From the NCBI RefSeq assembly GCF_947495275.1, contig NZ_CANLYL010000001.1, forward strand, positions 124,001 to 188,000: DNA of 64,000 nt, read 5' to 3'. Made by a program: the position numbers and the translations under genes. Positions 1-64,000 of this stretch are shown piece by piece. The stretch's first letter is position 1, and each line of letters begins with the position of its first letter. The stretch is from an uncultured Roseobacter sp. Lineage in GTDB: Bacteria > Pseudomonadota > Alphaproteobacteria > Rhodobacterales > Rhodobacteraceae. The notes beneath the pieces were generated by a model. It did no database searches, was not told the origin of the DNA, and saw only the letters and a program-made list of their open reading frames with translations.

Positions 1-590
1 CCGGCCTGATCCGCGACATTGGCCTTTGGGTGCTGCGAACCGCCTGCAAGGAGGCCATGTCCTGGCCGGAACCCTATAGCATCGCCGTGAACGTGGCGCC
101 CCAGCAACTGGTTCAGCCTTCCTTCCTGGAGCATGTCTCGGACATTTTGATTGAGACGCGGCTACCGCCGGAACGGCTGGAACTGGAGGTCACGGAGGCG
201 AGCATCATTGATGATCAGGCCCATACGCTCACAGTGATGCACAAACTGAAAAAGATGGGCATTCGTATTGCCATGGATGATTTTGGGACCGGATACTCAT
301 CCCTTGCGACCTTGCAAACCTTCCCTTTCGACAAGATCAAGATCGATCGCAGCTTCATTCAGGACGTGCACAAAGACCAACAACGCGCCGCGATCGTTCG
401 ATCAACGCTTCTGTTGGGCGCAGCTTTGGACATTCCCGTTCTCGCCGAAGGGGTCGAGATGGAGGACGAGCTGACTTTCCTCAGGTCCGAAAACTGCAAC
501 GCCGTCCAGGGTTTTTATTTTGGCAAGCCAATGAACCGGGATCAGGTGCATCAGACGTTCAAGAAACCGTTTCCAAAAACAGGCTCGTGA
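1..590 (+). CDS. EAL-domain c-di-GMP phosphodiesterase, C-terminal part (5' end outside window)
   Basis: The open frame runs into the left window edge; the visible ~195 residues are the C-terminal two thirds of an EAL domain. Visible motifs are 'ELEVTEA' (metal-binding Glu region), 'DDFGTGYSSL' (the conserved loop-6 segment of active enzymes), 'KIDRSFI', 'AEGVE' and 'QGFYFGKPM'. These are the hallmarks of phosphodiesterases that hydrolyse cyclic di-GMP. The first in-frame GTG (30) falls inside the conserved 'WVLRTAC' helix, so it is not the start. Upstream there is usually a GGDEF or sensory domain, but none can be seen here. The retained DFGTGYSSL loop and Glu/Asp residues suggest an active rather than degenerate enzyme. 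Confidence 0.93.
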   Translation, partial: GLIRDIGLWVLRTACKEAMSWPEPYSIAVNVAPQQLVQPSFLEHVSDILIETRLPPERLELEVTEASIIDDQAHTLTVMHKLKKMGIRIAMDDFGTGYSSLATLQTFPFDKIKIDRSFIQDVHKDQQRAAIVRSTLLLGAALDIPVLAEGVEMEDELTFLRSENCNAVQGFYFGKPMNRDQVHQTFKKPFPKTGS

Positions 591-641
591 CGCCCGAGAT
601 GCGGCTGTTCAACGCAAGTGGCTAATCGCGCGAAACTGCGT

Positions 642-2045
642 TCAACCCGCCAGCGAAGGCAAGAACAGGACAATGCCCGGAAACGCCACCAGCAATGCAA
701 TGGTGATGCCATCGGCTATGAAAAAAGGTGTCACCCCTTTGAACACATCCTGAACCGTCAAGTCATCCCGGACACCCGCCACCACGAAACAGTTGAGACC
801 AATCGGCGGTGTAATCAGGCAGAACTCTGCCATTTTCACCACCAATATGCCGAACCAGATCGCGCACATGGGGCCTGACATGCCAAAGGCGCTGTCGGCC
901 GCACTGACAAGCTCGCCGCCATTCAGAGCCATGACCGCCGGATAGACCACGGGAAGCGTCAGGAGCAGCATACCGATGGCATCCATGAACATCCCCAAAA
1001 CCGCATAGGCCAACAGGATGCAGATGAGGATCAGCATAGGCGACATTTCCAGGCTGGTGATCCAATCGGCAAAGGCCTCGGGAAGTTCGGCGAAGCCAAG
1101 AAAACGCACGTAGATCAGAACCCCCCAGATGATCGAAAATATCATCACCGTCAGCTTGGCAGTATCCAGCAACGCGTCCTTGAGCTGTGACCAGCGCATG
1201 CCCCGATAAAGGGCCATCAGAAAAATGATGAAAGCGCCGATGGCTCCCCCTTCTGTCGGCGTGCCCCATGCATCGCCGAAGGGATTGTAGACAAAGAAAA
1301 TGATGATCACGACGACCGCAAGAATTGGCAGCGCAGGCGGAAGGGACTCAAATCTTTCGCGCCACGAAAATCCACCTACCGGCGGCCCTACTGTTTTGAA
1401 AATCAATGCAATTCCGATGATCAGGGCGGCGTAAACAACGGCTGAAAAGGCACCCGGGAGAAAACCCGCGAGCAGCAGCTTGCCCACGTCCTGTTCCACG
1501 ATGATCGCATAAATTACCAAAATGGCCGACGGTGGTATCAACGATGCCAGCGTACCGCCAGCGGCCACCACGCCTGCTGCGAACTGCTTGTTGTACCCGA
1601 TCTTCAACATCTCTGGAATGGCGATACGGGCGAAGACGGCAGCGGTTGCCACGGATGCGCCCGACACCGCAGCAAATCCCGCCGTTGCAAAGACGGTAGA
1701 GACGGCAAGCCCCCCCGGCACCCAGGCAATCCAGCGCTTGGCTGCTGTGAAAAGCGCTGTCGTTAGTTTCGCGTAATACGCCAGATAGCCGATCAGGATG
1801 AAAACCGGGATCAGGCTGAGCACCTGTGCGGAAACCTTTGAATGCGGTGTCAGACCGGCGATCTTGACACTGATCTGAAACGCCTTCCAAAAGCGTTCCG
1901 GATCATAGTCGAACCCGTTCCAGCGCAGCCAGACCAACCCCACGAACCCGGCCAGACCGGCGGCAAAGGCGACCCGCATGCCCAACACGACGAACACAAG
2001 CAGGCCGGCACTGACCCACAAACCAATTTGAATGGGCTCCATCAA
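642..2045 (-). CDS. dctM: TRAP transporter large permease (DctM family)
   Basis: This is the large membrane subunit of a tripartite ATP-independent periplasmic transporter, which moves an organic-acid-type solute with a sodium or proton gradient. The 467 residues form about 12 hydrophobic segments. Family motifs include 'PPSAILVIYA', the 'TEGGAIGAF' loop and a C-terminal 'TPPIGLNCFV' segment. It is slightly longer than the usual 425-445 residues because of an extended N-terminal region. Its ATG overlaps the stop of the small permease by 4 nt (ATGA), indicating translational coupling. It is the last gene of dctP-dctQ-dctM on the minus strand. The substrate cannot be told from the permease. Confidence 0.93.
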   Translation of the reverse strand: MMEPIQIGLWVSAGLLVFVVLGMRVAFAAGLAGFVGLVWLRWNGFDYDPERFWKAFQISVKIAGLTPHSKVSAQVLSLIPVFILIGYLAYYAKLTTALFTAAKRWIAWVPGGLAVSTVFATAGFAAVSGASVATAAVFARIAIPEMLKIGYNKQFAAGVVAAGGTLASLIPPSAILVIYAIIVEQDVGKLLLAGFLPGAFSAVVYAALIIGIALIFKTVGPPVGGFSWRERFESLPPALPILAVVVIIIFFVYNPFGDAWGTPTEGGAIGAFIIFLMALYRGMRWSQLKDALLDTAKLTVMIFSIIWGVLIYVRFLGFAELPEAFADWITSLEMSPMLILICILLAYAVLGMFMDAIGMLLLTLPVVYPAVMALNGGELVSAADSAFGMSGPMCAIWFGILVVKMAEFCLITPPIGLNCFVVAGVRDDLTVQDVFKGVTPFFIADGITIALLVAFPGIVLFLPSLAG

Positions 2046-2671
2046 TCCGACCCTTCCAGCGCTTCAGCCTCAAGCCGGGCCTGTTCGGCCACAGACAGGT
2101 TAAGCGGCACCGCAACCGGATTTTCCAGCCCCAGAACAAGCGCACGACCGTAGCCCCACGCCTGCAGGATCAACCGCAGGCACAGCACCGCGAAGGCCAG
2201 GGGAACCACCAGTTTCGATGGCCAGATCGGTAGCCCGATGTCGATTGAGCTGTCGCGGCTGCACAGGGGCCTTGCACAATCAAAGGACCGGTCAAAATGA
2301 TCCCAGGCGCCCCAGGTCAACGCGGTGATCAAAAGCAGGATCAAGAGAACTGAGATCAGTTCGAAGAACCACAAAAGCCGCCCCTTGAGGGCACTGACCA
2401 ACATATCCATGCGTACGTGGGTGCCATCGCGTTGGACATAGGAGACGCCCATGATCGCAATGATCGGCATGGCCGCTTCTATGTAGTCGACATAACCTGC
2501 CAAAGGAGAGGCAAAGAACTTTCGACCCGTGACGGAGTAAGCGGCCAGAAACATCAGTGAAAAGATTGCCAGCCCGCTGAGCAATGCGCAAAATCGTTCA
2601 ATCGGTAGTAATGCGCGGTCCAGTTTGCTGAGCAGACTGGAATCCTCCAAAACTGCAGCGGATCCTGCCAT
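2042..2671 (-). CDS. dctQ: TRAP transporter small permease (DctQ family)
   Basis: Small four-helix membrane subunit (209 residues) that pairs with DctM. Hydrophobic segments lie near residues 28-50, 65-80, 105-125 and 165-185. The segment around 'VTGRKFF' in helix 1 and 'GTHVRMDML' after helix 2 match the family. It has a longer than usual loop before the last helix containing two cysteines. A good ribosome site (GGGGAGG) lies 9 nt before the ATG. It lies between dctP and dctM and overlaps dctM by 4 nt. Confidence 0.9.
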   Translation of the reverse strand: MAGSAAVLEDSSLLSKLDRALLPIERFCALLSGLAIFSLMFLAAYSVTGRKFFASPLAGYVDYIEAAMPIIAIMGVSYVQRDGTHVRMDMLVSALKGRLLWFFELISVLLILLLITALTWGAWDHFDRSFDCARPLCSRDSSIDIGLPIWPSKLVVPLAFAVLCLRLILQAWGYGRALVLGLENPVAVPLNLSVAEQARLEAEALEGSD

Positions 2672-2703
2672 CGAACTGCCCCTCCCCCGGTATGTTATCG
2701 TGA

Positions 2704-2725
2704 GGCCGCCCCGCGAGGGACGGCC
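2704..2725 (-). terminator. Hairpin between dctP and dctQ (attenuator-like)
   Basis: GGCCG-c-CCC / GGG-a-CGGCC arms enclose a 4-nt loop, lying 10 nt after the dctP stop. There is no clear U-run, so it may act as an mRNA stabiliser or partial terminator. This would give the periplasmic binding protein more transcript than the membrane subunits, as is common in TRAP and ABC operons. Confidence 0.5.
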
Positions 2726-2735
2726 CCGATCTGAT

Positions 2736-3752
2736 TTAGCTGCCGCCCTTGGCGTCGGCGAGCGTCTCTACAACGAGGTCATAAAGTTCCTGGCCGGGGA
2801 GCCCCTGGGCTTCCATATCCGCAATCCATGCATCCCGGATTGGATCGGCCGCTTTCGCCCGGAACTCGTCGATCACCGCGGCGTCGATTTCGACTTTCTG
2901 AACGCCCTTCTCTTCGAGCACCGCATCCCAGCGTTGCAGCAGTTCACCGTAGTTCGCCAGGTAGTGGTCGAGCGCTTCGGAGACGGAACTGTCGAGTGCT
3001 TCACGCTCAGCGTCGCTAAGAGAGTCGTAGGCATCAATGTTGACCACCACAGGGCAGTTTACGGTCCCGGGGTTGAGATTTGCTGTCCACCAATCAGCTT
3101 GATTGATCGTGCCAAAGCTCAAGTGAGCGTGTTGGGCAAATGCAACCGTGTCGACCACACCGCCTTCCATCGCCTGATAGGCTTCTGTTGCGGTCACGGA
3201 CGTGGGTACGCCGCCAACAGCTTCAAAGGCTTTGCCCAGACCGCCGGTCGCGCGCACGCGCATGCCATCGAAATCCGCCAGTTCATCGCGGGGCTCGCCG
3301 GTGCCGACCAGATTGTACTGCGGCATCGGCGAGGTCATCAGCAGCCTGGCGTTCCATTGCGCCATTTCTTCCGCCGCAGCCGGATGCGCATAGACCGCGG
3401 AAGACACTGCAACTTCCTGCTCAAGGTTCTCGACCCCCAGGAATGGCAGTTCGAGCACGGTGATCACCCGGTTTTTGTCGCGATGGTAGCCTGCGCAAAA
3501 TTGCGCCATCTCGAAAGCACCAATGGAGATACCGTCAAGGTTCTCGCGGTTTTTCGACAAACCGCCATAGCTGATGTTCATGGTGAATTCGCCGTTGGTT
3601 TTCTCGGAAACCAGTTCTGCCAGCTTTTCAACGTGCTCAGTGAACGCGCGACGTTTGCCCCAGACCGAAACATTCCACTCAGTGGCGGCGGCTTGAGAAA
3701 CAAAGGCAAAGCTGATGGCGGCGACGGCTGCGCCGGAAAGATATTTCTTCAT
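2736..3752 (-). CDS. dctP: TRAP transporter substrate-binding protein (DctP family)
   Basis: Periplasmic solute receptor of the TRAP system, 338 residues. It begins with a typical Sec signal peptide (Lys-Lys then a hydrophobic stretch, cleavage after 'QAAA' near residue 23). The 'GMRVRATGG' segment near residue 167 contains the conserved Arg that usually forms a salt bridge with a carboxylate on the ligand. The ribosome site GGGAGAA lies 5 nt before the ATG. It is the first gene of the operon with dctQ and dctM. The substrate is not predictable from sequence alone, but a carboxylate-bearing ligand is likely from the Arg. Confidence 0.92.
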   Translation of the reverse strand: MKKYLSGAAVAAISFAFVSQAAATEWNVSVWGKRRAFTEHVEKLAELVSEKTNGEFTMNISYGGLSKNRENLDGISIGAFEMAQFCAGYHRDKNRVITVLELPFLGVENLEQEVAVSSAVYAHPAAAEEMAQWNARLLMTSPMPQYNLVGTGEPRDELADFDGMRVRATGGLGKAFEAVGGVPTSVTATEAYQAMEGGVVDTVAFAQHAHLSFGTINQADWWTANLNPGTVNCPVVVNIDAYDSLSDAEREALDSSVSEALDHYLANYGELLQRWDAVLEEKGVQKVEIDAAVIDEFRAKAADPIRDAWIADMEAQGLPGQELYDLVVETLADAKGGS

Positions 3753-4213
3753 GTATATTCTCCCTTTTTACGCACCTTTTACGGGGTACGCTTGGCGCAA
3801 AGCTACTCAAGCAAACCGGCAGTGCCAAGCCCGAAAGCAGAAGCACTGCGCAAGAGGCGATTTGAAACCGGAATTCTGATGCAGGGGTCCAAACTGGCAT
3901 CAAGCGCGATCTCTGCCGGGGGAAGTGCCCTTCCAGCTCATTCGACCACAAACAACTAGCCGAACGCGGGTGCCGAGATATTGCCTCCGGTCGTCACAAA
4001 CCAGACCAATGGCGTCACCGAATGTTCACGGGTTTAGGGCCGCGCACAGCTTCCGGGAGAAACATCCGAGGCGAAACTCTCAGTTTTCGGTAGGTTATTC
4101 CCTTCTTTTCAGTTCCCGCTATGATCTGCTCCGGAGGAAGATCGGGTGATCTGGCGCAAGGCCAGCAACGGCACCACGATTCAGCAATATCAAGACCAAA
4201 GGGAGACGCCGTC
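3753..4213 (+). other. Intergenic region between divergent dctP and acsA
   Basis: About 460 bp with no convincing gene. An open frame reads through the last ~90 bp into acsA, but it lacks conserved sequence; the acsA start at 4214 is preferred. The region must hold the divergent promoters of the TRAP operon and acsA. I could not pick a clear operator. Confidence 0.6.
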
Positions 4214-6178
4214 ATGGCCGATACTGCCACGTCCACAAAAACATACCCACCTTCGTCAGAAATGGCCGCCAATGCACATGTGGATGCGGCGAAATACGAT
4301 GCCATGTATCAGGCGTCCATCTCCGATCCAGAAGAATTCTGGCGCAAGGAAGCGGCACGCGTCGACTGGATCAAACCCTTTACGGAAGTCAAAAACGTTG
4401 ATTATTCGTTTGGGAATGTTTCGATCAACTGGTTTGCCGATGGCACGTTGAATGTATCGGCCAACTGCGTCGACCGGCATCTGGCGACACGCGGCGATCA
4501 GACTGCGATCATCTGGGAGCCGGACAGCCCCGACGAAGACGCACTGCACATCACTTACAATCAGTTGCATCAATCGGTCAGCAAGATGGCCAATGTGCTC
4601 AAAGATATGGGTGTTGGCAGGGGTGACCGGGTGATCATCTATATGCCGATGATTCCCGAGGCGGCCTACGCCATGTTGGCCTGCACACGGATCGGCGCCA
4701 TTCATTCCATTGTTTTTGCCGGGTTTTCACCGGATGCACTGGCTGCAAGGGTCAATGGCTGCGACGCGAAGGTCGTGATCACGGCGGATCAGGCACCGCG
4801 CGGCGGCAAAGCGACACCTTTGAAGTCCAACGCGGATCAGGCGCTGCTGCATTGTTCGGACAAGGTGAAATGCCTTGTTGTCAAACGCACGGGCGGTCAG
4901 ACCACCTGGGTTGAGGGCCGCGATCATGATTATAACGCGCTTGCGGCTGATGCCTCGGCAGAGTGTCCGCCCGAAGAGATGGGCGCAGAAGACCCCCTGT
5001 TCATTCTGTATACCTCAGGATCCACCGGCCAGCCCAAGGGTGTCGTCCATACCACAGGTGGCTACCTCGTCTATGCGGCGATGACCCACCAGATCACCTT
5101 TGACTATCAGGATGGGGATATTTTCTGGTGTACTGCGGATGTCGGCTGGGTCACCGGTCACAGCTACATCGTCTATGGCCCACTCGCCAACGGGGCGACC
5201 ACGCTGATGTTTGAGGGTGTGCCAACCTACCCTGATGCCAGCCGGTTCTGGCAGGTCTGCCAAAAGCACAAGGTGAACCAGTTCTACACCGCCCCCACCG
5301 CCATTAGGGCTCTTATGGGTCAGGGCAACGAATACGTTGAGAAATGCGATCTGAGCGACCTGAAAATCCTGGGTACCGTGGGGGAACCGATCAACCCCGA
5401 GGCCTGGAACTGGTACAACAACGTCGTTGGCAAAGGGAGATGTCCGATTGTCGACACCTGGTGGCAAACCGAAACGGGCGGGCATTTGATGACCCCCCTG
5501 CCCGGCGCTCATGCCATGAAACCGGGATCAGCGATGAAACCCTTCTTTGGCATCAAGCCGCTGGTGCTGGAACCCACATCCGGTGAGGTAATCGAGGGAA
5601 ATGATGTCGATGGGGTATTGTGCATTGCAGACAGCTGGCCGGGCCAGATGCGCACCGTATGGGGCGACCACGAACGCTTCCAGAAAACCTATTTCGCGGA
5701 CTACAAGGGCTATTACTTCACCGGTGACGGCTGCAAACGTGACGCGGATGGAGACTACTGGATCACCGGGCGCGTGGATGACGTCATCAATGTCTCCGGG
5801 CACCGAATGGGGACCGCCGAAGTGGAAAGCGCGCTTGTCGCTCACGCCAAAGTGGCCGAGGCCGCAGTTGTCGGTTACCCGCACAACATCAAGGGTCAGG
5901 GCATTTATTGCTACGTTACCTTGATGAGCGGTGAGCAACCTTCTGAAGAATTGCGTAAGGAGTTGCGAAACTGGGTGCGGACCGAGATCGGTCCCATTGC
6001 CAGCCCGGATCTGATTCAATGGGCGCCCGGATTGCCCAAGACCCGCTCCGGCAAGATCATGCGGCGCATCCTGCGCAAGATTGCCGAAGATGATTTTGGG
6101 GCCTTGGGGGACACATCTACGCTTGCCGATCCGTCTGTCGTGGAAGATCTGATCGAGAACCGTATGAACAAGAATTGA
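4214..6178 (+). CDS. acsA: Acetyl-CoA synthetase (AMP-forming)
   Basis: Activates acetate to acetyl-CoA through acetyl-AMP in the cytoplasm. The 654 residues match the family length (about 650). Motifs: '[11 protein letters not shown]' (AMP P-loop, near residue 265), '[11 protein letters not shown]' (near 413; the second Trp limits the pocket to acetate, unlike propionyl-CoA synthetase which usually has WWQTESG), 'YYFTGDG', and '[11 protein letters not shown]' with the catalytic, acetylation-prone Lys near 614. The ATG at 4214 is chosen over an upstream in-frame ATG at 4121 because it follows a GGGAG-like ribosome site and fits the family N-terminus. It stands alone, divergent from the TRAP operon. 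Confidence 0.95.
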
Positions 6179-6353
6179 TCGGGCGTTGATCGCCGTTTAT
6201 GGGGACCGATGCTCAAATTTGCGGTCGGTTCTCTATTTACCGTTCATTTCTGAAAAGGCTTGCCCTTCCGCTGCGCTGATATACCTAGAGGCGCAAGAAT
6301 ACGGGGCAGTCTTGTGACGCGAGAAAACAATGTGAAGTTCACGGGGTTGGCCA

Positions 6354-6866
6354 ATGCCTGCTGAGACATATCAGTTCTCTCCCACAGCGGACCGTTTGAA
6401 TGATCTCCGGCGCGCTTTTGGGTGCTATGGAACCGGGGTCACCGTGATCACCACAAATACGTCGCGTGGGCCTTTGGGCATCACGGCAAATTCCTTTTCA
6501 TCGGTATCGCTTGATCCGGCCCTGATCTTGTGGTCACCGGCCATCTCGTCACGCCGTCATGATGCCTTCGCGACCGCGAAAAGCTTTTGCGTGCATGTTC
6601 TGGGCGCGCATCAACTTGATCTGGCGCGCCATTTTTCCACAGAAGGCGAAGATTTTGATGCATTTGACTGGTCGCCCGGTCCCTCCGGAGCCCCCTGCCT
6701 GTCGGGCTGCTTGGCCGAGTTTCATTGCGACACGCATGCTGTGCATCCGGCCGGAGATCATTCGGTGATCATCGGCGAAGTGCGGCAGGTTGTGCAACAC
6801 GGCGCGACCGGACCGGGATTACTGTTCGAGCGTGGCGCCTTTGGCCAGTTTGTCGCGCAGGACTGA
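6354..6866 (+). CDS. Flavin reductase-like, FMN-binding split-barrel protein
   Basis: A 170-residue protein of the flavin reductase family (small component of two-component monooxygenases, NTA monooxygenase B/HpaC type). Motifs: 'GTGVTVITT', 'GITANSFSSVSLDPALILW' and 'HSVIIGEV', which form the FMN-binding split barrel. Such proteins supply reduced FMN to a partner oxygenase. No monooxygenase is adjacent, so its partner is unknown. It is a distant paralogue of the protein at 38400-38924. The ribosome site is weak, and the gene is probably monocistronic. Confidence 0.85.
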   Translation: MPAETYQFSPTADRLNDLRRAFGCYGTGVTVITTNTSRGPLGITANSFSSVSLDPALILWSPAISSRRHDAFATAKSFCVHVLGAHQLDLARHFSTEGEDFDAFDWSPGPSGAPCLSGCLAEFHCDTHAVHPAGDHSVIIGEVRQVVQHGATGPGLLFERGAFGQFVAQD

Positions 6867-6913
6867 CGCGCCTGGCATCTGACCAGCCGCGCAAAATCCG
6901 CTTGGCCAATCTG

Positions 6914-9900
6914 TCAGTAGTCTCGTTCAAAAAACAACCCGATTCCGGTGTTCCCATCATCTTCCAGCGTGCCACGCGCCGTGAGGGAGTCGTTGATATC
7001 GAGGTTGATCGACAGTTCCGTTTCCCCGCCGCCGGTCAGAACGTCGGTATAAATGTTATCGGTAATGTACTTGCCTGCCCGAACTGCGGCTTCACCATCG
7101 TCGGTGGTGGTCACATCGAAATCATCCAGCCCGAACCCTTCGCGCAGGTTGCCAATGAGACCGACACCGCTGCGCCCGGCCAAAACCGCAACCGCGTTTG
7201 CGAGTTGGACAGCCTGAAAGGCGGAAATTTCGCTTAGGTTGCGTCCGAACAGAAGCTGAGACAGCACTTCGTCTTGCGGCCCGTCGGGCGATGACCGGAA
7301 AGACACCTCGGGGCGGTCCACCGGTCCTTCAAGCACGATGCTGGCGGTTCCGGTTTCCGTATCGGAGGTGGTCACAAAAAGCACGTAAGGCACTAGGTCA
7401 CCCTGGAACTGAATGGACCCCACATCCAGGTCAAACCGCTTGCCCAGGATATCGAGACGTCCGCGCACCAGATCGAATTGCCCTGCGGAAATGACCCGAC
7501 CGGTGTTGCCGCTGATCTCCAGCGCACCGCCAAGTTCGGCGTCAATGCCTCGTCCCCGCACAAAAATCCTGCTGGGCGCATTCACGTTGATGCCCAGCCC
7601 ATACACGCTGCCCGAGCCACCACCACTGCTTGCTTCCGGTTCAGGTATCACACCGGCGCGCGCACGGGTTCGGGTCACGGCGGAGGGGGCACCAACGTGG
7701 TTGATATCGGGAATTTCGCCGATGCTTGTCAGCCCTGACGACGGGACCGTAATGAGCGTTTCGCCCACGTCGATATTCCCGGCGATACGCGCGCCTCCGG
7801 TCAATGCGCCGACAACGGAGATATCCCCATTTACCGTTGTTGAGAATATGCGCGGATCAACCAGCGCCACGTTGCGCAAGCCCACGGTCAGATCGGAAAT
7901 CAGACTGATCAGGTTGACCGTGCCGCCCGCAAGAACCTGGCCGCCCCCCTGAACATCGCTTTTGACGTCCAGTTGCACACGACCCGCGGACAGATCAATT
8001 GCGCTGACAATGTTGACCAACGCCGCGCGCAGGTTGGGAGCGGTAAAGCTTGCATCATTTGTGGTGATACGACCGGACACAGATTCCAGCGCAGGCGGGC
8101 CCTTAATCGCCAGATCAAACTGCGCCTGACCTTGCAAGCTGCGTGGTGCAAGGAACGGCTCCGACAGGCCAAGCGGCAATGCACCGGCCACGGTCAAATC
8201 CAGATCACCGCTCTCGTTCACCAAACCCGCGATATCTGCATTGGTGCCTGCCGGCCCTTGGGCCATGGTATCAATGCGCCACCCGGTGCCATCGCGGTTG
8301 GCGTCGCCCTCTATGGAAAAAGGGCCCGAAATCTTGGGTACAAAAACGCCAATATCTGGCAATCCGGCAGTAAATTTCACCGCAGCATCCGGACCGGTGG
8401 CCAACCCCTCGACAGAGACCTGCGATCGGTAAGGCCCGTTCGCATCCACATCGACGCTATAGCCCTGCCCGGATTGCCAAAGCCTCCCCTCGGCCAACAG
8501 CGGCCCCTCTACCGAAGGGGCCAGAGGTCGGACTTCGGGCACCGAGAGATCAAATTTCACATCCGTCTCGGGCCCGGTCACCCGACCATTGACGGCAAGC
8601 CTGCTGTCGTATGGGGCATTGGTCAGCAGGTCGACGCGCCACCCCAAAGCATCCTGCGTGGCCTGCGCGTCCAGATTTACCGGCCCTTGATACTGCGGCA
8701 GCACCTTGGCGATATCGTTCAGCCTTGCAATCACGTTCACCGCGCTGTCATTGCTGCGCAACTGCACATCGCCCGCCACGTTGAGAGATTCATTGGTCAG
8801 CACCAGATCATCAATGAAGGTACCGCTCACGTCCCGGCGCGCTTGCAACGTCAAGGCAGTCAGCCCCTCCAGCACGGCATCTGCCTGCGGGACATCCACG
8901 GTCAGATCCCGTGTTGTGCCCTTTATCCTGAGATCAAACATGCTGCTGAGCGGCGTGATCATCCCTGCAACATCCAGCCGTGCAGCACCGGCAATGGGTT
9001 GCCCTGCGATACCGGCAAAACGCGCGATATCATCTGCTTGCACGGAAAGGTTAAGGTCCGATGGGAAACCACCTTCCAAACCCTGGATGATGATATCCCC
9101 CGCCAGCCCATAGTCATCGCCCTTCAGCTCAAGGCCCGTGATCTCTATCGGTTGATCCTCGACATAGTTGATGTTGGCCTTGCCACGGACCTGCTGCCCC
9201 AATGCTTCGGCCGCCTCCGCATTCACCAGCTCCAGACCGCGCGCATTGAATGTCAGATCACCCAGAAAGCTGCCGACTGATCCGACTTCGCCTTTCAATG
9301 CGCCGTCGAGCAGCAATTTGGCCTCAGAGAAACGCAGGTCCGCCCGCTGCAACTCGGACACGGTGAAATCGCCCACAAAAGCATCCCCGTTTTCCGCATC
9401 GTAATCCACGCTCAGATCAACCGAACTGACAGTTGTGTTGATATCCGGACCCGGCAGCGCCACGGCGGTGTCGTCCAATGTGCCGATCCGGCCATCAACA
9501 TCCACGAAGGTGGGCCACAGATCGCTGTTGAGCCGAACCGCCCCTGCCAATTGCGCTGATTTTGCATTCAGTCGAAAATCGCTCACGTCGATGGCACCGT
9601 CAGCGGAACGCAAGACATCGACTTTGAGGCCCACATTGTCGCCGAAAAATTCATGGGTCTCCGGCGCGACCAGAGACGTGATATCACCGCTCAGGTTGGC
9701 CTGGATGCGACGGTCAGGCAGCGCACCTTCCGTGGCCGCTGGCAAAGCCTTGAGGATCACCTGACCGGCCACACGCTCCTGCCCGTCCGTGGCAAGGGTA
9801 ATGTCGGCGGTAAAGTCATCAAGGGGACCGGAACCAGCAACGGTCAAATCCATCGAGGGTTGCCCCGGCAGGTTCATCAATCGGACGGCCAGACCCTGAG

Positions 9901-10537
9901 GCCCCTCGTCCAGCTCCATCTGCACATCGATCTGTTCCGTTTCGCGGGCAAATCCCCCCTTGATCAGAAAGGTGCCCTCGGTGCCGTCAACACGCTCTGC
10001 ATTGAGGTCGATAAAAGCGCCTTCATCATCAAGACGCGCGTTTGCTTTCAAGCTGAGTTCGGCCGCCACGCCGATAATAGGCTCGCCAAGATTAATACGC
10101 GCAACCTCGAAGGCCTCGATATTGATCGAGACCGGGAGGTCAGGTAGCGCGAATTCGGTGGCCTCTGCCGAAGGGATTTCGGTTGTCTCCTCCGCTTCCG
10201 GCAAGCGCGGCAAGTCTAAGGAGGCAGCGCTCAAACGATCAACTTCCAGATTGCCGCGCAAAAGCGCCAACCTGCTCCAATTCAGTCTTACGTCCTCAAG
10301 GGTAAGCCAAATGCCCTGATCATCGGCAATGGTCATCCGTTCAAAGGAAGCTTCAGAGCTGAGCGCCCCGGCGAATCCCACGATGTTGACCTCGCGGCCC
10401 GCGCCCGAGAGCGCGTCTTCGATGGTGCGTGTCAGGAACCCACCATCATCCTCTTCTTCCTTGTCCTGAGCCACCACGGCCCAGGGCATGATCAGAATTG
10501 CCGCAACCGGCAGAAGAGTGACCCAAATGTTGCGCAT
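6914..10537 (-). CDS. tamB: Translocation and assembly module protein TamB
   Basis: Very long (1207 residues) inner-membrane-anchored periplasmic protein made of repeating beta-strand segments, with an N-terminal signal anchor ('LLPVAAILIMPWAVVA'). The C-terminal DUF490 domain is seen from 'NVNAPSRIFVRGRG' through 'QLLFGRNLSEISAFQAVQLA' to the final 'GIGLFFERDY'. TamB spans the periplasm and works with TamA in outer-membrane protein insertion and phospholipid transport to the outer membrane. The start codon overlaps the tamA stop codon region by one base, so the two are co-translated from a tamA-tamB transcript. The terminal aromatic residue is typical of the domain docking onto TamA. Confidence 0.93.
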   Translation of the reverse strand: MRNIWVTLLPVAAILIMPWAVVAQDKEEEDDGGFLTRTIEDALSGAGREVNIVGFAGALSSEASFERMTIADDQGIWLTLEDVRLNWSRLALLRGNLEVDRLSAASLDLPRLPEAEETTEIPSAEATEFALPDLPVSINIEAFEVARINLGEPIIGVAAELSLKANARLDDEGAFIDLNAERVDGTEGTFLIKGGFARETEQIDVQMELDEGPQGLAVRLMNLPGQPSMDLTVAGSGPLDDFTADITLATDGQERVAGQVILKALPAATEGALPDRRIQANLSGDITSLVAPETHEFFGDNVGLKVDVLRSADGAIDVSDFRLNAKSAQLAGAVRLNSDLWPTFVDVDGRIGTLDDTAVALPGPDINTTVSSVDLSVDYDAENGDAFVGDFTVSELQRADLRFSEAKLLLDGALKGEVGSVGSFLGDLTFNARGLELVNAEAAEALGQQVRGKANINYVEDQPIEITGLELKGDDYGLAGDIIIQGLEGGFPSDLNLSVQADDIARFAGIAGQPIAGAARLDVAGMITPLSSMFDLRIKGTTRDLTVDVPQADAVLEGLTALTLQARRDVSGTFIDDLVLTNESLNVAGDVQLRSNDSAVNVIARLNDIAKVLPQYQGPVNLDAQATQDALGWRVDLLTNAPYDSRLAVNGRVTGPETDVKFDLSVPEVRPLAPSVEGPLLAEGRLWQSGQGYSVDVDANGPYRSQVSVEGLATGPDAAVKFTAGLPDIGVFVPKISGPFSIEGDANRDGTGWRIDTMAQGPAGTNADIAGLVNESGDLDLTVAGALPLGLSEPFLAPRSLQGQAQFDLAIKGPPALESVSGRITTNDASFTAPNLRAALVNIVSAIDLSAGRVQLDVKSDVQGGGQVLAGGTVNLISLISDLTVGLRNVALVDPRIFSTTVNGDISVVGALTGGARIAGNIDVGETLITVPSSGLTSIGEIPDINHVGAPSAVTRTRARAGVIPEPEASSGGGSGSVYGLGINVNAPSRIFVRGRGIDAELGGALEISGNTGRVISAGQFDLVRGRLDILGKRFDLDVGSIQFQGDLVPYVLFVTTSDTETGTASIVLEGPVDRPEVSFRSSPDGPQDEVLSQLLFGRNLSEISAFQAVQLANAVAVLAGRSGVGLIGNLREGFGLDDFDVTTTDDGEAAVRAGKYITDNIYTDVLTGGGETELSINLDINDSLTARGTLEDDGNTGIGLFFERDY

Positions 10538-12351
10538 CAGAAAGCCTGTCCTATCCCGATGTAGACCTGAAAGGAGGTCTCGTCGTCGTCATCTCCGGAG
10601 GTCGGCACCGCGACGTCAAGCCGGATTGGTCCAATGGGTGTGTCATAACGCAACCCCACGCCAGCCCCGGTTTGCCATTCTCCCGATCCGTCGGGAAATG
10701 CTTCGCGACCGATGTAGCCTGCATCGAAAAAGCCCACATACCCCAGGTTCCCGGTTGTACGCATGCGGATTTCCGCAGAAAGACCAATGAAGGATCGTCC
10801 GCCCACGGTTTGACCGCCACCCAGATCAACGCCCAGAGACTGGTATTCATGCCCCCGGACAGTGTCGCCGCCCCCGGAGTAGAACAGAAAATCCGCAGGT
10901 GCCACGGATAAACCGGGGCCAATCAACGATCCCAATTGCCCGCGCAGCGCAATGGTGGTGGGGCGCAGATCACCAAAGGTTTTGTAGTGCCGTACGTCCA
11001 ATGAGGTCAGCAGCCCGTTGTCCGCCCCGTCGATCGCCACAAAGGGGGTGAATTCAGCGTTGGCAAAAAATCCGCGCCGTGCATCCAGCGTCTTGTCGCG
11101 ATAGTCGAAGGTGGCACCCAACGGAAATAGCATCAGCGTGTAGTTGTTCTCGCCAAATGCATCGCGGGTATTGGCGCGGCGAAATGCAAGGCCTGCGCGG
11201 TATCTTCTTTGATCCGACGCAATCCGTTCGATCCCCGCACCAACCGTTGCCTGACGAGAGAAGAAGTTCACCTCGTCCAGCTGCTCGATTTCGCCCAGAA
11301 CATAGAGGTCGGTGTCTTCGTTAAAGGTCGACGGACGCTGATAGCGCCCCCGCAGCAGGAAGTCGGTCCCGCCGGTTTCACCACCGATACCTTCGATCTC
11401 TGCTTCCACACGCAGACGCTCTGCGCCGCCAAACAGGTTTCGATGCATCCAGAACGCGCTGAGTGAAAGACCCTCGAAGGTGGAAATCTCGCCGCCAAAG
11501 CCAAACCGGCGCGGTTTGTCCTCCGCGACGCGCGCGGTGACTGCCAATGTATCGCCCGGCCCAATCTCGTCAGCTTCAATCATCGCAACGGAACTGAAAG
11601 TGCCGGTCCGGCGCAATCGTGCCGCCGCGTCTTCGAGCTCTTTGGGTGAATAGACCGTGCCGACCGGCAGGCCTGCTATCTCGAGAATACGCTCTGTTCT
11701 GACCGCCGTGTTGCCCGCGACTTTCAGGTCTCCAAAGCGAAGTCGCGGGCCGGGATCAAGGCGCAACGTGGCGTTGATGGTCTTGTCGCCGTGGCGCGCT
11801 GTGACCTTCTGGCTTTGCAGTTTGGCCTTGGCGTGCCCCTGATCACGCCACGCGCCGACACCTGCGCTCACCGCGTCGCGCAAGACACTGAGCTGTGCGG
11901 TCTCTCCCAGGCGGAACCCTTCGGGCACCCTGGTGCCTTTGGCCAGCGGCGCGATTTCCGCCTTTCCGAACCGAAACTGAGATCCGGGCGTGATCGAAAT
12001 CACCGCCCGCGAGACGCTGCGCGGCGGGGAAACGGATTTGATGGAGGCAGCTTCGCGCCCATCAAGTGCGATGCGTATGATCGCCCCGTAGTAGCCGGAA
12101 TCGTACAAAACCGCGAGCAGACGTTTGTAATCTGCCTGCGCAATAGACACCAGTTCCTGAGACGAGACCTCGGTTTCAGATTGCGATTGTTCAACAAGAA
12201 GCGAGCCGCCTTCCAACTCGGTGCGAAGGTCTTCGTCCAGGGCACCTTCTATGGTGACATCCAAGGCCACAGCAGCTTGAGCCAGAAAGATGGCCAACGC
12301 AGCAGCAATCGCTTTTAGACTTCGCCCTGACCACCAACTCTTCGACATCAT
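10537..12351 (-). CDS. tamA: Outer-membrane Omp85 protein TamA
   Basis: Outer-membrane beta-barrel of the BamA/Omp85 superfamily, 604 residues, with periplasmic POTRA domains followed by a 16-strand barrel. Evidence: signal peptide ending near 'AAVA', a POTRA segment around 'GPRLRFGDLKVAGNTAVRTE', the barrel motif 'GRSFIGLSAEIR' and C-terminal 'GVGLRYDTPIGPIRLDVAVP', typical of Omp85 strands 15-16. The start at 12351 is preferred over an in-frame ATG at 12384 because GGGGGAG lies 8 nt upstream of it; ATG 12348 is the next option. It is the first gene of the tamA-tamB operon. Confidence 0.92.
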   Translation of the reverse strand: MMSKSWWSGRSLKAIAAALAIFLAQAAVALDVTIEGALDEDLRTELEGGSLLVEQSQSETEVSSQELVSIAQADYKRLLAVLYDSGYYGAIIRIALDGREAASIKSVSPPRSVSRAVISITPGSQFRFGKAEIAPLAKGTRVPEGFRLGETAQLSVLRDAVSAGVGAWRDQGHAKAKLQSQKVTARHGDKTINATLRLDPGPRLRFGDLKVAGNTAVRTERILEIAGLPVGTVYSPKELEDAAARLRRTGTFSSVAMIEADEIGPGDTLAVTARVAEDKPRRFGFGGEISTFEGLSLSAFWMHRNLFGGAERLRVEAEIEGIGGETGGTDFLLRGRYQRPSTFNEDTDLYVLGEIEQLDEVNFFSRQATVGAGIERIASDQRRYRAGLAFRRANTRDAFGENNYTLMLFPLGATFDYRDKTLDARRGFFANAEFTPFVAIDGADNGLLTSLDVRHYKTFGDLRPTTIALRGQLGSLIGPGLSVAPADFLFYSGGGDTVRGHEYQSLGVDLGGGQTVGGRSFIGLSAEIRMRTTGNLGYVGFFDAGYIGREAFPDGSGEWQTGAGVGLRYDTPIGPIRLDVAVPTSGDDDDETSFQVYIGIGQAF

Positions 12352-12593
12352 TACCCACACTCCCCCAAGCGACAGATATCCCAATGCGATTGAACTACGT
12401 GCTCAAAGCTTGCGAGACTCACCAATCCCCATCGTTGTAACGGATTTCGCCAATTACCTGCAATCAGTCTAGCTAGCGCGCATGGAAGAGTTGCAAGGCT
12501 CTGGGCCAAAATTCAGATCACGCGTCAGCGAACCCGTAATATTCAGCAGCCAAATCCATCATCACAGTGGGAATAACCCGTTTGAAACCGGGC

Positions 12594-15500
12594 TCACGGC
12601 ATGGGTAACGCGCCCAGCACGTCCACCTCAGTATCGACACCCAGCGTTGCAAGCACATTGCCGCCATCGATATAGGCATAGATGTCCAAACTGTTGCCGT
12701 TTCCGTCATCTACAGGGGTGTCGGATATTTTTTGAAAACCGGCCGCGCCGTCCTGCAACAGCGTCAACGTATCCGCCGTGTCACCATAGATCACAGCGCT
12801 TTCCGGCAGGGCTTCGTCCAGAAGCGTTTCCAGAACATCGTCGCTTGTGCTGGACAGGTCCACGACATCCGCAAGGCTCAATTCCAGCGCGTTGCCCAGC
12901 GCGTTATCCATATCAATGGCCTCGATGTCGCGGATATCCAAAGTGGTCAGCAATTCATCGTTCAAATCCCCACCGACATCAAACTCCAGGACGTCTCGAC
13001 CGGTGCCGCCATCCACCAGATCAATTCCCGCGTCCGGAGCTTCGGAAACGATGATGCGATCGTCGCCATCGCCTGCCAGGATGGTATCTGCCCCGGTGCC
13101 GCCTCTGATCGTGTCATCACCTGCATAGCCTAGAATGACGTCGCCACCAGCGGCACCGCTGATCTGATCTGCCGCGTCGCTGCCGAACAACAGGTCAGCT
13201 TGGTCAAGCCCGCTCAATGTCTGCGCTGTGTCGGACTTGCCGATCACATCGCTGGTGAAAAGGTTGATCTCGGCGGTACTGTCATCCCCATCGAGATCAA
13301 AGCGCGCCGTCACACCGACCAGATTGTCCTCGCCCAGCATCAATGCGATATTCTCGATGCTTGCCAGTGGTAATGCAAAGTCGATGCCATCGGCCTGCAA
13401 AGCGGGGCTCGTTTCATCCGCAATGATGCCTTTGTCCAGACCATCCGCATCAAGCGTGATCTGCAGGTCAATCAATGTCGGCGCAAAGACCGGCGTTTGC
13501 GTCAGAGCGGCCGCAAGCTCATTTGGGGACACCAGAAACGTCGGGCTGGGATCAAATTCCTCAAGCAGGCTGGGATCATATCCATCGCCAATGCCAAAGG
13601 CCTGAATATCCACCGTGTAGTCGTTTCCAATCGGGTTGGTCAGGGTTGCCAAAGCGTCGCGCCACATGCCGTTCGACGGAACGCCATCAGTGATAAACAG
13701 CAGAAAATTGGCTTCGTTACTGGGCTGATCGTTGAGAAAATCCGCCGCTTCGTTGAAGGCAAGATCCCATCGGGTCGCACCACCCAGATAGGGCAGGTTC
13801 AGGATGGTCGAAGAGAGCGCCGGATCCTGTAGATCGAGCGGTCCTACACTCGACGCACCGCCGGAGTAGGTGATGATCTGGACATCCACGCTGGTAGTCG
13901 ATCCCGCGAACTGATCTGCAAGCAGGCTGACCGCGTCATTCACTGATGCCCGCAGGTCGCTCCAATCGCTGAAACCAATGCTGCCAGAGCTGTCCATCGC
14001 GATCACGAGGTTCACCGATTGGGAGGTCACCGCCTGGGCATCCACCAGCAAGGAACCCGCGGCGGCAGCCTCCGTGGCGGTTGTGTTCAACGATATCGTA
14101 ACAGCCTGAGAACCCGAGCCGCCCGATGCTGCTTCAACCGCAGCGGTCACGCGACCGGCAGAGACCCCGCCCTGACCGTCTGTCACCGTGTATTCAAAGC
14201 GATCCAACCCCGCAAAATCGGCATTGGGTGTGTAAACAAAGCTGCCGTCATTATTGACCACAACGGTTCCATTATCCGGGCCATCGGCGCCGACTGCAAA
14301 GGCCAATGCACCAGAACTGTCCACGTCGGTTGCCGTCAGCTGGCCGTTCAGGGCATCATTCTGATCCAGCGAAAAAACGGCATTGCGGACAACCGTGGGC
14401 GCATCATTGGTACCGGTCAACGTTACCTCGACCACCTGGGTGGCTTCGGCCCCGAACTCATCTCGCGCGACAGCTGTGAAGGTTTCGACGACCACTTCAC
14501 CTTCGGCAATTCCGTCTGCAATGGTGTTGTCCAGCACATAGCTCCAGGCGCCACCTGCGGTAATGGCAAATGCCCCAAACGCGGCGGCAGAAACACCAGA
14601 CCAGGTAATCACAGCGCCGGGATCCGCATCCGATGCCGTGAGCTGCCCGGAAGCATCTGCATCCTCTGCCCCTTCTGTCACCTCGCCTGTATTTGCTCCG
14701 GCAGCCGTCGTGATCACGGGAGGATCATTCGATGCTGTCACGGTAACGGTTATCGTGGCATCCGCGGTCTCTCCCGAAGGGTCGGTAACGCGGACACCGA
14801 AATCATCCGTTCCGTTGAAATCGGCGTCAGGCGTGTAGGCATAGCTGCCGTCCTGTAACAGCACGACCTCTCCGTTCTCCGGCACCGTGATCAAGGTAAA
14901 GGTCAATTCATCCCCATCAACGTCGGAGGCATCAATCTGCCCGACAACGATGTTGTCTTCGCTCACGGTCACTGCCGCGTCCTGAATTGCGGGGGCATCG
15001 TTTACGGGCAACACCTCGACCACCACAGTCCCGCTGAATGATTGGCCCGTCGCATCCGTGGCCAGAAAGGTGAAATTATCCGTGCCGTTGAAATCAGGCG
15101 CAGGAACGTAGTCGAATTCACCGTTCTGCTCGACCGTGACCATCCCATTCGATGGGCCGTCCTGAAGCACGTAGACCAGACCATCGGGCAGATTCTGCCC
15201 CGCGGTGATCGACCCCATGATGGCGTCTTCTTCGGTTGCATCCTCGAACCCGGTAACCACCACGACCGGCGTTTCCTGGGTGTTATCAATGATCAACCCT
15301 TCATCAAAACTGTTGCTGTCGTCGATGACGGGCTCGTTGGGCACATCGGGTGGCGTTTCGATAACATCAAGCTCGTCAATGCCATCTACATCCAGATCCG
15401 TCGGCGCCTCGGTGCCAAAGTCAGTCTCCAGAGAAGGATTTGCCGGGTCCGACAGAGACACATAGGTGTCACCTGCATCGACCCGTGATACCGCCGCCCG

Positions 15501-16409
15501 ATACGCCGCGAAAGCCTCTGCAATCAGCAGGTTGTCTTCGGCGTCATCTTGCAAAGTGCGCTCGACCTCGCGGCTTTCGCTATTGGCACCCCGCACAATC
15601 CATTTGGTGTCGGTTTCATCAATATAGGCGATCAGATTATCATCCAGATCACGAAGCTCGAAACCGCCTCTGGTGCCATCGGGGTCTGTGGTCAGGGTCA
15701 CTTCGGTGGTATCCACACCGTTGACGGTACCCACCTGCACGATCACCGTGGTCCCCCTGATCCCCATGGTGGAGGACGGCGTGTTGACGTCCATCCCCCC
15801 GGTCTTGGCGACCTGGCCCGCGATAAAGACAAAACTGCCCTGAATGAGGCTGAAGCTGCCGGAGTTATCCGCCGCATTCGGATCATATATCAGTTCATCG
15901 ATCACCATCCGCGAGGCCGCCGCGAGCGTGAAGATCGTGCCATCTACAAAAGTGACCGCAACCGAGCCATCATCCTGTGTTGCAATCACATCGTTCTGAA
16001 AGATCTTCATGCCAACTTGCAGGGTGTCCACGGTGCCGTCGGCGCGCTGCACGGTTGTCGTGCCCTCGACCGTTTCCACCTGTCCGATCGGCCCCGGACC
16101 CGCCGCTATGTCGCCTGCCTGCGCATATTGACCAGGCGCCAAAGGTCCTGCCAGCGTCTCGACAATATTGCCCCGCAGAACGGCACCTGCGGGATCAAAC
16201 AGATCAATTGGTGATGTGTTCGTGAAATAATCCGCAACGCGAAAATCCGGCTTTCCGTCGTTTTCGATATAGAGATCGGGGCCTTCACGCCGGAATGACC
16301 CATTGAACAACGCAGCGCTGTCCGGCACGACGATAACGCCAGCGTCATCTACGGCAAGGTCGATGAGCTCTTTTGGCGGGGCGTTATGTGCTGAAATTTG
16401 CCGTGACAC
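12594..16409 (-). CDS. Large secreted FecR / cadherin-like / VWA / RTX protein
   Basis: A 1271-residue multi-domain protein with no N-terminal signal peptide. In order: a FecR-like domain at about 105-225 ('GDGSVAVTFVDGT' type strands); an acidic linker (300-380); tandem cadherin-like/VCBS-type repeats at about 380-790, each ending in 'Y.PDADFNGTD.F' type motifs; a von Willebrand A domain whose MIDAS 'DSSGSIG' lies near 804; and glycine/aspartate RTX nonapeptides near 1080-1120 ('GGTGADTILAGDGDD'). The absence of a Sec signal and the RTX block argue for export by type I secretion, and the transporter genes lie 2.5 kb away. Likely a surface adhesin. The gene is monocistronic with a 278-bp divergent promoter region. 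Confidence 0.88.
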   Translation of the reverse strand: MSRQISAHNAPPKELIDLAVDDAGVIVVPDSAALFNGSFRREGPDLYIENDGKPDFRVADYFTNTSPIDLFDPAGAVLRGNIVETLAGPLAPGQYAQAGDIAAGPGPIGQVETVEGTTTVQRADGTVDTLQVGMKIFQNDVIATQDDGSVAVTFVDGTIFTLAAASRMVIDELIYDPNAADNSGSFSLIQGSFVFIAGQVAKTGGMDVNTPSSTMGIRGTTVIVQVGTVNGVDTTEVTLTTDPDGTRGGFELRDLDDNLIAYIDETDTKWIVRGANSESREVERTLQDDAEDNLLIAEAFAAYRAAVSRVDAGDTYVSLSDPANPSLETDFGTEAPTDLDVDGIDELDVIETPPDVPNEPVIDDSNSFDEGLIIDNTQETPVVVVTGFEDATEEDAIMGSITAGQNLPDGLVYVLQDGPSNGMVTVEQNGEFDYVPAPDFNGTDNFTFLATDATGQSFSGTVVVEVLPVNDAPAIQDAAVTVSEDNIVVGQIDASDVDGDELTFTLITVPENGEVVLLQDGSYAYTPDADFNGTDDFGVRVTDPSGETADATITVTVTASNDPPVITTAAGANTGEVTEGAEDADASGQLTASDADPGAVITWSGVSAAAFGAFAITAGGAWSYVLDNTIADGIAEGEVVVETFTAVARDEFGAEATQVVEVTLTGTNDAPTVVRNAVFSLDQNDALNGQLTATDVDSSGALAFAVGADGPDNGTVVVNNDGSFVYTPNADFAGLDRFEYTVTDGQGGVSAGRVTAAVEAASGGSGSQAVTISLNTTATEAAAAGSLLVDAQAVTSQSVNLVIAMDSSGSIGFSDWSDLRASVNDAVSLLADQFAGSTTSVDVQIITYSGGASSVGPLDLQDPALSSTILNLPYLGGATRWDLAFNEAADFLNDQPSNEANFLLFITDGVPSNGMWRDALATLTNPIGNDYTVDIQAFGIGDGYDPSLLEEFDPSPTFLVSPNELAAALTQTPVFAPTLIDLQITLDADGLDKGIIADETSPALQADGIDFALPLASIENIALMLGEDNLVGVTARFDLDGDDSTAEINLFTSDVIGKSDTAQTLSGLDQADLLFGSDAADQISGAAGGDVILGYAGDDTIRGGTGADTILAGDGDDRIIVSEAPDAGIDLVDGGTGRDVLEFDVGGDLNDELLTTLDIRDIEAIDMDNALGNALELSLADVVDLSSTSDDVLETLLDEALPESAVIYGDTADTLTLLQDGAAGFQKISDTPVDDGNGNSLDIYAYIDGGNVLATLGVDTEVDVLGALPMP

Positions 16410-16687
16410 CTGAGACTACCTAAAAACCGAAACTTAACTGAAAATTAACCAAATATTGAGTCCGGGTATGTGATCGACGACACATTCTGCCGAAATGTGG
16501 CCACAGAAACGCCATATTCCCGCACACGTTGAAAATTCATCTCGATTGACCCGTGATCGGAAACAGTCACCCGGGCTGTGACTTGATCTGAAGGACGATT
16601 CGTTCAGTATGGAAGCTGCAATCGGCAGCTCCGGTTGCAGCGGTGCCATGCGTGCGATGATATGGCGGCAGTCGGGCAAAGATCGAA

Positions 16688-18952
16688 ATGGCGCAGTGGT
16701 TTACCAAGTGGATCGGATGGGTGCGGGTCATCGCATTTTTTGGCCTTTTGTTCGGCCTGATCATCCGGATTGGCGATCCGCAACCGCTTGAAACGCTGCG
16801 CAACGCTTCCTTTGATTTTTACCACCAGTCCAAGCCGCGCGAACTGACCCAGTTGCCTGTTGCGATCATTGATGTCGATGACACAAGCATTGAGGAAATC
16901 GGGCAATGGCCCTGGCCGCGCACGCGGATTGCCGACATGGTTCAACTGGCCACGGCGCAAGGTGCCGTGGCCATTGCCTTTGACATTGTCTTTTCCGAAC
17001 CTGATCGCCTGTCACCGGCGCAAATCGCGCAAGACAATCCGGATATCCCCCCCGCACTGCTGAGCAAATTGACCGCCCTGCCTGACAACGATCAGGTACT
17101 CGCCGACGCCTTTGCCAAATCCCGGGTGATCGTTGGCCAGACGACGGTGCGCACGATTGCTGGCAATCGCGAAGAGAAGCGCGAGATGGCCAAGGTCGCG
17201 CATGCGCTGATTGGCCCCAGCCCCTTGCCGTATCTGCTGGCGTTTCCCGACATCGTTCAAAATCTTCCGGCCTTGGAAGCGAATGCGGCGGGACGCGGTA
17301 TTTTCAATGCGCTCCCCGACCCCGACGGCGTCTATCGGCGCCTGCCACTGGTTATGAGCGTGCAGGGACAGATCAGGCTCGGGCTGACCCCGGAGCTTCT
17401 TCGTGTCGCAACAGGCGGTGATCCTTTTGCCGTGCGCACAAACGAGGCCGGGCTTGAGGGAATTGTGCTGGCGCGTCAGCTCATCCCGACCGCCCATGAC
17501 GGCACGGTTTGGCCCTATCTGACACCCTCCTCGCGCAGTCGCTATGTCTCCGCCGCCGATCTGCTCAAAGGCCGGGTTCCACAAGGTCGCCTCGCTGGAC
17601 ACCTGGTGCTTGTGGGGACATCCGCCATTGGTCTGGAGGACTTCCGCGCCACCCCATTGGGGGTCGCCATGGCCGGGGTCGAGGTGCACGCGCAGGTGCT
17701 CGAAAACATCATGGCCAAAACCCTGCTGGTGCGACCCAATTACACCATCGCGATTGAGCTCGTCACAACCTTCATTCTTTGTACGCTGGTCATCATCTTT
17801 GCCCCCAGTCTATCGGCGCGATTGCTCATTTCCCTGTCTGTGGTGCTGCTGGCTGGCTATGTGGGTACCTCCTATTACCTCTTCGTTGGCAAGCGGGTGT
17901 TGCTGGACCCCTCATTCCCGGTTCTGGCAACAGCCACGGCGATCGTCCTGATCTCCACGGTCAATTATCTGCGCGAAGAGCGGCAGAGACGCGAAATTCG
18001 CAGCGCATTCGGGCAATACGTCTCCCCCGATCTGGTGGACCAGTTAACCCGGGACCGAGGCACATTGAGTCTGGGCGGCGAATCCCGCGAGCTTACATTG
18101 CTGTTCAGTGATGTCCGGGGCTTCACCGCAATTGCAGAGGAATTTCGTGATGATCCCGAGGCACTGACCATGCTGATGAATGAGTTCCTTACAATCCTGT
18201 CACGCGCAATCATGGATCAGAAAGGAACCATCGACAAATTCATGGGCGATGCGGTCATGGCGTTTTGGAACGCCCCTCTGGACAACCCCGATCATGCACG
18301 GGCCGCCTGCCGCGCCGCGTTGAAAATGATCGAAGACGTGCACGCCTTCAATGCCAAACGACGGCGTGAGGCCGCCCGCCGTCGCAAAGCACGCGCGGGT
18401 CAGAAAAAGAAAGGCGCACCAGCACGTCGCAAAATCCACCGGATCAAAGTGGGCATTGGCATCAACACCGGCCAATGCGTGGTGGGCAATATGGGCAGTG
18501 ACATGCGTTTTGACTATACCGCTCTCGGTGACCCGGTGAACGTGGCGTCGCGCTTGGAGGGGCAATCGCGCTACTATGGGGCATCCATCATTTTGGGGGA
18601 AGCGACCGCGCGCGCGCTTGCCGAGACGTTCGCGATCATGGAGCTGGATGTTGTGCGTGTGGTGGGCAAGGCCGTTCCCGAAACGATATTTGCCCTTTTC
18701 GGCGATGAAACCCTGGCCCGGGAGCCCTTGTTCGCAGCCCTTTGCGCAACCAACTCTGCCATGCTTAAGGCCTACCGGGATCGGCAATGGGATCAGGCCG
18801 AAATCCAGTTGACGGAAGTCTCAGCGCTGCTGGATAAGCTCAAACTGAACATGGCCGATTATGTCGAAATGTACAGCGGGCGCATTGCTGATCTGCGCAT
18901 TGCCCCGCCACCGGGCGACTGGGACGGGGTTTTTGCCTCAACCAGCAAATAG
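16688..18952 (+). CDS. CHASE2-domain class III adenylate/guanylate cyclase
   Basis: Membrane receptor cyclase of 754 residues. One N-terminal TM segment (about 10-25) is followed by an extracytoplasmic CHASE2 sensor (about 30-345), three TM segments (about 355-425) and a cytoplasmic cyclase domain (about 460-650). The catalytic domain shows 'LLFSDVRGFT' (metal-binding Asp), 'DKFMGDAVMAFW' (second metal Asp), 'GIGINTG' and 'FDYTALGDPVNVASRLEG'. A basic Arg/Lys/Ala-rich insert near 560-580 interrupts the domain. It should make cAMP in response to an unknown periplasmic signal. CHASE2 cyclases are often found near FecR-domain proteins, as here. The stop codon directly abuts that of the convergent HlyD gene. 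Confidence 0.9.
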   Translation: MAQWFTKWIGWVRVIAFFGLLFGLIIRIGDPQPLETLRNASFDFYHQSKPRELTQLPVAIIDVDDTSIEEIGQWPWPRTRIADMVQLATAQGAVAIAFDIVFSEPDRLSPAQIAQDNPDIPPALLSKLTALPDNDQVLADAFAKSRVIVGQTTVRTIAGNREEKREMAKVAHALIGPSPLPYLLAFPDIVQNLPALEANAAGRGIFNALPDPDGVYRRLPLVMSVQGQIRLGLTPELLRVATGGDPFAVRTNEAGLEGIVLARQLIPTAHDGTVWPYLTPSSRSRYVSAADLLKGRVPQGRLAGHLVLVGTSAIGLEDFRATPLGVAMAGVEVHAQVLENIMAKTLLVRPNYTIAIELVTTFILCTLVIIFAPSLSARLLISLSVVLLAGYVGTSYYLFVGKRVLLDPSFPVLATATAIVLISTVNYLREERQRREIRSAFGQYVSPDLVDQLTRDRGTLSLGGESRELTLLFSDVRGFTAIAEEFRDDPEALTMLMNEFLTILSRAIMDQKGTIDKFMGDAVMAFWNAPLDNPDHARAACRAALKMIEDVHAFNAKRRREAARRRKARAGQKKKGAPARRKIHRIKVGIGINTGQCVVGNMGSDMRFDYTALGDPVNVASRLEGQSRYYGASIILGEATARALAETFAIMELDVVRVVGKAVPETIFALFGDETLAREPLFAALCATNSAMLKAYRDRQWDQAEIQLTEVSALLDKLKLNMADYVEMYSGRIADLRIAPPPGDWDGVFASTSK

Positions 18953-20275
18953 TTACCGCTCGCGCAGCGCTTCCGACTGGGCCCTCAGAATCGGTTTGGC
19001 CAGGTACGATAACACCGTTTTCTCACCGGTCTGAATATCGACCGATGCGATCATGCCTGGTGTGATCGGCAAAGGCTTCTCGGCGGTTCCCAGGTATGAT
19101 TTTTCGGTACGCACCACGACGCGGAAAAATTCCGTTCCATCCTCCTTGGCGATCGTATCCGCGCCGATGCGAATAACTTCGCCCTCCAAATCCCCATAGA
19201 TCACATAGTCATAGGCCGATATCTTGACCGACGCGCGCTCGCCGGTGGTAACAAAAGCAATATCCCTGGGGCCCAGATCCGCCTCGATCAACAAGCGGTC
19301 GTCGATGGGGACAATTTCGACCAGTGGCGCGCCCGGCTGCACGACCGCGCCGATGGTCGTGGCATTGACCCGGTTGATCGTGCCCCGCACCGGGGCGCGC
19401 AACTGGGCACGCGTTACCCGGTCATTGGCGCTGCGCAAGGTCTCCTGCACAACTGCCAACTCAAGCTGAAGTTTCGCCAGCCGTTGCCGCGCAGTCAGAA
19501 CGTAGGCAGAGCGTGCCGCGTCAATCTGGTTTTCGGCTTCGATGATCGCAGCCTGCAAGCGTGGTTCGCTGGCACGGCTCACGGCAATATCCCCTGTTAG
19601 CTCGGCAAATCTGGATTGCAGGCGCAACAATTCGATTTGGGGAACGAGGCCGCGATCAAACATATCTTGGGTCAGCGCAATTTCTTCGCGCAGCGGCGCA
19701 ATGATCGCCATTGTACGAGCGCGCAGCGCCTTGACTTCGTCAAGTTCACTGCGTCGCTGCAATAGCTGCGCTTCCAAAATCTGAAGTTCCCGTTTGAGCT
19801 GCTCACGCCTTGAAAAGAAGACCTCACTTTCGGCAGCGACGGCCAGAGCTGCACGTGTCGCCAACGCTTCTTCATAGACAAGCTCCTGCGCAAATCGGGC
19901 CTCCGCCTCTAGCCGGGCGGCTTCGGCGAGAATGGCAGCTTCGCGTTCCAGCAATTCGCCGCGTTCCGCATCAAAACGTGTGTCGTCGATCTGCATGAGC
20001 GCATCGCCCGGCTCAACGATATCCCCCTCCTGCACCGCGATGCTGCGCACGATCCCGCCCTCAAGGCTTTGTACGATCTGTACCTGTTGCGAGGGGATCA
20101 CGCGGCCGTTTGCGCGTGCTGTTTCTTCGATCTTGTAGGTGGCCGCCCAGCCGCCGAAAGCTGCAAGGCCAAGCGCGATCACCAGCAGGAGCCGCCAGGG
20201 TCCCGCATCACGCACAGCCGGTCGCGCCCCGCTGATGTTATTGGCAAATTCATCTTCAATGCGGTTTCCGAACAT
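18953..20275 (-). CDS. Type I secretion membrane fusion protein (HlyD family)
   Basis: Periplasmic adaptor linking the ABC exporter to the TolC-like channel, 440 residues. A short cytoplasmic N-terminus and one TM helix (about 27-46) are followed by the lipoyl half-motif 'VQEGDIVEPGDALMQID', a long alpha-hairpin coiled coil (about 95-285), the second lipoyl half 'LRAPVRGTINRVN' and a C-terminal beta-barrel. The length and order match HlyD/PrtE/LapC. It is the last gene of the TolC-ABC-HlyD operon, 3 nt after the ABC gene. It ends with zero intergenic bases against the convergent cyclase gene, so a shared terminator would have to sit inside a coding region. Confidence 0.92.
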   Translation of the reverse strand: MFGNRIEDEFANNISGARPAVRDAGPWRLLLVIALGLAAFGGWAATYKIEETARANGRVIPSQQVQIVQSLEGGIVRSIAVQEGDIVEPGDALMQIDDTRFDAERGELLEREAAILAEAARLEAEARFAQELVYEEALATRAALAVAAESEVFFSRREQLKRELQILEAQLLQRRSELDEVKALRARTMAIIAPLREEIALTQDMFDRGLVPQIELLRLQSRFAELTGDIAVSRASEPRLQAAIIEAENQIDAARSAYVLTARQRLAKLQLELAVVQETLRSANDRVTRAQLRAPVRGTINRVNATTIGAVVQPGAPLVEIVPIDDRLLIEADLGPRDIAFVTTGERASVKISAYDYVIYGDLEGEVIRIGADTIAKEDGTEFFRVVVRTEKSYLGTAEKPLPITPGMIASVDIQTGEKTVLSYLAKPILRAQSEALRER

Positions 20276-20278
20276 TGC

Positions 20279-22483
20279 CTACTCCTGCGCCCGCGCGGCA
20301 CCCATGGTCCGCAACTGGGTCAGAACATCTTCGCGCGGGCCGTCCAGCACCACCCTGCCCTGATCCATCACGATCAACCGCGTCGCCATCGCCGCCAGAG
20401 ACTGCCTGTGCGTGCAAACCATGAGGCCGACACCCGTCTGGTTGAGCTCCGCCAATCGCGCGACAACCTGCGTTTGCATCCGTTGATCCATGGCATTTGT
20501 GGGCTCATCCAGAAACAGCAATCTGGGGCGCCGCAGCAACAAGCGCGCCAATGCCACGCCTTGACGCTGACCACCTGACAGTCGCTTGCCCTGCTCCCCG
20601 ATGAACATATCCAGACCTTCCTGCGCCTCGGCCATGAAGGTATCCATCGCAGCGAAATAAAGCGCATTGGAAATCTCGGCATCACTTGCCTGTTGATTGC
20701 CGATCATCAGGTTTTCACGCAGCGTTCCGGTGAAAAGTTCAGGGGTCTGCGGCAAGTATCCAATGCCGCGCCGCAGCTCGGCCGGTTCATATTGCGAAAG
20801 CGCAATCCCATCGATCAGGATCGTCCCGCTGTCTGGTGTCAGCAGGCCCGCCAGCATCTTGCCGGTTGTCGTTTTGCCCGACCCAACGCGGCCCAACAGC
20901 GCGACGCATTCGCCCGGCGCGAGTTCAAAGCTCAGATCTTTAAGCGCGGGTTGCGGGCTTTCGGCGTAGTGCAGCGTCACACCCTCGACGCGAACAGCCC
21001 CCCGGGCAATCGACGCATCACTTCCGACCGCCGCTGCATGTTCGACTGGCAAATCCATGAAACGGTTCAACGCGCCCAACGACTTCATGGCATAATGTGC
21101 CCGAAAGATTGTCTGAGCAATCGTTCCCAAGGGGGCCAGCACACGACCCGCAAGAATGTTTGCCGCGATCAGACCACCGATGGTGATCGCCCCGTCAGAG
21201 ACCAGAAAAACACCCCAGACGATGATCAGCACCGACACAACCTGCTGCACCATCATGGTGCCGTTGGACGCCATATTGGACCAGAACTTGGTGCGGCCGT
21301 TGATCTGGGACGAGGCGGCAACGGCGTTTTCCCATTCACGCTGCATGACCGGCTCTGCGTTCAGGCTTTTGATCGTCTCGATACCGGACAGCGCCTCGAT
21401 CAGAACGACATGGCGTTTGGTCGCCATCTGCTGTGCGCGGCCGGCACTGCGGCTGATTGGCCATTGGGCCAGGAGTGCGATCAGCAAAACGACGGGCACA
21501 GCACCAAGCGGTATTAGGGCGATAGGTCCGACAATGACGAACAGCGCCGCCACAAAAATGCCGATAAACATGACATCGATGACCGCAACAAAAGACGCGG
21601 AGGCAAAGAACTCCCGGACCACCTCGAAATCCCGGATCGTACTGGCGATGCCCGCAGCCCCGCCCGGTCGGTTCGAGAGGCGGGCATTCATCGCCTGGCC
21701 GAAAAGCGATGCTGCGACTTTCACATCCACCCTGCGGCCAATGTTTTCCAGAATATTTGCGCGGATGGTCCGCAAAACCAGATCAAGGAAAAGCGCAATC
21801 CCCACCCCTATCGCCAGCGTCCAAAGGGTCACATAGGCGAGATTGGGAATAACCTTGTCGTAGACGTTCATGACAAAGAGCGGCAGCGCAAGCGTCATCA
21901 GGTTCAAAAGCAGAGCCGCCACGAGCACTTGCAGCCAGTTGCCCCAATTGGCCCGGACCGGCGCCCAGAACCAATGTCCTCTCTGAGTATCCGCAGCGAC
22001 GACTTCGGGTGCCAGCATCGCATGTGCCTGATCATCGGCACGGGTGATCAGCAACAGTTCTGGCCGAATGTCCCGGCGCAACTGGCGCAAAGACACTTCC
22101 TGCTCATGGGGTGTCAGGTCCGGATCGATCAAGGCCGCCGTTTTACCGGCTTCATCAAGCGCGCGAATGATCAGTGGCCCGCCGGACTTTCGAAAAGCCA
22201 CAAAGGGCAAGACGATGGCATCCACAGCGGCCGGATCACGCAGTACAAGCCGCGTTTTCAGACCTATCGCAGCCAGCGCGCGCGACACGTGATCGGGGCG
22301 GGACAGATCCAGATCCTGCGGCAGCCGTGCTGAAACAGCCTCCGCCGAAAAGGGACGTGCGAAATGGTCGGCCATCCAACGGATAACCGCCCATCTCGCC
22401 CCTTTGAACTCGGAGTAATGATCTGATGACGCTGGCAGCATGGATGACACGGCCGCAGTGGCTGCGCCGTCGTGCACGCTCAT
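20279..22483 (-). CDS. Type I secretion ABC transporter (permease-ATPase, LssB/LapB type)
   Basis: A 734-residue exporter. The N-terminal ~140 residues form a C39 peptidase-like domain without the catalytic Cys (a CLD, used in substrate docking rather than cleavage). Six TM helices follow (about 160-430) and then the ATPase: Walker A 'GRVGSGKTT' (near 530), signature 'LSGGQRQ' (near 634), Walker B 'LLFLDEPT' and the H-loop 'CTHR'. It drives one-step export of RTX proteins across both membranes. It overlaps the TolC gene by 4 nt (ATGA). The probable substrate is the RTX protein at 12594-16409. Confidence 0.93.
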   Translation of the reverse strand: MSVHDGAATAAVSSMLPASSDHYSEFKGARWAVIRWMADHFARPFSAEAVSARLPQDLDLSRPDHVSRALAAIGLKTRLVLRDPAAVDAIVLPFVAFRKSGGPLIIRALDEAGKTAALIDPDLTPHEQEVSLRQLRRDIRPELLLITRADDQAHAMLAPEVVAADTQRGHWFWAPVRANWGNWLQVLVAALLLNLMTLALPLFVMNVYDKVIPNLAYVTLWTLAIGVGIALFLDLVLRTIRANILENIGRRVDVKVAASLFGQAMNARLSNRPGGAAGIASTIRDFEVVREFFASASFVAVIDVMFIGIFVAALFVIVGPIALIPLGAVPVVLLIALLAQWPISRSAGRAQQMATKRHVVLIEALSGIETIKSLNAEPVMQREWENAVAASSQINGRTKFWSNMASNGTMMVQQVVSVLIIVWGVFLVSDGAITIGGLIAANILAGRVLAPLGTIAQTIFRAHYAMKSLGALNRFMDLPVEHAAAVGSDASIARGAVRVEGVTLHYAESPQPALKDLSFELAPGECVALLGRVGSGKTTTGKMLAGLLTPDSGTILIDGIALSQYEPAELRRGIGYLPQTPELFTGTLRENLMIGNQQASDAEISNALYFAAMDTFMAEAQEGLDMFIGEQGKRLSGGQRQGVALARLLLRRPRLLFLDEPTNAMDQRMQTQVVARLAELNQTGVGLMVCTHRQSLAAMATRLIVMDQGRVVLDGPREDVLTQLRTMGAARAQE

Positions 22484-23853
22484 TTCAGCGGCTCAATGTT
22501 CACATTGAAAATCGCAGTCGGGTTCTCTTTGACCCTTTCCTGAAACTGCGGTTGCAGCGCGAGATCGCTTTTAGCAAGACCGAAATGCGCAGCCAGCAGG
22601 CTTTGGGCGGCCAAGGAGCGGTAGGTGCTGAAGGCCAGTCCCGCCTGCGCGCCCACGGCTTCGAATTCCACGTTGAAGCGCGCCCGTTCCACTTCGAGCA
22701 AATCCAGCAACGTGCGTTTGGCCGCTTCGAATTCATCGCCGTAAACTTCGACGATCAAGCGATTGATGCGCAGTTGATCGTTAAGCTGCGCGGATCTTTC
22801 AGAATTGGTGCGGTATGTGTTCCATGTCCGGGTTGCCAATTCGCGCACCTCGCGAACGGCCACCGCCTGTTGTGACAAAGCGCGGCTGTTTTGCTCGGCC
22901 AAAGCGCGCCTTTCTGCCTGACGTCCCCCCTGGTACAAGGTCCAGCGCAATCCAAGGCCGATCGTTTCGTCCGTGCGCGTGCCAGACACACCATTGCGAT
23001 TGATGTCCCGCACAACTCCGGCATTCAGCGTCACCTGAGGGTATCTGTCTGACAAGGTTACCTCTGACTGGAACCGCGTCTGGTCAATCTGGGTACGGGC
23101 GAACTGAACGCGGTAACTGTTGTTCACCGCATTTTGGATCAACCCATCCAGCGATTGAGGCGCGGGCGCCAACGGTATGCGCATGCCGCTCGAGGGCGGC
23201 CGCCCGACGACCCGTTCGTAGCGTGCATTGGCATCACGCAAAGCCCGCTCGACCTCGAGCTGCGCGAGCCGCGCCGATCTGATGCGATCGTCAATGGTGA
23301 GCTCATCGCTGTAGGGCAGCCTTCCGCCCTGCACAAGTTCCCGTACCCGGCGTCCGATGTCTTCGTGCTTTTCAACGTTGCTTTTGGCCACGGTCAGCAA
23401 AGTCCGATGCCGGTAGACGTCGATGTAGGCCTCCGTGGCGTTCAGAGCCATGGTTTCTGACGCATCAAGCAACCGGTAGATACTGCCATCCACGCGGGCC
23501 GCATTGGCATAGACGAGGTTGGAGCGTCGATACCCGTCAAACAGGACAAGTTGCGCACGCACCCCCAACTGATTGCGGGGCTTGGTGCTGTCGTTGTCAG
23601 CGACGGAGAGTGAGTTTGGATCATCGACCCTTTGCCAACCTGTTTCACCCGACAAGGTCACTTCGGGTTCGAACTCTCCACGCAATTGCAGCAACTCAAA
23701 AGCAGAAGCCCGCATCTCCGCTTGCGAGGATTTCACCACCGGGTTGGTGGTAACGGCAAAACGTACGGCTTCGGAAAGACTTTCCGCCAAAGCTGTATTG
23801 GCGAGCATAAGTATGGCCGCCACATAAACCGGCAATTTGGGCAATATATTCAA
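22480..23853 (-). CDS. TolC-family outer-membrane channel of the type I secretion system
   Basis: Outer-membrane/periplasmic tunnel protein of 457 residues with a signal peptide (cleavage after 'TALA', near 23). It contains the duplicated outer-membrane efflux protein repeat, with 'YRRSNLVYANAARVDG' and 'NATEAYIDVYRHRTLL' in the first half and 'WTLYQGGRQAERRALAEQ' in the second. It is the first gene of the operon with the ABC and HlyD components; its last 4 nt overlap the ABC start. Being dedicated to this operon, it is more likely a secretion channel than a general drug-efflux TolC. Confidence 0.92.
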   Translation of the reverse strand: MNILPKLPVYVAAILMLANTALAESLSEAVRFAVTTNPVVKSSQAEMRASAFELLQLRGEFEPEVTLSGETGWQRVDDPNSLSVADNDSTKPRNQLGVRAQLVLFDGYRRSNLVYANAARVDGSIYRLLDASETMALNATEAYIDVYRHRTLLTVAKSNVEKHEDIGRRVRELVQGGRLPYSDELTIDDRIRSARLAQLEVERALRDANARYERVVGRPPSSGMRIPLAPAPQSLDGLIQNAVNNSYRVQFARTQIDQTRFQSEVTLSDRYPQVTLNAGVVRDINRNGVSGTRTDETIGLGLRWTLYQGGRQAERRALAEQNSRALSQQAVAVREVRELATRTWNTYRTNSERSAQLNDQLRINRLIVEVYGDEFEAAKRTLLDLLEVERARFNVEFEAVGAQAGLAFSTYRSLAAQSLLAAHFGLAKSDLALQPQFQERVKENPTAIFNVNIEPLK

Positions 23854-24055
23854 GTGTTCCCCCGAAACTCATTCACAAAATACTCAAAATCAATGGCCTT
23901 ACGTTAACCAAATTTAACAAAAAATCAAACGTGAGGAGTCTCTGCCCCTGCCGAGAGATCAGGGGATGGGCGACGCCTGGGCCGCCTTTGCCGCGTCATT
24001 CAGGTGCTAAAACGCTCCTGAACAGACCCGTCAGACAGATTGGCTTGCCGTCAAA

Positions 24056-24466
24056 TCAGACCATGTTCATCGAAACGAGCCAGAGCCAGATCATCCCTAC
24101 ATAAGTCAATTGGTGCAGGGCCTGATCAACGCCCGATGCGCGCCAATACGCGGCATCAGAGGGCGTCAGCTGCTGGTCTGCTGTGTGTCGCCCCTTCCAC
24201 CAGTCAATGTGAAAATGAACAACCCATTCCACCAATATCACCGGCAAAATAAAAGTAATCGCGGACCCCACCAGCAAAAACGCGAGCAAAGACCCCAACG
24301 CATGAACGCCAGCATGCAGAAATCGTCCCAGATGCAGATATTGATGGCGCCCGTCCAGCATAATGCCGGTTTGCAGGAAGTAATCCGCCAGCATATGTTT
24401 CAATTGCAATAAGCATAATAAGATCAGCAACGTGCTGTAACTCGCAAACAAGGTTTTTCCTTTCAC
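24056..24466 (-). CDS. DUF3307-like small membrane protein
   Basis: A 136-residue protein with about four hydrophobic segments. The pattern 'LKHMLADYFLQTG' followed by 'LHAGVHALGS' and a 'VVHFHIDWWKG' segment resembles DUF3307 membrane proteins, whose role is unknown; conserved His/Asp residues sit in the membrane-adjacent loops. The best start is GTG at 24466 because the conserved region begins soon after. It is flanked by the TolC operon promoter region and the end of aglK and appears monocistronic. Confidence 0.65.
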   Translation of the reverse strand: MKGKTLFASYSTLLILLCLLQLKHMLADYFLQTGIMLDGRHQYLHLGRFLHAGVHALGSLLAFLLVGSAITFILPVILVEWVVHFHIDWWKGRHTADQQLTPSDAAYWRASGVDQALHQLTYVGMIWLWLVSMNMV

Positions 24467-24621
24467 CCCGACCGTGGGTTAAAGATTAATGCTACAAATA
24501 TGGGCCTGTAAATGTAGGTTTTGGCCCTCATACTCCTCATACTCAAATTCCCGCCGGTCATCGCAGGGGAAAATTCTGATCACGAACGCACTAACGGTCA
24601 GGTTGTGCGGGTCAACATACA

Positions 24622-25731
24622 TCAACTGCCGCGATATAAAAGCGAATGTCCGTCGGCAAACAGATGCACTTTGGACGGATCGGCGGTGAGATGAAGCGTC
24701 TGCCCCCGCATATCCGTATGAATGCCCGCCAGTTTCGCGATCACCGTATCTGTCTGCTGACCGGAACTCGGGGCCTCAAAATAGAGTTGGGTCACCTCTC
24801 CCAACGCCTCGACAATCGTCACCTTGTCGGAGAAAGCATAGTTCTCACCATCCGTGGCAACCATGTCTTCGGGGCGAATACCCACGTTCACCTTGCGTCC
24901 CTTATCATCTTCATTCGTGGGAATGTTTGCGGCAATGGTTCCGGCGCCGTCATCCACCTTGACGCGCGTCACCTGTCCCGTCTCAACGATTTCGCCGGCC
25001 AGCAGGTTCATGGCAGGGGATCCAATGAATTGAGCCACGAACTCGTTTTCCGGTCGCTCGTAAAGCTCCAGCGGTGTGCCAACCTGGGCAATGCCCTTGT
25101 TGGCCAGAACCACAATCCGGCTGGCAAGCGTCATGGCTTCCACCTGATCATGGGTCACGTAGATCATGGTGGAATTGGGCATGCTTTCCTTGAGCTGCGC
25201 GATCTCGATCCGGGTTGCCACCCGCAAGGACGCATCAAGGTTGGAAAGCGGTTCGTCGAAAAGATAGACCTTGGGATCGCGCACAATCGACCGGCCAATA
25301 GCCACCCGCTGACGCTGCCCACCGGAAAGCGCCTTGGGCAAACGATCAAGGTATTCGTCCAGCTGTAACACCTTGGCGGCACGGCTGACCGCTTCGTCAA
25401 TTTCAGCAGGCGTTTTCTTGGCGAGCTTCAGCGCAAAGGCCATATTGTCGCGCACCGTCATATGCGGGTAGAGCGCATAGGACTGAAACACCATCGCGAT
25501 GCCACGTTGCGCAGGCGGCACGTCATTCATCCGTTGCCCATCAATCTGCAACTCGCCACTGGTGATCTTTTCCAGACCGGCAATCATTCGCAATAGCGTC
25601 GATTTTCCGCAACCCGACGGACCCACAAAGACGATGAGCTCACCTGTGTCGATGTCCAGGTTGATGTTTTTGAGAACCTCGACGCTGCCGCCATAGGCTT
25701 TACCCACATCGGTCAGATTCAAATTGGCCAT
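24622..25731 (-). CDS. aglK: Alpha-glucoside ABC transporter ATPase (MalK/UgpC type)
   Basis: Cytoplasmic ATPase subunit of a sugar importer, 369 residues. Walker A 'GPSGCGKST' lies near 36-44, with signature 'LSGGQRQRVAIGRS', Walker B 'VYLFDEPLSNLDA' and the H-loop 'VTHDQVEAM'. A C-terminal TOBE/regulatory domain (about 240-369) is the MalK-type extension. It closes the minus-strand operon aglE-aglF-aglG-aglA-aglK, 24 nt after aglA. The order matches the agl alpha-glucoside loci of rhizobia and roseobacters. Confidence 0.9.
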   Translation of the reverse strand: MANLNLTDVGKAYGGSVEVLKNINLDIDTGELIVFVGPSGCGKSTLLRMIAGLEKITSGELQIDGQRMNDVPPAQRGIAMVFQSYALYPHMTVRDNMAFALKLAKKTPAEIDEAVSRAAKVLQLDEYLDRLPKALSGGQRQRVAIGRSIVRDPKVYLFDEPLSNLDASLRVATRIEIAQLKESMPNSTMIYVTHDQVEAMTLASRIVVLANKGIAQVGTPLELYERPENEFVAQFIGSPAMNLLAGEIVETGQVTRVKVDDGAGTIAANIPTNEDDKGRKVNVGIRPEDMVATDGENYAFSDKVTIVEALGEVTQLYFEAPSSGQQTDTVIAKLAGIHTDMRGQTLHLTADPSKVHLFADGHSLLYRGS

Positions 25732-25755
25732 ATAGTGTCCCTCCCAAGACGTGGG

Positions 25756-27417
25756 TTAAGTCTGTTTCAGTGCCAGGCAAGCCTGCCAGGGTCCAAGATG
25801 CAGCTTGAAATCCGGGGAGGGCGTGGCCCCCCCGAGTTCATGCCCGATGGTCATCCAGTTGCCGGACGGCATGTCATGCAAGGACGGTGTGTCAGAAAGA
25901 TTGAAGGCGCAGTACAGGGTTTGGCCTTCGTGCGAACGCGTAAAATGCAAGACATCCCCGTCAGCAGTGACGCCGCCATGATCGCCTTTGATCAAGGCCG
26001 GATGTTCTTTGCGAAACGCGATGGCGCGGCGATAATGGTGCAGGATGGCGCTCGGCTCTTCCTCCTGCGCGCTGACTGACCGGTTCAGATGGTCATGACT
26101 GACTGGCAACCACGGAAACCCTTCGGAAAATCCGCCGTTCTGGTTCGAGGGCTCCCAGACCATGGGCGTTCTGCACCCGTCGCGGCCCTTGAACTCCGGC
26201 CAGAAAGCGATGCCGTAGGGGTCCTGCAAATCTTCAAAAGCCACGTCAGCTTCCGGCAGGCCCAGTTCCTCGCCCTGATAAAGGCAGACCGACCCGCGCA
26301 GACACATGATCATCGTGGCAAAAAGACGTTGCGCCTGCGGGGACAGGTTCCAGCGCGACGCGTGGCGTTCCACGTCATGATTGGAGAAAGCCCAGCAGGG
26401 CCAGCCGTCTTTGGCCACATGCTCAAGTTCTTCGAAGACCTGAGCCACCCGCGCCGCATCAAGCTTGGTTTTCGCCAGAAACTCAAAGGCATAGCACATA
26501 TGCACCATTTCGGGGCCGCTGGTGTATTGTCCCAAAAGCTCCAGACCGCGCTGCGCATCGCCCACTTCACCGACGCAGGACGCGGCGGGATATTCATCCA
26601 GCAACGCCCGGAACCGTTTGAGGAACCCGATGTTTTCGGGCTGGTTCTTGGAATAAAGGTGTTCCTGATGATTATAGGGGTTCACGGAGGGTGCGATGTT
26701 GGCATTGCGCCGTTCAGGCGGCAGCGCCGGATTGTCGCGCAATTCCTTGTCCGCGTAGTAGAAGTTGATCGTATCCAGCCGGAACCCATCCACGCCCCGG
26801 TCCAGCCAGAAACGCGTTGTGGCGAGAATGGCGTCCTGGACGTCCTCATTATGGAAGTTGAGATCGGGCTGCTCGACCAGAAAATTATGCAGGTAATATT
26901 GCTCGCGGCCCGCATCCCATTGCCAAGCCGGACCGCCAAAGATCGACAGCCAGTTATTGGGCGGCGTGCCATCGGGTTTCGGGTCCGCCCAGACATACCA
27001 GTCGGATTTCGGATTACTGCGATCCTTCTTGCTTTCCTGAAACCACGGGTGCTGATCGGAGGTATGGCTGAGCACCAGATCGATCATCACTTTCAGACCG
27101 TGCTGATGCGCCGCCTCCACGACCACATCGAAATCGGCCAGCGTGCCAAACATCGGATCAACATCGCAATAATCGCTGACGTCATAGCCGAAATCCTTCA
27201 TCGGTGAGGTGAAGAACGGCGAAATCCAGATCGCATCCACACCCAGCGAGGCGATGTAGCTCATGCGTTGCGAGATGCCGATCAGATCGCCAATACCATC
27301 CCCGTTGCTGTCCTGAAAGCTGCGCGGGTAGATCTGGTAGATGACAGCGCCACGCCACCAGTCCTTATCCGTGGTGTCATAGGAATTATGCATGTCGATA
27401 GTGTCCATTTTTGTCAT
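25756..27417 (-). CDS. aglA: Alpha-glucosidase (GH13)
   Basis: Cytoplasmic glycoside hydrolase family 13 enzyme of 553 residues that cleaves imported alpha-glucosides such as maltose, sucrose or trehalose. GH13 regions: I 'MIDLVLSHTSDQHPW', II 'GFRLDTINFY' (nucleophile Asp, near 209), III 'VGEVGD' (acid/base Glu, near 280) and IV 'FSNHDVERH' (transition-state Asp, near 345). The early 'WWRGAVIYQIYPRSF' segment is typical of the oligo-1,6-glucosidase/alpha-glucosidase branch. It lies between the permease gene aglG and the ATPase gene aglK in the same operon. Confidence 0.93.
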   Translation of the reverse strand: MTKMDTIDMHNSYDTTDKDWWRGAVIYQIYPRSFQDSNGDGIGDLIGISQRMSYIASLGVDAIWISPFFTSPMKDFGYDVSDYCDVDPMFGTLADFDVVVEAAHQHGLKVMIDLVLSHTSDQHPWFQESKKDRSNPKSDWYVWADPKPDGTPPNNWLSIFGGPAWQWDAGREQYYLHNFLVEQPDLNFHNEDVQDAILATTRFWLDRGVDGFRLDTINFYYADKELRDNPALPPERRNANIAPSVNPYNHQEHLYSKNQPENIGFLKRFRALLDEYPAASCVGEVGDAQRGLELLGQYTSGPEMVHMCYAFEFLAKTKLDAARVAQVFEELEHVAKDGWPCWAFSNHDVERHASRWNLSPQAQRLFATMIMCLRGSVCLYQGEELGLPEADVAFEDLQDPYGIAFWPEFKGRDGCRTPMVWEPSNQNGGFSEGFPWLPVSHDHLNRSVSAQEEEPSAILHHYRRAIAFRKEHPALIKGDHGGVTADGDVLHFTRSHEGQTLYCAFNLSDTPSLHDMPSGNWMTIGHELGGATPSPDFKLHLGPWQACLALKQT

Positions 27418-27432
27418 GGAACAGAGCTTTCT

Positions 27433-28557
27433 CTATTTAACGGACCCGGCCAGCAGACCGCGCACCAGATAACGTTGCATTGTGAAGAAAACGATCAGCG
27501 GCACGGCAATGGAGATAAAGGCCGCCCCGGCCAGAATACCCCAGTCACCACCACGCGACCCCAGCAGGTCATCGGCGATTTTCACGGTCATGACCCAGCT
27601 TTCGGAATTCGACGGCAGGAATACTTTGGCGACCAGCAGGTCATTCCACGTCCACAGGAACTGGAAGATCGCAAAAGAGGCCAGCGCGGGGAAGCTCAGC
27701 GGCAGCACGATTTTGGTAAAGACCTGGAAATCCGTGGCCCCGTCCACCTTGGCGCTTTCGATGATGTCACGCGGCAATCCGACCATGTAGTTGCGCAAGA
27801 GATATATCGCGAGCGGTAGCCCGAAGCCGGTATGCGCCATCCAGATGCCCAGAAAGCTCTGCCCGATCCCGATCTTGTTGTGGAATTGCAGGAGCGGCAC
27901 CAGTGCCAATTGCAGCGGCACCACCAGCAGCCCGACCACAATCGCGATCAACAGCCCCCTGCCCGCGAAATCCATCCACGCCAGCGCATAAGCCGCAAAC
28001 GCCGCGATCAGAATGGGGATGATCGTGGCCGGAATGGTCACCGTCAGCGTATTGATAAACGCGATGTCCATGTTGTTGGAGAAGAGGATGGTGCGGTAGT
28101 TATCGAGGGAAAATTCCGGCGGGGTCGCGGTGGAATAATAAACACTCGGATCGCGTTTGATTTCCTTGGGCGAGCGGTAGACGAAATCTCCGTTGGTCTG
28201 AACGGTCAGGCTGCGGTCGCGGGTCAGTTCAGCCGTCTCGCCCGCCGCATTGGCCGTGGGGTTGGAGCGCGCGCCGCCGAAGCGGATCACTTCGCCTTCG
28301 CCCCCCGAAAAGATGTTCCCCTCGATGACGAAGAAATCACCGTCCTGTTTCACTTCGCCAGCCGGAATTTTCGCCTGAAAGTTCTGCTCAACTGCAAAGG
28401 GCGACAACCACCAGCCGGATGCCGATATCTGATCCCGGTCGCGGAATGACGACACCAGCAGACCAACCGTCGGGATCAGCCAGATCACCACAAGTAGAAT
28501 AACCGAGATATTTACGGCCCAGCTCAGAGAGGATTTTGTACCTGCGATATTGTCCAT
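27433..28557 (-). CDS. aglG: Alpha-glucoside ABC transporter permease (MalG type)
   Basis: Inner-membrane subunit of the binding-protein-dependent sugar importer, 374 residues. It has the EAA motif 'ESAKVDGATDFQVFTKIVLP' in the cytoplasmic loop that contacts the ATPase. About 100 extra residues form a periplasmic insert between TM1 and TM2, a feature of AglG compared with typical MalG (about 290 residues). Its start overlaps the aglF stop by one base. Confidence 0.9.
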   Translation of the reverse strand: MDNIAGTKSSLSWAVNISVILLVVIWLIPTVGLLVSSFRDRDQISASGWWLSPFAVEQNFQAKIPAGEVKQDGDFFVIEGNIFSGGEGEVIRFGGARSNPTANAAGETAELTRDRSLTVQTNGDFVYRSPKEIKRDPSVYYSTATPPEFSLDNYRTILFSNNMDIAFINTLTVTIPATIIPILIAAFAAYALAWMDFAGRGLLIAIVVGLLVVPLQLALVPLLQFHNKIGIGQSFLGIWMAHTGFGLPLAIYLLRNYMVGLPRDIIESAKVDGATDFQVFTKIVLPLSFPALASFAIFQFLWTWNDLLVAKVFLPSNSESWVMTVKIADDLLGSRGGDWGILAGAAFISIAVPLIVFFTMQRYLVRGLLAGSVK

Positions 28558-29537
28558 TATCTCATCTCCGCTCTGGCTTGCCGGATATTCCAGATCATCA
28601 CCGGCAGCACGATGATCATGATGACAAAGGCCACCGCGGTCGCACGCCCATCATCGCGGAACATGTAGGACATCATGTAACTGGGCAGGATTTCAGTGCC
28701 AAAATTACCCCCGGTCATGGTGTAGACGATGTCGAAAACCTTCAGCACCAGGATTGTGATCGTTGTCCAGACCACCACAATCGTGCCCATGATCTGCGGC
28801 ACCTTGATCTTGAAAAAGACCTGGAACGGGTTGGCACCGTCAATAATCGCCGCCTCGATGGTTTCTTCGGGAATGCCCCGCAAGGCCGCCGAGAGAATGA
28901 CCATGGCGAAACCGGTCTGAATCCAGACCAGAATGAACATCAAGAAGAAGTTGTTCCAGAACCGGACCTGAAGCACATCCAGTGGCTCCTGCGCGCCAAA
29001 GAAATCCCGCAGCGCGTTGATCAGACCGATATCGGCGTTATTGGCATAGACGAATTTCCAGATCAGCGAAGCGCCCACGAAGGAGATCGCCATGGGCATG
29101 AAGATCAGCGATTTGGCGATATTGCCCCACCTGAGCCGGTCGGTAAGCTGGGCCACCAGCAGGCCAAAGAAGGTGGCGGAGGCCGGCACCACGAGCACCC
29201 ACAGGAAGTTGTTAAACAGCGCTGTCTGAAACCCGTCATCGGAAAACATCGTCGCATAATTGCCAAAACCGATGAATTCATCGCCCGCCCGGTTGTAGAG
29301 CGAGCGCCAGAAAGAACCGACCACCGGATAGACCAGATATAGCCCCAAAGCGCCCATGGCAGGCAGCAGAAACAGCCACGGACGTACCAGATTGGCACGG
29401 TTGATGTTCACGCCGGGATTATCCCCACGGGCCGGAAAGATCACCTTGTCGAGGATCAGGTTGGACAGGAAAAAATACCCCACACAACCACCGACGCCGA
29501 TGATGACGGTTACAATGCCTTGAACCAGTGGCGACAT
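28557..29537 (-). CDS. aglF: Alpha-glucoside ABC transporter permease (MalF type)
   Basis: The other permease half, 326 residues, with an EAA motif 'EAAIIDGANPFQVFFKIKVP'. The first TM helix is N-terminal, and the next begins after 'RPWLFLLPAMGALGLYL'. The ribosome site GGGGGAGGAA precedes the ATG. It is separated from the upstream aglE by about 75 bp holding a strong hairpin and is coupled to aglG by a one-base overlap. Confidence 0.9.
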   Translation of the reverse strand: MSPLVQGIVTVIIGVGGCVGYFFLSNLILDKVIFPARGDNPGVNINRANLVRPWLFLLPAMGALGLYLVYPVVGSFWRSLYNRAGDEFIGFGNYATMFSDDGFQTALFNNFLWVLVVPASATFFGLLVAQLTDRLRWGNIAKSLIFMPMAISFVGASLIWKFVYANNADIGLINALRDFFGAQEPLDVLQVRFWNNFFLMFILVWIQTGFAMVILSAALRGIPEETIEAAIIDGANPFQVFFKIKVPQIMGTIVVVWTTITILVLKVFDIVYTMTGGNFGTEILPSYMMSYMFRDDGRATAVAFVIMIIVLPVMIWNIRQARAEMR

Positions 29538-29572
29538 GGTCGTTCCTCCCCCATTACTTCAGATGGCGTTAC

Positions 29573-29604
29573 GCGCAGACCGACCGCTCCGGACCGGTCT
29601 GCGC
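29573..29604 (-). terminator. Strong hairpin between aglE and aglF
   Basis: A perfect 10-bp stem (GCGCAGACCG / CGGTCTGCGC) with a 12-nt loop sits 8 nt beyond the aglE stop. No long U-run follows, so partial termination or 3'-end protection of the binding-protein transcript is more likely than full termination. Confidence 0.7.
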
Positions 29605-29612
29605 CTATAGAT

Positions 29613-30968
29613 TTATTGGATGGCGTCCCAGCGTTCCTGAATGCCTTTGGCCACGGCCTCGGCATCTGCACCCGTCGTGTAATCAACCATCCCGGTCCAG
29701 AAGGCCCCGGCACCGATTTCGCCCGGCATCAGGTCGGAGGCATCGAACCGGAATGTCGTTGCATTCAGCAGAATGTCCCCCTGAGCACGCAGGCTGTCTT
29801 CAGCATAGGTGGCGGTGTTGACACCGGCATGCGGTGTCAGGAAGCCGCCCTGCGCCATCCAAAGCTCATGCGCGATGGGTGTTTTGAGGAATTCAACGAA
29901 GGCGTTTGTGGCCTCCGATGGATTTGTGATGGCAAAGAGCGTTCCCGCCCCCAGCACAGGTTTACCCAAATCTTTTTCCGCATAGGCCGGGAAATAGAAG
30001 AAGTCGACATCCTCACCCACAACCGTTCCTTCGGGGAAGAAAGCCGGAATGAAAGACGCCTGCCGATGCATGTAGCATTTGGGCGGGATCGAAAAGAGGC
30101 CCGCCGGGCTGTCGCGGAAATCGGTATTCGCCACCGCAGAGGCGCCCCCATCCACATAGGCATCGTTTCGCGCGAAATAGCCAAACTCTTCCATCGCCGC
30201 GACCACTTTGGGATCGTCAAACTTCATGTCGTTGGAAACCCAGGCGTCATAGTCTGCGGGTGACTGCGTGCGCAGCATCATTTCCTCAACCCAATCGGTT
30301 GCTGGCCATCCCGTGGCGGCACCGGACCCCAGGCCGATACACCATGGTGTGCCCCCCTCTTCCACGATCGTGTCGGTCAGCTCCTTGAGCTCTTCCATGG
30401 TTTCGGGAATGTCATAGCCCGCTTCGTCAAAAGCTTCCGGGGAATACCAGACCAGAGACTTTACATCGACGCGGTAGAAAAGCCCGTAGGTGGCATTCTC
30501 GCCATCGGCATTCGCATAGGTGCCCAAATCAACCCAGGACTGGCCAGCCGCATAGTTCTCCTTGATCCAGTCTGCCGATCCTTCGGGCAATGGGGTCAGC
30601 AACCCCTGGCTTGCAAGATCGGCCGCCAGACCAGGCTGCGGGAAAACTGCAAGATTGGGCGCTGAGCCGGATCGTGTCGAAATCACGATGTCCTGTTCGA
30701 AGCTGTCGGAACCGGAATAATTGACGGTCGCGCCGGTCGCCGTTGTGAAATAGGAAAAGACCTTGTCGACTTTCTCTTTCTCATTGCCGGTCCAGGGTCC
30801 GGTGATTTCGACGGTTTGACCGCTCAGGTCATAGGCATCCGCGATTGCATTGTAGCTGTCCCAGTTGAAATCGCCCTCGCCAACCGCAAATGGCTGGTGG
30901 CCATCGCCGTGGGCCGTACCTGCGAAAAGAGCCAGCGCCGCGGCGCCAGCATAAAATCGTGCTTTCAT
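29613..30968 (-). CDS. aglE: Alpha-glucoside-binding periplasmic protein
   Basis: Extracytoplasmic family 1 solute-binding protein of about 451 residues and first gene of the agl operon. The start at 30968 is chosen because GGGAGG lies 5 nt upstream and a clean signal peptide follows ('MKARFYAGAAALALF', cleavage after 'AHG'); an in-frame ATG at 30971 and a longer frame from 31034 are less likely. Sugar-binding aromatic residues are frequent in the mature protein (for example 'PATDWVEEMML'). It delivers alpha-glucosides to AglFGK. Confidence 0.92.
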   Translation of the reverse strand: MKARFYAGAAALALFAGTAHGDGHQPFAVGEGDFNWDSYNAIADAYDLSGQTVEITGPWTGNEKEKVDKVFSYFTTATGATVNYSGSDSFEQDIVISTRSGSAPNLAVFPQPGLAADLASQGLLTPLPEGSADWIKENYAAGQSWVDLGTYANADGENATYGLFYRVDVKSLVWYSPEAFDEAGYDIPETMEELKELTDTIVEEGGTPWCIGLGSGAATGWPATDWVEEMMLRTQSPADYDAWVSNDMKFDDPKVVAAMEEFGYFARNDAYVDGGASAVANTDFRDSPAGLFSIPPKCYMHRQASFIPAFFPEGTVVGEDVDFFYFPAYAEKDLGKPVLGAGTLFAITNPSEATNAFVEFLKTPIAHELWMAQGGFLTPHAGVNTATYAEDSLRAQGDILLNATTFRFDASDLMPGEIGAGAFWTGMVDYTTGADAEAVAKGIQERWDAIQ

Positions 30969-31036
30969 CATTTCCTCCCGGTGTGGCGTTTGATCCGCCA
31001 CTGATTGTCCCAAAATTTGAGCGTTAAGAATCACTT

Positions 31037-31048
31037 CAAAGCGCTTTG
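31037..31048. promoter_or_regulatory. LacI-type operator palindrome upstream of aglE
   Basis: CAAAGCGCTTTG is a perfect 12-bp palindrome with the central CG of LacI/GalR-family operators, about 70 bp before the aglE start. A half-similar copy (CAAAGCGATAGG) lies at about 31114. Both sit in the interval between aglE and the divergent LacI-family gene, so AglR binding here would control both. Confidence 0.7.
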
Positions 31049-31222
31049 GATAGCGGAAAAGTGACCTACGCAGACAATTCTGTCAACTTAAGGTTGGGTT
31101 TCGCAATAGGATTCAAAGCGATAGGGATATTGCGCAGATTTAAGCGTGTTTCCACTTTGACCTACAGCCCAACGGTGCATAGGCTATGCCGGATAAATTG
31201 CGCGCAGAGACAATCAGGTGTC

Positions 31223-32245
31223 ATGAATTTACGAGAACTATCAAAGCGGCTGAACCTGTCTCAGACGACCGTAAGCCGAGCCCTAAACGGCTATCCGGAG
31301 GTTAATGAAGCCACCCGAAAGCGCGTCGCGGAAGCCGCGCAGCTCTACAATTACCGTCCAAATGTGCGCGCACAAACGCTTGCCACGGGGCGGTCGATGT
31401 CCATCGGGCATATCATCCCCTTTTCCAAGCAAAGTGAAATGGTCAACATCGTTTTCGCGGATTTCATTGCAGGCGCTGGAGAGGTCTATTCAACGCACGG
31501 CTATAACATGACCCTGACCGTGGTGCGCGATGAGGACGAATTGAGCGCCTACCGGGGGGTTGCGGAAAAAGGCGCTGTGGACGGGATCATCGTGCATTCG
31601 CCTGCCCGCAATGACCCGCGGATTGCGTTTCTGGCAGATCTGGACATTCCGTTTCTGGTGCATGGCCGCGCTTCGGAAGTGACCCTGCCCTATTCATGGA
31701 TGGACGTGAACAATACCCGGGCAATCGAGACGGGAACCCAATATCTTCTGGATCTTGGACATCGCCGGATCGGGCTGATCAACGGTCAGGAGCGTATGGA
31801 TTTCGCCCAACGGCGCAGAGACGGTTATCTTTCAGCATTGCAATCGGCAGGCCTGGCAGCGGATGAAACCATCATGCGCTCGGGAGAGATGAATGAACCC
31901 CACGGCTACCAGTCGACGCTTGAGTTGCTGGCCAGTGCGGACCCACCGACCGCTTTTGTGACATCGTCGATTGTGCCGGCTTTGGGCATCAGACGTGCCT
32001 TGGAAGAGCACGGGCTGAAGATGGGGCGCGATGTCTCGGTGCTCTGTTATGACGATGAAATCTCCTACCTGCCCAATGGGACCGAGACCCCGATCTTTAC
32101 CGCCATGCGCTCTTCCGTGCGCGATGCGGGGCGGCGTTGTGCCGAAATGCTGATGGAGCAGATAATGGCCCCCACGCCTCTGATCAAAACGGAGCTTTGG
32201 GACGCGGAGCTTGTCATTGGCATGTCAACCGGGCCGGTAGGGTAA
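31223..32245 (+). CDS. aglR: LacI-family transcriptional regulator of the agl locus
   Basis: DNA-binding regulator of 340 residues. The N-terminal helix-turn-helix ('LSKRLNLSQTTVSRALNGYP') and hinge are followed by a periplasmic-binding-protein-like effector domain (about 60-340). The ATG at 31223 is chosen because it places the helix-turn-helix at the very N-terminus, as in the family; the frame stays open further upstream but without conserved sequence. It is divergent from aglE and followed after 10 nt by a GH1 gene, so both form one plus-strand unit. It probably represses the agl genes in the absence of alpha-glucosides. Confidence 0.9.
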   Translation: MNLRELSKRLNLSQTTVSRALNGYPEVNEATRKRVAEAAQLYNYRPNVRAQTLATGRSMSIGHIIPFSKQSEMVNIVFADFIAGAGEVYSTHGYNMTLTVVRDEDELSAYRGVAEKGAVDGIIVHSPARNDPRIAFLADLDIPFLVHGRASEVTLPYSWMDVNNTRAIETGTQYLLDLGHRRIGLINGQERMDFAQRRRDGYLSALQSAGLAADETIMRSGEMNEPHGYQSTLELLASADPPTAFVTSSIVPALGIRRALEEHGLKMGRDVSVLCYDDEISYLPNGTETPIFTAMRSSVRDAGRRCAEMLMEQIMAPTPLIKTELWDAELVIGMSTGPVG

Positions 32246-32255
32246 GAGGGATATC

Positions 32256-33569
32256 ATGAAGTTCAACAGGTCGGATTTTCCCGAAGGCTTCCAGTTTGCC
32301 GCGGCCACCTCCAGCTATCAGATCGAGGGCCACAGCTTCGGGGGCGCGGGCAAAACCCACTGGGACACATTCGCGGCCACGCCCGGCAATGTCGTGCGTG
32401 CGGAAAACGGCGATGTCGCCTGCGATCATTATCACCGCATGGACGAAGATCTCGACCTCATGCAGGCGCTCGGGCTGGATGCCTACCGGTTTTCCACAAG
32501 CTGGGCACGGGTGCTGCCAGAAGGACGTGGCCAGCCCAATGCCGAAGGACTGGATTTCTACGACCGGTTGGTTGACGGGTTATTGGCGCGCGGGCTGAAC
32601 CCCATGGTCACGCTTTATCACTGGGAATTGCCGGTGGCGCTTGCGGATCTGGGCGGCTGGCGCAACCCCGACATCTCGCACTGGCTGGCTGATTACACCA
32701 CGGTGATCATGAAACGCATCGGCGATCGCGTTTTCAGTGCGGCCCCCATCAATGAACCCTGGTGTGTGGGGTGGCTGTCGCATTTCATGGGCCATCACGC
32801 CCCGGGGCTGCGCGACATTCGCGCGACCGCCCATGCGATGCACCACGTGCTGACCGGTCACGGGCGTGCCATTCAGGCCATGCGGGCGCTGGGGGTGAAA
32901 AACCTCGGGGCCGTGTGCAATTTCGAATACGCACACCCGGCAGATGACAGCGCGCAGGCCGCGGAGGCGGCGCGGCTTTATGACGGCTATTACAATCGCT
33001 TCTTTCTGGGCGGTCTGTTCAAAGGCACATATCCCGAGGACGTGATGGAAGGGCTTGCACCCCATATGCCAAAAGGCTGGCAGGATGATTTCGACCTGAT
33101 CGGCCAGCCGCTGGATTGGTGCGGGCTGAACTACTACACCTGCAAACGGATAGCTCCGGTTGACGGCGCCTGGCCCGCACACACAGAAGTGCCCGGCCCC
33201 CTACCCAAGACCCAGATGGGCTGGGAAATCTATCCCGAGGGGCTGCACTACTTCCTGAACTGGGTGAATGAAACCTACACCAAAGGCTTGCCGCTTTATG
33301 TCACCGAAAACGGCATGGCAAACCCGGACGCGGTCGATGTGCCGGATCAGGCGCGTATCGACTACCTGAACCAGCACGTAAGTGCCGCCCGGAAAGCTAT
33401 AGAAGACGGCGTGCCGTTGGCGGGTTACACCTTCTGGTCCTTAATGGACAACTACGAATGGGCGCTGGGATATGAGAAGCGGTTCGGGTTGATCCACGTG
33501 GATTTCGACACGCTGCAACGCACGCCCAAAGCCTCCTACCATGCACTGGCCAAAGCACTCGCCGGTTAA
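32256..33569 (+). CDS. GH1 beta-glucosidase
   Basis: Family 1 glycoside hydrolase of 437 residues with a TIM barrel. The N-terminal signature is 'FPEGFQFAAATSSYQIEG'; the acid/base Glu is in 'INEPW' (near 166) and the nucleophile Glu in 'YVTENGM' (near 350). 'WSLMDNYEWALGY' near the end is the aglycone/+1 site segment. It has no signal peptide and so hydrolyses beta-glucosides in the cytoplasm. It is in an operon with aglR. Its TAA overlaps the TAA of the convergent peroxidase gene in the shared bases TTAA. Confidence 0.93.
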   Translation: MKFNRSDFPEGFQFAAATSSYQIEGHSFGGAGKTHWDTFAATPGNVVRAENGDVACDHYHRMDEDLDLMQALGLDAYRFSTSWARVLPEGRGQPNAEGLDFYDRLVDGLLARGLNPMVTLYHWELPVALADLGGWRNPDISHWLADYTTVIMKRIGDRVFSAAPINEPWCVGWLSHFMGHHAPGLRDIRATAHAMHHVLTGHGRAIQAMRALGVKNLGAVCNFEYAHPADDSAQAAEAARLYDGYYNRFFLGGLFKGTYPEDVMEGLAPHMPKGWQDDFDLIGQPLDWCGLNYYTCKRIAPVDGAWPAHTEVPGPLPKTQMGWEIYPEGLHYFLNWVNETYTKGLPLYVTENGMANPDAVDVPDQARIDYLNQHVSAARKAIEDGVPLAGYTFWSLMDNYEWALGYEKRFGLIHVDFDTLQRTPKASYHALAKALAG

Positions 33570-34849
33570 GGCTCAAACCACTTGGGCACACCAAAAGGCG
33601 GATCATCAACTGTCGTCCCGGTCAGGCTCTCCAGAAAGGCCACAATCTGTTTGATCTCGGCATCCTCCAGATGACGGGGCTTTTGCGTGATCGCGCGGCG
33701 CTGCCGGGCCATTTCCAGCCGGTCGGACTGAATGACAAAATCCGTGGCCGCAAGCCAGGGGGCGTCAGGCAAATGCGCATCCTGCGGTGTCCAGATCGCA
33801 CGTGTCGCCACCGGGTCGAGATGGTGGCGCACCATAGCCTCCAACGTCGCGTGGGCACCGTTGTGACCGTAGGGCGCTGTCCGTGCCACATTGCGCAGCA
33901 TGGGCGTGCGGAACGCATAGGCGTCTTCAAGGCGATTGCTTTCGCCCATGCGGCCCACATCGCGTGCGTAGGGGTCAAAACCGCGCGTACGCCCCGGCCC
34001 GAAGGCTGGCAAACCCAAGGCATGGAACGCCTGATCGGTCATCAGCGGCCCTGAATGGCAGGTGTCACATTCTGCCTTGCCATAAAACAGCGCCATGCCC
34101 GCCCGCTGATCCGCCGAGAGCGCGGATGTGTCACCGGCAAGATAGAGATCAAAAGGGCTGTCAATACTGGTCCATTCCTGCGCCATGAAAGCGGCAAGGG
34201 CATTGGCGATCTCGACGATGCTCACCTCATCGGGCGCGTCGATATGATCAAAGGCCGCGACAAACCAGGGCCCATATTTTTCTTCAATACGCACCCGTTT
34301 GGCGATAATCGGCCAGGCGGCGTCAATCCGGTCATGCACAGCCCCGATGATCTCGTTTTCACCGGGATTGCCTGCCATTTCAAACTGCGCAACCAGTGGA
34401 AATACTGCCTGCGCCGCCAGCAGCGAATTCAGCCCCTTGGGCAGCCATTCCTCAGCCGGTGAATTGAACCCGTTGCCAAAGATGTCCGACCGGCTCAGCC
34501 GACCGTCATGAAACATCACGTCAAGATCGCGCGCGCCCAGGTTCCACAGGCCCGGCGCGTTCCGGGGGATACGTTTGGCGATCCGCGAGGGCCCGGTGCC
34601 GGTGGTGCGTTCCGGACCCAGCCCCACCCCGCCTTCGCCGATGCCCAGCGACAGACCGTCACCGGTGCCGAAATCAGGATGGTGACAATGGGCGCAGGCA
34701 ATATTCCGGTTGCCCGACAGGATGGTATCGTAGAACAAAGAGTGACCGAGCGCCGCCTGCGCCTTGTCGAATTCCAGAAAATCTGCGGCAGTCAGCGGCG
34801 GCGGCAGATCCCCTGCCCCGGCAACGGTGGCCAAACAGGAGAAAACCAG
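33566..34849 (-). CDS. Di-heme cytochrome c peroxidase family protein (start uncertain)
   Basis: Periplasmic di-heme protein of the CcpA/MauG superfamily. Two CxxCH heme sites are visible: 'CAHCHH' in the N-terminal half and 'CDTCHSG' in the C-terminal half. 'RIPRNAPGLWNLGARD' and 'MFHDGRLSR' are typical of the branch. The mature protein seems to begin at 'DLPPPL'. No ATG or GTG is in frame just before it; the frame stays open upstream, antisense to the Sel1 gene. I placed the start at CTG 34849 as the most reasonable guess, giving 'VFSCLATVAGAG' as a short signal peptide. TTG 34834 is another option, and a frameshift near the 5' end is also possible. Confidence 0.75.
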   Translation of the reverse strand: MVFSCLATVAGAGDLPPPLTAADFLEFDKAQAALGHSLFYDTILSGNRNIACAHCHHPDFGTGDGLSLGIGEGGVGLGPERTTGTGPSRIAKRIPRNAPGLWNLGARDLDVMFHDGRLSRSDIFGNGFNSPAEEWLPKGLNSLLAAQAVFPLVAQFEMAGNPGENEIIGAVHDRIDAAWPIIAKRVRIEEKYGPWFVAAFDHIDAPDEVSIVEIANALAAFMAQEWTSIDSPFDLYLAGDTSALSADQRAGMALFYGKAECDTCHSGPLMTDQAFHALGLPAFGPGRTRGFDPYARDVGRMGESNRLEDAYAFRTPMLRNVARTAPYGHNGAHATLEAMVRHHLDPVATRAIWTPQDAHLPDAPWLAATDFVIQSDRLEMARQRRAITQKPRHLEDAEIKQIVAFLESLTGTTVDDPPFGVPKWFEP

Positions 34850-34852
34850 ACC

Positions 34853-35323
34853 ATGCGCGCCATACTTCTTGCCACCCTGCTGCTTGCCACTCCGGCTTTT
34901 GCCGAGATTGAAGAGGCGCGCGACATGATGGAGGAAGGCCGCTTTGAGGCAGCCTATGACGCGCTCTGGCCTGCGGCACGGTCGGGCAACGCCGATGCGG
35001 AGGAACTGATCGGCGTGATGTACGCCATGGGGCTGGGTGTCCCGCGCGATGATACCCGCGCGTTCGAATGGTATCTGCGCTCGGCGATGAAGGGTCATCC
35101 GGGCGCGCAATCGGGTGTTGGCTGGTACTATGAGGTGGGTCGGGGTCTGCCCGCTGTCGATCTGGTGCGCGCCTATATGTGGTACACGCTGTCGGCCATC
35201 GGCGGTGACCCGGATGCGGCGATCAGTCTGGAAGAGGTCGTCAAGAAGATGACCCGGGAAGAGATCGAAAAGGCGCATGTTCTGGTCGCAGATTACAAGG
35301 TCTGGATGTATCCGTTCCGGTAA
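34853..35323 (+). CDS. Sel1-repeat periplasmic protein
   Basis: A 156-residue exported protein. The signal peptide is clear ('MRAILLATLLLATPAFA'), followed by Sel1-like alpha-alpha repeats: 'GNADAEELIGVMYAMGLGVPR' type, then 'GHPGAQSGVGWYYEVGRG' and 'AYMWYTLSAIGGD'. Such repeats mediate protein contacts in the envelope. The ribosome site AGGAG lies 11 nt before the ATG. Its start practically coincides with that of the divergent peroxidase gene, suggesting the two act together or that one 5' end is misread. Confidence 0.82.
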   Translation: MRAILLATLLLATPAFAEIEEARDMMEEGRFEAAYDALWPAARSGNADAEELIGVMYAMGLGVPRDDTRAFEWYLRSAMKGHPGAQSGVGWYYEVGRGLPAVDLVRAYMWYTLSAIGGDPDAAISLEEVVKKMTREEIEKAHVLVADYKVWMYPFR

Positions 35324-35326
35324 CAA

Positions 35327-35352
35327 TGGGGCGGCCCAATAAGACCGCCCCA
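35327..35352. terminator. Bidirectional terminator hairpin
   Basis: TGGGGCGG / CCGCCCCA form a perfect 8-bp GC-rich stem with a 10-nt loop, exactly between the convergent Sel1 gene stop (35323) and the TRAP dctP stop (35361). It has no T-run but is well placed to end both transcripts. Confidence 0.75.
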
Positions 35353-35360
35353 CGTCCTGT

Positions 35361-36419
35361 TCAGTTCAGGTCAGCCGCGCGCGCCGCATTGACCTCGGCT
35401 TCGGCTTCCGCAACCGCTGAAGTCAGCGCGTCAAAGACTTCTTCGCCACGACCGACATTGCCTTTGAACCAGTCATAAACCGGTGCAGCAGCTTCCTTGA
35501 ACGCCGCCTTTTCGTCAGGTGTCGGCACATAAAGATCACCACCTTCGGCGACAAACTGTTCATAGGCGGCAATCGATTTGCGCTTGGGTGAGGCGAATGT
35601 CGCCTGTTGCAAGGCGCTAAAACCATCCACAACCACGCGGCGCATGTCTTCGGGCATCTCCATGAAGCGCGCATTGCTCATCCACCACAGCGCGCCCATG
35701 TAGGCGTGACCGTCGAGGGTCACGTATTTCAGGCCAGCATCGGGAAATTTCATGCCCATGATGTCGGTGATGCCGTTTTTGGAGCCTTCAACCACGCCTG
35801 TCTGGAAGGAGGTGAAAAGCTCGGGCCACGGGATTGGCGTCGGTGCCGCGCCAAGTGCCTTGACAAGCTCCTGCGGCAAATCGGCAACCACGGTGCGGAT
35901 TTTCAACCCTTCCATGTCTGCCGGGGCCGCCACGCGGCGCTTGGTATTGGCAAAATTGCGCCAGCCGCCGGTATTGCCGATGGTCATCAGACGAATGGAA
36001 TCGCCGGAGTCCTCAAGCGCCATGCTGCGCAGCTTGCGAGTGAAATCGCCCGTCAGAACGGCCTCCGCGATCCGGTCATCGGCCATCAGATAGGGCAGGT
36101 CCAGAACCTGCACGTAAGGGAAAATGCCCGACGCCCCACCGGATGTGGAGATGTAGACGTCGATGGAGCCATCCGCCACGCCCTGCAGACATTCCGCCCC
36201 ATTGCCGCAAAGCTGCGTGCCGATGAAAAGCTCCACCTCGATGGCCCCGTTGGACGCGGCCTCAACATAGTTCTTGAAAACCACCAGACCATCGTAGTCT
36301 TCGTCGTTTTCGTTGGAGTTGGCCGTGGCCCGGAGCGTGTAATCGGCCGCGGATGCAGCGATGGCCGACCCGGCCAGCAAGGCCGCCACAGTCAGTGATT
36401 TCAGAGTGTTTTTCAGCAT
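35361..36419 (-). CDS. TRAP transporter substrate-binding protein, linked to the monooxygenase operon
   Basis: DctP-family periplasmic receptor of 352 residues. The start at 36419 follows a GGGAGA ribosome site and begins a clean signal peptide (cleavage after 'AASA'); an in-frame ATG at 36455 is rejected. The conserved Arg segment is 'GLKIRTVVADLPQ'; 'QTGVVEGSKNGITDIM' is the usual late motif. It is the last gene of an operon reading monooxygenase, aldo/keto reductase, flavin reductase, dctQ, dctM, dctP. A receptor that binds anionic ligands would suit a sulfonated sugar such as sulfoquinovose or its glyceryl glycoside, but that is inference from context. Confidence 0.88.
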   Translation of the reverse strand: MLKNTLKSLTVAALLAGSAIAASAADYTLRATANSNENDEDYDGLVVFKNYVEAASNGAIEVELFIGTQLCGNGAECLQGVADGSIDVYISTSGGASGIFPYVQVLDLPYLMADDRIAEAVLTGDFTRKLRSMALEDSGDSIRLMTIGNTGGWRNFANTKRRVAAPADMEGLKIRTVVADLPQELVKALGAAPTPIPWPELFTSFQTGVVEGSKNGITDIMGMKFPDAGLKYVTLDGHAYMGALWWMSNARFMEMPEDMRRVVVDGFSALQQATFASPKRKSIAAYEQFVAEGGDLYVPTPDEKAAFKEAAAPVYDWFKGNVGRGEEVFDALTSAVAEAEAEVNAARAADLN

Positions 36420-36444
36420 TAAGCTTTCTCCCGTTGGTTTTTCA

Positions 36445-37737
36445 TTAATTCGCAAAGCCCGTCAGACGCGGGATTGTCATGGATATTGCCGGAACATAGG
36501 TGATCAGGAATATCACCAGAATTTCAACTGCCAGAAATGGCAGGATCGCCTTGGAGATCGTCTCCACCCTTTCACCCGATACCGATGAGGCGACAAAAAG
36601 CACCAGCCCCATGGGCGGCGTGGCCAGACCCACGGTCAGGTTGACGCTCATGATGATCGCAAAGTGGATCGGGTCAACCCCGAGGCTGACAAAGATGGGG
36701 CCAAGGATGGGGCCAAGGATGATGATCGCCGGACCGGCATCGAGAAACATCCCCACCACGAACAAGAGCAGGTTGATCAGGAAAAGCAGGATCAGCGGAT
36801 TGCTGGTCAGACCCAGCACGAATTCCGCCATGGCCTCGGGTGCGTGGCTGAGGCTGACAACGGTTTTGAACGCCATCGCCGCACCGACCAGCAGCAGAAC
36901 AACGGCGGATGTGATCCCGGCGCGGTTCAGAACATCCGGCAAATCGCTGATCTTCAACGTCCGCATGACGAAGATACCGATGAAAAGCGCGTAGGCCACG
37001 GCCACGGCGGCGGCTTCGGTGGGGGTAAAGACACCCGCAAGGATACCGCCCAGAATGATCACCGGCGTCAGCAGCGGAAAGAAAGCCTTCAGGCTCGCCT
37101 GCCCGCGTTCCCCCCATGTATGCTTTTTTGTGGCCACCGGGAAATCGTATTTGTCGGCCTGGTATTTGACCATCAGCATCAGTCCGACGCCCACCAGAAC
37201 GCCGGGCACGATGCCTGCCAGAAACAGCGCCGCAACGCTTTCCCCCATCACATAGGCATAAATGATCATGATGCCTGAGGGCGGAATGATCGGGCCGATC
37301 ACCGAGCTTGCCGCAGTGATCGCGGCGGCAAATTTACGGGTATAGCCCTGTTTTTCCATGGCGGGGATCAGCATCGACCCCAGCGCGGAGGTATCGGCCA
37401 CGGCTGAGCCCGACAGACCCGCAAAAAGCATCGACGACAGAATATTCACATGCGCCAGACCACCGCGAAAATGCCCCATCATGGCTTGGGAGAATTCCAC
37501 CAGCCGCATGGTGATCCCGCCGCGGTTCATCAACTCTCCCGCCAGCATGAAAAAGGGGATCGCCATGAGAGGAAAGCTGTCCATCCCATTGTAAAGGTTA
37601 CGATAAAGCAGGGTAATGTCGCGTTCTTGCCCGTTCAGCCAGAGCAGAATGCCCGGCGCTGCGAGCAGGCCGAAAAACACCGGCAGGCCGATCATCAGGA
37701 AGACAAGGAAAAGCGGGAGAAACCAGACCAGCATCAT
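36445..37737 (-). CDS. TRAP transporter large permease (second system)
   Basis: A 430-residue DctM-family permease with about 12 TM helices, 'PPSGIMIIYAY', 'FTPTEAAAVAVAYA' and 'TPPMGLVLFVA' motifs, and the 'GPILGPIF' segment whose codons form a short tandem repeat. It overlaps dctQ by 4 nt (ATGA) and is followed 25 nt later by dctP. This gene order (Q-M-P) differs from the first TRAP operon in the window (P-Q-M), so the two are not recent duplicates. Confidence 0.93.
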   Translation of the reverse strand: MMLVWFLPLFLVFLMIGLPVFFGLLAAPGILLWLNGQERDITLLYRNLYNGMDSFPLMAIPFFMLAGELMNRGGITMRLVEFSQAMMGHFRGGLAHVNILSSMLFAGLSGSAVADTSALGSMLIPAMEKQGYTRKFAAAITAASSVIGPIIPPSGIMIIYAYVMGESVAALFLAGIVPGVLVGVGLMLMVKYQADKYDFPVATKKHTWGERGQASLKAFFPLLTPVIILGGILAGVFTPTEAAAVAVAYALFIGIFVMRTLKISDLPDVLNRAGITSAVVLLLVGAAMAFKTVVSLSHAPEAMAEFVLGLTSNPLILLFLINLLLFVVGMFLDAGPAIIILGPILGPIFVSLGVDPIHFAIIMSVNLTVGLATPPMGLVLFVASSVSGERVETISKAILPFLAVEILVIFLITYVPAISMTIPRLTGFAN

Positions 37738-38324
37738 TCAGCTCCCACTTGTTCTTCGAGCGATATGGCGGGCAAGTGGTCTTCGCCACCCATCATTTTC
37801 ACGATGGCCCGCAGGATCAGTTCCACATTGACCGAAATCAGCAGGATGATTCCCAAAAGCAGCGAAGCCATCATCCAGCTACGCGGGACGCGCAGCCAGG
37901 TCTCGAAACTCAAATCCATAGGAACATAAAGCGAGGCGGTTGCGAATTTCCCGGCAAATCCAGTGACTTCCGACCAACCGATTTGCACCGCGACAATCAG
38001 CACACCCAGGCTGACAAAAAGCAGAAACAGGCTGATCAGCGCACCCAGCCGCACCGGCAAAAGGCGGATCAGCGTGTCGATGGCCACGAAACCGCCGCGC
38101 CGGAAGGCCGTTGGCGCCATCAGGCCCGTCATCCACAACATACAAAACCGTGCGGCCTCATCGGGCCAGGGCAGCGCATTGTTCAGCGCATAGCGGTAAA
38201 ACACCTGAATGAGGATCGCCACCACCATGGCCGCCACAGCGAACACGCCAATGGCCCTGCCCAAGGTGAGCAACGCCTCATTCACCAGCCGGAGCGGTGT
38301 CATCACCGCCAGCAGTGCTCCCAT
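37734..38324 (-). CDS. TRAP transporter small permease (second system)
   Basis: DctQ-family subunit of 196 residues with four hydrophobic helices. Motifs: 'FYRYALNNALPWPDEAARF' in and after helix 1, then 'FVAIDTLIRLLP'. The start at 38324 is chosen because GGGAGGAGG lies 7 nt upstream; an ATG 14 codons earlier is rejected. It follows the flavin reductase gene by about 75 bp on the same strand and couples to dctM. Confidence 0.9.
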   Translation of the reverse strand: MGALLAVMTPLRLVNEALLTLGRAIGVFAVAAMVVAILIQVFYRYALNNALPWPDEAARFCMLWMTGLMAPTAFRRGGFVAIDTLIRLLPVRLGALISLFLLFVSLGVLIVAVQIGWSEVTGFAGKFATASLYVPMDLSFETWLRVPRSWMMASLLLGIILLISVNVELILRAIVKMMGGEDHLPAISLEEQVGAE

Positions 38325-38399
38325 ATCGGAGCCTCCTCCCTGTTGCCCGCTTTTGCGAGCTTTCAAACGGTCTGCGCCGTTCGTGTTATTGGCCCGTGT

Positions 38400-38924
38400 T
38401 TAGGGCCGGTTGTCAAACCGTCTGAAACGGCCTTGGCAGAAAATCAGCGCCTCCCCCTCCCGGGAAGCAGCTGACAGGACACGCCCCAGTACGATCGCAT
38501 GATCGCCTGCATCGTGTATCTGGTATGTGCTGCATTCAAATCGCGCCAGACAGTCGCCCAGCAACGGCACGCCTTGGGCGTTCAATTCCACGTCCAACCC
38601 ATCGAAAGCCTGACCGGAACGGGCAAAGCCCATGGCGATATCTTCGTGTTCGGAGGCCATGACGTGGATCGCAAAATGTTTCGCAGCGTTGAAATGCTGA
38701 AACCGGCTTGACGATTTGGCCGGGCTCCACATCACTAGCGGCGGATCCATCGAAATACTGGAAAACGAATTTGCCGTCATGCCGATCGGACCCGTCGGTG
38801 TCTGCGCGGTCACAACGGTCACACCAGTTGAGAATTGGCCAAGTGCGTCGCGAAACTGGCGCGCGGTATCTGCGGCGGGCATGAAAGGGCGCAATTGCGT
38901 CATCTGACGTGAACCATCTGCCAT
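38400..38924 (-). CDS. smoA: Flavin reductase, probable SmoA partner of the monooxygenase
   Basis: A 174-residue split-barrel flavin reductase: 'STGVTVVTAQTPTGPIGM', 'ANSFSSISMDPPLVMWSP' and 'DHAIVLGRVLSA'. It should use NAD(P)H to reduce FMN for the flavin monooxygenase two genes upstream. Its ATG overlaps the aldo/keto reductase stop (TAATG). The set flavin reductase plus aldo/keto reductase plus SsuD-like monooxygenase is the core of the Agrobacterium smo (sulfoquinovose monooxygenase) cluster. The family assignment is secure; the smo role is inferred from the neighbours. Confidence 0.75.
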   Translation of the reverse strand: MADGSRQMTQLRPFMPAADTARQFRDALGQFSTGVTVVTAQTPTGPIGMTANSFSSISMDPPLVMWSPAKSSSRFQHFNAAKHFAIHVMASEHEDIAMGFARSGQAFDGLDVELNAQGVPLLGDCLARFECSTYQIHDAGDHAIVLGRVLSAASREGEALIFCQGRFRRFDNRP

Positions 38925-39814
38925 TATGGCACCTCCTGACCGTTTGCGGCCTCATAAAGCTCGAACCATGTCTGGCGGTCCATTTCCACGCGCAGCGCAT
39001 CGCTGAAACTGGCGATCCGCGACAATGTATTGGTGCCCATGACCGGCAAGATGCCCGCCGGATGCGCCAGCAGCCAGGCCACGGCGACGGCGGCACGGTC
39101 CACACCTTGCGCCTCCGCCACACGGTCCATGTTTGCAGTCAGATCACTGCTGTCCGTCATTAAACTGCCCCCGCCCAACGGCGACCAGGCCATCGGGCTG
39201 ATCCGATGCTGTTGCAGATGCGCCAGATCGCCATTTGTCAAACTGTCGCGCGCGGCAAGCGACACTTCGATCTGATTGGTCACCAGAGGATTGCTCATCG
39301 CCGATTGCAGCAAATCCCAGTCCCAGGGGCGGAAATTCGACACGCCAGCCTCCCGAATCTTGCCGCTTTGGATCAGCGCGTCGAGGGCTGCACCGGTCTC
39401 GGCGGCATCCATCATCGGGTCGGGCCGGTGAATGAGCAGCAAGTCGATCTGCTCGATCCCCATATAGCTTAGCGACGCCTCGACGGAGGCCTGAATATGC
39501 GCAGCAGAAGTGTCGTAATATTTCACCCGCCGGTCACTGTACTTGCCAATCGGTGCGACGATGTCGCATTTGGTGACGATTTCGAGCTTGTCGCGCAGCC
39601 CGGGGCTTTGTTTCAGACAGGCCCCCAGCACGTCTTCGGCGACATAGCCGCCGTAGATATCGGCCTGATCCATGGTCGTGATGCCCTGGGCTAAACAGGC
39701 GTCGATCTTGGCGCGCACATGTTCGGGCGATGTGTTTTCATCATCGGCAAGCCGCCACATGCCATAGACAATGCGGCTGAAGTCAAGCGTGTCGGAAAGG
39801 GCTACACGGTCCAT
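38924..39814 (-). CDS. smoB: Aldo/keto reductase, probable SmoB (6-oxo-glucose reductase)
   Basis: NADPH-dependent TIM-barrel oxidoreductase of 296 residues, closest in look to the YdhF branch. The catalytic tetrad is complete: Asp and Tyr in 'MDQADIYGG', Lys in 'EIVTKCDI' and His in 'LLLIHRPDP'. The cofactor-binding end shows 'VMGTNTLSRI'. In the sulfo-SMO pathway this enzyme type reduces 6-oxo-glucose, formed by desulfonation of sulfoquinovose, to glucose. One-base overlaps on both sides (TGATG with the monooxygenase gene, TAATG with the flavin reductase gene) show tight coupling with the trio. Confidence 0.75.
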   Translation of the reverse strand: MDRVALSDTLDFSRIVYGMWRLADDENTSPEHVRAKIDACLAQGITTMDQADIYGGYVAEDVLGACLKQSPGLRDKLEIVTKCDIVAPIGKYSDRRVKYYDTSAAHIQASVEASLSYMGIEQIDLLLIHRPDPMMDAAETGAALDALIQSGKIREAGVSNFRPWDWDLLQSAMSNPLVTNQIEVSLAARDSLTNGDLAHLQQHRISPMAWSPLGGGSLMTDSSDLTANMDRVAEAQGVDRAAVAVAWLLAHPAGILPVMGTNTLSRIASFSDALRVEMDRQTWFELYEAANGQEVP

Positions 39815-40968
39815 CAGCGGCGATCTCCTGCGGCAAGCGGTGTCATGGGTGCCGCGGTCGGCACACGTCCGTAAGCCTCTGGCAATGAACAGGTTTTCAG
39901 ATGCGGCATCACCAAACGACCAAAATGTTCGGCTTCATCAATATGGGGATAGCCGGAAAAGATGAACGCGCGGATGCCCATTTTCTGATAGGCTTCGATC
40001 TCTGACAGGACCTGATCGGCAGACCCCACCAGCGCCGCACCACAGCCGGACCGCGCGCGCCCCACGCCTGTCCACAGATGCGGTTCCACGTAGCCAAATT
40101 CATCGGCAATATCGCGGTTTTTGGATTGATGCGACACACCCAGAGAAGTCGCATCCAGAGCGCGTTCACGGATTTTGCGACCATAGTCGTCATCCAGCTT
40201 GGAGACGATGTAATCCGCGTATTCCTTGGCCTCGGCTTCGGTGTCGCGTACGATCATATGCACGCGCAATCCGTAATCCAGCGTCCGGCCTTTTTCTGCC
40301 GCGCGGGCGTGTACCGCCTGCATCCGGCCCGCTATCTGTTCCTTGGGCTCGGGCCACATCAGGTAGACGTCACAATGTTCCGCACACAGATCGAGTGCGG
40401 CCGGAGAATACCCGCCGAAATACAGCAGCGGCCCTCCGGTCTGATAGGGTTTTGCCGGGTCCGATGTCACGCTGGAGAATTGATAGACCTCGCCCTGATG
40501 GTTGATCTCGTCCTGTGTCCAGGCCTGTTTGAGGATCTCGACGACCTCGCGCGACCGTTGATACCGGAAACTGCTGTCCGCCTTTTCACCGGGGAAATCA
40601 GAACTGATGATATTGACCGTCAGACGCCCTTCAAGCATGTGATCGAGCGTTGCAATGGTGCGCGCCAGCATGATGGGTTGCATTTCGCCGCAACGCACCG
40701 CTGCCAGCAGGTTGATTTTCGACGTAATCGGCGCGCATCCTGCGACAAAGCTCAGCGTGTCCTGCCCCACCTGATAGGAGGACGGACACAGGATGTTGCG
40801 GAATCCCTGTGCTTCTGCGGTTTTCACGATGTCAGAACAATGCGCCCAGCTTGAGCGTAAATCACCATCCGGCACGCCCAGAAACTGATAGTCATCCGAG
40901 CAAAGCGCAGAAAACCACGACACTTCTGCCGCATCCAGATCAGCTGAGGTTACCGGCACGATCGTCAT
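39814..40968 (-). CDS. smoC: SsuD-like flavin-dependent monooxygenase, probable sulfoquinovose monooxygenase SmoC
   Basis: Luciferase-like monooxygenase of 384 residues, the length of the alkanesulfonate monooxygenase SsuD. It has 'SSYQVGQDTLSFVAG', 'AVRCGEMQPIMLARTIATLD', 'GRLTVNIISSDFPGE' and 'LYFGGYSPAALDLCAEHCDVYLMWPE', the last being the FMN and phosphate-binding region of the family. The enzyme class cleaves C-S bonds of sulfonates with FMNH2 and O2, releasing sulfite and an aldehyde. Together with the aldo/keto reductase and flavin reductase it forms an operon as in smoCBA. Other alkanesulfonates are possible substrates; sulfoquinovose is the best guess from context. Confidence 0.75.
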   Translation of the reverse strand: MTIVPVTSADLDAAEVSWFSALCSDDYQFLGVPDGDLRSSWAHCSDIVKTAEAQGFRNILCPSSYQVGQDTLSFVAGCAPITSKINLLAAVRCGEMQPIMLARTIATLDHMLEGRLTVNIISSDFPGEKADSSFRYQRSREVVEILKQAWTQDEINHQGEVYQFSSVTSDPAKPYQTGGPLLYFGGYSPAALDLCAEHCDVYLMWPEPKEQIAGRMQAVHARAAEKGRTLDYGLRVHMIVRDTEAEAKEYADYIVSKLDDDYGRKIRERALDATSLGVSHQSKNRDIADEFGYVEPHLWTGVGRARSGCGAALVGSADQVLSEIEAYQKMGIRAFIFSGYPHIDEAEHFGRLVMPHLKTCSLPEAYGRVPTAAPMTPLAAGDRR

Positions 40969-41023
40969 AAATGTCCCTTTGCGCGGATTGCGTTGATTTC
41001 CTCTTGAATAGCATTCGCAAACT

Positions 41024-41045
41024 GGTAGATCAATGGTGTATCAAT
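41024..41045. repeat. Tandem direct repeat in the smoC-GntR intergenic region
   Basis: GGTAGATCAAT is immediately followed by GGTGTATCAAT (9 of 11 matches) in the 101-bp divergent region, 25 bp before the regulator start. TTGAT at 40993 is complementary to the ATCAA in the repeats, so an inverted arrangement is also possible. Candidate operator for the GntR-type protein. Confidence 0.35.
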
Positions 41046-41069
41046 TTTCAATTTCCACGGCACTGTTCG

Positions 41070-41777
41070 ATGGCCCTGTCCCAGCAAAATGCAAACGCCC
41101 TGCCCAAATATATCCAGTTGAGCGAACTGCTCATCCGGGACATTGATGCCGGTCGCTTGCTGGATGGTGAGCGTTTGCCGCCAGAGCGCGAGATGGCGCA
41201 GGCGCTTGGCACCTCCATAGGGACATTACGCAAGGCGCTGGCTGATCTGGAAAGCAAAGGCCTGCTGCGCCGGGTGCAGGGTTCCGGCAACTACATCCGC
41301 AAATCGGCCAAGGCTGCCGGTGTCTATGCCATGTTCCGGCTTGAATTGCTGTCTGGCGGCGGCCTGCCCACAGCCGATATCCTGTCGGTCGAAAGTCAGA
41401 TCAAACCCTCCGATCTGCCGCCCTTTGGCACCAGCAGTCGCGCGACCCGCATCCGGCGGCAGCGCTACCTCAATGATGTAGCAATTGCGGTGGAAGAAAT
41501 CTGGCTGGATGCCAGCGTCGGGGAATTGAGCGCGGATCTGCTGTCTGATTCTCTCTATCAGACCTATCTCAAACGTCTCCACTTCTGGATCACCCGCGCA
41601 GAAGACCGGGTCAGCATCGGCGCCCTGCCCGACTGGACCCCGTCCCTTTTCGGATCCTCGGGTCAACCCAGCGGCTATATTGAACGGTTCAGCTGGTCCG
41701 ACCAGCCCCATCCCATCGAATTCTCACGCACATGGTTTGACACCGCCAAAGCCGTCTACGTGCAACGGCTGAAATAA
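41070..41777 (+). CDS. GntR-family regulator (HutC/UTRA type)
   Basis: A 235-residue regulator. The winged helix-turn-helix lies at about 10-75 ('LPPEREMAQALGTSIGTLRKALADLE', shown here as two parts: recognition helix 'SIGTLRKALADLE' and wing 'RRVQGSGNYI'). A UTRA ligand-binding domain follows (about 90-235), which usually senses a sugar phosphate or similar metabolite. The ATG at 41070 places the domain at the N-terminus; an upstream start at 40971 lacks conserved sequence. It is divergent from smoC and 10 nt ahead of the Gfo/Idh gene. Characterised smo clusters use a different regulator family, so this is a variant. Confidence 0.85.
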   Translation: MALSQQNANALPKYIQLSELLIRDIDAGRLLDGERLPPEREMAQALGTSIGTLRKALADLESKGLLRRVQGSGNYIRKSAKAAGVYAMFRLELLSGGGLPTADILSVESQIKPSDLPPFGTSSRATRIRRQRYLNDVAIAVEEIWLDASVGELSADLLSDSLYQTYLKRLHFWITRAEDRVSIGALPDWTPSLFGSSGQPSGYIERFSWSDQPHPIEFSRTWFDTAKAVYVQRLK

Positions 41778-41787
41778 GGACACCCCA

Positions 41788-42882
41788 ATGACCAAGACCA
41801 CGCGATACGGCCTGATTGGCTGCGGCATGATGGGCCAGGAGCACATCAAGAACATCGCCCTGCTGCCGGACACCGCTGTAACCGCGATTTTCGAACCCGA
41901 TGCGGGGATGCGCGCAATCACGGCGCAGCTTGCGCCGGATGCGAAATTCGTGGAGAGCCTGGGCGATCTGCTGGCCATGGCTGAACTGGATTGTGTGGTG
42001 ATCACCAGCCCAAATTTCTGTCACGCAGCACAAATCACCGAAATTGCCGCCAAACGGCCGCTGCCTTTGCTGGTGGAAAAGCCCCTGCTCACCGATCCCG
42101 ATGACATTCCCACTCTGACGCAGATTGCAGCCTCCTATCCCGCGCCGATCTGGGTAGCGATGGAATACCGCTACATGCCGCCCATTGCTGCCTTACTGCA
42201 GGACGCAGACGCTGTGACCGGGGGCACCAGACTGCTGACGATCCGCGAACACCGATTTCCCTTTTTGCCAAAGGTTGGCAACTGGAACCGGTTCAGCCAG
42301 CAGACCGGCGGCACATTTGTCGAGAAATGCTGCCATTTCTTCGACCTCATGCGTCTGATTATCGGCACCGATCCGATCCGCGTCATGGCCAGTGCCGGGC
42401 AGGATGTGAACCATCTGGACGAAACTTATGACGGTGCCGTGCCCGACATTCTGGACAACGGCTACGTCATTGTCGATTTCGAGGGCGGTGCACGGGCGCT
42501 GTTGGAGCTTTGCATGTTTGCTGAAGGCGCACGCTATCAGGAGGTCATTTCCGCAGTGGGTGCCGCCGGAAAAATCGAGGCCCATGTTCCCGGCCCCACC
42601 CGGTTCTGGCCTGCTGATCTCGGACCTTCACCGACGCCAATTCTTGAAATCAGCCCCCGCGCACCGAAACGCCCAGAAATCCGCGAAATCCCTGTCGATC
42701 CGACGTTGCTCGAAGCCGGCGATCATAACGGATCGACCTTTTACCAACACCAGGGTTTTCTGGCCTTGTTGCACGGTGCGCGCTCTCAACCGGACGTATC
42801 TTTTGAGGACGGGCTCTGGGCGGTGAGAATAGGCATGGCCGCGCAGCAATCGGCAGCCACAGGTCAGGCCGTGGCGCTTTAG
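41788..42882 (+). CDS. Gfo/Idh/MocA-family oxidoreductase, candidate NAD-dependent sulfoquinovosidase
   Basis: A 364-residue NAD(P)-dependent enzyme. The Rossmann motif 'GLIGCGMMGQEH' is at the N-terminus, the conserved 'LLVEKPLL' (family motif EKP) lies near 95-100, and the C-terminal catalytic region has 'GGTFVEKCCHFFDLMR'. The family includes sugar dehydrogenases and also GH109/GH188 glycosidases, which cleave glycosides by a transient NAD-dependent oxidation. No GH31 sulfoquinovosidase exists in this locus, so this protein may be the hydrolase that frees sulfoquinovose from its glycoside. That role is inference; an ordinary sugar dehydrogenase is the alternative. It is in an operon with the GntR regulator. 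Confidence 0.7.
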   Translation: MTKTTRYGLIGCGMMGQEHIKNIALLPDTAVTAIFEPDAGMRAITAQLAPDAKFVESLGDLLAMAELDCVVITSPNFCHAAQITEIAAKRPLPLLVEKPLLTDPDDIPTLTQIAASYPAPIWVAMEYRYMPPIAALLQDADAVTGGTRLLTIREHRFPFLPKVGNWNRFSQQTGGTFVEKCCHFFDLMRLIIGTDPIRVMASAGQDVNHLDETYDGAVPDILDNGYVIVDFEGGARALLELCMFAEGARYQEVISAVGAAGKIEAHVPGPTRFWPADLGPSPTPILEISPRAPKRPEIREIPVDPTLLEAGDHNGSTFYQHQGFLALLHGARSQPDVSFEDGLWAVRIGMAAQQSAATGQAVAL

Positions 42883-42969
42883 TCTAAAAAACGACATCGC
42901 GCGACGAAATGGTGGTTGACCCTGCGCGCCAGCTCAGGTCCCTTTTCATCAGCTTGAAAAGGAAGTGCC

Positions 42970-43758
42970 ATGTTGCCGCCCGTTGATCTGGATCGTTACC
43001 CGTTGCATCTGCCCGAAAGTGCTGCCTGCAAGGCGCTGGTCGCACAGTGCAAGGCAGACCTCGCCCGTGATGGGATGTTCAACCTCGAAGGTTTCATGCT
43101 GCCGGAAGCGATTGCGAGAACGGTCGCTGAAACATCACCGCGGCTCAACGCGCAAGAGGCGTTTACACATGCGCGCCGTCATAACATCTACTTCAAGCCG
43201 ATGCCGGATTTGCCTGCCGGGCATCCTGCATTGAAGGAAGTTGAAACCCGTAACTACACGCTATGCGCGGACCAGTGCGAAGGCACGCCGGTGGACGACA
43301 TCTATTCCTGGCAACCTTTGGCTGACTTTCTCGCCCGCACCATGGATCACGACGCCCTTTATCCCATGCCTGACCCCCTCGCCCGTTTCAACGTCATGGG
43401 GTATCCTGAAGGGTGGGGGTTGAACTGGCACTTCGACAGATCGCAATTCACCACCACATTGCTGCTGCAGGCCCCATTGGAAGGGGGCGAATTCATCTAT
43501 CGCTCTGAGCTGCGCACTGATGACGATCCAAACTACGACGGTGTCGCAAAACTTTTGAACGGCGACGATCCGGAGGTAAAGTCATTCAGGGCGGAGGCCG
43601 GCACCTTGAATGTCTTCAAGGGAAAAAATACCGCGCATCGTGTCGCCCCCGTCATTGGGCAGGTGCCGCGAATTGTCACCGTTTTCACCTATTACGACCG
43701 GCCCGGGGTGATGTTCAGCAAAGAGGAACGCATGGGCTTTTATGGAAGAGAGGCCTGA
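42970..43758 (+). CDS. 2-oxoglutarate/Fe(II)-dependent oxygenase-like protein
   Basis: A 262-residue cupin-fold oxygenase-like protein. Candidate iron ligands are His and Asp in 'LNWHFDRSQFTT' and a distal His in 'KNTAHRVAPV', followed by an Arg ('VPRIVTVF') that would bind 2-oxoglutarate; this fits the HxD...H...R facial-triad pattern. It resembles HalD/ArpA-like proteins, of which several are poorly characterised. It lies 87 nt downstream of the Gfo/Idh gene on the same strand, so it may belong to the same unit. The substrate is unknown. It could act on a sulfonate or an amino acid. Confidence 0.7.
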   Translation: MLPPVDLDRYPLHLPESAACKALVAQCKADLARDGMFNLEGFMLPEAIARTVAETSPRLNAQEAFTHARRHNIYFKPMPDLPAGHPALKEVETRNYTLCADQCEGTPVDDIYSWQPLADFLARTMDHDALYPMPDPLARFNVMGYPEGWGLNWHFDRSQFTTTLLLQAPLEGGEFIYRSELRTDDDPNYDGVAKLLNGDDPEVKSFRAEAGTLNVFKGKNTAHRVAPVIGQVPRIVTVFTYYDRPGVMFSKEERMGFYGREA

Positions 43759-43763
43759 ACCTG

Positions 43764-44639
43764 TCAGGGTGACAGCAATTTCACGCCCGAAATCCGGGCA
43801 ATATCCAGAACGTCCTCGTCGTAAATCTCGGTCAGCTCAGACACCAACTCGTCTGTCCAGCCAGGCATATCAAGCTCTTCTTCGATCGCATCTTCCCTGG
43901 CGAACTTGTCGAGAAACGCAACCGCGACATGCTGTTTCTGGGTTTCGGTCATGTCGGCATGTGTCTCCAGGTAATGACGAAACCTGACCATTCCTTCGGG
44001 CACCATGATCTCCGTCAGCAGATCGAATCCGCCGATGACGTCTTCGCCCTGTTCGAGCCCGGCCATGTCGCGAATGATCCCGGACCAAATGAGGGGGGCA
44101 TCCTCGTTGCACCAAACCGTAATGGATACCTCCGGGGCTGCTTCGCGAATACGCAGTAAGGTGTCTGACCATCTGACTGCAAGGGGGTCTACGCCGCCCA
44201 TGAAACTCCCCAACCCGTCGCGCGGTGACTTTGCAAATGCTGCGGGCAGAAAACTGGCGGGATTGCGCAGAGCCATGAACAGTTCGATCTGATCCTCGCC
44301 AAAAATTTCAGACATGTAGACCATCCGCTCAGGCGCATTGGGATAAAGCATGCCTCTGCGCACCGCTGCTCTGGGCGCGCCAAAGAAATGCGCGTTCGAT
44401 AGCAAGACGCGATCCGCGTTTTCGTCATCCAGAATAGCGTCCAGCAAAACCTCTCGCGCATTCTCGGACGCATCAGAGCTTGCCATCGCATTCATGGTCT
44501 CACGCAACAGACGACGGTACTTTCCAGGACCAGGAACTGCCACACCTCGCGCCTTGAAGGCCTCCTTGTTGCGCAACAGGCATTTCATGAGCCGCTCTTC
44601 TTCTGTAAAATGAGCGCCAGTGTGGAAAACCAGTTGCAT
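43764..44639 (-). CDS. Hypothetical protein, possibly sulfotransferase-like
   Basis: A 291-residue protein with no signal peptide or TM segment that I can see. The first residues ('LVFHTGAH') resemble the N-terminal strand and loop of sulfotransferase-like P-loop proteins seen in roseobacters, and 'LFMALRNPASFLPAAF' resembles the 3'-phosphosulfate-binding 'LRNP' region. I do not recognise the family with certainty and assign no activity. It converges on the oxygenase gene with a 5-nt gap and starts 125 bp before tRNA-Thr, so it is the last chromosomal gene before the island. Confidence 0.6.
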   Translation of the reverse strand: MQLVFHTGAHFTEEERLMKCLLRNKEAFKARGVAVPGPGKYRRLLRETMNAMASSDASENAREVLLDAILDDENADRVLLSNAHFFGAPRAAVRRGMLYPNAPERMVYMSEIFGEDQIELFMALRNPASFLPAAFAKSPRDGLGSFMGGVDPLAVRWSDTLLRIREAAPEVSITVWCNEDAPLIWSGIIRDMAGLEQGEDVIGGFDLLTEIMVPEGMVRFRHYLETHADMTETQKQHVAVAFLDKFAREDAIEEELDMPGWTDELVSELTEIYDEDVLDIARISGVKLLSP

Positions 44640-44764
44640 AATGCGTCAAGCCCAGGAAATTACCTCACGACACGCTAGCTTGAGAGAGCGTGGTATTCAA
44701 ACCGAAACAAAGATGATTTCCCCTCTTGCACGGTGCGATCAAACTGACTAAACGACCGCTTAGA

Positions 44765-44840
44765 GCCCCTATAGCTCAGCTGGTAGAGCAACTGATTTGT
44801 AATCAGTAGGTCCGCGGTTCGAGTCCGTGTGGGGGCACCA
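44765..44840 (+). tRNA. tRNA-Thr (anticodon TGT)
   Basis: A full 76-nt cloverleaf: acceptor GCCCCTA pairs with TGGGGGC (one G-T pair), the D arm contains AGCTCAGCTGGTAGAGC, the anticodon stem-loop is CTGATTTGTAATCAG with anticodon TGT, the T arm is CGCGGTTCGAGTCCGTG, and CCA is encoded. It reads ACA codons. The 3' end of this tRNA is the likely integration site of the island, since an integrase gene follows at 44932. Confidence 0.95.
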
Positions 44841-44931
44841 TTTCTCTCTAAGAAACCCTTTATTTCCTTGATTATATCGCGTTCGGCTGTCTATCACGAC
44901 ACACACGGCGACACACATCGAGGACACAAAG

Positions 44932-46256
44932 ATGGCCCTAAGCACCAAAATCAAACATGTGGATAAGCGGCCAAACGGGGTTTTGAGGTTTAGAAGACGG
45001 TTTCCGAAAGATGTTGCTGAGATGCTTGGCGAGCCAGCCTTGCAGGTTCACATCAAAAATCGCGACGGCCTCGCTTTTCATCGAGAATATCAGGCCATCA
45101 TGCAAGAGTTCGACCGGATGGTGTCCGAGGTCCGCAGCCGTATCGATGGCAATGACACGAGATTACCAATCGAAAGATGGTATGAAGCACTGCTTAAGCG
45201 CGAAAAGCTGGCGTCTGAGACCATTGGCCTCGAAGAAGACCCAGAGTTTGCCGCTAGGGAGATTGCCAAGGGCCTCTCGGAGCAGCCTAATACTGACCCG
45301 CTGTTGTTGAAGGCCTTGGTGAACCCGGACGCCGATGCTCCTGAACTGTCACTGCAGGACGCCAAGATGATGTATGCTCGGGACAAGCGGTTTCCTGATA
45401 ATGAGATTGTCCGTCTTGACCGGATTACACGCCGTCTTGAGGAAGCCCTAGGACCGCTCGATGAGGTGACCCTCGAGGGGCTGCGACGAGATCACGGCAG
45501 GCGCTACATGGACCTGATGCTCAAGACTACTAAGTCAGATGGTCAGCCGCTGTCTGTCGCTACATGCTCTAAGGAGAGCAAAATCATCGCTGCTATGGTC
45601 AACCATGCCATGCGTGAAGGTGACATCGACACAAAGAACCCGTTCATCGGCCTTCCGTGGCCCAAAGACACTGGCCCGAAGGTGAACAAGAAGCTGCCAT
45701 TGCCAGACGGTTTGATTGAGAATGTGGAAGAGCGGCTCAAGGAAGGTCGAACCAAGGAGCTTCCAGTGATGTGGCGATTGTTGAAAGGGACAGGTATGCG
45801 GCTCGGTGAAATTGCTGGTCTTTGTTACGAAGACATCGTCCTTGATGCAGAGACACCTCATATTCTTGTTCGCCCCAATGCAATTCGCGACCATAAGACA
45901 GCCTCAAGCAACCGCTCTGTTCCCCTTGCTGGAGGCACCTTGACAGCCGCTGAGGAAGCCCTTGAGGGTGTTGGCTCAGGAGAACCTGCTTCGCTCGATA
46001 CGCTCGAGATAGGGGCGCTGACGCGGCCTCTGCGGCTTTGATGAAAGCCGTTCGTGCGGAGACCAAAGACAAGCGGCTTACTGTGCACGGCCTGAGACAC
46101 CGAGTATCTGACAAACTAAGAGACGCAGGTGCACCTGTGGAGGTTCGCCACGGTTTTCTCGGGCATTCATCCTCCGCAATAGCGGAGACAACTTACGGTT
46201 CACCGCGGGCAAGACTGAACGAGTATCTTAGGTGGGCGGTAAAATCGAAACTATGA
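44932..46256 (+). pseudogene. Phage-type tyrosine integrase, split by a frameshift
   Basis: An intact gene would encode about 440 residues. The first frame (44932-46041) holds the N-terminal DNA-binding domains and the first catalytic Arg in 'GTGMRLGEIAGL' (near 289). After about residue 350 the frame ends in unrelated sequence. From about 45992 another frame continues the protein ('RYARDRGADAASAALMK') and carries 'VHGLRH' (His-x-x-Arg), 'GFLGHSS' and the nucleophile Tyr in 'TTYG'. A single-base indel at about 45985-45995 thus separates the two halves. It could be a real inactivating mutation or a sequencing error. It lies 92 nt after tRNA-Thr. Confidence 0.85.
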
Positions 46257-46409
46257 TCAGCGCTCGGAAACTACTTTCCAGTCATATCCGGCCTCAAAGT
46301 GACCTTCGACACAATCGAGCTTCGCCTTAATGAACAGATCAACACAATTTTCGGTGGCAAGAGACGCAACTCCCCAACCAACACTTGAACTCAACTGATT
46401 GGATGTCAT
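46257..46409 (-). CDS. Small 50-residue ORF convergent to the integrase
   Basis: ATG to TGA encodes 50 residues with a normal amino-acid mix, including '...VDLFIKAKLDCVEGHFE'. The stop codon directly abuts the integrase stop. Only a weak ribosome site (AGAAG) precedes the ATG. I do not recognise a family. It may be a real small gene, such as an antitoxin or excisionase-like protein, or chance. Confidence 0.3.
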   Translation of the reverse strand: MTSNQLSSSVGWGVASLATENCVDLFIKAKLDCVEGHFEAGYDWKVVSER

Positions 46410-46435
46410 GATACTTCTAAGGGCCAGAGGTTTTC

Positions 46436-47797
46436 ATGAAAACAAAAATTACGCGCGTTTTGCAAGTTGGAGATATCCATCTCCCAGAATGGCCTTCTAA
46501 GACTACAGATATTGACATAAAAGATGGAAATTTTTCGAAAGAAATCATTGGCGAACTGACACAAGACCGTTTGTCTCAGGTTCTCAAGGCACTTAACAAG
46601 GTGGCAAATTCCGGCTCTGTGGATGCTGTAGCATTGATGGGAGATTACACTTCGCGCGGTGATATAAAGTTCATTCGACCCGCTGTTCAAATTATGCGTG
46701 CGATACTGCGAGATGATAGCAACGAACGGCAACCGTTAGTATTCGGCGTGCCAGGAAACCACGATGTCGCTAAAGAAACCGCAGCCATAGGTGGACCAAT
46801 TGTCAAGTTTGACCCGATACAACAAGCTTTCAAAGAATTTGGCTTCCTCGAACTACCCGTTGAGGACTGCATTGTTCACCAAATCTCAGCCGAGCATGAC
46901 GTAAGACTGCCTGTTTATCTTCTCAACTCAAGCATTGGGTCTATGTCCATGCACCTGCTCCCAAAACCATTAAGTGATGAATTCACTGACGATAAGCTTG
47001 GTCAAGAGGCGATAGAACTGGTTGGGAAAGAACCTGTGGTAGCGGCCGAGCCTGCTTTTGGACATCCTTATAGCCAATCTTCGAACCGCCTGCATCAGTT
47101 GTATAAACAACTAGACACCCCCTACTTTTCGAAGACTGCTTTAGATACCTTACTAGATCAATTGGATAAAGAGCAAAGCTCATTTGCTTTCTTGTGCGCG
47201 CATCACAACCTTTTACCACAAAGAGTTCCGAGAATTTCACCATATTCGGAGATGCTCAACGCTGGACTGGTTAGAAGCCATCTTCTGGGCAGTGGCAAGA
47301 ATATCGTGTATTTACACGGACACATTCACGAAGGCCCAGTTGAGCAAGTTGTTAGGACGACCGAGCATGGGACCGAAAGACCAAATCGCCAACTTTTGTG
47401 CATCTCGGCCCCGCCGATATGGGAGGGTTTTAATGAAGTCGCATTCTTTCACCAAGAAGATGGAGAGGTTTTCTTAGTGCGGTTAATTGAATACCGCCCT
47501 GACGAAAATGGCAGAATTGGAAATTATTCAGATCAACGTGCAACATTCTTTCCGCTAATCGCCGACAACCGAACGCTGCTTACACGTAACGCAAGGAAAC
47601 TGTGGGATAGATTGCGGGACAGCAAACGACTGAACTGGCGTGAAGCTGTGGATGAGTGCGGCTCATTGCACATAAATGAAGATGAGCTAGAACACCTCCT
47701 GTTGCTATTGTTTTGTGCCGGGGTTGTTGAACTTGTCAATCTTGGAAAGCCGCGCGCGAAATGGCGTATAGTCGCGATGGAGGGTTTGGGCGGATGA
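46436..47797 (+). CDS. Calcineurin-like metallophosphoesterase, first gene of an island cassette
   Basis: A 453-residue two-metal phosphoesterase. The five family signatures are present: 'DIH' (near 13), 'GDYTS' (near 69), 'GNHD' (near 107), 'AHHN' (near 254) and 'GHIH' (near 294). The C-terminal ~120 residues are extra, and look like a helical or winged-helix domain ('LTRNARKLWDRLRDSKRLN'). It could cleave nucleic acid, a cyclic nucleotide or another phosphodiester. The gene is AT-rich compared with flanking chromosome. Its stop overlaps the start of the ATPase gene by 4 nt (ATGA). Candidate effector or nuclease of a conflict system. Confidence 0.85.
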   Translation: MKTKITRVLQVGDIHLPEWPSKTTDIDIKDGNFSKEIIGELTQDRLSQVLKALNKVANSGSVDAVALMGDYTSRGDIKFIRPAVQIMRAILRDDSNERQPLVFGVPGNHDVAKETAAIGGPIVKFDPIQQAFKEFGFLELPVEDCIVHQISAEHDVRLPVYLLNSSIGSMSMHLLPKPLSDEFTDDKLGQEAIELVGKEPVVAAEPAFGHPYSQSSNRLHQLYKQLDTPYFSKTALDTLLDQLDKEQSSFAFLCAHHNLLPQRVPRISPYSEMLNAGLVRSHLLGSGKNIVYLHGHIHEGPVEQVVRTTEHGTERPNRQLLCISAPPIWEGFNEVAFFHQEDGEVFLVRLIEYRPDENGRIGNYSDQRATFFPLIADNRTLLTRNARKLWDRLRDSKRLNWREAVDECGSLHINEDELEHLLLLLFCAGVVELVNLGKPRAKWRIVAMEGLGG

Positions 47798-49821
47798 TGA
47801 ACCCCTTCCAACCAACAAAGTCTGAATTTGAAAAAAAGCCGCGAGTTTGGCTTTCGTCATGGGCAAAGGGCTTAATCAGAAATAAGAAAGCTGACTTCGT
47901 TGTAGGCACCCGCGGCAGCGGGAAAACGACCGTGCTGCGCTCACTTCATTCAAAACTTCTCTTTGAAAATGAATTGCTTGCCGAACAGTTTCCGGCTCGA
48001 AGGTTTCACTGGTTCGGCTGCTACATGCAATTCAATCACAGCTTCCAGCATTTAACAGAAGATATTCAAAAACAGGTCTCAAGCGGAGCTAATCGAGAAC
48101 CAACCGACCTAGAACGATACAAACTTTTCTGTGCATTTTTTGAGCTGAGCTTATTGGAAAGCGTTCTTGAAGACCTCAAGTCACTTGAAGACAATGAAAC
48201 TCTTCATTTTTCAGCTAAAAAGGAGTTTGAGGCTTGCCAAGAGATTAGTGAAGTCTTCGCGAACCTTGGATTAAAGCACGTTAGGAAAATTGCAGACTAT
48301 AGTGATGCACTGCGGTTGGTTCGCACTCTTCGATCATCTTTTTTGGCCATCTACGACAATGAAAAACTTTCAGAAGCCAGAATGGTTATTGATGCGTTCA
48401 CACCAGCTACACTCATCAAGCTGATAAGTAACAAGATTGTCCCGTCCGTAATGCACTCGAGGCTAAAAAAGTCATCAGAGCTTGATCTGTTTATACTGCT
48501 GGACGACTGTGAAAACCTGAGTTCTTTGCAGCAAAAAGCGCTAAACACATACCTCCGATCAACCGAAGGTCAAGCGAAGTGGGTCGTCGCTTATATCAGA
48601 GGAGAATACAATACAGTCGAAACGACCATTCCTGAAACTTCCCTCAGTCATGCAGATCGAAAATTCTGCAATGTCGATGAACTAAAAGAAGATGATTTCA
48701 AAAAATTCTGTGAGAGCGTGGCCGATCTGCGAATTCGTGGTCTTGTCACGACAAACACAAAGAAAGTTACTTCCGACAACCAATTGTTCTCACTTGACAA
48801 AAAGTGTGGGGACCCTTCTTACAATTCATTGATGGAAGAAGTCTTGGGTGGGCAATACCGGAGTGCTGCAGTTACAAAGTTTCGTTCTGACGTTGGGCGC
48901 ACTAAAGAGCTGTTGGACAGGACACTGTCACCAGACCAAAAAAGTTCCTTTCATGTAGTTTCGGGTCGTTCGCCATTTACCGAACATGTTGTAATTGACA
49001 GTCTTGGTTTGGACGTAACCAAATATCCTACGAAAGATGACCAAGTAAGGCTTCGAAAAGAAATTTATCGCAAAGAGGCCATTGCTTACATAGTTGCTTG
49101 CTTACAATGCAACCGACCTCCTATTTATGCGGGTCAGCGGTTCATAATATGGGCTAGCGACGGCAACATACGCGACTTCCTCGATATCATGGCGGAATTT
49201 TTTGATGCACAAAACCCTACAAGCCGAGTAGAGAGCGAGAGCGGTCAAACACTGGCAAGAGCTTGCCGAAAGTTTTTGAACAACTCACAGCGATTTTCTT
49301 TTAAGCTTCAAGATCAAGCCTTGAAGGCCGTGTCTGGGCATTCGTTTGAGACGATTGAAGAGATGCAAGATACTGGTGATGCCCATCAATACTATCTGCT
49401 GTCGGGTGTTGCAGAGCTGCTCAAGTTGTTACACCAGTATAATGAAAATGGAGAAGCTGTAAGATACCCTGATCGTGGTGTTTTCGTTGTTAATGCAGCT
49501 CAATTCGCCGCTTTGGCTAGGACATTGCCATTCTTCGATATCACATCTTTGCTGCGCCGGATCGAACGGGATGGTTTTGTTAGAATTCTTGATGGACACA
49601 GCTCAATTGGAAAAGACGACATCGCGTTCAGGCTCCATCGCCGCCTCTCCGCTCATCTACAGTGTTCTCCAAGAGGTGCATACGAAAATACTCGAATAGA
49701 CCCTAAGGCGCTCGTTCGGCTGATGGCTCAAGTAGCACCATTGTCTCCGTCTGATTGGGCCAAAGAGTATTTTGATGGATTTATTGCCGTAGACAAACGT
49801 CAGGGGCGTTTTGAGATTTGA
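47794..49821 (+). CDS. ORC/Cdc6-like AAA ATPase, second gene of the cassette
   Basis: A 675-residue P-loop ATPase. Walker A 'GTRGSGKTT' lies near 38-46 and Walker B 'LDLFILLDDCENLS' near 231-240. The N-terminal pattern (a 'NPFQPTKSEFE' lead, then a P-loop with the GxRGSGKT form, then 'WFGCYMQFNHSF') resembles bacterial ORC-CDC6 family ATPases. Its C-terminal half has no domain I recognise but ends in a winged-helix-like section. The start at 47794 (ATGATG, GGAGGG upstream) is preferred over 47761. Such ATPases often act as sensors or regulators in anti-phage loci. It is coupled to both neighbours. Confidence 0.85.
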   Translation: MMNPFQPTKSEFEKKPRVWLSSWAKGLIRNKKADFVVGTRGSGKTTVLRSLHSKLLFENELLAEQFPARRFHWFGCYMQFNHSFQHLTEDIQKQVSSGANREPTDLERYKLFCAFFELSLLESVLEDLKSLEDNETLHFSAKKEFEACQEISEVFANLGLKHVRKIADYSDALRLVRTLRSSFLAIYDNEKLSEARMVIDAFTPATLIKLISNKIVPSVMHSRLKKSSELDLFILLDDCENLSSLQQKALNTYLRSTEGQAKWVVAYIRGEYNTVETTIPETSLSHADRKFCNVDELKEDDFKKFCESVADLRIRGLVTTNTKKVTSDNQLFSLDKKCGDPSYNSLMEEVLGGQYRSAAVTKFRSDVGRTKELLDRTLSPDQKSSFHVVSGRSPFTEHVVIDSLGLDVTKYPTKDDQVRLRKEIYRKEAIAYIVACLQCNRPPIYAGQRFIIWASDGNIRDFLDIMAEFFDAQNPTSRVESESGQTLARACRKFLNNSQRFSFKLQDQALKAVSGHSFETIEEMQDTGDAHQYYLLSGVAELLKLLHQYNENGEAVRYPDRGVFVVNAAQFAALARTLPFFDITSLLRRIERDGFVRILDGHSSIGKDDIAFRLHRRLSAHLQCSPRGAYENTRIDPKALVRLMAQVAPLSPSDWAKEYFDGFIAVDKRQGRFEI

Positions 49822-49823
49822 AC

Positions 49824-50828
49824 ATGATATTTGATGGATACTCCTTTGAGGAAACTTCTTGCGACTTGACTTCAATTCCCAGGGCCGCCGTTGACCAAGC
49901 CATCTTCACAATTGGTTGGGAAGACCGAGCTGAAGCCTTGCTTAAGTCTGGGGCCATCACTGGCGAGCACGCCTATTGCGTCCGATTTGACGGGGATGGT
50001 GTAGAAAACAGCAAGGTGAGCAGCTTTATTGCCGAGGCCAAAAAGAACTTCCAAAAAGTCGATCTGATAACACTCGGCAGCGCTTTGGATAAATTGTCAT
50101 GGGAAGGCAGTCTAGAAAAGTTTGTGACCGGAACGATGGCTGAGGCTCCCGGCTATTCTGTGTTTATCGACTATACTTGTATGCCTAAAGCGATCACACA
50201 AACGCTTTATCGTATGCTGCTAAAGCGCACGAACTACCCCAAAACATTTTGGGGCTACTGCGAAGGAAAATACGAAGCAAGCATTGGTAATGTTCAGTTC
50301 GACCAAGGCTTGAGCGGTAAGTTCTTTCCAATACGTTTCACTCCCGGAAAAGGGGGAACTTCAAACGAACGCGCTCTGATCTTGGCGTTGGGAGGCGACC
50401 CAAAACTAATTTTCACGTTGCTCGAACAGGCTGATCGCGACCATATTTACGTTTTAACAGCAAGTGCTCCATCTTCCGCCGAACTATTTCACACCGCACA
50501 TGACCAGAAGTCTCGATTAATGAGGGAATTTCACGTTCCACAGGGCAATTTCGTAGAAGCCAACGCGGCTTCTGTTAACAACTGTTTGGGAAAGTATTTA
50601 TCGATTGTGAGAGCGCTTCCAAAGGCTTGCGCAATTGAAATCTTCTGTTCTGGGCCAAAATCACATGCGGTCGCAGCTTGTGCAATCGCGGAAAAATTTA
50701 GCGATACTGTTTCGCTACTCGGAAGAACACCGCTTGAATACTCGAGGCACAATGTCCCTGCGTCTGGACCTGTCTCAATCAGCACAGTGACAAATTTCTG
50801 CAATCCAGATGTAAGACAAATTTTATAA
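49824..50828 (+). CDS. Unrecognised two-part protein, third gene of the cassette
   Basis: A 334-residue protein with no family I can name. The ATG at 49824 lies 2 nt after the ATPase stop; a TTG at 49818 overlapping that stop (with AGGGG 11 nt upstream) would add two residues. Two Rossmann-like halves can be guessed: one with 'FIDYTCMPKAITQTLY' (an Asp-x-Thr...Lys pattern), the other with 'EIFCSGPKSHAVAA'. Both recall nucleotide-binding CARF/SAVED-like sensors or SIR2-like folds, but this is only a resemblance. It has no TM segment. It likely acts with the phosphoesterase and the ATPase because the three frames are coupled. Confidence 0.75.
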   Translation: MIFDGYSFEETSCDLTSIPRAAVDQAIFTIGWEDRAEALLKSGAITGEHAYCVRFDGDGVENSKVSSFIAEAKKNFQKVDLITLGSALDKLSWEGSLEKFVTGTMAEAPGYSVFIDYTCMPKAITQTLYRMLLKRTNYPKTFWGYCEGKYEASIGNVQFDQGLSGKFFPIRFTPGKGGTSNERALILALGGDPKLIFTLLEQADRDHIYVLTASAPSSAELFHTAHDQKSRLMREFHVPQGNFVEANAASVNNCLGKYLSIVRALPKACAIEIFCSGPKSHAVAACAIAEKFSDTVSLLGRTPLEYSRHNVPASGPVSISTVTNFCNPDVRQIL

Positions 50829-51181
50829 ATGGCTGGCTCAACTGGTTGGTATTGCAAATATTCACGTTGAAAAAATTTGTGCCGCTTGGAATGTAAAGCA
50901 CATTGGGTTCCTTCCCCCGTGGGGCCTGTCAGCAGTTTAAGCTGATTTCAACGGGTTTGTTTCATTGCAACCGTATTGAACAGTTATTTTCAGTTCGGTC
51001 TGTTCGCACCTTGTCAAAATCCCGATTGCTTGAAGCGTTGTCTGCAACCTGATGACAATTGTTCATAGTGGTATAGGGCAGTGAACATAGGGCTGGTATG
51101 CAGAAAGTATGTTCATAAGGGTTGACTTACCTTTGTGAACATATCATTTGTATGAACACTACTCTTGTGAACAGGTGATCA
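50829..51181. other. Intergenic region holding a res-like repeat cluster
   Basis: About 350 bp between the cassette and the resolvase gene. The first ~230 bp show no gene or clear signal. From about 51060 to the resolvase ATG there are at least five copies of TGTTCA or TGAACA; see the separate entry. The resolvase promoter must also lie here. Confidence 0.6.
51060..51177. repeat. Cluster of TGTTCA/TGAACA repeats (candidate res site)
   Basis: Pairs in inverted orientation: TGTTCATAG...GTGAACA (51060-51087) and ATGTTCATAAGG...CCTTTGTGAACAT (51109-51142, 34 bp with a near-perfect dyad). Two further direct copies, TATGAACA and GTGAACA, occur at 51151 and 51168. Serine resolvases bind paired ~28-34 bp subsites upstream of their gene, and these repeats fit that arrangement. 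Autoregulation by the resolvase is also plausible. Confidence 0.6.
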
Positions 51182-51820
51182 ATGTCCAGAACAATTCTTT
51201 ATACCCGCGTTTCCACTGCCGAACAGACCAGCGAACATCAACTTGAGCAGGCCCGCAAAGCAGGATTTCAGATAGATAAGGTGGTGACCGATCACGGCAC
51301 TTCGGGCGTTACCACCAAGCTGGCAGAGCGCGAAGGCGGCAAGCGGCTCTTCGATATGCTACGCGAAGGGGACACGTTAGTGGTTCGTTGGGTGGACCGT
51401 CTAGGGCGCAACTATCAGGACGTGACTGACACCATTCGGGAGTTCATCCGCAGAGGCGTGACAATCAAGACCGTGATCAACGGCATGGTCTTCGACGGCA
51501 CGACCACAGACCCCACTCAGAAGGCCATCAGGGACGCGCTCATTGGCTTTATGGCGGCGATGGCGGAAGCACAGGCAGAGGCCAACAAAGAGGCTCAGAG
51601 GGCCGGTATTGCGCACCATAGGGCCGCCTCTCCGGACAAGTTCAAAGGGCGTAAGCCAAACTTCGATAGGGCCAGCTTTGAAGCTGTGCAAGCGATGCTG
51701 AATGCAGGGCAAGGTCACTCAGCGATTGCTAAGGCCACAGGCGTCAACCGGAACGCCGTGATCAGGATTGCCCAAGACCCTTCGAAGGCAGAAGCTGCAC
51801 TGGAGAAGTGGGGGTTGTGA
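51182..51820 (+). CDS. Serine recombinase (resolvase/invertase family)
   Basis: Site-specific recombinase of 212 residues. The N-terminal catalytic domain has the nucleophile Ser in 'YTRVSTAEQ' and the conserved Arg region 'VVRWVDRLGRNYQD'. A C-terminal helix-turn-helix (about 165-205, 'GHSAIAKATGVNRNAVIRIA') binds DNA. It resolves cointegrates or inverts a segment. The upstream repeats at 51060-51177 are its probable site. Its codon use is GC-richer than the cassette before it, so it may come from a plasmid backbone along with the mob genes. Confidence 0.9.
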   Translation: MSRTILYTRVSTAEQTSEHQLEQARKAGFQIDKVVTDHGTSGVTTKLAEREGGKRLFDMLREGDTLVVRWVDRLGRNYQDVTDTIREFIRRGVTIKTVINGMVFDGTTTDPTQKAIRDALIGFMAAMAEAQAEANKEAQRAGIAHHRAASPDKFKGRKPNFDRASFEAVQAMLNAGQGHSAIAKATGVNRNAVIRIAQDPSKAEAALEKWGL

Positions 51821-52879
51821 CGCCGCAACCCACATACAAGCCCAAGACACCGATAACAGTTGAGGACAGGACCAAGCCGAAGGCACTTCGTTGTTGACCG
51901 TGCATGGCAACTTGTAACCCACACCTTAGGCATAAACGGCATTAGTTGGCGGTATTCTGAGCGAGAGCAATTCACACACATACTAGACACAAACTCGCTT
52001 GATGCGCATCCATTGGCTTTACCGCCACTATAGAACCAACGGTGGTCAGTTTCGCGGAGAGCCAATGAACCCTCATACTAGAGGCAAACGCCGAAAGCCG
52101 AACGGCGTCGCCAATTAACCCACCCCATAGCACTAGAAGGGGTCAAGCATGCTGTGACGCAACAAACCCCCACCCTAGCCATAGCAGACCCTTTTCTACC
52201 ATTGCCCACAACGTAGCCCCAGACCAAACGCCGAGACGTATTGACCCGCATCTGAGAGATAAAGAACGGCTGTCTCCTGCCTTTTTATTCGCCTGTTACT
52301 TTCAACTCGTGAATGATTGAGGGGGTGATCAGTATTTGAGGAAGCTGGCATGTAACGGCCAACTATGTGCATTCAGCCGATGACCTTACCTTCACATTTG
52401 AGGTGCATGTAAAGGAAATATCCTCTCCGTGGCAAAGCCATCGGAATTGGGTCTTCAAGCGATAGCGACATGCGAAGGTGAATGACTGGCAACCTTTTAG
52501 GGAGCATCCAGATTATCTGGAGCATTCAGTCCAATCTCCTTCGAGGTTCACCTCAAATTCTTTGTCGGCTGATGCCGCCATGATGATTTCCTCCCCCAAG
52601 TGAACCCGTTTGGTTTCCTATGCGATTACCAGTTGAGGTTGCTCTCGATGGTTCCCCTTTAAGGTTTCCCTCTCACAAACAACAGGTTTACGGCAGCGTG
52701 CCGTCGAAGCCTGAATTATCATTCATCTTCATATACTTACGACCTCTCTCAATTTCGAGTGAGACAGATGTGCCGTCCGCACCTCTCTTTTGCATCCCAC
52801 AATCCCGGCCCTCAAGGCCAATGAACCGCTTCATCTCGAGGCCCCCAAACAGAAAGCTATCACATGCTCTACCCCAATC
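51821..52879. other. Non-coding or degenerate stretch
   Basis: About 1.06 kb without a supported gene. On the minus strand a 22-codon reading frame (52581 to 52513) starts with ATG after a strong GGGAGGAA site but ends early, as if it were the stub of a decayed gene. The remainder gives no long or conserved frame and may be eroded plasmid or island backbone. Confidence 0.55.
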
Positions 52880-53016
52880 GCTCGACACACACCGTCATCA
52901 TCGACCACACAGTGCTTTGGGCTACCGCCCGCCTGCGCCTGAAGCCATCGTCTTGATGGACCAAAGGCCAATCATGCACTAACTTTCAATTTGGACCACT
53001 CAAGTGGGGCTGCTCA
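52880..53016 (+). mobile_element. 3' fragment of an IS3-type transposase with terminal repeat
   Basis: The frame ending at 52982 encodes '...RPHSALGYRPPAPEAI', the C-terminal signature of integrase-core transposases of the IS3 family. It is followed by TGGACCACTCAAGTGGGGC, which looks like the inverted repeat at the right end of such an element. Only the last ~40 codons are recognisable; the rest of the IS is missing. It sits right behind the relaxase gene end. Confidence 0.65.
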
Positions 53017-53028
53017 CTAGGGCGAGAA

Positions 53029-54285
53029 CTACCGCTCAAAAATCGGCCTGTCTCGTGTCCTGTCCGATGACTTGCCGCGCACGTCCCTGAATTTCTCACG
53101 ATCCATCGCAAGAGCCTGTGCCTGCTCTTTGATGGCATCCATCTCGTGCCGTTGTTGTCGTCCCAGATTTTTACGCTCATCCAAATGCTGAAAGACAAGC
53201 TGATCAGTTTGTTCGTGATCCCGTAGGTGAGCAGTCCAGGCCTGCGCTTCATTCTCTTTTTTGATCTTCGAATGCTCGCCGCGCAGACGATCCCATAGAC
53301 CTTTGAGCCCAACACGAAAGCGCTCTTGTCTCTGTTTGACTTCAGCGATCTGGCGTTGCTCCAGCCTCTCTTTCAAACGCTGGCGCTCCGCACGTTGCCG
53401 CTCAATCAGCTTTCCGCGTTCTTGGTCTTGGCGTTGTTTTAGCTTCTGTTTTCTGGCCTTGAGCTCGGTCTGCGATTGATCGAGTGCAGGCTGCATTGAC
53501 TTGGCGATATGGGCTTTGGTCTCTCCGACAGATCGAAGCTCTTTGGGAATACCCAGCTTTTCTTTCACCTGCCTGGTGCGCTGGCCCGTCCATTTCGCAA
53601 CGGCATAGACTTCCCCATGAACATCCAACGCGACAAAACCGCGTCGATCACCTTTTGCTAGAAAAAAGCCCTTCTCCTCCAGTGCAGCAGCAAATGCGGC
53701 GCGGTTGTCTGAGACCTGCCATGCTTCCTGAAAGACCATTTTGATCTGCCGGGCGTCTTTGCCGATGCGTTTGGCCTGCTGCCACTCCGAGAGGCTGAAG
53801 TTTCTTGGATCGCGGTTCTGTTTATCCCTAAATCCGTCCGGTAGCCGCCAGCCATGCTCTAGAAACAGCTCTTTGGATAGACCTTTGAGCCGCTGTTTGT
53901 AGAAGGGAAGACAAACGGCTTTCATCTCCATTGCATCAATGCGGGACCAGACGACATGGGCGTGTCGCCGCCCGTTCTTTTCATGAAAAACAATTGCTCG
54001 TGCCTGATCATTCAGCCCGAGCTGCTGTTCTGCACGCTCAACGGCATCCAGAATATCAGCCGTTGAAACCCGTTCTGTCTCTGGCGGATTGATACTGAGT
54101 GAGAACAGATATTGCTGGCACTTGGTCCCTTTGGAGATGGCATCGGCTTCCTGGAATGCGCCGTGCAATGTCTCTGCCGTGAAGCCCCGCAGCTCGTGAA
54201 CCTCCACATGATCGTTGTCACGGGAGTTCATCAAATGCGCCGCCAGTTTCAGGCCACCGCTGCGTTGGCTGCCTTTGAGGATCAT
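53029..54285 (-). CDS. Relaxase/mobilization nuclease (MobA/VirD2 type)
   Basis: A 418-residue plasmid or island transfer protein. The relaxase domain (about 1-250) contains the metal-binding histidine motif 'FHEKNGRRHAHVVW' near 100-113. A long charged coiled coil (about 265-345, rich in Gln, Arg and Glu) follows. Relaxases nick oriT, but no Tyr occurs in the first 50 residues, where classical motif I would be, so an unusual catalytic residue is possible. It overlaps mobC by 4 nt. The C-terminus ends 12 nt beyond an IS fragment, so it may be truncated. Confidence 0.85.
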   Translation of the reverse strand: MILKGSQRSGGLKLAAHLMNSRDNDHVEVHELRGFTAETLHGAFQEADAISKGTKCQQYLFSLSINPPETERVSTADILDAVERAEQQLGLNDQARAIVFHEKNGRRHAHVVWSRIDAMEMKAVCLPFYKQRLKGLSKELFLEHGWRLPDGFRDKQNRDPRNFSLSEWQQAKRIGKDARQIKMVFQEAWQVSDNRAAFAAALEEKGFFLAKGDRRGFVALDVHGEVYAVAKWTGQRTRQVKEKLGIPKELRSVGETKAHIAKSMQPALDQSQTELKARKQKLKQRQDQERGKLIERQRAERQRLKERLEQRQIAEVKQRQERFRVGLKGLWDRLRGEHSKIKKENEAQAWTAHLRDHEQTDQLVFQHLDERKNLGRQQRHEMDAIKEQAQALAMDREKFRDVRGKSSDRTRDRPIFER

Positions 54286-54722
54286 TCACGTTCCTCTGGT
54301 TTGTAACCCAGGGCTGTCATCAGCTCCGAACGGATCGCAAGAATGGCAGCGCATGTTGTCATCAGTTCTTCTTCGACTTCGGGCGATACAGCAAGCGTTC
54401 CCAAATTCACGGCCTTGGCGAGTTGGTTGAGGTTGCTGGCCAAACGGAGATTGCCGAGCAGGCCGAGTGCCCGCGCCAGCGCGGCGTGATCTTTGACGGG
54501 AGCCCGTCCGCGAGTGCGACGTGGTTTGCATTCACCATCAAACACCTTGTTTTTGATGAACGATCCAAGCGGCATACCAGCCGCATCACGCTCCAGCCTC
54601 TGCCGTTCCTCCTTGCTCAAGCGCAGCGAGAATGGTGGGAGTTTCTTGCGGGCTTTCCGCTTCGAGGTCGTCGCGGAATTTGCAACTTTTGTATCAGTGA
54701 ATGTTTGCGAGAGATGGTTCAT
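54282..54722 (-). CDS. mobC: Relaxosome accessory protein (MobC type)
   Basis: A 146-residue DNA-binding helper for the relaxase. A basic N-terminus and ribbon-helix-helix segment ('FSLRLSKEERQRLERDA') precede 'GNLRLASNLNQLAKAVNLGTL', the MobC signature. It should bind oriT and help melt the nick site. It lies between a small gene and the relaxase gene, each joined by ATGA overlaps, forming one mobilization operon. Confidence 0.85.
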   Translation of the reverse strand: MNHLSQTFTDTKVANSATTSKRKARKKLPPFSLRLSKEERQRLERDAAGMPLGSFIKNKVFDGECKPRRTRGRAPVKDHAALARALGLLGNLRLASNLNQLAKAVNLGTLAVSPEVEEELMTTCAAILAIRSELMTALGYKPEERE

Positions 54723-54964
54723 GGTTCCATCTCCGGCAGGTTAGACTGATGGGGCTTCAACTGCGCTTCCACATCCTCCAAAGTCTCAAGAAGAGTGTTC
54801 GAGTTCCCTCCTAGGGAGCGCACCATAAAGTCCAAGCAATTAATAAGATATGATATTGTTGCGCTCGTTCGAAAGTAGATATTCTGCAATTCGAGTTCGG
54901 TGCGGAATCGCACCACATCGATCTGATTTTGGCGCCCGTTTGCCTTTAGAGCGTCCTCCAGCAT
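54719..54964 (-). CDS. Small hypothetical protein of the mobilization operon
   Basis: An 81-residue protein without TM segments that I can see, overlapping mobC by 4 nt. I do not recognise it. The ribosome site before the ATG is poor, and the frame stays open upstream to the TGA that ends the ABC gene at 55055, so a longer product from a non-ATG start is possible. Local base composition is AT-richer than in the ABC gene, marking the approximate right edge of the island. Confidence 0.6.
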   Translation of the reverse strand: MLEDALKANGRQNQIDVVRFRTELELQNIYFRTSATISYLINCLDFMVRSLGGNSNTLLETLEDVEAQLKPHQSNLPEMEP

Positions 54965-55054
54965 CGGCAGCTTGATCGTTTCGACCGGTTTCGAGAAAAG
55001 GTCGGACAGGTGATATTCGATCCGCCGTCGATATTCTCTAAAGTAGGCTCGCCG

Positions 55055-56644
55055 TCAGAACGCCTGATCGGAGCTGAGGTCTTGGCCTGCGGCGGGACGC
55101 GTTGGATTGGCCCGGAAACTGAAAGACTGATCATCAGAGGCCCGGCGATCGACAACGACAATCGTGCTTTCAACGTGATCCGACAAAAGTTTGAGCAGTT
55201 TTTCACATTCCGGGTCCGCTGCAAACCGCGAAGTATCAATAATCACCAGGTCAGGTTTGGCCAAGGCTATGCGAGCGAGATCAATCCGCAAACTGTCAGC
55301 GGTGCTGAGATTTCGCGCCGCTTCGGCGACCCGCCCCCTCAATGATTTGCGGCCCTGCGGCAGCAACTCACCAAGGCCGAACGCGCGCGCGATTCTGGCA
55401 ATGCTCTTACCCGCCGGCCGTGGGGAAATGCCCAGTGTCAGCGTTCTCCTCAGACTACCCTGTAACGCCACCGGCGTATCGCCAATGAAATGGATCCGCG
55501 GCAATACCGCAGTTCCTGTTCCGTAGTCGATTTTCAGGTCGGCATCGGTATCCAACCCGGCAATCAGCATCGCCAGTATCGATCGGCTTCGGGCATTGCC
55601 CCCTTGCAACAGGCCGATTGAGCCTGCGGGAACCGAAAGCGAAACGCACTTGCCGTCAAGAATGCCCGAGACCGTGACCCCCACAGGCCCGATGGCAGAA
55701 GCTTGTTCGCGCAAGCGGCTGGGTTTGTCGAAAAGTCTCAAAGCCTTACCTTTGGCAATACGCCAGCCGTTGTACTGATCCCACGACATTGCCAGATCAC
55801 GCAGCGGCAGCGCCAGCACCCCCAACATTGACACTATCGCCGCAACCGTGCCCGGCGCCGTGCTGGACTGGGCTGCCTGCCACAGCGCCAACGCGCCGGC
55901 AGTGGTCAACCCCAGCTGCGGGATCGCGCTCAATGCGCCGGCCCTTCGCGCGCGCGCGGTTGCCTCCTCGCGGAGTTGTTGCCCGCTTTCTTCCAGAGCC
56001 TTCAACTCCTGTTCGGTTCTGCCCATCAGATCCAGGAGCGGCGCAATGGAAATGCGCTCCATCATGGCGATTGCAATGCGGGCACGTCGGCTTCGCAATC
56101 TCAGGTGGAGTCTTTCAAACCCGATTGCCACCGCCGCCATGAACAAAAGAGCAAGACCCAGCACAACGCTGCTGGTCAACGCGATGCCGGAATCCAGAAG
56201 CCAAAGCACCAGTAATGCACCGGGCAGCACGATGGCTGCTGAGACGACCCTTGGCAGACCCCATCCGAACCAGTTACGCGCAGCAGAAAGATCCCCGACA
56301 AAGCGGAGGGATAATGCACCCAGTCTTCGCGCGTCCAACTCGCTTTTCTGCATACCGGCGAGATGCCGATAGAGGCCAAGGCGCAAGCTGCTCGCGTAGC
56401 TCTGGCCCAGTCGTTCGGCGCAAATACGACGGAGAAATTCCAGCCCGACAGCCAGAATGCCTGAGCCCGCAAGCTTGCAGAGCGTCATGTTTTGCAATTG
56501 CACGCCTTCATGCAGAGCGCCGAATGCTTCGCGGGTGGCGAAGACGCCAATCCCAAGAAAAACCGCCTGACCTACGCTGAGCAACGGGAGGGCGACCGCA
56601 TCAAGAATGCGGTCGCTTGCCAAGATTTTTGGTAACTTGTTCAT
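55055..56644 (-). CDS. ABC-exporter-like protein with degenerate ATP-binding motifs
   Basis: A 529-residue half-transporter: about six TM segments in the first 300 residues, then an ABC-like domain. The position of Walker A reads 'LLQGGNARSRS' (no Gly-Lys-Ser/Thr), the signature position reads 'LSTADS' instead of LSGGQ, and Walker B reads 'DLVIIDTS' without the catalytic Glu. It therefore probably cannot hydrolyse ATP. The start at 56644 overlaps the preceding gene's stop by 4 nt (ATGA), so an in-frame ATG at 56713 is rejected. It is coupled with the P-loop NTPase. Possible regulatory or scaffold role. Confidence 0.75.
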   Translation of the reverse strand: MNKLPKILASDRILDAVALPLLSVGQAVFLGIGVFATREAFGALHEGVQLQNMTLCKLAGSGILAVGLEFLRRICAERLGQSYASSLRLGLYRHLAGMQKSELDARRLGALSLRFVGDLSAARNWFGWGLPRVVSAAIVLPGALLVLWLLDSGIALTSSVVLGLALLFMAAVAIGFERLHLRLRSRRARIAIAMMERISIAPLLDLMGRTEQELKALEESGQQLREEATARARRAGALSAIPQLGLTTAGALALWQAAQSSTAPGTVAAIVSMLGVLALPLRDLAMSWDQYNGWRIAKGKALRLFDKPSRLREQASAIGPVGVTVSGILDGKCVSLSVPAGSIGLLQGGNARSRSILAMLIAGLDTDADLKIDYGTGTAVLPRIHFIGDTPVALQGSLRRTLTLGISPRPAGKSIARIARAFGLGELLPQGRKSLRGRVAEAARNLSTADSLRIDLARIALAKPDLVIIDTSRFAADPECEKLLKLLSDHVESTIVVVDRRASDDQSFSFRANPTRPAAGQDLSSDQAF

Positions 56645-57705
56645 GAGGCCGCACAGAGTTTTGGTTGACGCACATAGGGGCGGACCAGTTGTGTGACCAT
56701 CGAACGGTCCCAAAGCTGCTCTCTTGTGAGAATGGGCAGCCCGGTGATTTCGGCAGCTTCTGCTGTCGCGAGCGGCGAGCAGCTGACCATGCCGGAGATG
56801 GCAAAAGGACTGAGACCGTAACGTTCAAGAACGGTTACGCCACCAAAGGCCCCAAGCGCGTCGGGGGCTGCGAACAAGATGCCATCAAGCCGCTCGCGAA
56901 TTCGGGACTTGTTGAGAATGGCGCGCGTTTCTCGCTGGAAAACCCCATCCGCAATTTCGACGATGACCATGTTGGCACCGTTCGCCGCTGCGGTTGCAAC
57001 CAAGGTATCAAAGCCACGCTCGATGCGTTCCAGCGGCATTTTGTAAGTGGTGGCCATGCCTGCATCAGTGAAATCTGTCACTGGCACGCCCGCGTCTTCG
57101 AAAGCATTGAAATCGCCAAACGCCCCGGTACCGGTCGCTTTGATCCCTGCGACACGGTACCCTGCCCGTCGTAACCCATGTGCCAGGCTCGCGGCGGCAG
57201 TGGTTTTACCCGAATTCATCGACGCTCCGAAAACACCGAAAACTGTCACGTCTCCATTTGGGGCTTTCGCGGGCAATGCGTAGTCGGAAACATTCATGAC
57301 CTTACCGCTGGCGTTGGTCAGCAATCCCAGAGGCATAACCGCTGTTGGGGCCCGCATGCGCGCGTGTGATCGTTCGACGATGCCCACGATCCCGCCGCCT
57401 GCGGCGAGTTGCATGGGGCCATCATGGATCTCGGCGCGGCACAAGAATTGATCAGGTGCGTAACGATCACCCAGACAAAGTACGACCAGATCACCCGGAT
57501 AGCTCGTTGAATTGCGGCGGTCAGATAGCTGAATATTCTTGTGCTGCCCAACTTCCAGAATCTGGCACAGCACCAAGTCACCAGCCGCCGCGCGCGCATA
57601 ATCTTTGGTCAGCGCCACCGCATCCCCTTTGCTGACACGGCGTGTCGTGAAGGCCCATTTCGCGGCCGAAACGAGTTGAGTAGTCGGATTGGATTGGAAG
57701 GTCAT
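56641..57705 (-). CDS. P-loop NTPase of unknown function
   Basis: A 354-residue protein. An N-terminal beta-rich region (about 1-145) precedes a P-loop NTPase domain with Walker A 'GASMNSGKTTAAASLAHGL' (near 170) and a downstream 'VIVEIADGVFQRE' strand resembling the DxxG-type region of MobB, DUF1611 and related SIMIBI NTPases. I cannot assign a reaction. It is the first gene of a two-gene operon with the degenerate ABC protein. A 318-bp region separates it from the divergent sensor kinase gene. Confidence 0.7.
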   Translation of the reverse strand: MTFQSNPTTQLVSAAKWAFTTRRVSKGDAVALTKDYARAAAGDLVLCQILEVGQHKNIQLSDRRNSTSYPGDLVVLCLGDRYAPDQFLCRAEIHDGPMQLAAGGGIVGIVERSHARMRAPTAVMPLGLLTNASGKVMNVSDYALPAKAPNGDVTVFGVFGASMNSGKTTAAASLAHGLRRAGYRVAGIKATGTGAFGDFNAFEDAGVPVTDFTDAGMATTYKMPLERIERGFDTLVATAAANGANMVIVEIADGVFQRETRAILNKSRIRERLDGILFAAPDALGAFGGVTVLERYGLSPFAISGMVSCSPLATAEAAEITGLPILTREQLWDRSMVTQLVRPYVRQPKLCAAS

Positions 57706-58023
57706 GATAGGTCTCTCGATTGTTTGGTTTCGGTTCCCTCAATTTGACCCTTGTTGATAAATTCAGCTTGTCAGCCCGATTAACGTCTCAGAACGCCCAC
57801 ATGAACAAATCCTGAAGATCGCGTAACGGCTTTTCAAAGCCCGTGCCTTCGTTCATCAATTGTTCATCTTCCGGTCAGGGCGTGTTCAGATGGATCGGGC
57901 TATCAGTCTGACAGGCGGCCCGGATGTTATCATGTGCGGTACGTTTTACTGCCCCCAAGACTGTACTGAACTGCTAACACACCGACATTCCACTCCACCC
58001 CTCACACAGGAAGCGCGAACAAA
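57706..58023. other. Intergenic region between the P-loop NTPase and sensor kinase genes
   Basis: 318 bp without a gene on either strand. It must contain the divergent promoters of the two operons. No clear operator or hairpin stands out to the eye. Confidence 0.6.
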
Positions 58024-59601
58024 ATGAAGATTGCTCACATCGTCAGCATATTTGCATTTGTCGTGCTGCTGGTCGCATCGGCCAGCGTGTCGGTTGCAAT
58101 CTGGGCCGCCAAACAGAGCGATTTTCACAACTATCGGATTTCGCTTGCCCACACCTCTTACGAACAACATCTGCAGTTGGCGACAGATACCTACCTGCTT
58201 TTCAAGAGGTTCGGAGATCTGCTCCTGGTAGGCGACTCCGACCGTGTGCAGGATGTCAATGAGATATCCAAACGGCTCAGCGTTCACATCTCCAATATCC
58301 GGGAGACAATCGAAAAGGAAATTCAGCTGGTCGGGGACGAAGAGATCGAAGACCTTGAGCACCTGATTGAAGTTGAGGCTGTCATCGAAGAGTTGACGTC
58401 ACTGTTCGACCGGACATTGGCACACGAAGATATCGGCGATGTGAGATCAAATTGGCGCGATCTGTCACTGGTTCTCAATGACAACATCAAAAGCGATTTT
58501 CGTGAGCTAATCTCCGTCGCTCTGGAGGAAGAAGAGGAAGAGGTCGCTGAGACCGAAGCCGAGGCCAGCGCTCAGATGGCGCTTGTGCGGCTGATTTCCT
58601 ACGGGCTGGCCGCAGTGTTTCTGCTGATCACGATCAGTACACTCATGATTTTCCGCCGCGAGTTCACGCATCCGTTCAAACATCTGCTGGATGGTGTGCG
58701 AAAGTTCGCAGCGGGTGACTTTTCTACAAGAATTGACCTAAGGGGGCGCAGCGAGCTTTCGGAGATTGCAGCGGTTCTGGATGAAATGTCAGAGGTCGTT
58801 GCTGCACGGACAAGAAGCCTGACCACGCAAAATCTTGAGCTCGAACAAGCGGTCCAGCAACGCACCGAAAAGCTGGAGGAGTTGCTGACCGAAGCCCGAA
58901 AATCAGAAGAAAACCGCCGTCAGCTTCTTGCTGATGTCAGCCACGAACTTCGTACACCGCTGACAATTATCCAGGGAGAAAGCGATGTCGCGCTGCGCGG
59001 ATCAGACAAAACGATAGAAGAATATAAACAGGCGTTGGGACGCGCGCGTCTGGCGGCAAATCACACGGCCAATCTGATCAGTGATTTGCTGTTCATTTCT
59101 CGCAAGGAATCCGGTTCACTGCGCCTCTCACGCGAAACCGTCGACCCTTCGAGATTGATACGCGATGCTGTCACTTTGTCCGGACTTGACGCGAAATTGA
59201 CCTTACCCACCCATGCGACAACAATCTCGCTCGACGGCAAGCGGATCAAGCAAGCGGTCCTGGCTTTGCTGGAAAACGCGCGGCGCCATGGCGGAAATAC
59301 GATTGAGGTCGCCTTGGTTTCAGGTCCCGACGTCATCCAGATTTCCGTCGCTGATGACGGACCGGGCATGAAGGATGAGGACAAAGAACTCGCTTTTGAG
59401 CGGTTTTTCCGTGGTTCCAATGCAGCGGGGCAATACACCGACGGTTTGGGCCTGGGTCTGCCAATCGTGTTGTCGATCGCTGAAGCGCACGGGGGCTCTG
59501 CGCGAATTTTTGATCGCGAGCCCAAAGGGACAACGGTCGAACTGACCCTTCCCCGAATATCAGAAGATCAGAACGAGGATCATGATAATCCATCTGCCTG
59601 A
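58024..59601 (+). CDS. Sensor histidine kinase
   Basis: Membrane kinase of 525 residues: TM1 (about 7-28), a periplasmic helical sensor (about 30-190), TM2 (about 192-215), HAMP (about 205-270), HisKA with the phosphorylated His in 'LLADVSHELRTP' (near 308), and HATPase with N-box 'LLENARRHGG' (near 415) and G-box 'DGLGLGLPI' (near 472). It should autophosphorylate in response to an unknown envelope signal. A normal response regulator gene is absent next to it; a 28-codon remnant follows. Acidic residues fill the region before TM2. Confidence 0.92.
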   Translation: MKIAHIVSIFAFVVLLVASASVSVAIWAAKQSDFHNYRISLAHTSYEQHLQLATDTYLLFKRFGDLLLVGDSDRVQDVNEISKRLSVHISNIRETIEKEIQLVGDEEIEDLEHLIEVEAVIEELTSLFDRTLAHEDIGDVRSNWRDLSLVLNDNIKSDFRELISVALEEEEEEVAETEAEASAQMALVRLISYGLAAVFLLITISTLMIFRREFTHPFKHLLDGVRKFAAGDFSTRIDLRGRSELSEIAAVLDEMSEVVAARTRSLTTQNLELEQAVQQRTEKLEELLTEARKSEENRRQLLADVSHELRTPLTIIQGESDVALRGSDKTIEEYKQALGRARLAANHTANLISDLLFISRKESGSLRLSRETVDPSRLIRDAVTLSGLDAKLTLPTHATTISLDGKRIKQAVLALLENARRHGGNTIEVALVSGPDVIQISVADDGPGMKDEDKELAFERFFRGSNAAGQYTDGLGLGLPIVLSIAEAHGGSARIFDREPKGTTVELTLPRISEDQNEDHDNPSA

Positions 59602-59668
59602 AGACGAGACGCATATCGCAAAGTTGCATGTGACGTCGGCGAGGTTCCCCGCAACATCACGGATTTGA
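59582..59668 (+). pseudogene. Possible remnant of a response regulator 5' end
   Basis: ATG begins 20 nt before the kinase stop and encodes 'MIIHLPEDETHIAKL' followed by an unrelated short tail and TGA. The first 15 residues look like the beta1-alpha1 start of a receiver domain (acidic 'EDE' then 'HIA'). A normal partner gene would overlap a kinase stop in just this way. The rest of the regulator is missing, so the kinase may be an orphan. Chance resemblance over 15 residues cannot be excluded. Confidence 0.4.
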
Positions 59669-59720
59669 AACCTTGCTTTCCGACCTCTCGGTGCCCATCC
59701 TAAGCTGCGGAGGTATCGTG

Positions 59721-60995
59721 ATGAGTGACAGTACACGTGGTTTACGCCATGCCCGCGAAGTTGAAGGCCATCTGACCTGGCTGAACAGTTTCAGTTCCGC
59801 AGCTCTTGGTGTTCTCGCTGTGGCTTCCGGCATATACACCTATCTTGGTGTGCGGGGCTTGCTCGATGATGGTGGCGCGCTGGCACTTTTTGCAGCCGTC
59901 GCATATAGCGCCGCAGTCTCAACCGGTATTTTTGTTTTCTGGTCCTACCTGATGCGGTTGTTGCCAACCATGCAAACGGCGGCGACGCGGCTGTGGCTGG
60001 TCATCGCGATGGCCATTGGGTCGGCCGCGATCATCGCGATGTCATCCTGGCTCAACGCCGCCGCTTTGGCCGGTTCAGCGGCGGTCGAACAGCATCTTGC
60101 GCGGACAGTTCAGGATTACCAGTCGTCTCTGGAACGCGCCCACGAGATTACGCTGCAGGGTCAAGCACTCGGCCTCGACGTTGGTCGGAGCCGACAGGGT
60201 TTTGAGGACCTGTCCCAGCAAGAGGCCGGGGGCGGACTGTCGGGCCTCGCAGGACGCGGCGCTGTCTTCCGCGTCTTGACCCAAAAGTCGGACGAACTTG
60301 CAGCGCTTGAAGAACTCATCGCCGCGCAAGACGCGCCTGTTGCCGCCGCTTTCGCCGAGGGCAACGCTACCCTCAGCCGAATGCGGGCCCTGATTGTAGC
60401 ACCGGGACCGGTCGACGCACGCGCCGTGGAGTTTTCGGAGGAATCTGTTCGGCTGGCCGGGGTCATCACCGAGTTGCGCCAGCTTTCTGTCGCCCCGCTT
60501 GTCGACCGCGCCGCGCGCGATCTGGCCCAATCGGTGGTGCTGCCGCGCCTTGACGCGGGCAACGCAGGCGGGGTGGCTGCCCAGCAAGCCACAATCACCT
60601 CCCTGCTGGAAGTTCTCGCCAAACGGGCCGAAACACTTCAGGCGGCGGCAGCCGAAGTGCGCGCACTCGAACCCGCAGCCGAGGTCATCTACACACCTAT
60701 TTCAACCGCCGACGCGGTGATCCGCTATGCCCACAACTTTGCGCCCTCCTGGGCAGGTGCGATCGCGATAGACTTGTTGCCCGCAGTCCTTGTGCTCATT
60801 CTCGCGGTTGCCCAGTCCGCCATCCGCGCCGGTCGCGAGCCTGCGCCACCAGAAGATGCAATGACAGTGGCCGATTTGCGGGCCGCCGTGCTGGCTCTGC
60901 GCGACATCGAGGCCGCGGAAGTAAGCGGGGTCAGCGCGCCTCTTATTCAAGAACATCGACCGGAGACCAAATCTCCGCGCGAGGCCGCTGAATGA
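59721..60995 (+). CDS. Multi-TM membrane protein of unknown function
   Basis: A 424-residue protein with three hydrophobic helices in the first ~120 residues, a long soluble helical region (about 125-330, Ala/Glu/Gln-rich) and one more TM near 345-370. The start at 59721 has GGAGG 7 nt upstream; an in-frame ATG at 59673 is less likely. I recognise no family. It overlaps the next gene by 4 nt (ATGA), so it acts with the ClpP-like protein, perhaps as a membrane partner. Confidence 0.75.
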   Translation: MSDSTRGLRHAREVEGHLTWLNSFSSAALGVLAVASGIYTYLGVRGLLDDGGALALFAAVAYSAAVSTGIFVFWSYLMRLLPTMQTAATRLWLVIAMAIGSAAIIAMSSWLNAAALAGSAAVEQHLARTVQDYQSSLERAHEITLQGQALGLDVGRSRQGFEDLSQQEAGGGLSGLAGRGAVFRVLTQKSDELAALEELIAAQDAPVAAAFAEGNATLSRMRALIVAPGPVDARAVEFSEESVRLAGVITELRQLSVAPLVDRAARDLAQSVVLPRLDAGNAGGVAAQQATITSLLEVLAKRAETLQAAAAEVRALEPAAEVIYTPISTADAVIRYAHNFAPSWAGAIAIDLLPAVLVLILAVAQSAIRAGREPAPPEDAMTVADLRAAVLALRDIEAAEVSGVSAPLIQEHRPETKSPREAAE

Positions 60996-61741
60996 GCGCA
61001 GCCCAAGACCACGATGCAAACGCTACAAAGCGGGCCCTGCGGTGGCTGCTGACCGGGCAAATCGCTCTGGCCCTGGGGTTGATCATTATCGACATCGGGC
61101 CCGCCGTGCCGCGTTTCCTGTCACCGTCAAGCCAGCCAGAACTGGATTTGCGGACAAGCCCGGGCGATCAGACACGGCGGTACAGAACGCGTGATCCTTC
61201 GAACCCCGGACCGGGGATTGATCCCGACATGCCCAGCCGTTTACGCGCAGAAGAGGTCGACGTCGACGGAACGACGGCCTTACAACTACGCGGTGCCATT
61301 GCGCCGGGCGACGCAAGCCGAATTGTCGACGAGCTTCGGAGCACTGCTCCGGCAACATTGCTTCTCGATAGCCCGGGCGGAAGTGTATCGGATGCACTCG
61401 AGATCGGGCGTGCTGTTCGCGAGCTCGGAGCGGAGACCCGGCTTTTGGACAATGCCGTTTGTTTGTCGGCCTGCCCCTACATATTTGTTGGCGGCGTCAA
61501 GCGCAGTATCTCGGAAAACGCACGCATTGGGGTCCACCAGCACGCCTTTGGCGAATCCACGATACTTCCGGCATTTCTTGCCGTGGAGGATATCCAGCGC
61601 GGGCAGGCTGAAGTCCTAATGCACCTTGATACCATGGGCATCGATCTCAGGATCATGGGTCCGGCGATGGCGACACCTGCCGATGAGATTTACATTCTGA
61701 CGTCGGATGAGCTTGTCACATGGAATGTAACGTCGGATTAG
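60992..61741 (+). CDS. Membrane-anchored ClpP-like periplasmic protein
   Basis: A 249-residue protein: one TM near 19-40, then a soluble domain with a ClpP/crotonase-like fold ('LLDSPGGSVSDALEIGRAV'). A candidate nucleophile Ser sits in 'CLSACPYIF' (near 159) and a His in 'IGVHQHAF', so serine-protease-like activity is possible. The domain resembles COG3904-type proteins of unknown role. It is joined by ATGA overlap to the membrane protein upstream. Substrate unknown. Confidence 0.75.
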   Translation: MSAAQDHDANATKRALRWLLTGQIALALGLIIIDIGPAVPRFLSPSSQPELDLRTSPGDQTRRYRTRDPSNPGPGIDPDMPSRLRAEEVDVDGTTALQLRGAIAPGDASRIVDELRSTAPATLLLDSPGGSVSDALEIGRAVRELGAETRLLDNAVCLSACPYIFVGGVKRSISENARIGVHQHAFGESTILPAFLAVEDIQRGQAEVLMHLDTMGIDLRIMGPAMATPADEIYILTSDELVTWNVTSD

Positions 61742-62177
61742 GGCGGAACGGGAAATAGCTTCGCTGAAGGGCCCTGCCCCGGTTCGTGCCGTTTTCGACA
61801 TTTTGGGTCTCACGAGGCAACGCAACGCCATCTCGACCCTCAGATGCCCCCTCCTTATCTGTTGAAGGATGGAGCAAGACCTTTGCCCTGGCATGAAGCT
61901 TTCATCGAACACCGCAAAATACTTGCCCCAAAAAAAACCACCGCGATGCCAGCGGCAAAAACGGATGCGCAACGGCCCGCATTTTACGGGCGACCGGAAA
62001 GAATGCGTCGTACGATCTGGACGTCGCATGTCAAATACCGTAAACGACCCGAACAATTGATCCTCAAAGGACCGAACTCATGGATTTCCCGTCGCCGGCC
62101 TAAGTGCCCCAGCATAAATCGAAGCACAGGCTTCGCCGAGCGACTTATACGCCGGGCATCACCCCGGCAGGTGACCC
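61742..62177. other. Intergenic region before the MATE gene
   Basis: 436 bp. Long frames exist on both strands (plus from 61844, minus 62056-61616) but they show no conserved sequence and overlap real genes out of frame. A short GCCGGG/CCCGGC stem at 62151-62168 lies just before the MATE start. Nothing else stands out. Confidence 0.55.
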
Positions 62178-63509
62178 ATGACACATTCATCCCTTATCCA
62201 TCAGGCGTCTACGCGCGCCGAATTCTGGCCCCTTATCCGGTTGGCCGTCCCACTCATGGTCGGGTTGGCAGCCGCCCTGTTGATCGGCGTCGTCGACACG
62301 GCCATGATCTCCCCTCTTGGGACGGTGCCGCTGGCCGCCGCAGGTGTGACAACGGCGGTGCTGATCATTCTGATTTCAGCACTTTGGGGTGTCATCACCG
62401 TTATTTCAGTACAGATCAGCCAGGCGGAAGGTGCTGGTGATCCAGCCCGCGTTGCATTTGCTTTGCGCAGCGGTTTGCTGCTTTGCCTCGTTGGTGGCGT
62501 GGGTGCAGCCCTCTTGATGATCGCGCTCTACCCGCTTTTGGGCCCCCTGGGCCAGCCCCAGGAAGTGCTGTCGATCCTCCTGCCCTACTGGATTTCAATG
62601 GCAATCTGGATTGTCCCCTTCACACTCTTCTTCGGGCTCAAAGCGCTCTTTGACGCCGTGGACCGCCCATGGACTGCGGTGGGCTTGTCCTATCTGGGCG
62701 TCCTTTTCAACGTGCCCGCCAACTACACACTGATCCATATTCTGGAACTCGGGATTCTCGGGGCGGGACTGGCCAGCATCCTGTCACAATGCGTTTCATT
62801 GGTCGCAGCCTGGATGGTTCTATCGCAATCGAGCGGGCTCGCAATGTTCCGCCAGAGAGTCAGGGTTGCAGGCAGTGATGTCTGGGCACAATTGAAGGAA
62901 GCTCTCCCGCTTTGCCTTGGCTATGCCGGAGAAGGCGGGGCCTACGCCGCCGTCGGGCTGATGATGGGTTGGTTGGGGGCCGAAGCTCTTGCAGCGCACC
63001 AGATTGTCAATGCGATGGCAGGGCTGGCTTACATGATACCCCTCGGGATGGCGGGCGCTGTCTCCATAAGGGTCGGTCAAGCCGTCGGCGCCGGTCGCCA
63101 AGCCCGGCTTCGCCCCATCCTGAAAGCTTCCCTTGCCATGGTCACGCTCTGGCAGGGTCTGGCCGCCGTGTTCTTTATCGCGGCGGGCCGCGCAATGGCC
63201 GAAACCATGTCGACAGATCCCGCTGTAATCGATCTGGCCGTCGCGCTGTTCATCCTGATAGCACTCCTTCAGATCGCAGATGGCGTACAGGGCACAGCAC
63301 TCGGCGCGCTGAGAGGCATGTCTGATATGACCTTGCCCACGGTGATCACACTCGTGGCCTATTGGCCGCTGGCACTCCCGGCGAGCTATCTGTGGGCGTT
63401 TGTATTCGACTTCGGGGCCGTCGGACTTTGGTCAGGGTATACTCTGGGGCTGGTGGTCGCTGCGATTGCCCTGCCCTGGCGTTTCTGGTGGCTGACAACT
63501 GACGACTAA
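62178..63509 (+). CDS. MATE-family efflux transporter
   Basis: Twelve-TM sodium- or proton-driven exporter of 443 residues, of the NorM/DinF-type fold. Motifs: 'PLMVGLAAALLIGVVDTAMI' region near the start, 'ISQAEGAGDPARVAFAL' in the first loop, and 'RVGQAVGAGRQARLRP' in the second half, which is the family's repeated loop. It may export cationic compounds or metabolites. The start follows a possible AGGTG ribosome site. It appears to be transcribed alone. Confidence 0.9.
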   Translation: MTHSSLIHQASTRAEFWPLIRLAVPLMVGLAAALLIGVVDTAMISPLGTVPLAAAGVTTAVLIILISALWGVITVISVQISQAEGAGDPARVAFALRSGLLLCLVGGVGAALLMIALYPLLGPLGQPQEVLSILLPYWISMAIWIVPFTLFFGLKALFDAVDRPWTAVGLSYLGVLFNVPANYTLIHILELGILGAGLASILSQCVSLVAAWMVLSQSSGLAMFRQRVRVAGSDVWAQLKEALPLCLGYAGEGGAYAAVGLMMGWLGAEALAAHQIVNAMAGLAYMIPLGMAGAVSIRVGQAVGAGRQARLRPILKASLAMVTLWQGLAAVFFIAAGRAMAETMSTDPAVIDLAVALFILIALLQIADGVQGTALGALRGMSDMTLPTVITLVAYWPLALPASYLWAFVFDFGAVGLWSGYTLGLVVAAIALPWRFWWLTTDD

Positions 63510-63612
63510 ACCTTTTGCAGTTAACCAAAAGAGAGGACCGGCTTGGAGGCGTTGCGCGGTTTCGCAAACACCCTCTTACACGGTCACCGGTCGAGCAGAT
63601 GTATCAACCACT

Positions 63613-63648
63613 GATGGCCCTGAAGCGGATGGCCGTTTCAGGGCCATC
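63613..63648. terminator. Hairpin between convergent MATE and VTC-like genes
   Basis: A 12-bp perfect stem (GATGGCCCTGAA / TTCAGGGCCATC) with a 12-nt loop lies between the MATE stop (63509) and the VTC gene stop (63688). No T-run follows. It is a reasonable terminator or transcript-end stabiliser for the minus-strand gene. Confidence 0.6.
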
Positions 63649-63687
63649 CGAAATGTCGCCTGACATCCGCGCTTTGATCCCTCCATA

Positions 63688-64000
63688 CTATCGCGAATTT
63701 GCCAGCTGCAGCTTTCTAAGCGCGGGTAAAAACCCATTGTGGCGCGTTACGGCGCCGGTCGAGGCCATCCCAATGCAGTACTTCGAGCAACGCTTGGTCG
63801 GATGATGGTGAAACCCGCGCAGGATTTTATCGGCAAGACCATTCCCGCGCGCGGATTTCGTTTCCACGATGAACATCTCGGGTTGAACTTTGCGGAATAT
63901 CCCATTGGCTTCGAATTGCAGACCGGTATCGATGGTCATACGCTCACCGCCCGCCTTGGCCACCAGTGTTATGCGCTCGTATTGCATGGCAATGACGGGG
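63688..64000 (-). CDS. VTC-domain (polyphosphate polymerase-like) protein, C-terminal end
   Basis: About 104 residues of the C-terminus are visible and the frame runs off the right window edge. 'YERITLVAKAGGERMTIDTGL' shows the VTC domain in two parts: 'ERITLVAK' and 'ERMTIDTGLQF'; then 'MFIVETKSARGNG' and 'SKYCIGM', all typical of CYTH/VTC-fold proteins. Eukaryotic VTC4 makes polyphosphate; bacterial forms are often encoded with a CotH or a membrane DUF4956 partner. No partner can be seen here. The internal ATG at 63987 is not the true start. Confidence 0.82.
   Translation of the reverse strand, partial: PVIAMQYERITLVAKAGGERMTIDTGLQFEANGIFRKVQPEMFIVETKSARGNGLADKILRGFHHHPTKRCSKYCIGMASTGAVTRHNGFLPALRKLQLANSR

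What the first reader, a model, noticed from the sequence alone, without database searches (positions are those of the whole stretch)
46436..50828. Candidate undescribed three-gene defence-type cassette (metallophosphoesterase, ORC-like ATPase, unknown protein)
Three same-strand genes are joined by a 4-nt overlap and a 2-nt gap, are clearly AT-richer than the flanking chromosome, and sit in a mobile island right after an integrase. A predicted phosphodiesterase/nuclease plus a sensor-type ATPase plus a possible ligand-binding protein is the layout expected of an anti-phage or anti-plasmid system. I cannot match the trio to a named system.
Basis: partly seen in the sequence, partly recalled or inferred. 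Interest (0 to 1): 0.85.

Follow-up and report, generated by a model that had tools for sequence, protein, structure and literature searches.

The report
Phosphoesterase, ATPase and CARF defence operon
A three-gene operon in a mobile island of a bacterium looks like a phage-defence alarm (a sensor of a family known from CRISPR signalling, an ATPase switch and a swappable enzyme that probably attacks nucleotides or nucleic acid); it is an untested member of a class whose parts are already catalogued.

Summary
In detail: three abutting same-strand genes (46436-47797, 47794-49821, 49824-50828), AT-rich, in an island at a tRNA-Thr. The "unknown" third protein is a stand-alone tandem-CARF protein (PADLOC CARF6, E 2.5e-23; its model's best structural matches are Csm6, Can2, Card1 and, over both lobes, SAVED). 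The second is Pfam ORC-CDC6-like (5e-61); the first is a metallophosphoesterase with its metal motifs intact. In 56 of 61 genome loci found through the first gene, the other two follow in order (four exceptions end at contig ends), with identities down to 12-22%. ORC-CARF is a module with exchangeable enzymes: phosphoesterase, HD-CE, PRTase-CE or kinase. 38 of 42 carrier genomes searched have neither RAMPs nor SMODS nucleotidyltransferases. All 13 members of a sister clade have a D12 adenine methyltransferase nearby; none was found for the 38 rows of the window's clade. A congener has a different cassette in the same slot. Most likely a CARF-gated ATPase switches on a nucleotide- or nucleic-acid-cleaving effector; defence is inferred, not tested. 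"Undescribed" is only partly right: the parts are catalogued, and the class was probably predicted in 2023 (recalled; paper not held).

The parts
44765..44840 (+). tRNA-Thr (TGT), integration site; left end of the island
   Evidence: ARAGORN; alignment with congeners L154-L157 ends at 44840-44844
44932..46253 (+). tyrosine integrase gene, interrupted: open to 46041, last part in another frame
   Evidence: Pfam Phage_integrase 5.4e-4 on the open part, under Pfam's cut-off; an intact 456-aa relative in a congener aligns in two frames
46436..47797 (+). metallophosphoesterase (MPE), 453 aa, predicted effector
   Evidence: Pfam PF00149 1.4e-10; NCBIfam DS9_1 2.4e-10 but 39.9 bits against a cut-off of 420; metal-motif residues kept in 40 or 41 of 41 aligned rows (one row has a gap at the first motif)
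47794..49821 (+). ORC-CDC6-like AAA+ ATPase, 675 aa, predicted switch (ORF listing gives an upstream ATG at 47761; relatives support 47794)
49824..50828 (+). CARF6-type tandem CARF protein, 334 aa, predicted ligand sensor (alternative TTG start 49818)
51182..51820 (+). serine resolvase of the element
   Evidence: Pfam Resolvase 3.7e-28; 94% identical protein beyond the other cargo in congener L158
53029..54285 (-). relaxase-like protein (named by eye, no family call)
   Evidence: open frame; 40% identical stretch in L015, about 7 kb upstream of its trio
54282..54722 (-). MobC-like accessory protein (named by eye, no family call)
   Evidence: open frame; 41% identical stretch in L015

Best explanation
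A mobile, probably anti-phage operon. Shown: one conserved three-gene unit; a stand-alone tandem-CARF protein; an ORC/CDC6-like AAA+ ATPase with intact Walker motifs; a calcineurin-like phosphoesterase with intact metal motifs; ORC-CARF as a constant module whose enzyme is exchanged. Inferred: the CARF protein binds a nucleotide-type signal made or released during infection, binding is passed to the ATPase, which assembles or changes shape on ATP, and this turns on the phosphoesterase. The enzyme then hydrolyses nucleotides (my first choice) or nucleic acid and stops replication of the invader, perhaps with the cell. The signal probably does not come from a type III CRISPR complex or a SMODS nucleotidyltransferase, since 38 of 42 carriers searched show neither RAMPs nor SMODS over cut-off.
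For: Unit: the other two genes follow the MPE in order in 56 of 61 genome loci and all three are present in 8 of the 10 plasmid regions read, with identities down to 12% (CARF), 18% (ATPase) and 22% (MPE). Sensor: PDLC01919 matches 39 of 43 third proteins; fold matches to Csm6, Can2, Card1, Csa3 and SAVED; conserved residues (W32, R35, D116, P121 in 38-42 of 43; G190, G277, K279 in 43 of 43) sit just after beta-1 and beta-4 of the two lobes, where CARF ligands bind (recalled). Exchange: 13 distinct genomes had PF24389 in two surveys; of the 12 neighbourhoods read, CARF is adjacent or fused in 11, and the enzyme is MPE in 2, HD-CE in 2, PRTase-CE in 5, a fused kinase in 2, none in 1; G029 is a further HD-CE case. 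Precedent: DS-8, an MPE-NACHT protein, loses phage protection when either activity is mutated (PMC13092281, passages). Slot: a different cassette lies between a related integrase and resolvase in congener G944. Signal: RAMPs in 1 of 42 genomes, SMODS over cut-off in 3 of 42 (5 of 42 at E 0.001). DNA methyltransferase neighbours fit an anti-DNA role.
Against: No experiment. No ligand, substrate or phage is known. Pfam gives the window's third protein no hit, and PDB sequence searches found no CARF relative; Foldseek's three best E-values are for other proteins and CARF/SAVED rows start at 1.3e-3. The free-nucleotide substrate rests on analogy with the exchanged enzymes and on recalled literature. 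RAMPs are only a proxy for type III; the Cas10 palm model also fires on E. coli, so it tells nothing, and other signal synthases were not searched. The MPE profile also matches SbcD/Mre11 nucleases (about 3e-4). One PF24389 genome of 12 read has no CARF (G868). By annotation, only three of the eight complete plasmid regions show plain defence or toxin genes nearby.
Confidence: 0.55

Rival explanations
1. Restriction-like system: the ORC-type AAA+ ring loads on or scans DNA, the MPE is an Mre11/SbcD-like nuclease, CARF tunes it, and DNA methylation marks self. In the window's clade the methylation would come from the host or another gene.
For: All 13 clade-I rows have a D12 adenine MTase close by: 12 on the same strand (L058 upstream, L068 with one gene between) and L074 on the opposite strand. 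C5 MTase matches lie within 4 kb of the 3 HD-CE variants read (L097 weaker and at the edge of the stretch) and beside the fused-kinase locus L100. ORC, MuB and TnsC, among the structural matches, bind DNA (binding recalled and in entry titles). Profile match to SbcD/Mre11 about 3e-4.
Against: No D12 gene was found for the 38 clade-II rows, the window among them; the D12 link is probably one evolutionary event. No C5 or D12 match near the 5 PRTase-CE loci. A kinase and a PRTase stand in the MPE's place in relatives and are not nucleases. Lmo2642 (1.3e-8) scores better than SbcD.
Confidence: 0.22
2. The MPE is an off-switch that degrades the CARF ligand (a ring-nuclease analogue), and the ATPase-CARF complex is the effector.
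For: Calcineurin-type phosphodiesterases that cleave cyclic nucleotides are listed among signalling domains of conflict systems (PMC7159879, passages).
Against: HD-CE, PRTase-CE or a kinase stands in its place in relatives, and these would hardly all degrade one ligand. In DS-8 and DS-9 the MPE activity is needed for protection, which an off-switch would not predict.
Confidence: 0.1
3. Not defence: a regulator or plasmid/island maintenance module carried by mobile elements.
For: Only mobile and patchy carriage is shown directly (a match to the ATPase in 3 of 149 family genomes, own included; CARF profile in 1 of 385 class genomes, the own). Five of the eight complete plasmid regions show no plain defence gene by annotation.
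Against: Three plasmid copies sit near AbiE and restriction, VapC, or anti-phage dGTPase and restriction genes, and the same slot holds an MTase-ATPase cassette in G944 (by eye).
Confidence: 0.1

Closest known systems
CARF6 family (PADLOC-DB models; I recall Makarova et al. 2020, NAR gkaa635, as the source; not held)
   Same: Third protein matches PDLC01919 at 2.5e-23, as do 39 of 43 relatives.
   Different: A protein family, not a system; the same scan gave only weak hits for the ATPase and phosphoesterase.
Kinase-AAA+-CARF proteins (Makarova et al. 2014, PMC4012209, passages)
   Same: AAA+ with an arginine in the P-loop plus CARF; the window family has this Arg (R40) in 43 of 43. L081 matches PADLOC CARF_STK_AAA at 5e-70 and L100 has kinase, ATPase and CARF matches in one protein.
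   Different: Separate genes and a phosphoesterase instead of a kinase. By eye the PRTase-CE variant L082 lacks the Arg.
Nucleotide-targeting effector systems with Calcineurin-CE, HD-CE, PRTase-CE (Nicastro et al. 2023, NAR gkad879; reference seen, content recalled, paper not held)
   Same: HD-CE and PRTase-CE (PF24391, PF24390, accessions next to ORC-CDC6-like PF24389) stand before ORC-CARF in relatives.
   Different: Whether the MPE-ORC-CARF6 trio or its methyltransferase form is described there could not be checked.
DS-8 and DS-9 (DefensePredictor, Science 2026, PMC13092281, passages)
   Same: Phosphoesterase coupled to a signal NTPase (DS-8); the MPE matches the DS9_1 model at 2.4e-10.
   Different: One protein with NACHT, or MPE plus HAD phosphatase; no CARF in the passages seen. 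DS9_1 score 39.9 against a cut-off of 420.
Type III CRISPR and CBASS
   Same: CARF/SAVED-type sensor fold.
   Different: No Cas10/RAMP or CD-NTase in the trio; RAMPs in 1 and SMODS over cut-off in 3 of 42 carriers.

Membership tests
CARF superfamily, CARF6 | significant match to CARF6 profiles | tested here: met
   PDLC01919 2.5e-23 for the window; 39 of 43 relatives at 1e-3
CARF superfamily, CARF6 | CARF Rossmann-like fold | tested here: met
CARF superfamily, CARF6 | binds a cyclic oligonucleotide or other nucleotide | not testable with these tools
   conserved residues at the expected loops only
ORC-CDC6-like (PF24389) | score over Pfam's cut-off, with Walker A and B residues | tested here: met
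   207.4 bits against 27; K44, T45, D237 in 43 of 43
Type III CRISPR ancillary system | RAMP-containing complex in the genome | tested here: not met
   no RAMP match in the window's genome; 1 of 42 carrier genomes
CBASS | CD-NTase in the operon | tested here: not met
   none among the trio; no SMODS match in the window's genome, 3 of 42 carriers over cut-off
DS-8 type (MPE-NACHT) | MPE and NTPase in one protein | tested here: not met
   separate genes
SbcCD/Mre11-Rad50 | SMC/ABC-type ATPase partner | tested here: not met
   the partner is ORC-CDC6-like AAA+
Calcineurin-CE systems (2023) | match to the authors' Calcineurin-CE domain | not testable with these tools
   paper not held; Pfam scan of the MPE gave PF00149 only
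BREX | PglZ and PglX beside the AAA+ ATPase | tested here: not met

The most novel reading that the evidence does not exclude
ORC-CARF is the core of a family of methylation-licensed immune switches: an adenine methyltransferase (clade I) or cytosine methyltransferase (HD-CE forms) marks self, the ORC-type ring checks DNA, the tandem CARF reports a signal that comes from no known cyclase, and one of four exchangeable enzymes executes. The window's clade lacks the methyltransferase gene, perhaps relying on host adenine methylation.
Probability: 0.18. Interest if true: 0.78.

Novelty: new member of a known kind. Interest (0 to 1): 0.52.

Why it matters
It is a CARF-type sensor without an identified signal source. 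If the module is defensive, there is probably a second way of feeding CARF proteins, and identifying its ligand becomes a direct experiment. The exchange of four enzymes on one ORC-CARF core offers a clean test of what the core senses, and the consistent methyltransferase neighbour in the sister clade points to self/non-self marking in a CARF system.

Tried and rejected
Cas10 palm model PF22335 as a test for type III CRISPR: matches in 22 of 42 genomes but also in E. coli among the controls, so dropped; RAMPs used instead. First genome scan with the third protein alone found no relative; the alignment of the first protein did. Plasmid megablast and phage tblastn: no match. PDB sequence searches for the third protein: no useful hit. 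The class-wide search with the CARF profile found only the window's own genome among 385, so carriage is rare and my unit counts come from loci selected through the MPE. An attR copy of the tRNA end: none with up to 2 mismatches in 17 nt, so the right border of the island is not fixed. Considered and dropped: CBASS, type III ancillary, SbcCD, BREX, RADAR (no deaminase in the trio's Pfam scan; RdrA is only a structural match). Host CcrM as substitute for the clade-I methyltransferase: an idea only, not tested. Rows dropped: A4 and A5 use 42 loci of L014-L075 plus the window, after near-copies and incomplete loci were left out by hand; A6 left out two partial MPEs (L047, L060). The neighbour scan used 40 of those loci, up to four genes each, none over 900 aa (142 genes), and 118 of 156 control genes; L128 was left out because its contig carries a trio, and stretches under 3000 bases were left out. 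Control stretches are starts of contig 1, several very short, so the control is rough, and only the 25 commonest of 83 and 120 families are listed. The CARF and ORC profiles include L080, L081 (CARF only) and L082 themselves, so matches there are by construction; PADLOC found CARF6 in those three independently.

Full report
Observation. The first two overlap by ATGA, and two bases separate the second from an ATG at 49824. The trio's GC is 0.458 against 0.565 for the window. A tRNA-Thr lies at 44765-44840. Alignment with four congeners (L154-L157) stops at window 44840-44844, its 3' end. The integrase next to it is interrupted: an intact relative from a congener aligns to it in two frames.

Families. 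Protein 1 is a calcineurin-like metallophosphoesterase (PF00149, 1.4e-10). Its metal-motif residues (D13, H15, G69, D70, G107-N-H-D110, H256, H294, G295, H296) are kept in 40 or 41 of 41 aligned rows; one row has a gap at the first motif. Protein 2 is ORC-CDC6-like (PF24389, 5.4e-61) with an arginine inside Walker A (43 of 43), the feature by which a kinase-AAA+-CARF family was described in 2014 (PMC4012209, passages). Protein 3 has no Pfam match but matches PADLOC's CARF6 models (best 2.5e-23); 39 of 43 relatives match the same model.

Conservation of the unit. A scan of genome contigs with the phosphoesterase alignment gave 61 loci; the phosphoesterase is present in them by selection. In 56 of 61 the ATPase and CARF genes follow in the same order and strand. 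Of the five others, four end at contig ends and L055 has a shortened ATPase and no CARF match. Among the 56, L037 and L038 have a split first gene, L038 also a split CARF, and L047 and L060 start inside the first gene. Among ten plasmid regions read, eight hold the trio and the two Sphingobium ones are decayed; about 35 plasmid records matched in all. One viral contig has it too (L075). Many Mesorhizobium loci are near-copies; 42 loci were kept for alignments. Outside the four closest rows (L014-L017) identity to the window is 12-28% (CARF), 18-29% (ATPase) and 22-35% (phosphoesterase). Record titles name Pseudomonadota, Actinomycetota, Verrucomicrobiota, Planctomycetota, Bacillota and MAGs of other phyla. 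L014, the closest (63-69%), is labelled an Anaerolineae MAG, which I suspect is mis-binned but did not test. Carriage is rare: a match to the ATPase in 3 of 149 family genomes, PF24389 in 3 of 289 class genomes and 11 of 398 phylum genomes, the own genome counted each time.

A module with exchangeable enzymes. Thirteen distinct genomes had PF24389 in the two surveys; neighbourhoods of 12 were read (G676, at the same contig coordinates as G816, was not fetched). CARF follows or is fused in 11 of 12. The enzyme is a phosphoesterase in two (G000, G816), HD-CE in two (G610, G897), PRTase-CE in five (G280, G604, G732, G914, G591) and a protein kinase fused to the ATPase in two (G282, G828); G868 has an ATPase with a weak match and no CARF. 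G029, found with the window's protein, is another HD-CE case. The constant part is therefore ATPase plus CARF, and the first gene behaves as the output.

A fourth gene. Of 142 neighbour genes around 40 trio loci, 10 match D12 adenine methyltransferase and 4 ThyX; neither is among the 25 families listed for 118 control genes. Searched directly, same-strand D12 genes lie near 12 trios (L058 upstream, L068 with one gene between) and an opposite-strand one beside L074, with none in 39 control stretches (380 kb). In a tree of 51 ATPases these 13 lie on one side of a branch with 100/99 support. So 13 of 13 in that clade, and none found for the 38 rows of the other, to which the window belongs; some of those loci have little flanking DNA (L060 ends just after CARF). 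This is probably one gain or loss, and long branches make details unsure. ThyX matches lie after CARF in five loci of one subclade (L008 in pieces, L046 some 0.7 kb away) and in L058. C5 methyltransferase matches lie within 4 kb of the three HD-CE loci (L097 weaker, at the edge) and of L100; none near the five PRTase-CE loci, and one weak match in the controls.

No known signal source. RAMP genes occur in 1 of 42 carrier genomes and SMODS nucleotidyltransferases over cut-off in 3 of 42 (5 at E 0.001), none in the window's genome; the four genomes are different, so 38 of 42 have neither. The Cas10 palm model is uninformative. Other synthases were not searched, and several genomes are MAGs or drafts.

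Setting. In congener G944 the same tRNA-Thr site has a 69% identical integrase, then a different cassette (by eye: DNA methyltransferase, HerA-like ATPase, a 443-aa protein), then a resolvase 94% identical to the window's. This is one slot with exchanged cargo. At E 1e-8 no other locus searched shares the integrase, and only L015 has the relaxase, so the trio travels on different elements. Of the eight complete plasmid regions, three lie near AbiE and restriction genes (L009), VapC (L011) or an anti-phage dGTPase and restriction gene (L013); the annotations of the other five show no plain defence gene, though L008 has ThiF and Mov34 genes.

Mechanism. I favour a CARF-gated AAA+ switch that turns on the phosphoesterase. 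Shown: families, motifs, predicted fold of the CARF protein, constant module and exchanged enzyme. Inferred: ligand, activation, substrate, outcome. The nearest tested system is DS-8, a phosphoesterase-NACHT protein in which both activities are needed for protection (PMC13092281, passages); phosphoesterases are predicted as nucleotide-cleaving effectors in other conflict systems (PMC7159879, passages). Cleavage of free nucleotides is my first choice because HD and PRTase enzymes stand in the same place; DNA cleavage with methylation as self mark is the main rival and fits clade I better than the window's clade. An off-switch role is less likely.

Known or new. The parts are catalogued and the class was probably predicted in 2023; I could not read that paper or the 2020 CARF paper. 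Ten literature searches listed no paper that I recognised as describing the trio; they cover only open-licence texts, and I saw listings and passages, no whole paper. I therefore file it as a new member of a known kind for which I found no experimental test. The methyltransferase link may be new, but it concerns relatives rather than the window itself.

Noticed in passing
L056, L057, L058, L059, L061, L062, L066, L068, L070, L072, L073, L075 and L074, near CARF or MPE: D12 adenine DNA methyltransferase near every clade-I trio (13 of 13); none found for the 38 clade-II rows.
   Followed up: partly
L009:10462-11400, L052, L064, L046, L008 and L058: ThyX thymidylate synthase gene after CARF (L008 in pieces, L046 some 0.7 kb away).
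   Followed up: partly
L158:3678-8002 (congener, same tRNA-Thr): Another defence-like cassette (methyltransferase, HerA-like ATPase, 443-aa protein; named by eye) in the same slot.
   Followed up: partly
L082:5262-12404, L098, L099, L101: PRTase-CE variants: a SIS/HAD-type protein beside the core in L082, L098 and L101 (HAD part by Pfam, SIS by eye) and a PfkB-like kinase in L082 (Pfam) and L099 (by eye).
   Followed up: partly
L100:5494-9210: Kinase, ORC-CDC6-like ATPase and CARF matches in one 1239-aa protein.
   Followed up: no
L075 (IMG/VR contig): A contig of the viral collection carries the trio and a D12 methyltransferase; its ATPase is close to that of a Massilia locus (L062) in the tree. 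Phage-borne or a mis-called contig.
   Followed up: no
L014: Closest relative (63-69%) is labelled an Anaerolineae MAG; mis-binning suspected.
   Followed up: no
L068:8092-10431: Protein with a DndB match (1.3e-9) between CARF and the D12 methyltransferase.
   Followed up: no
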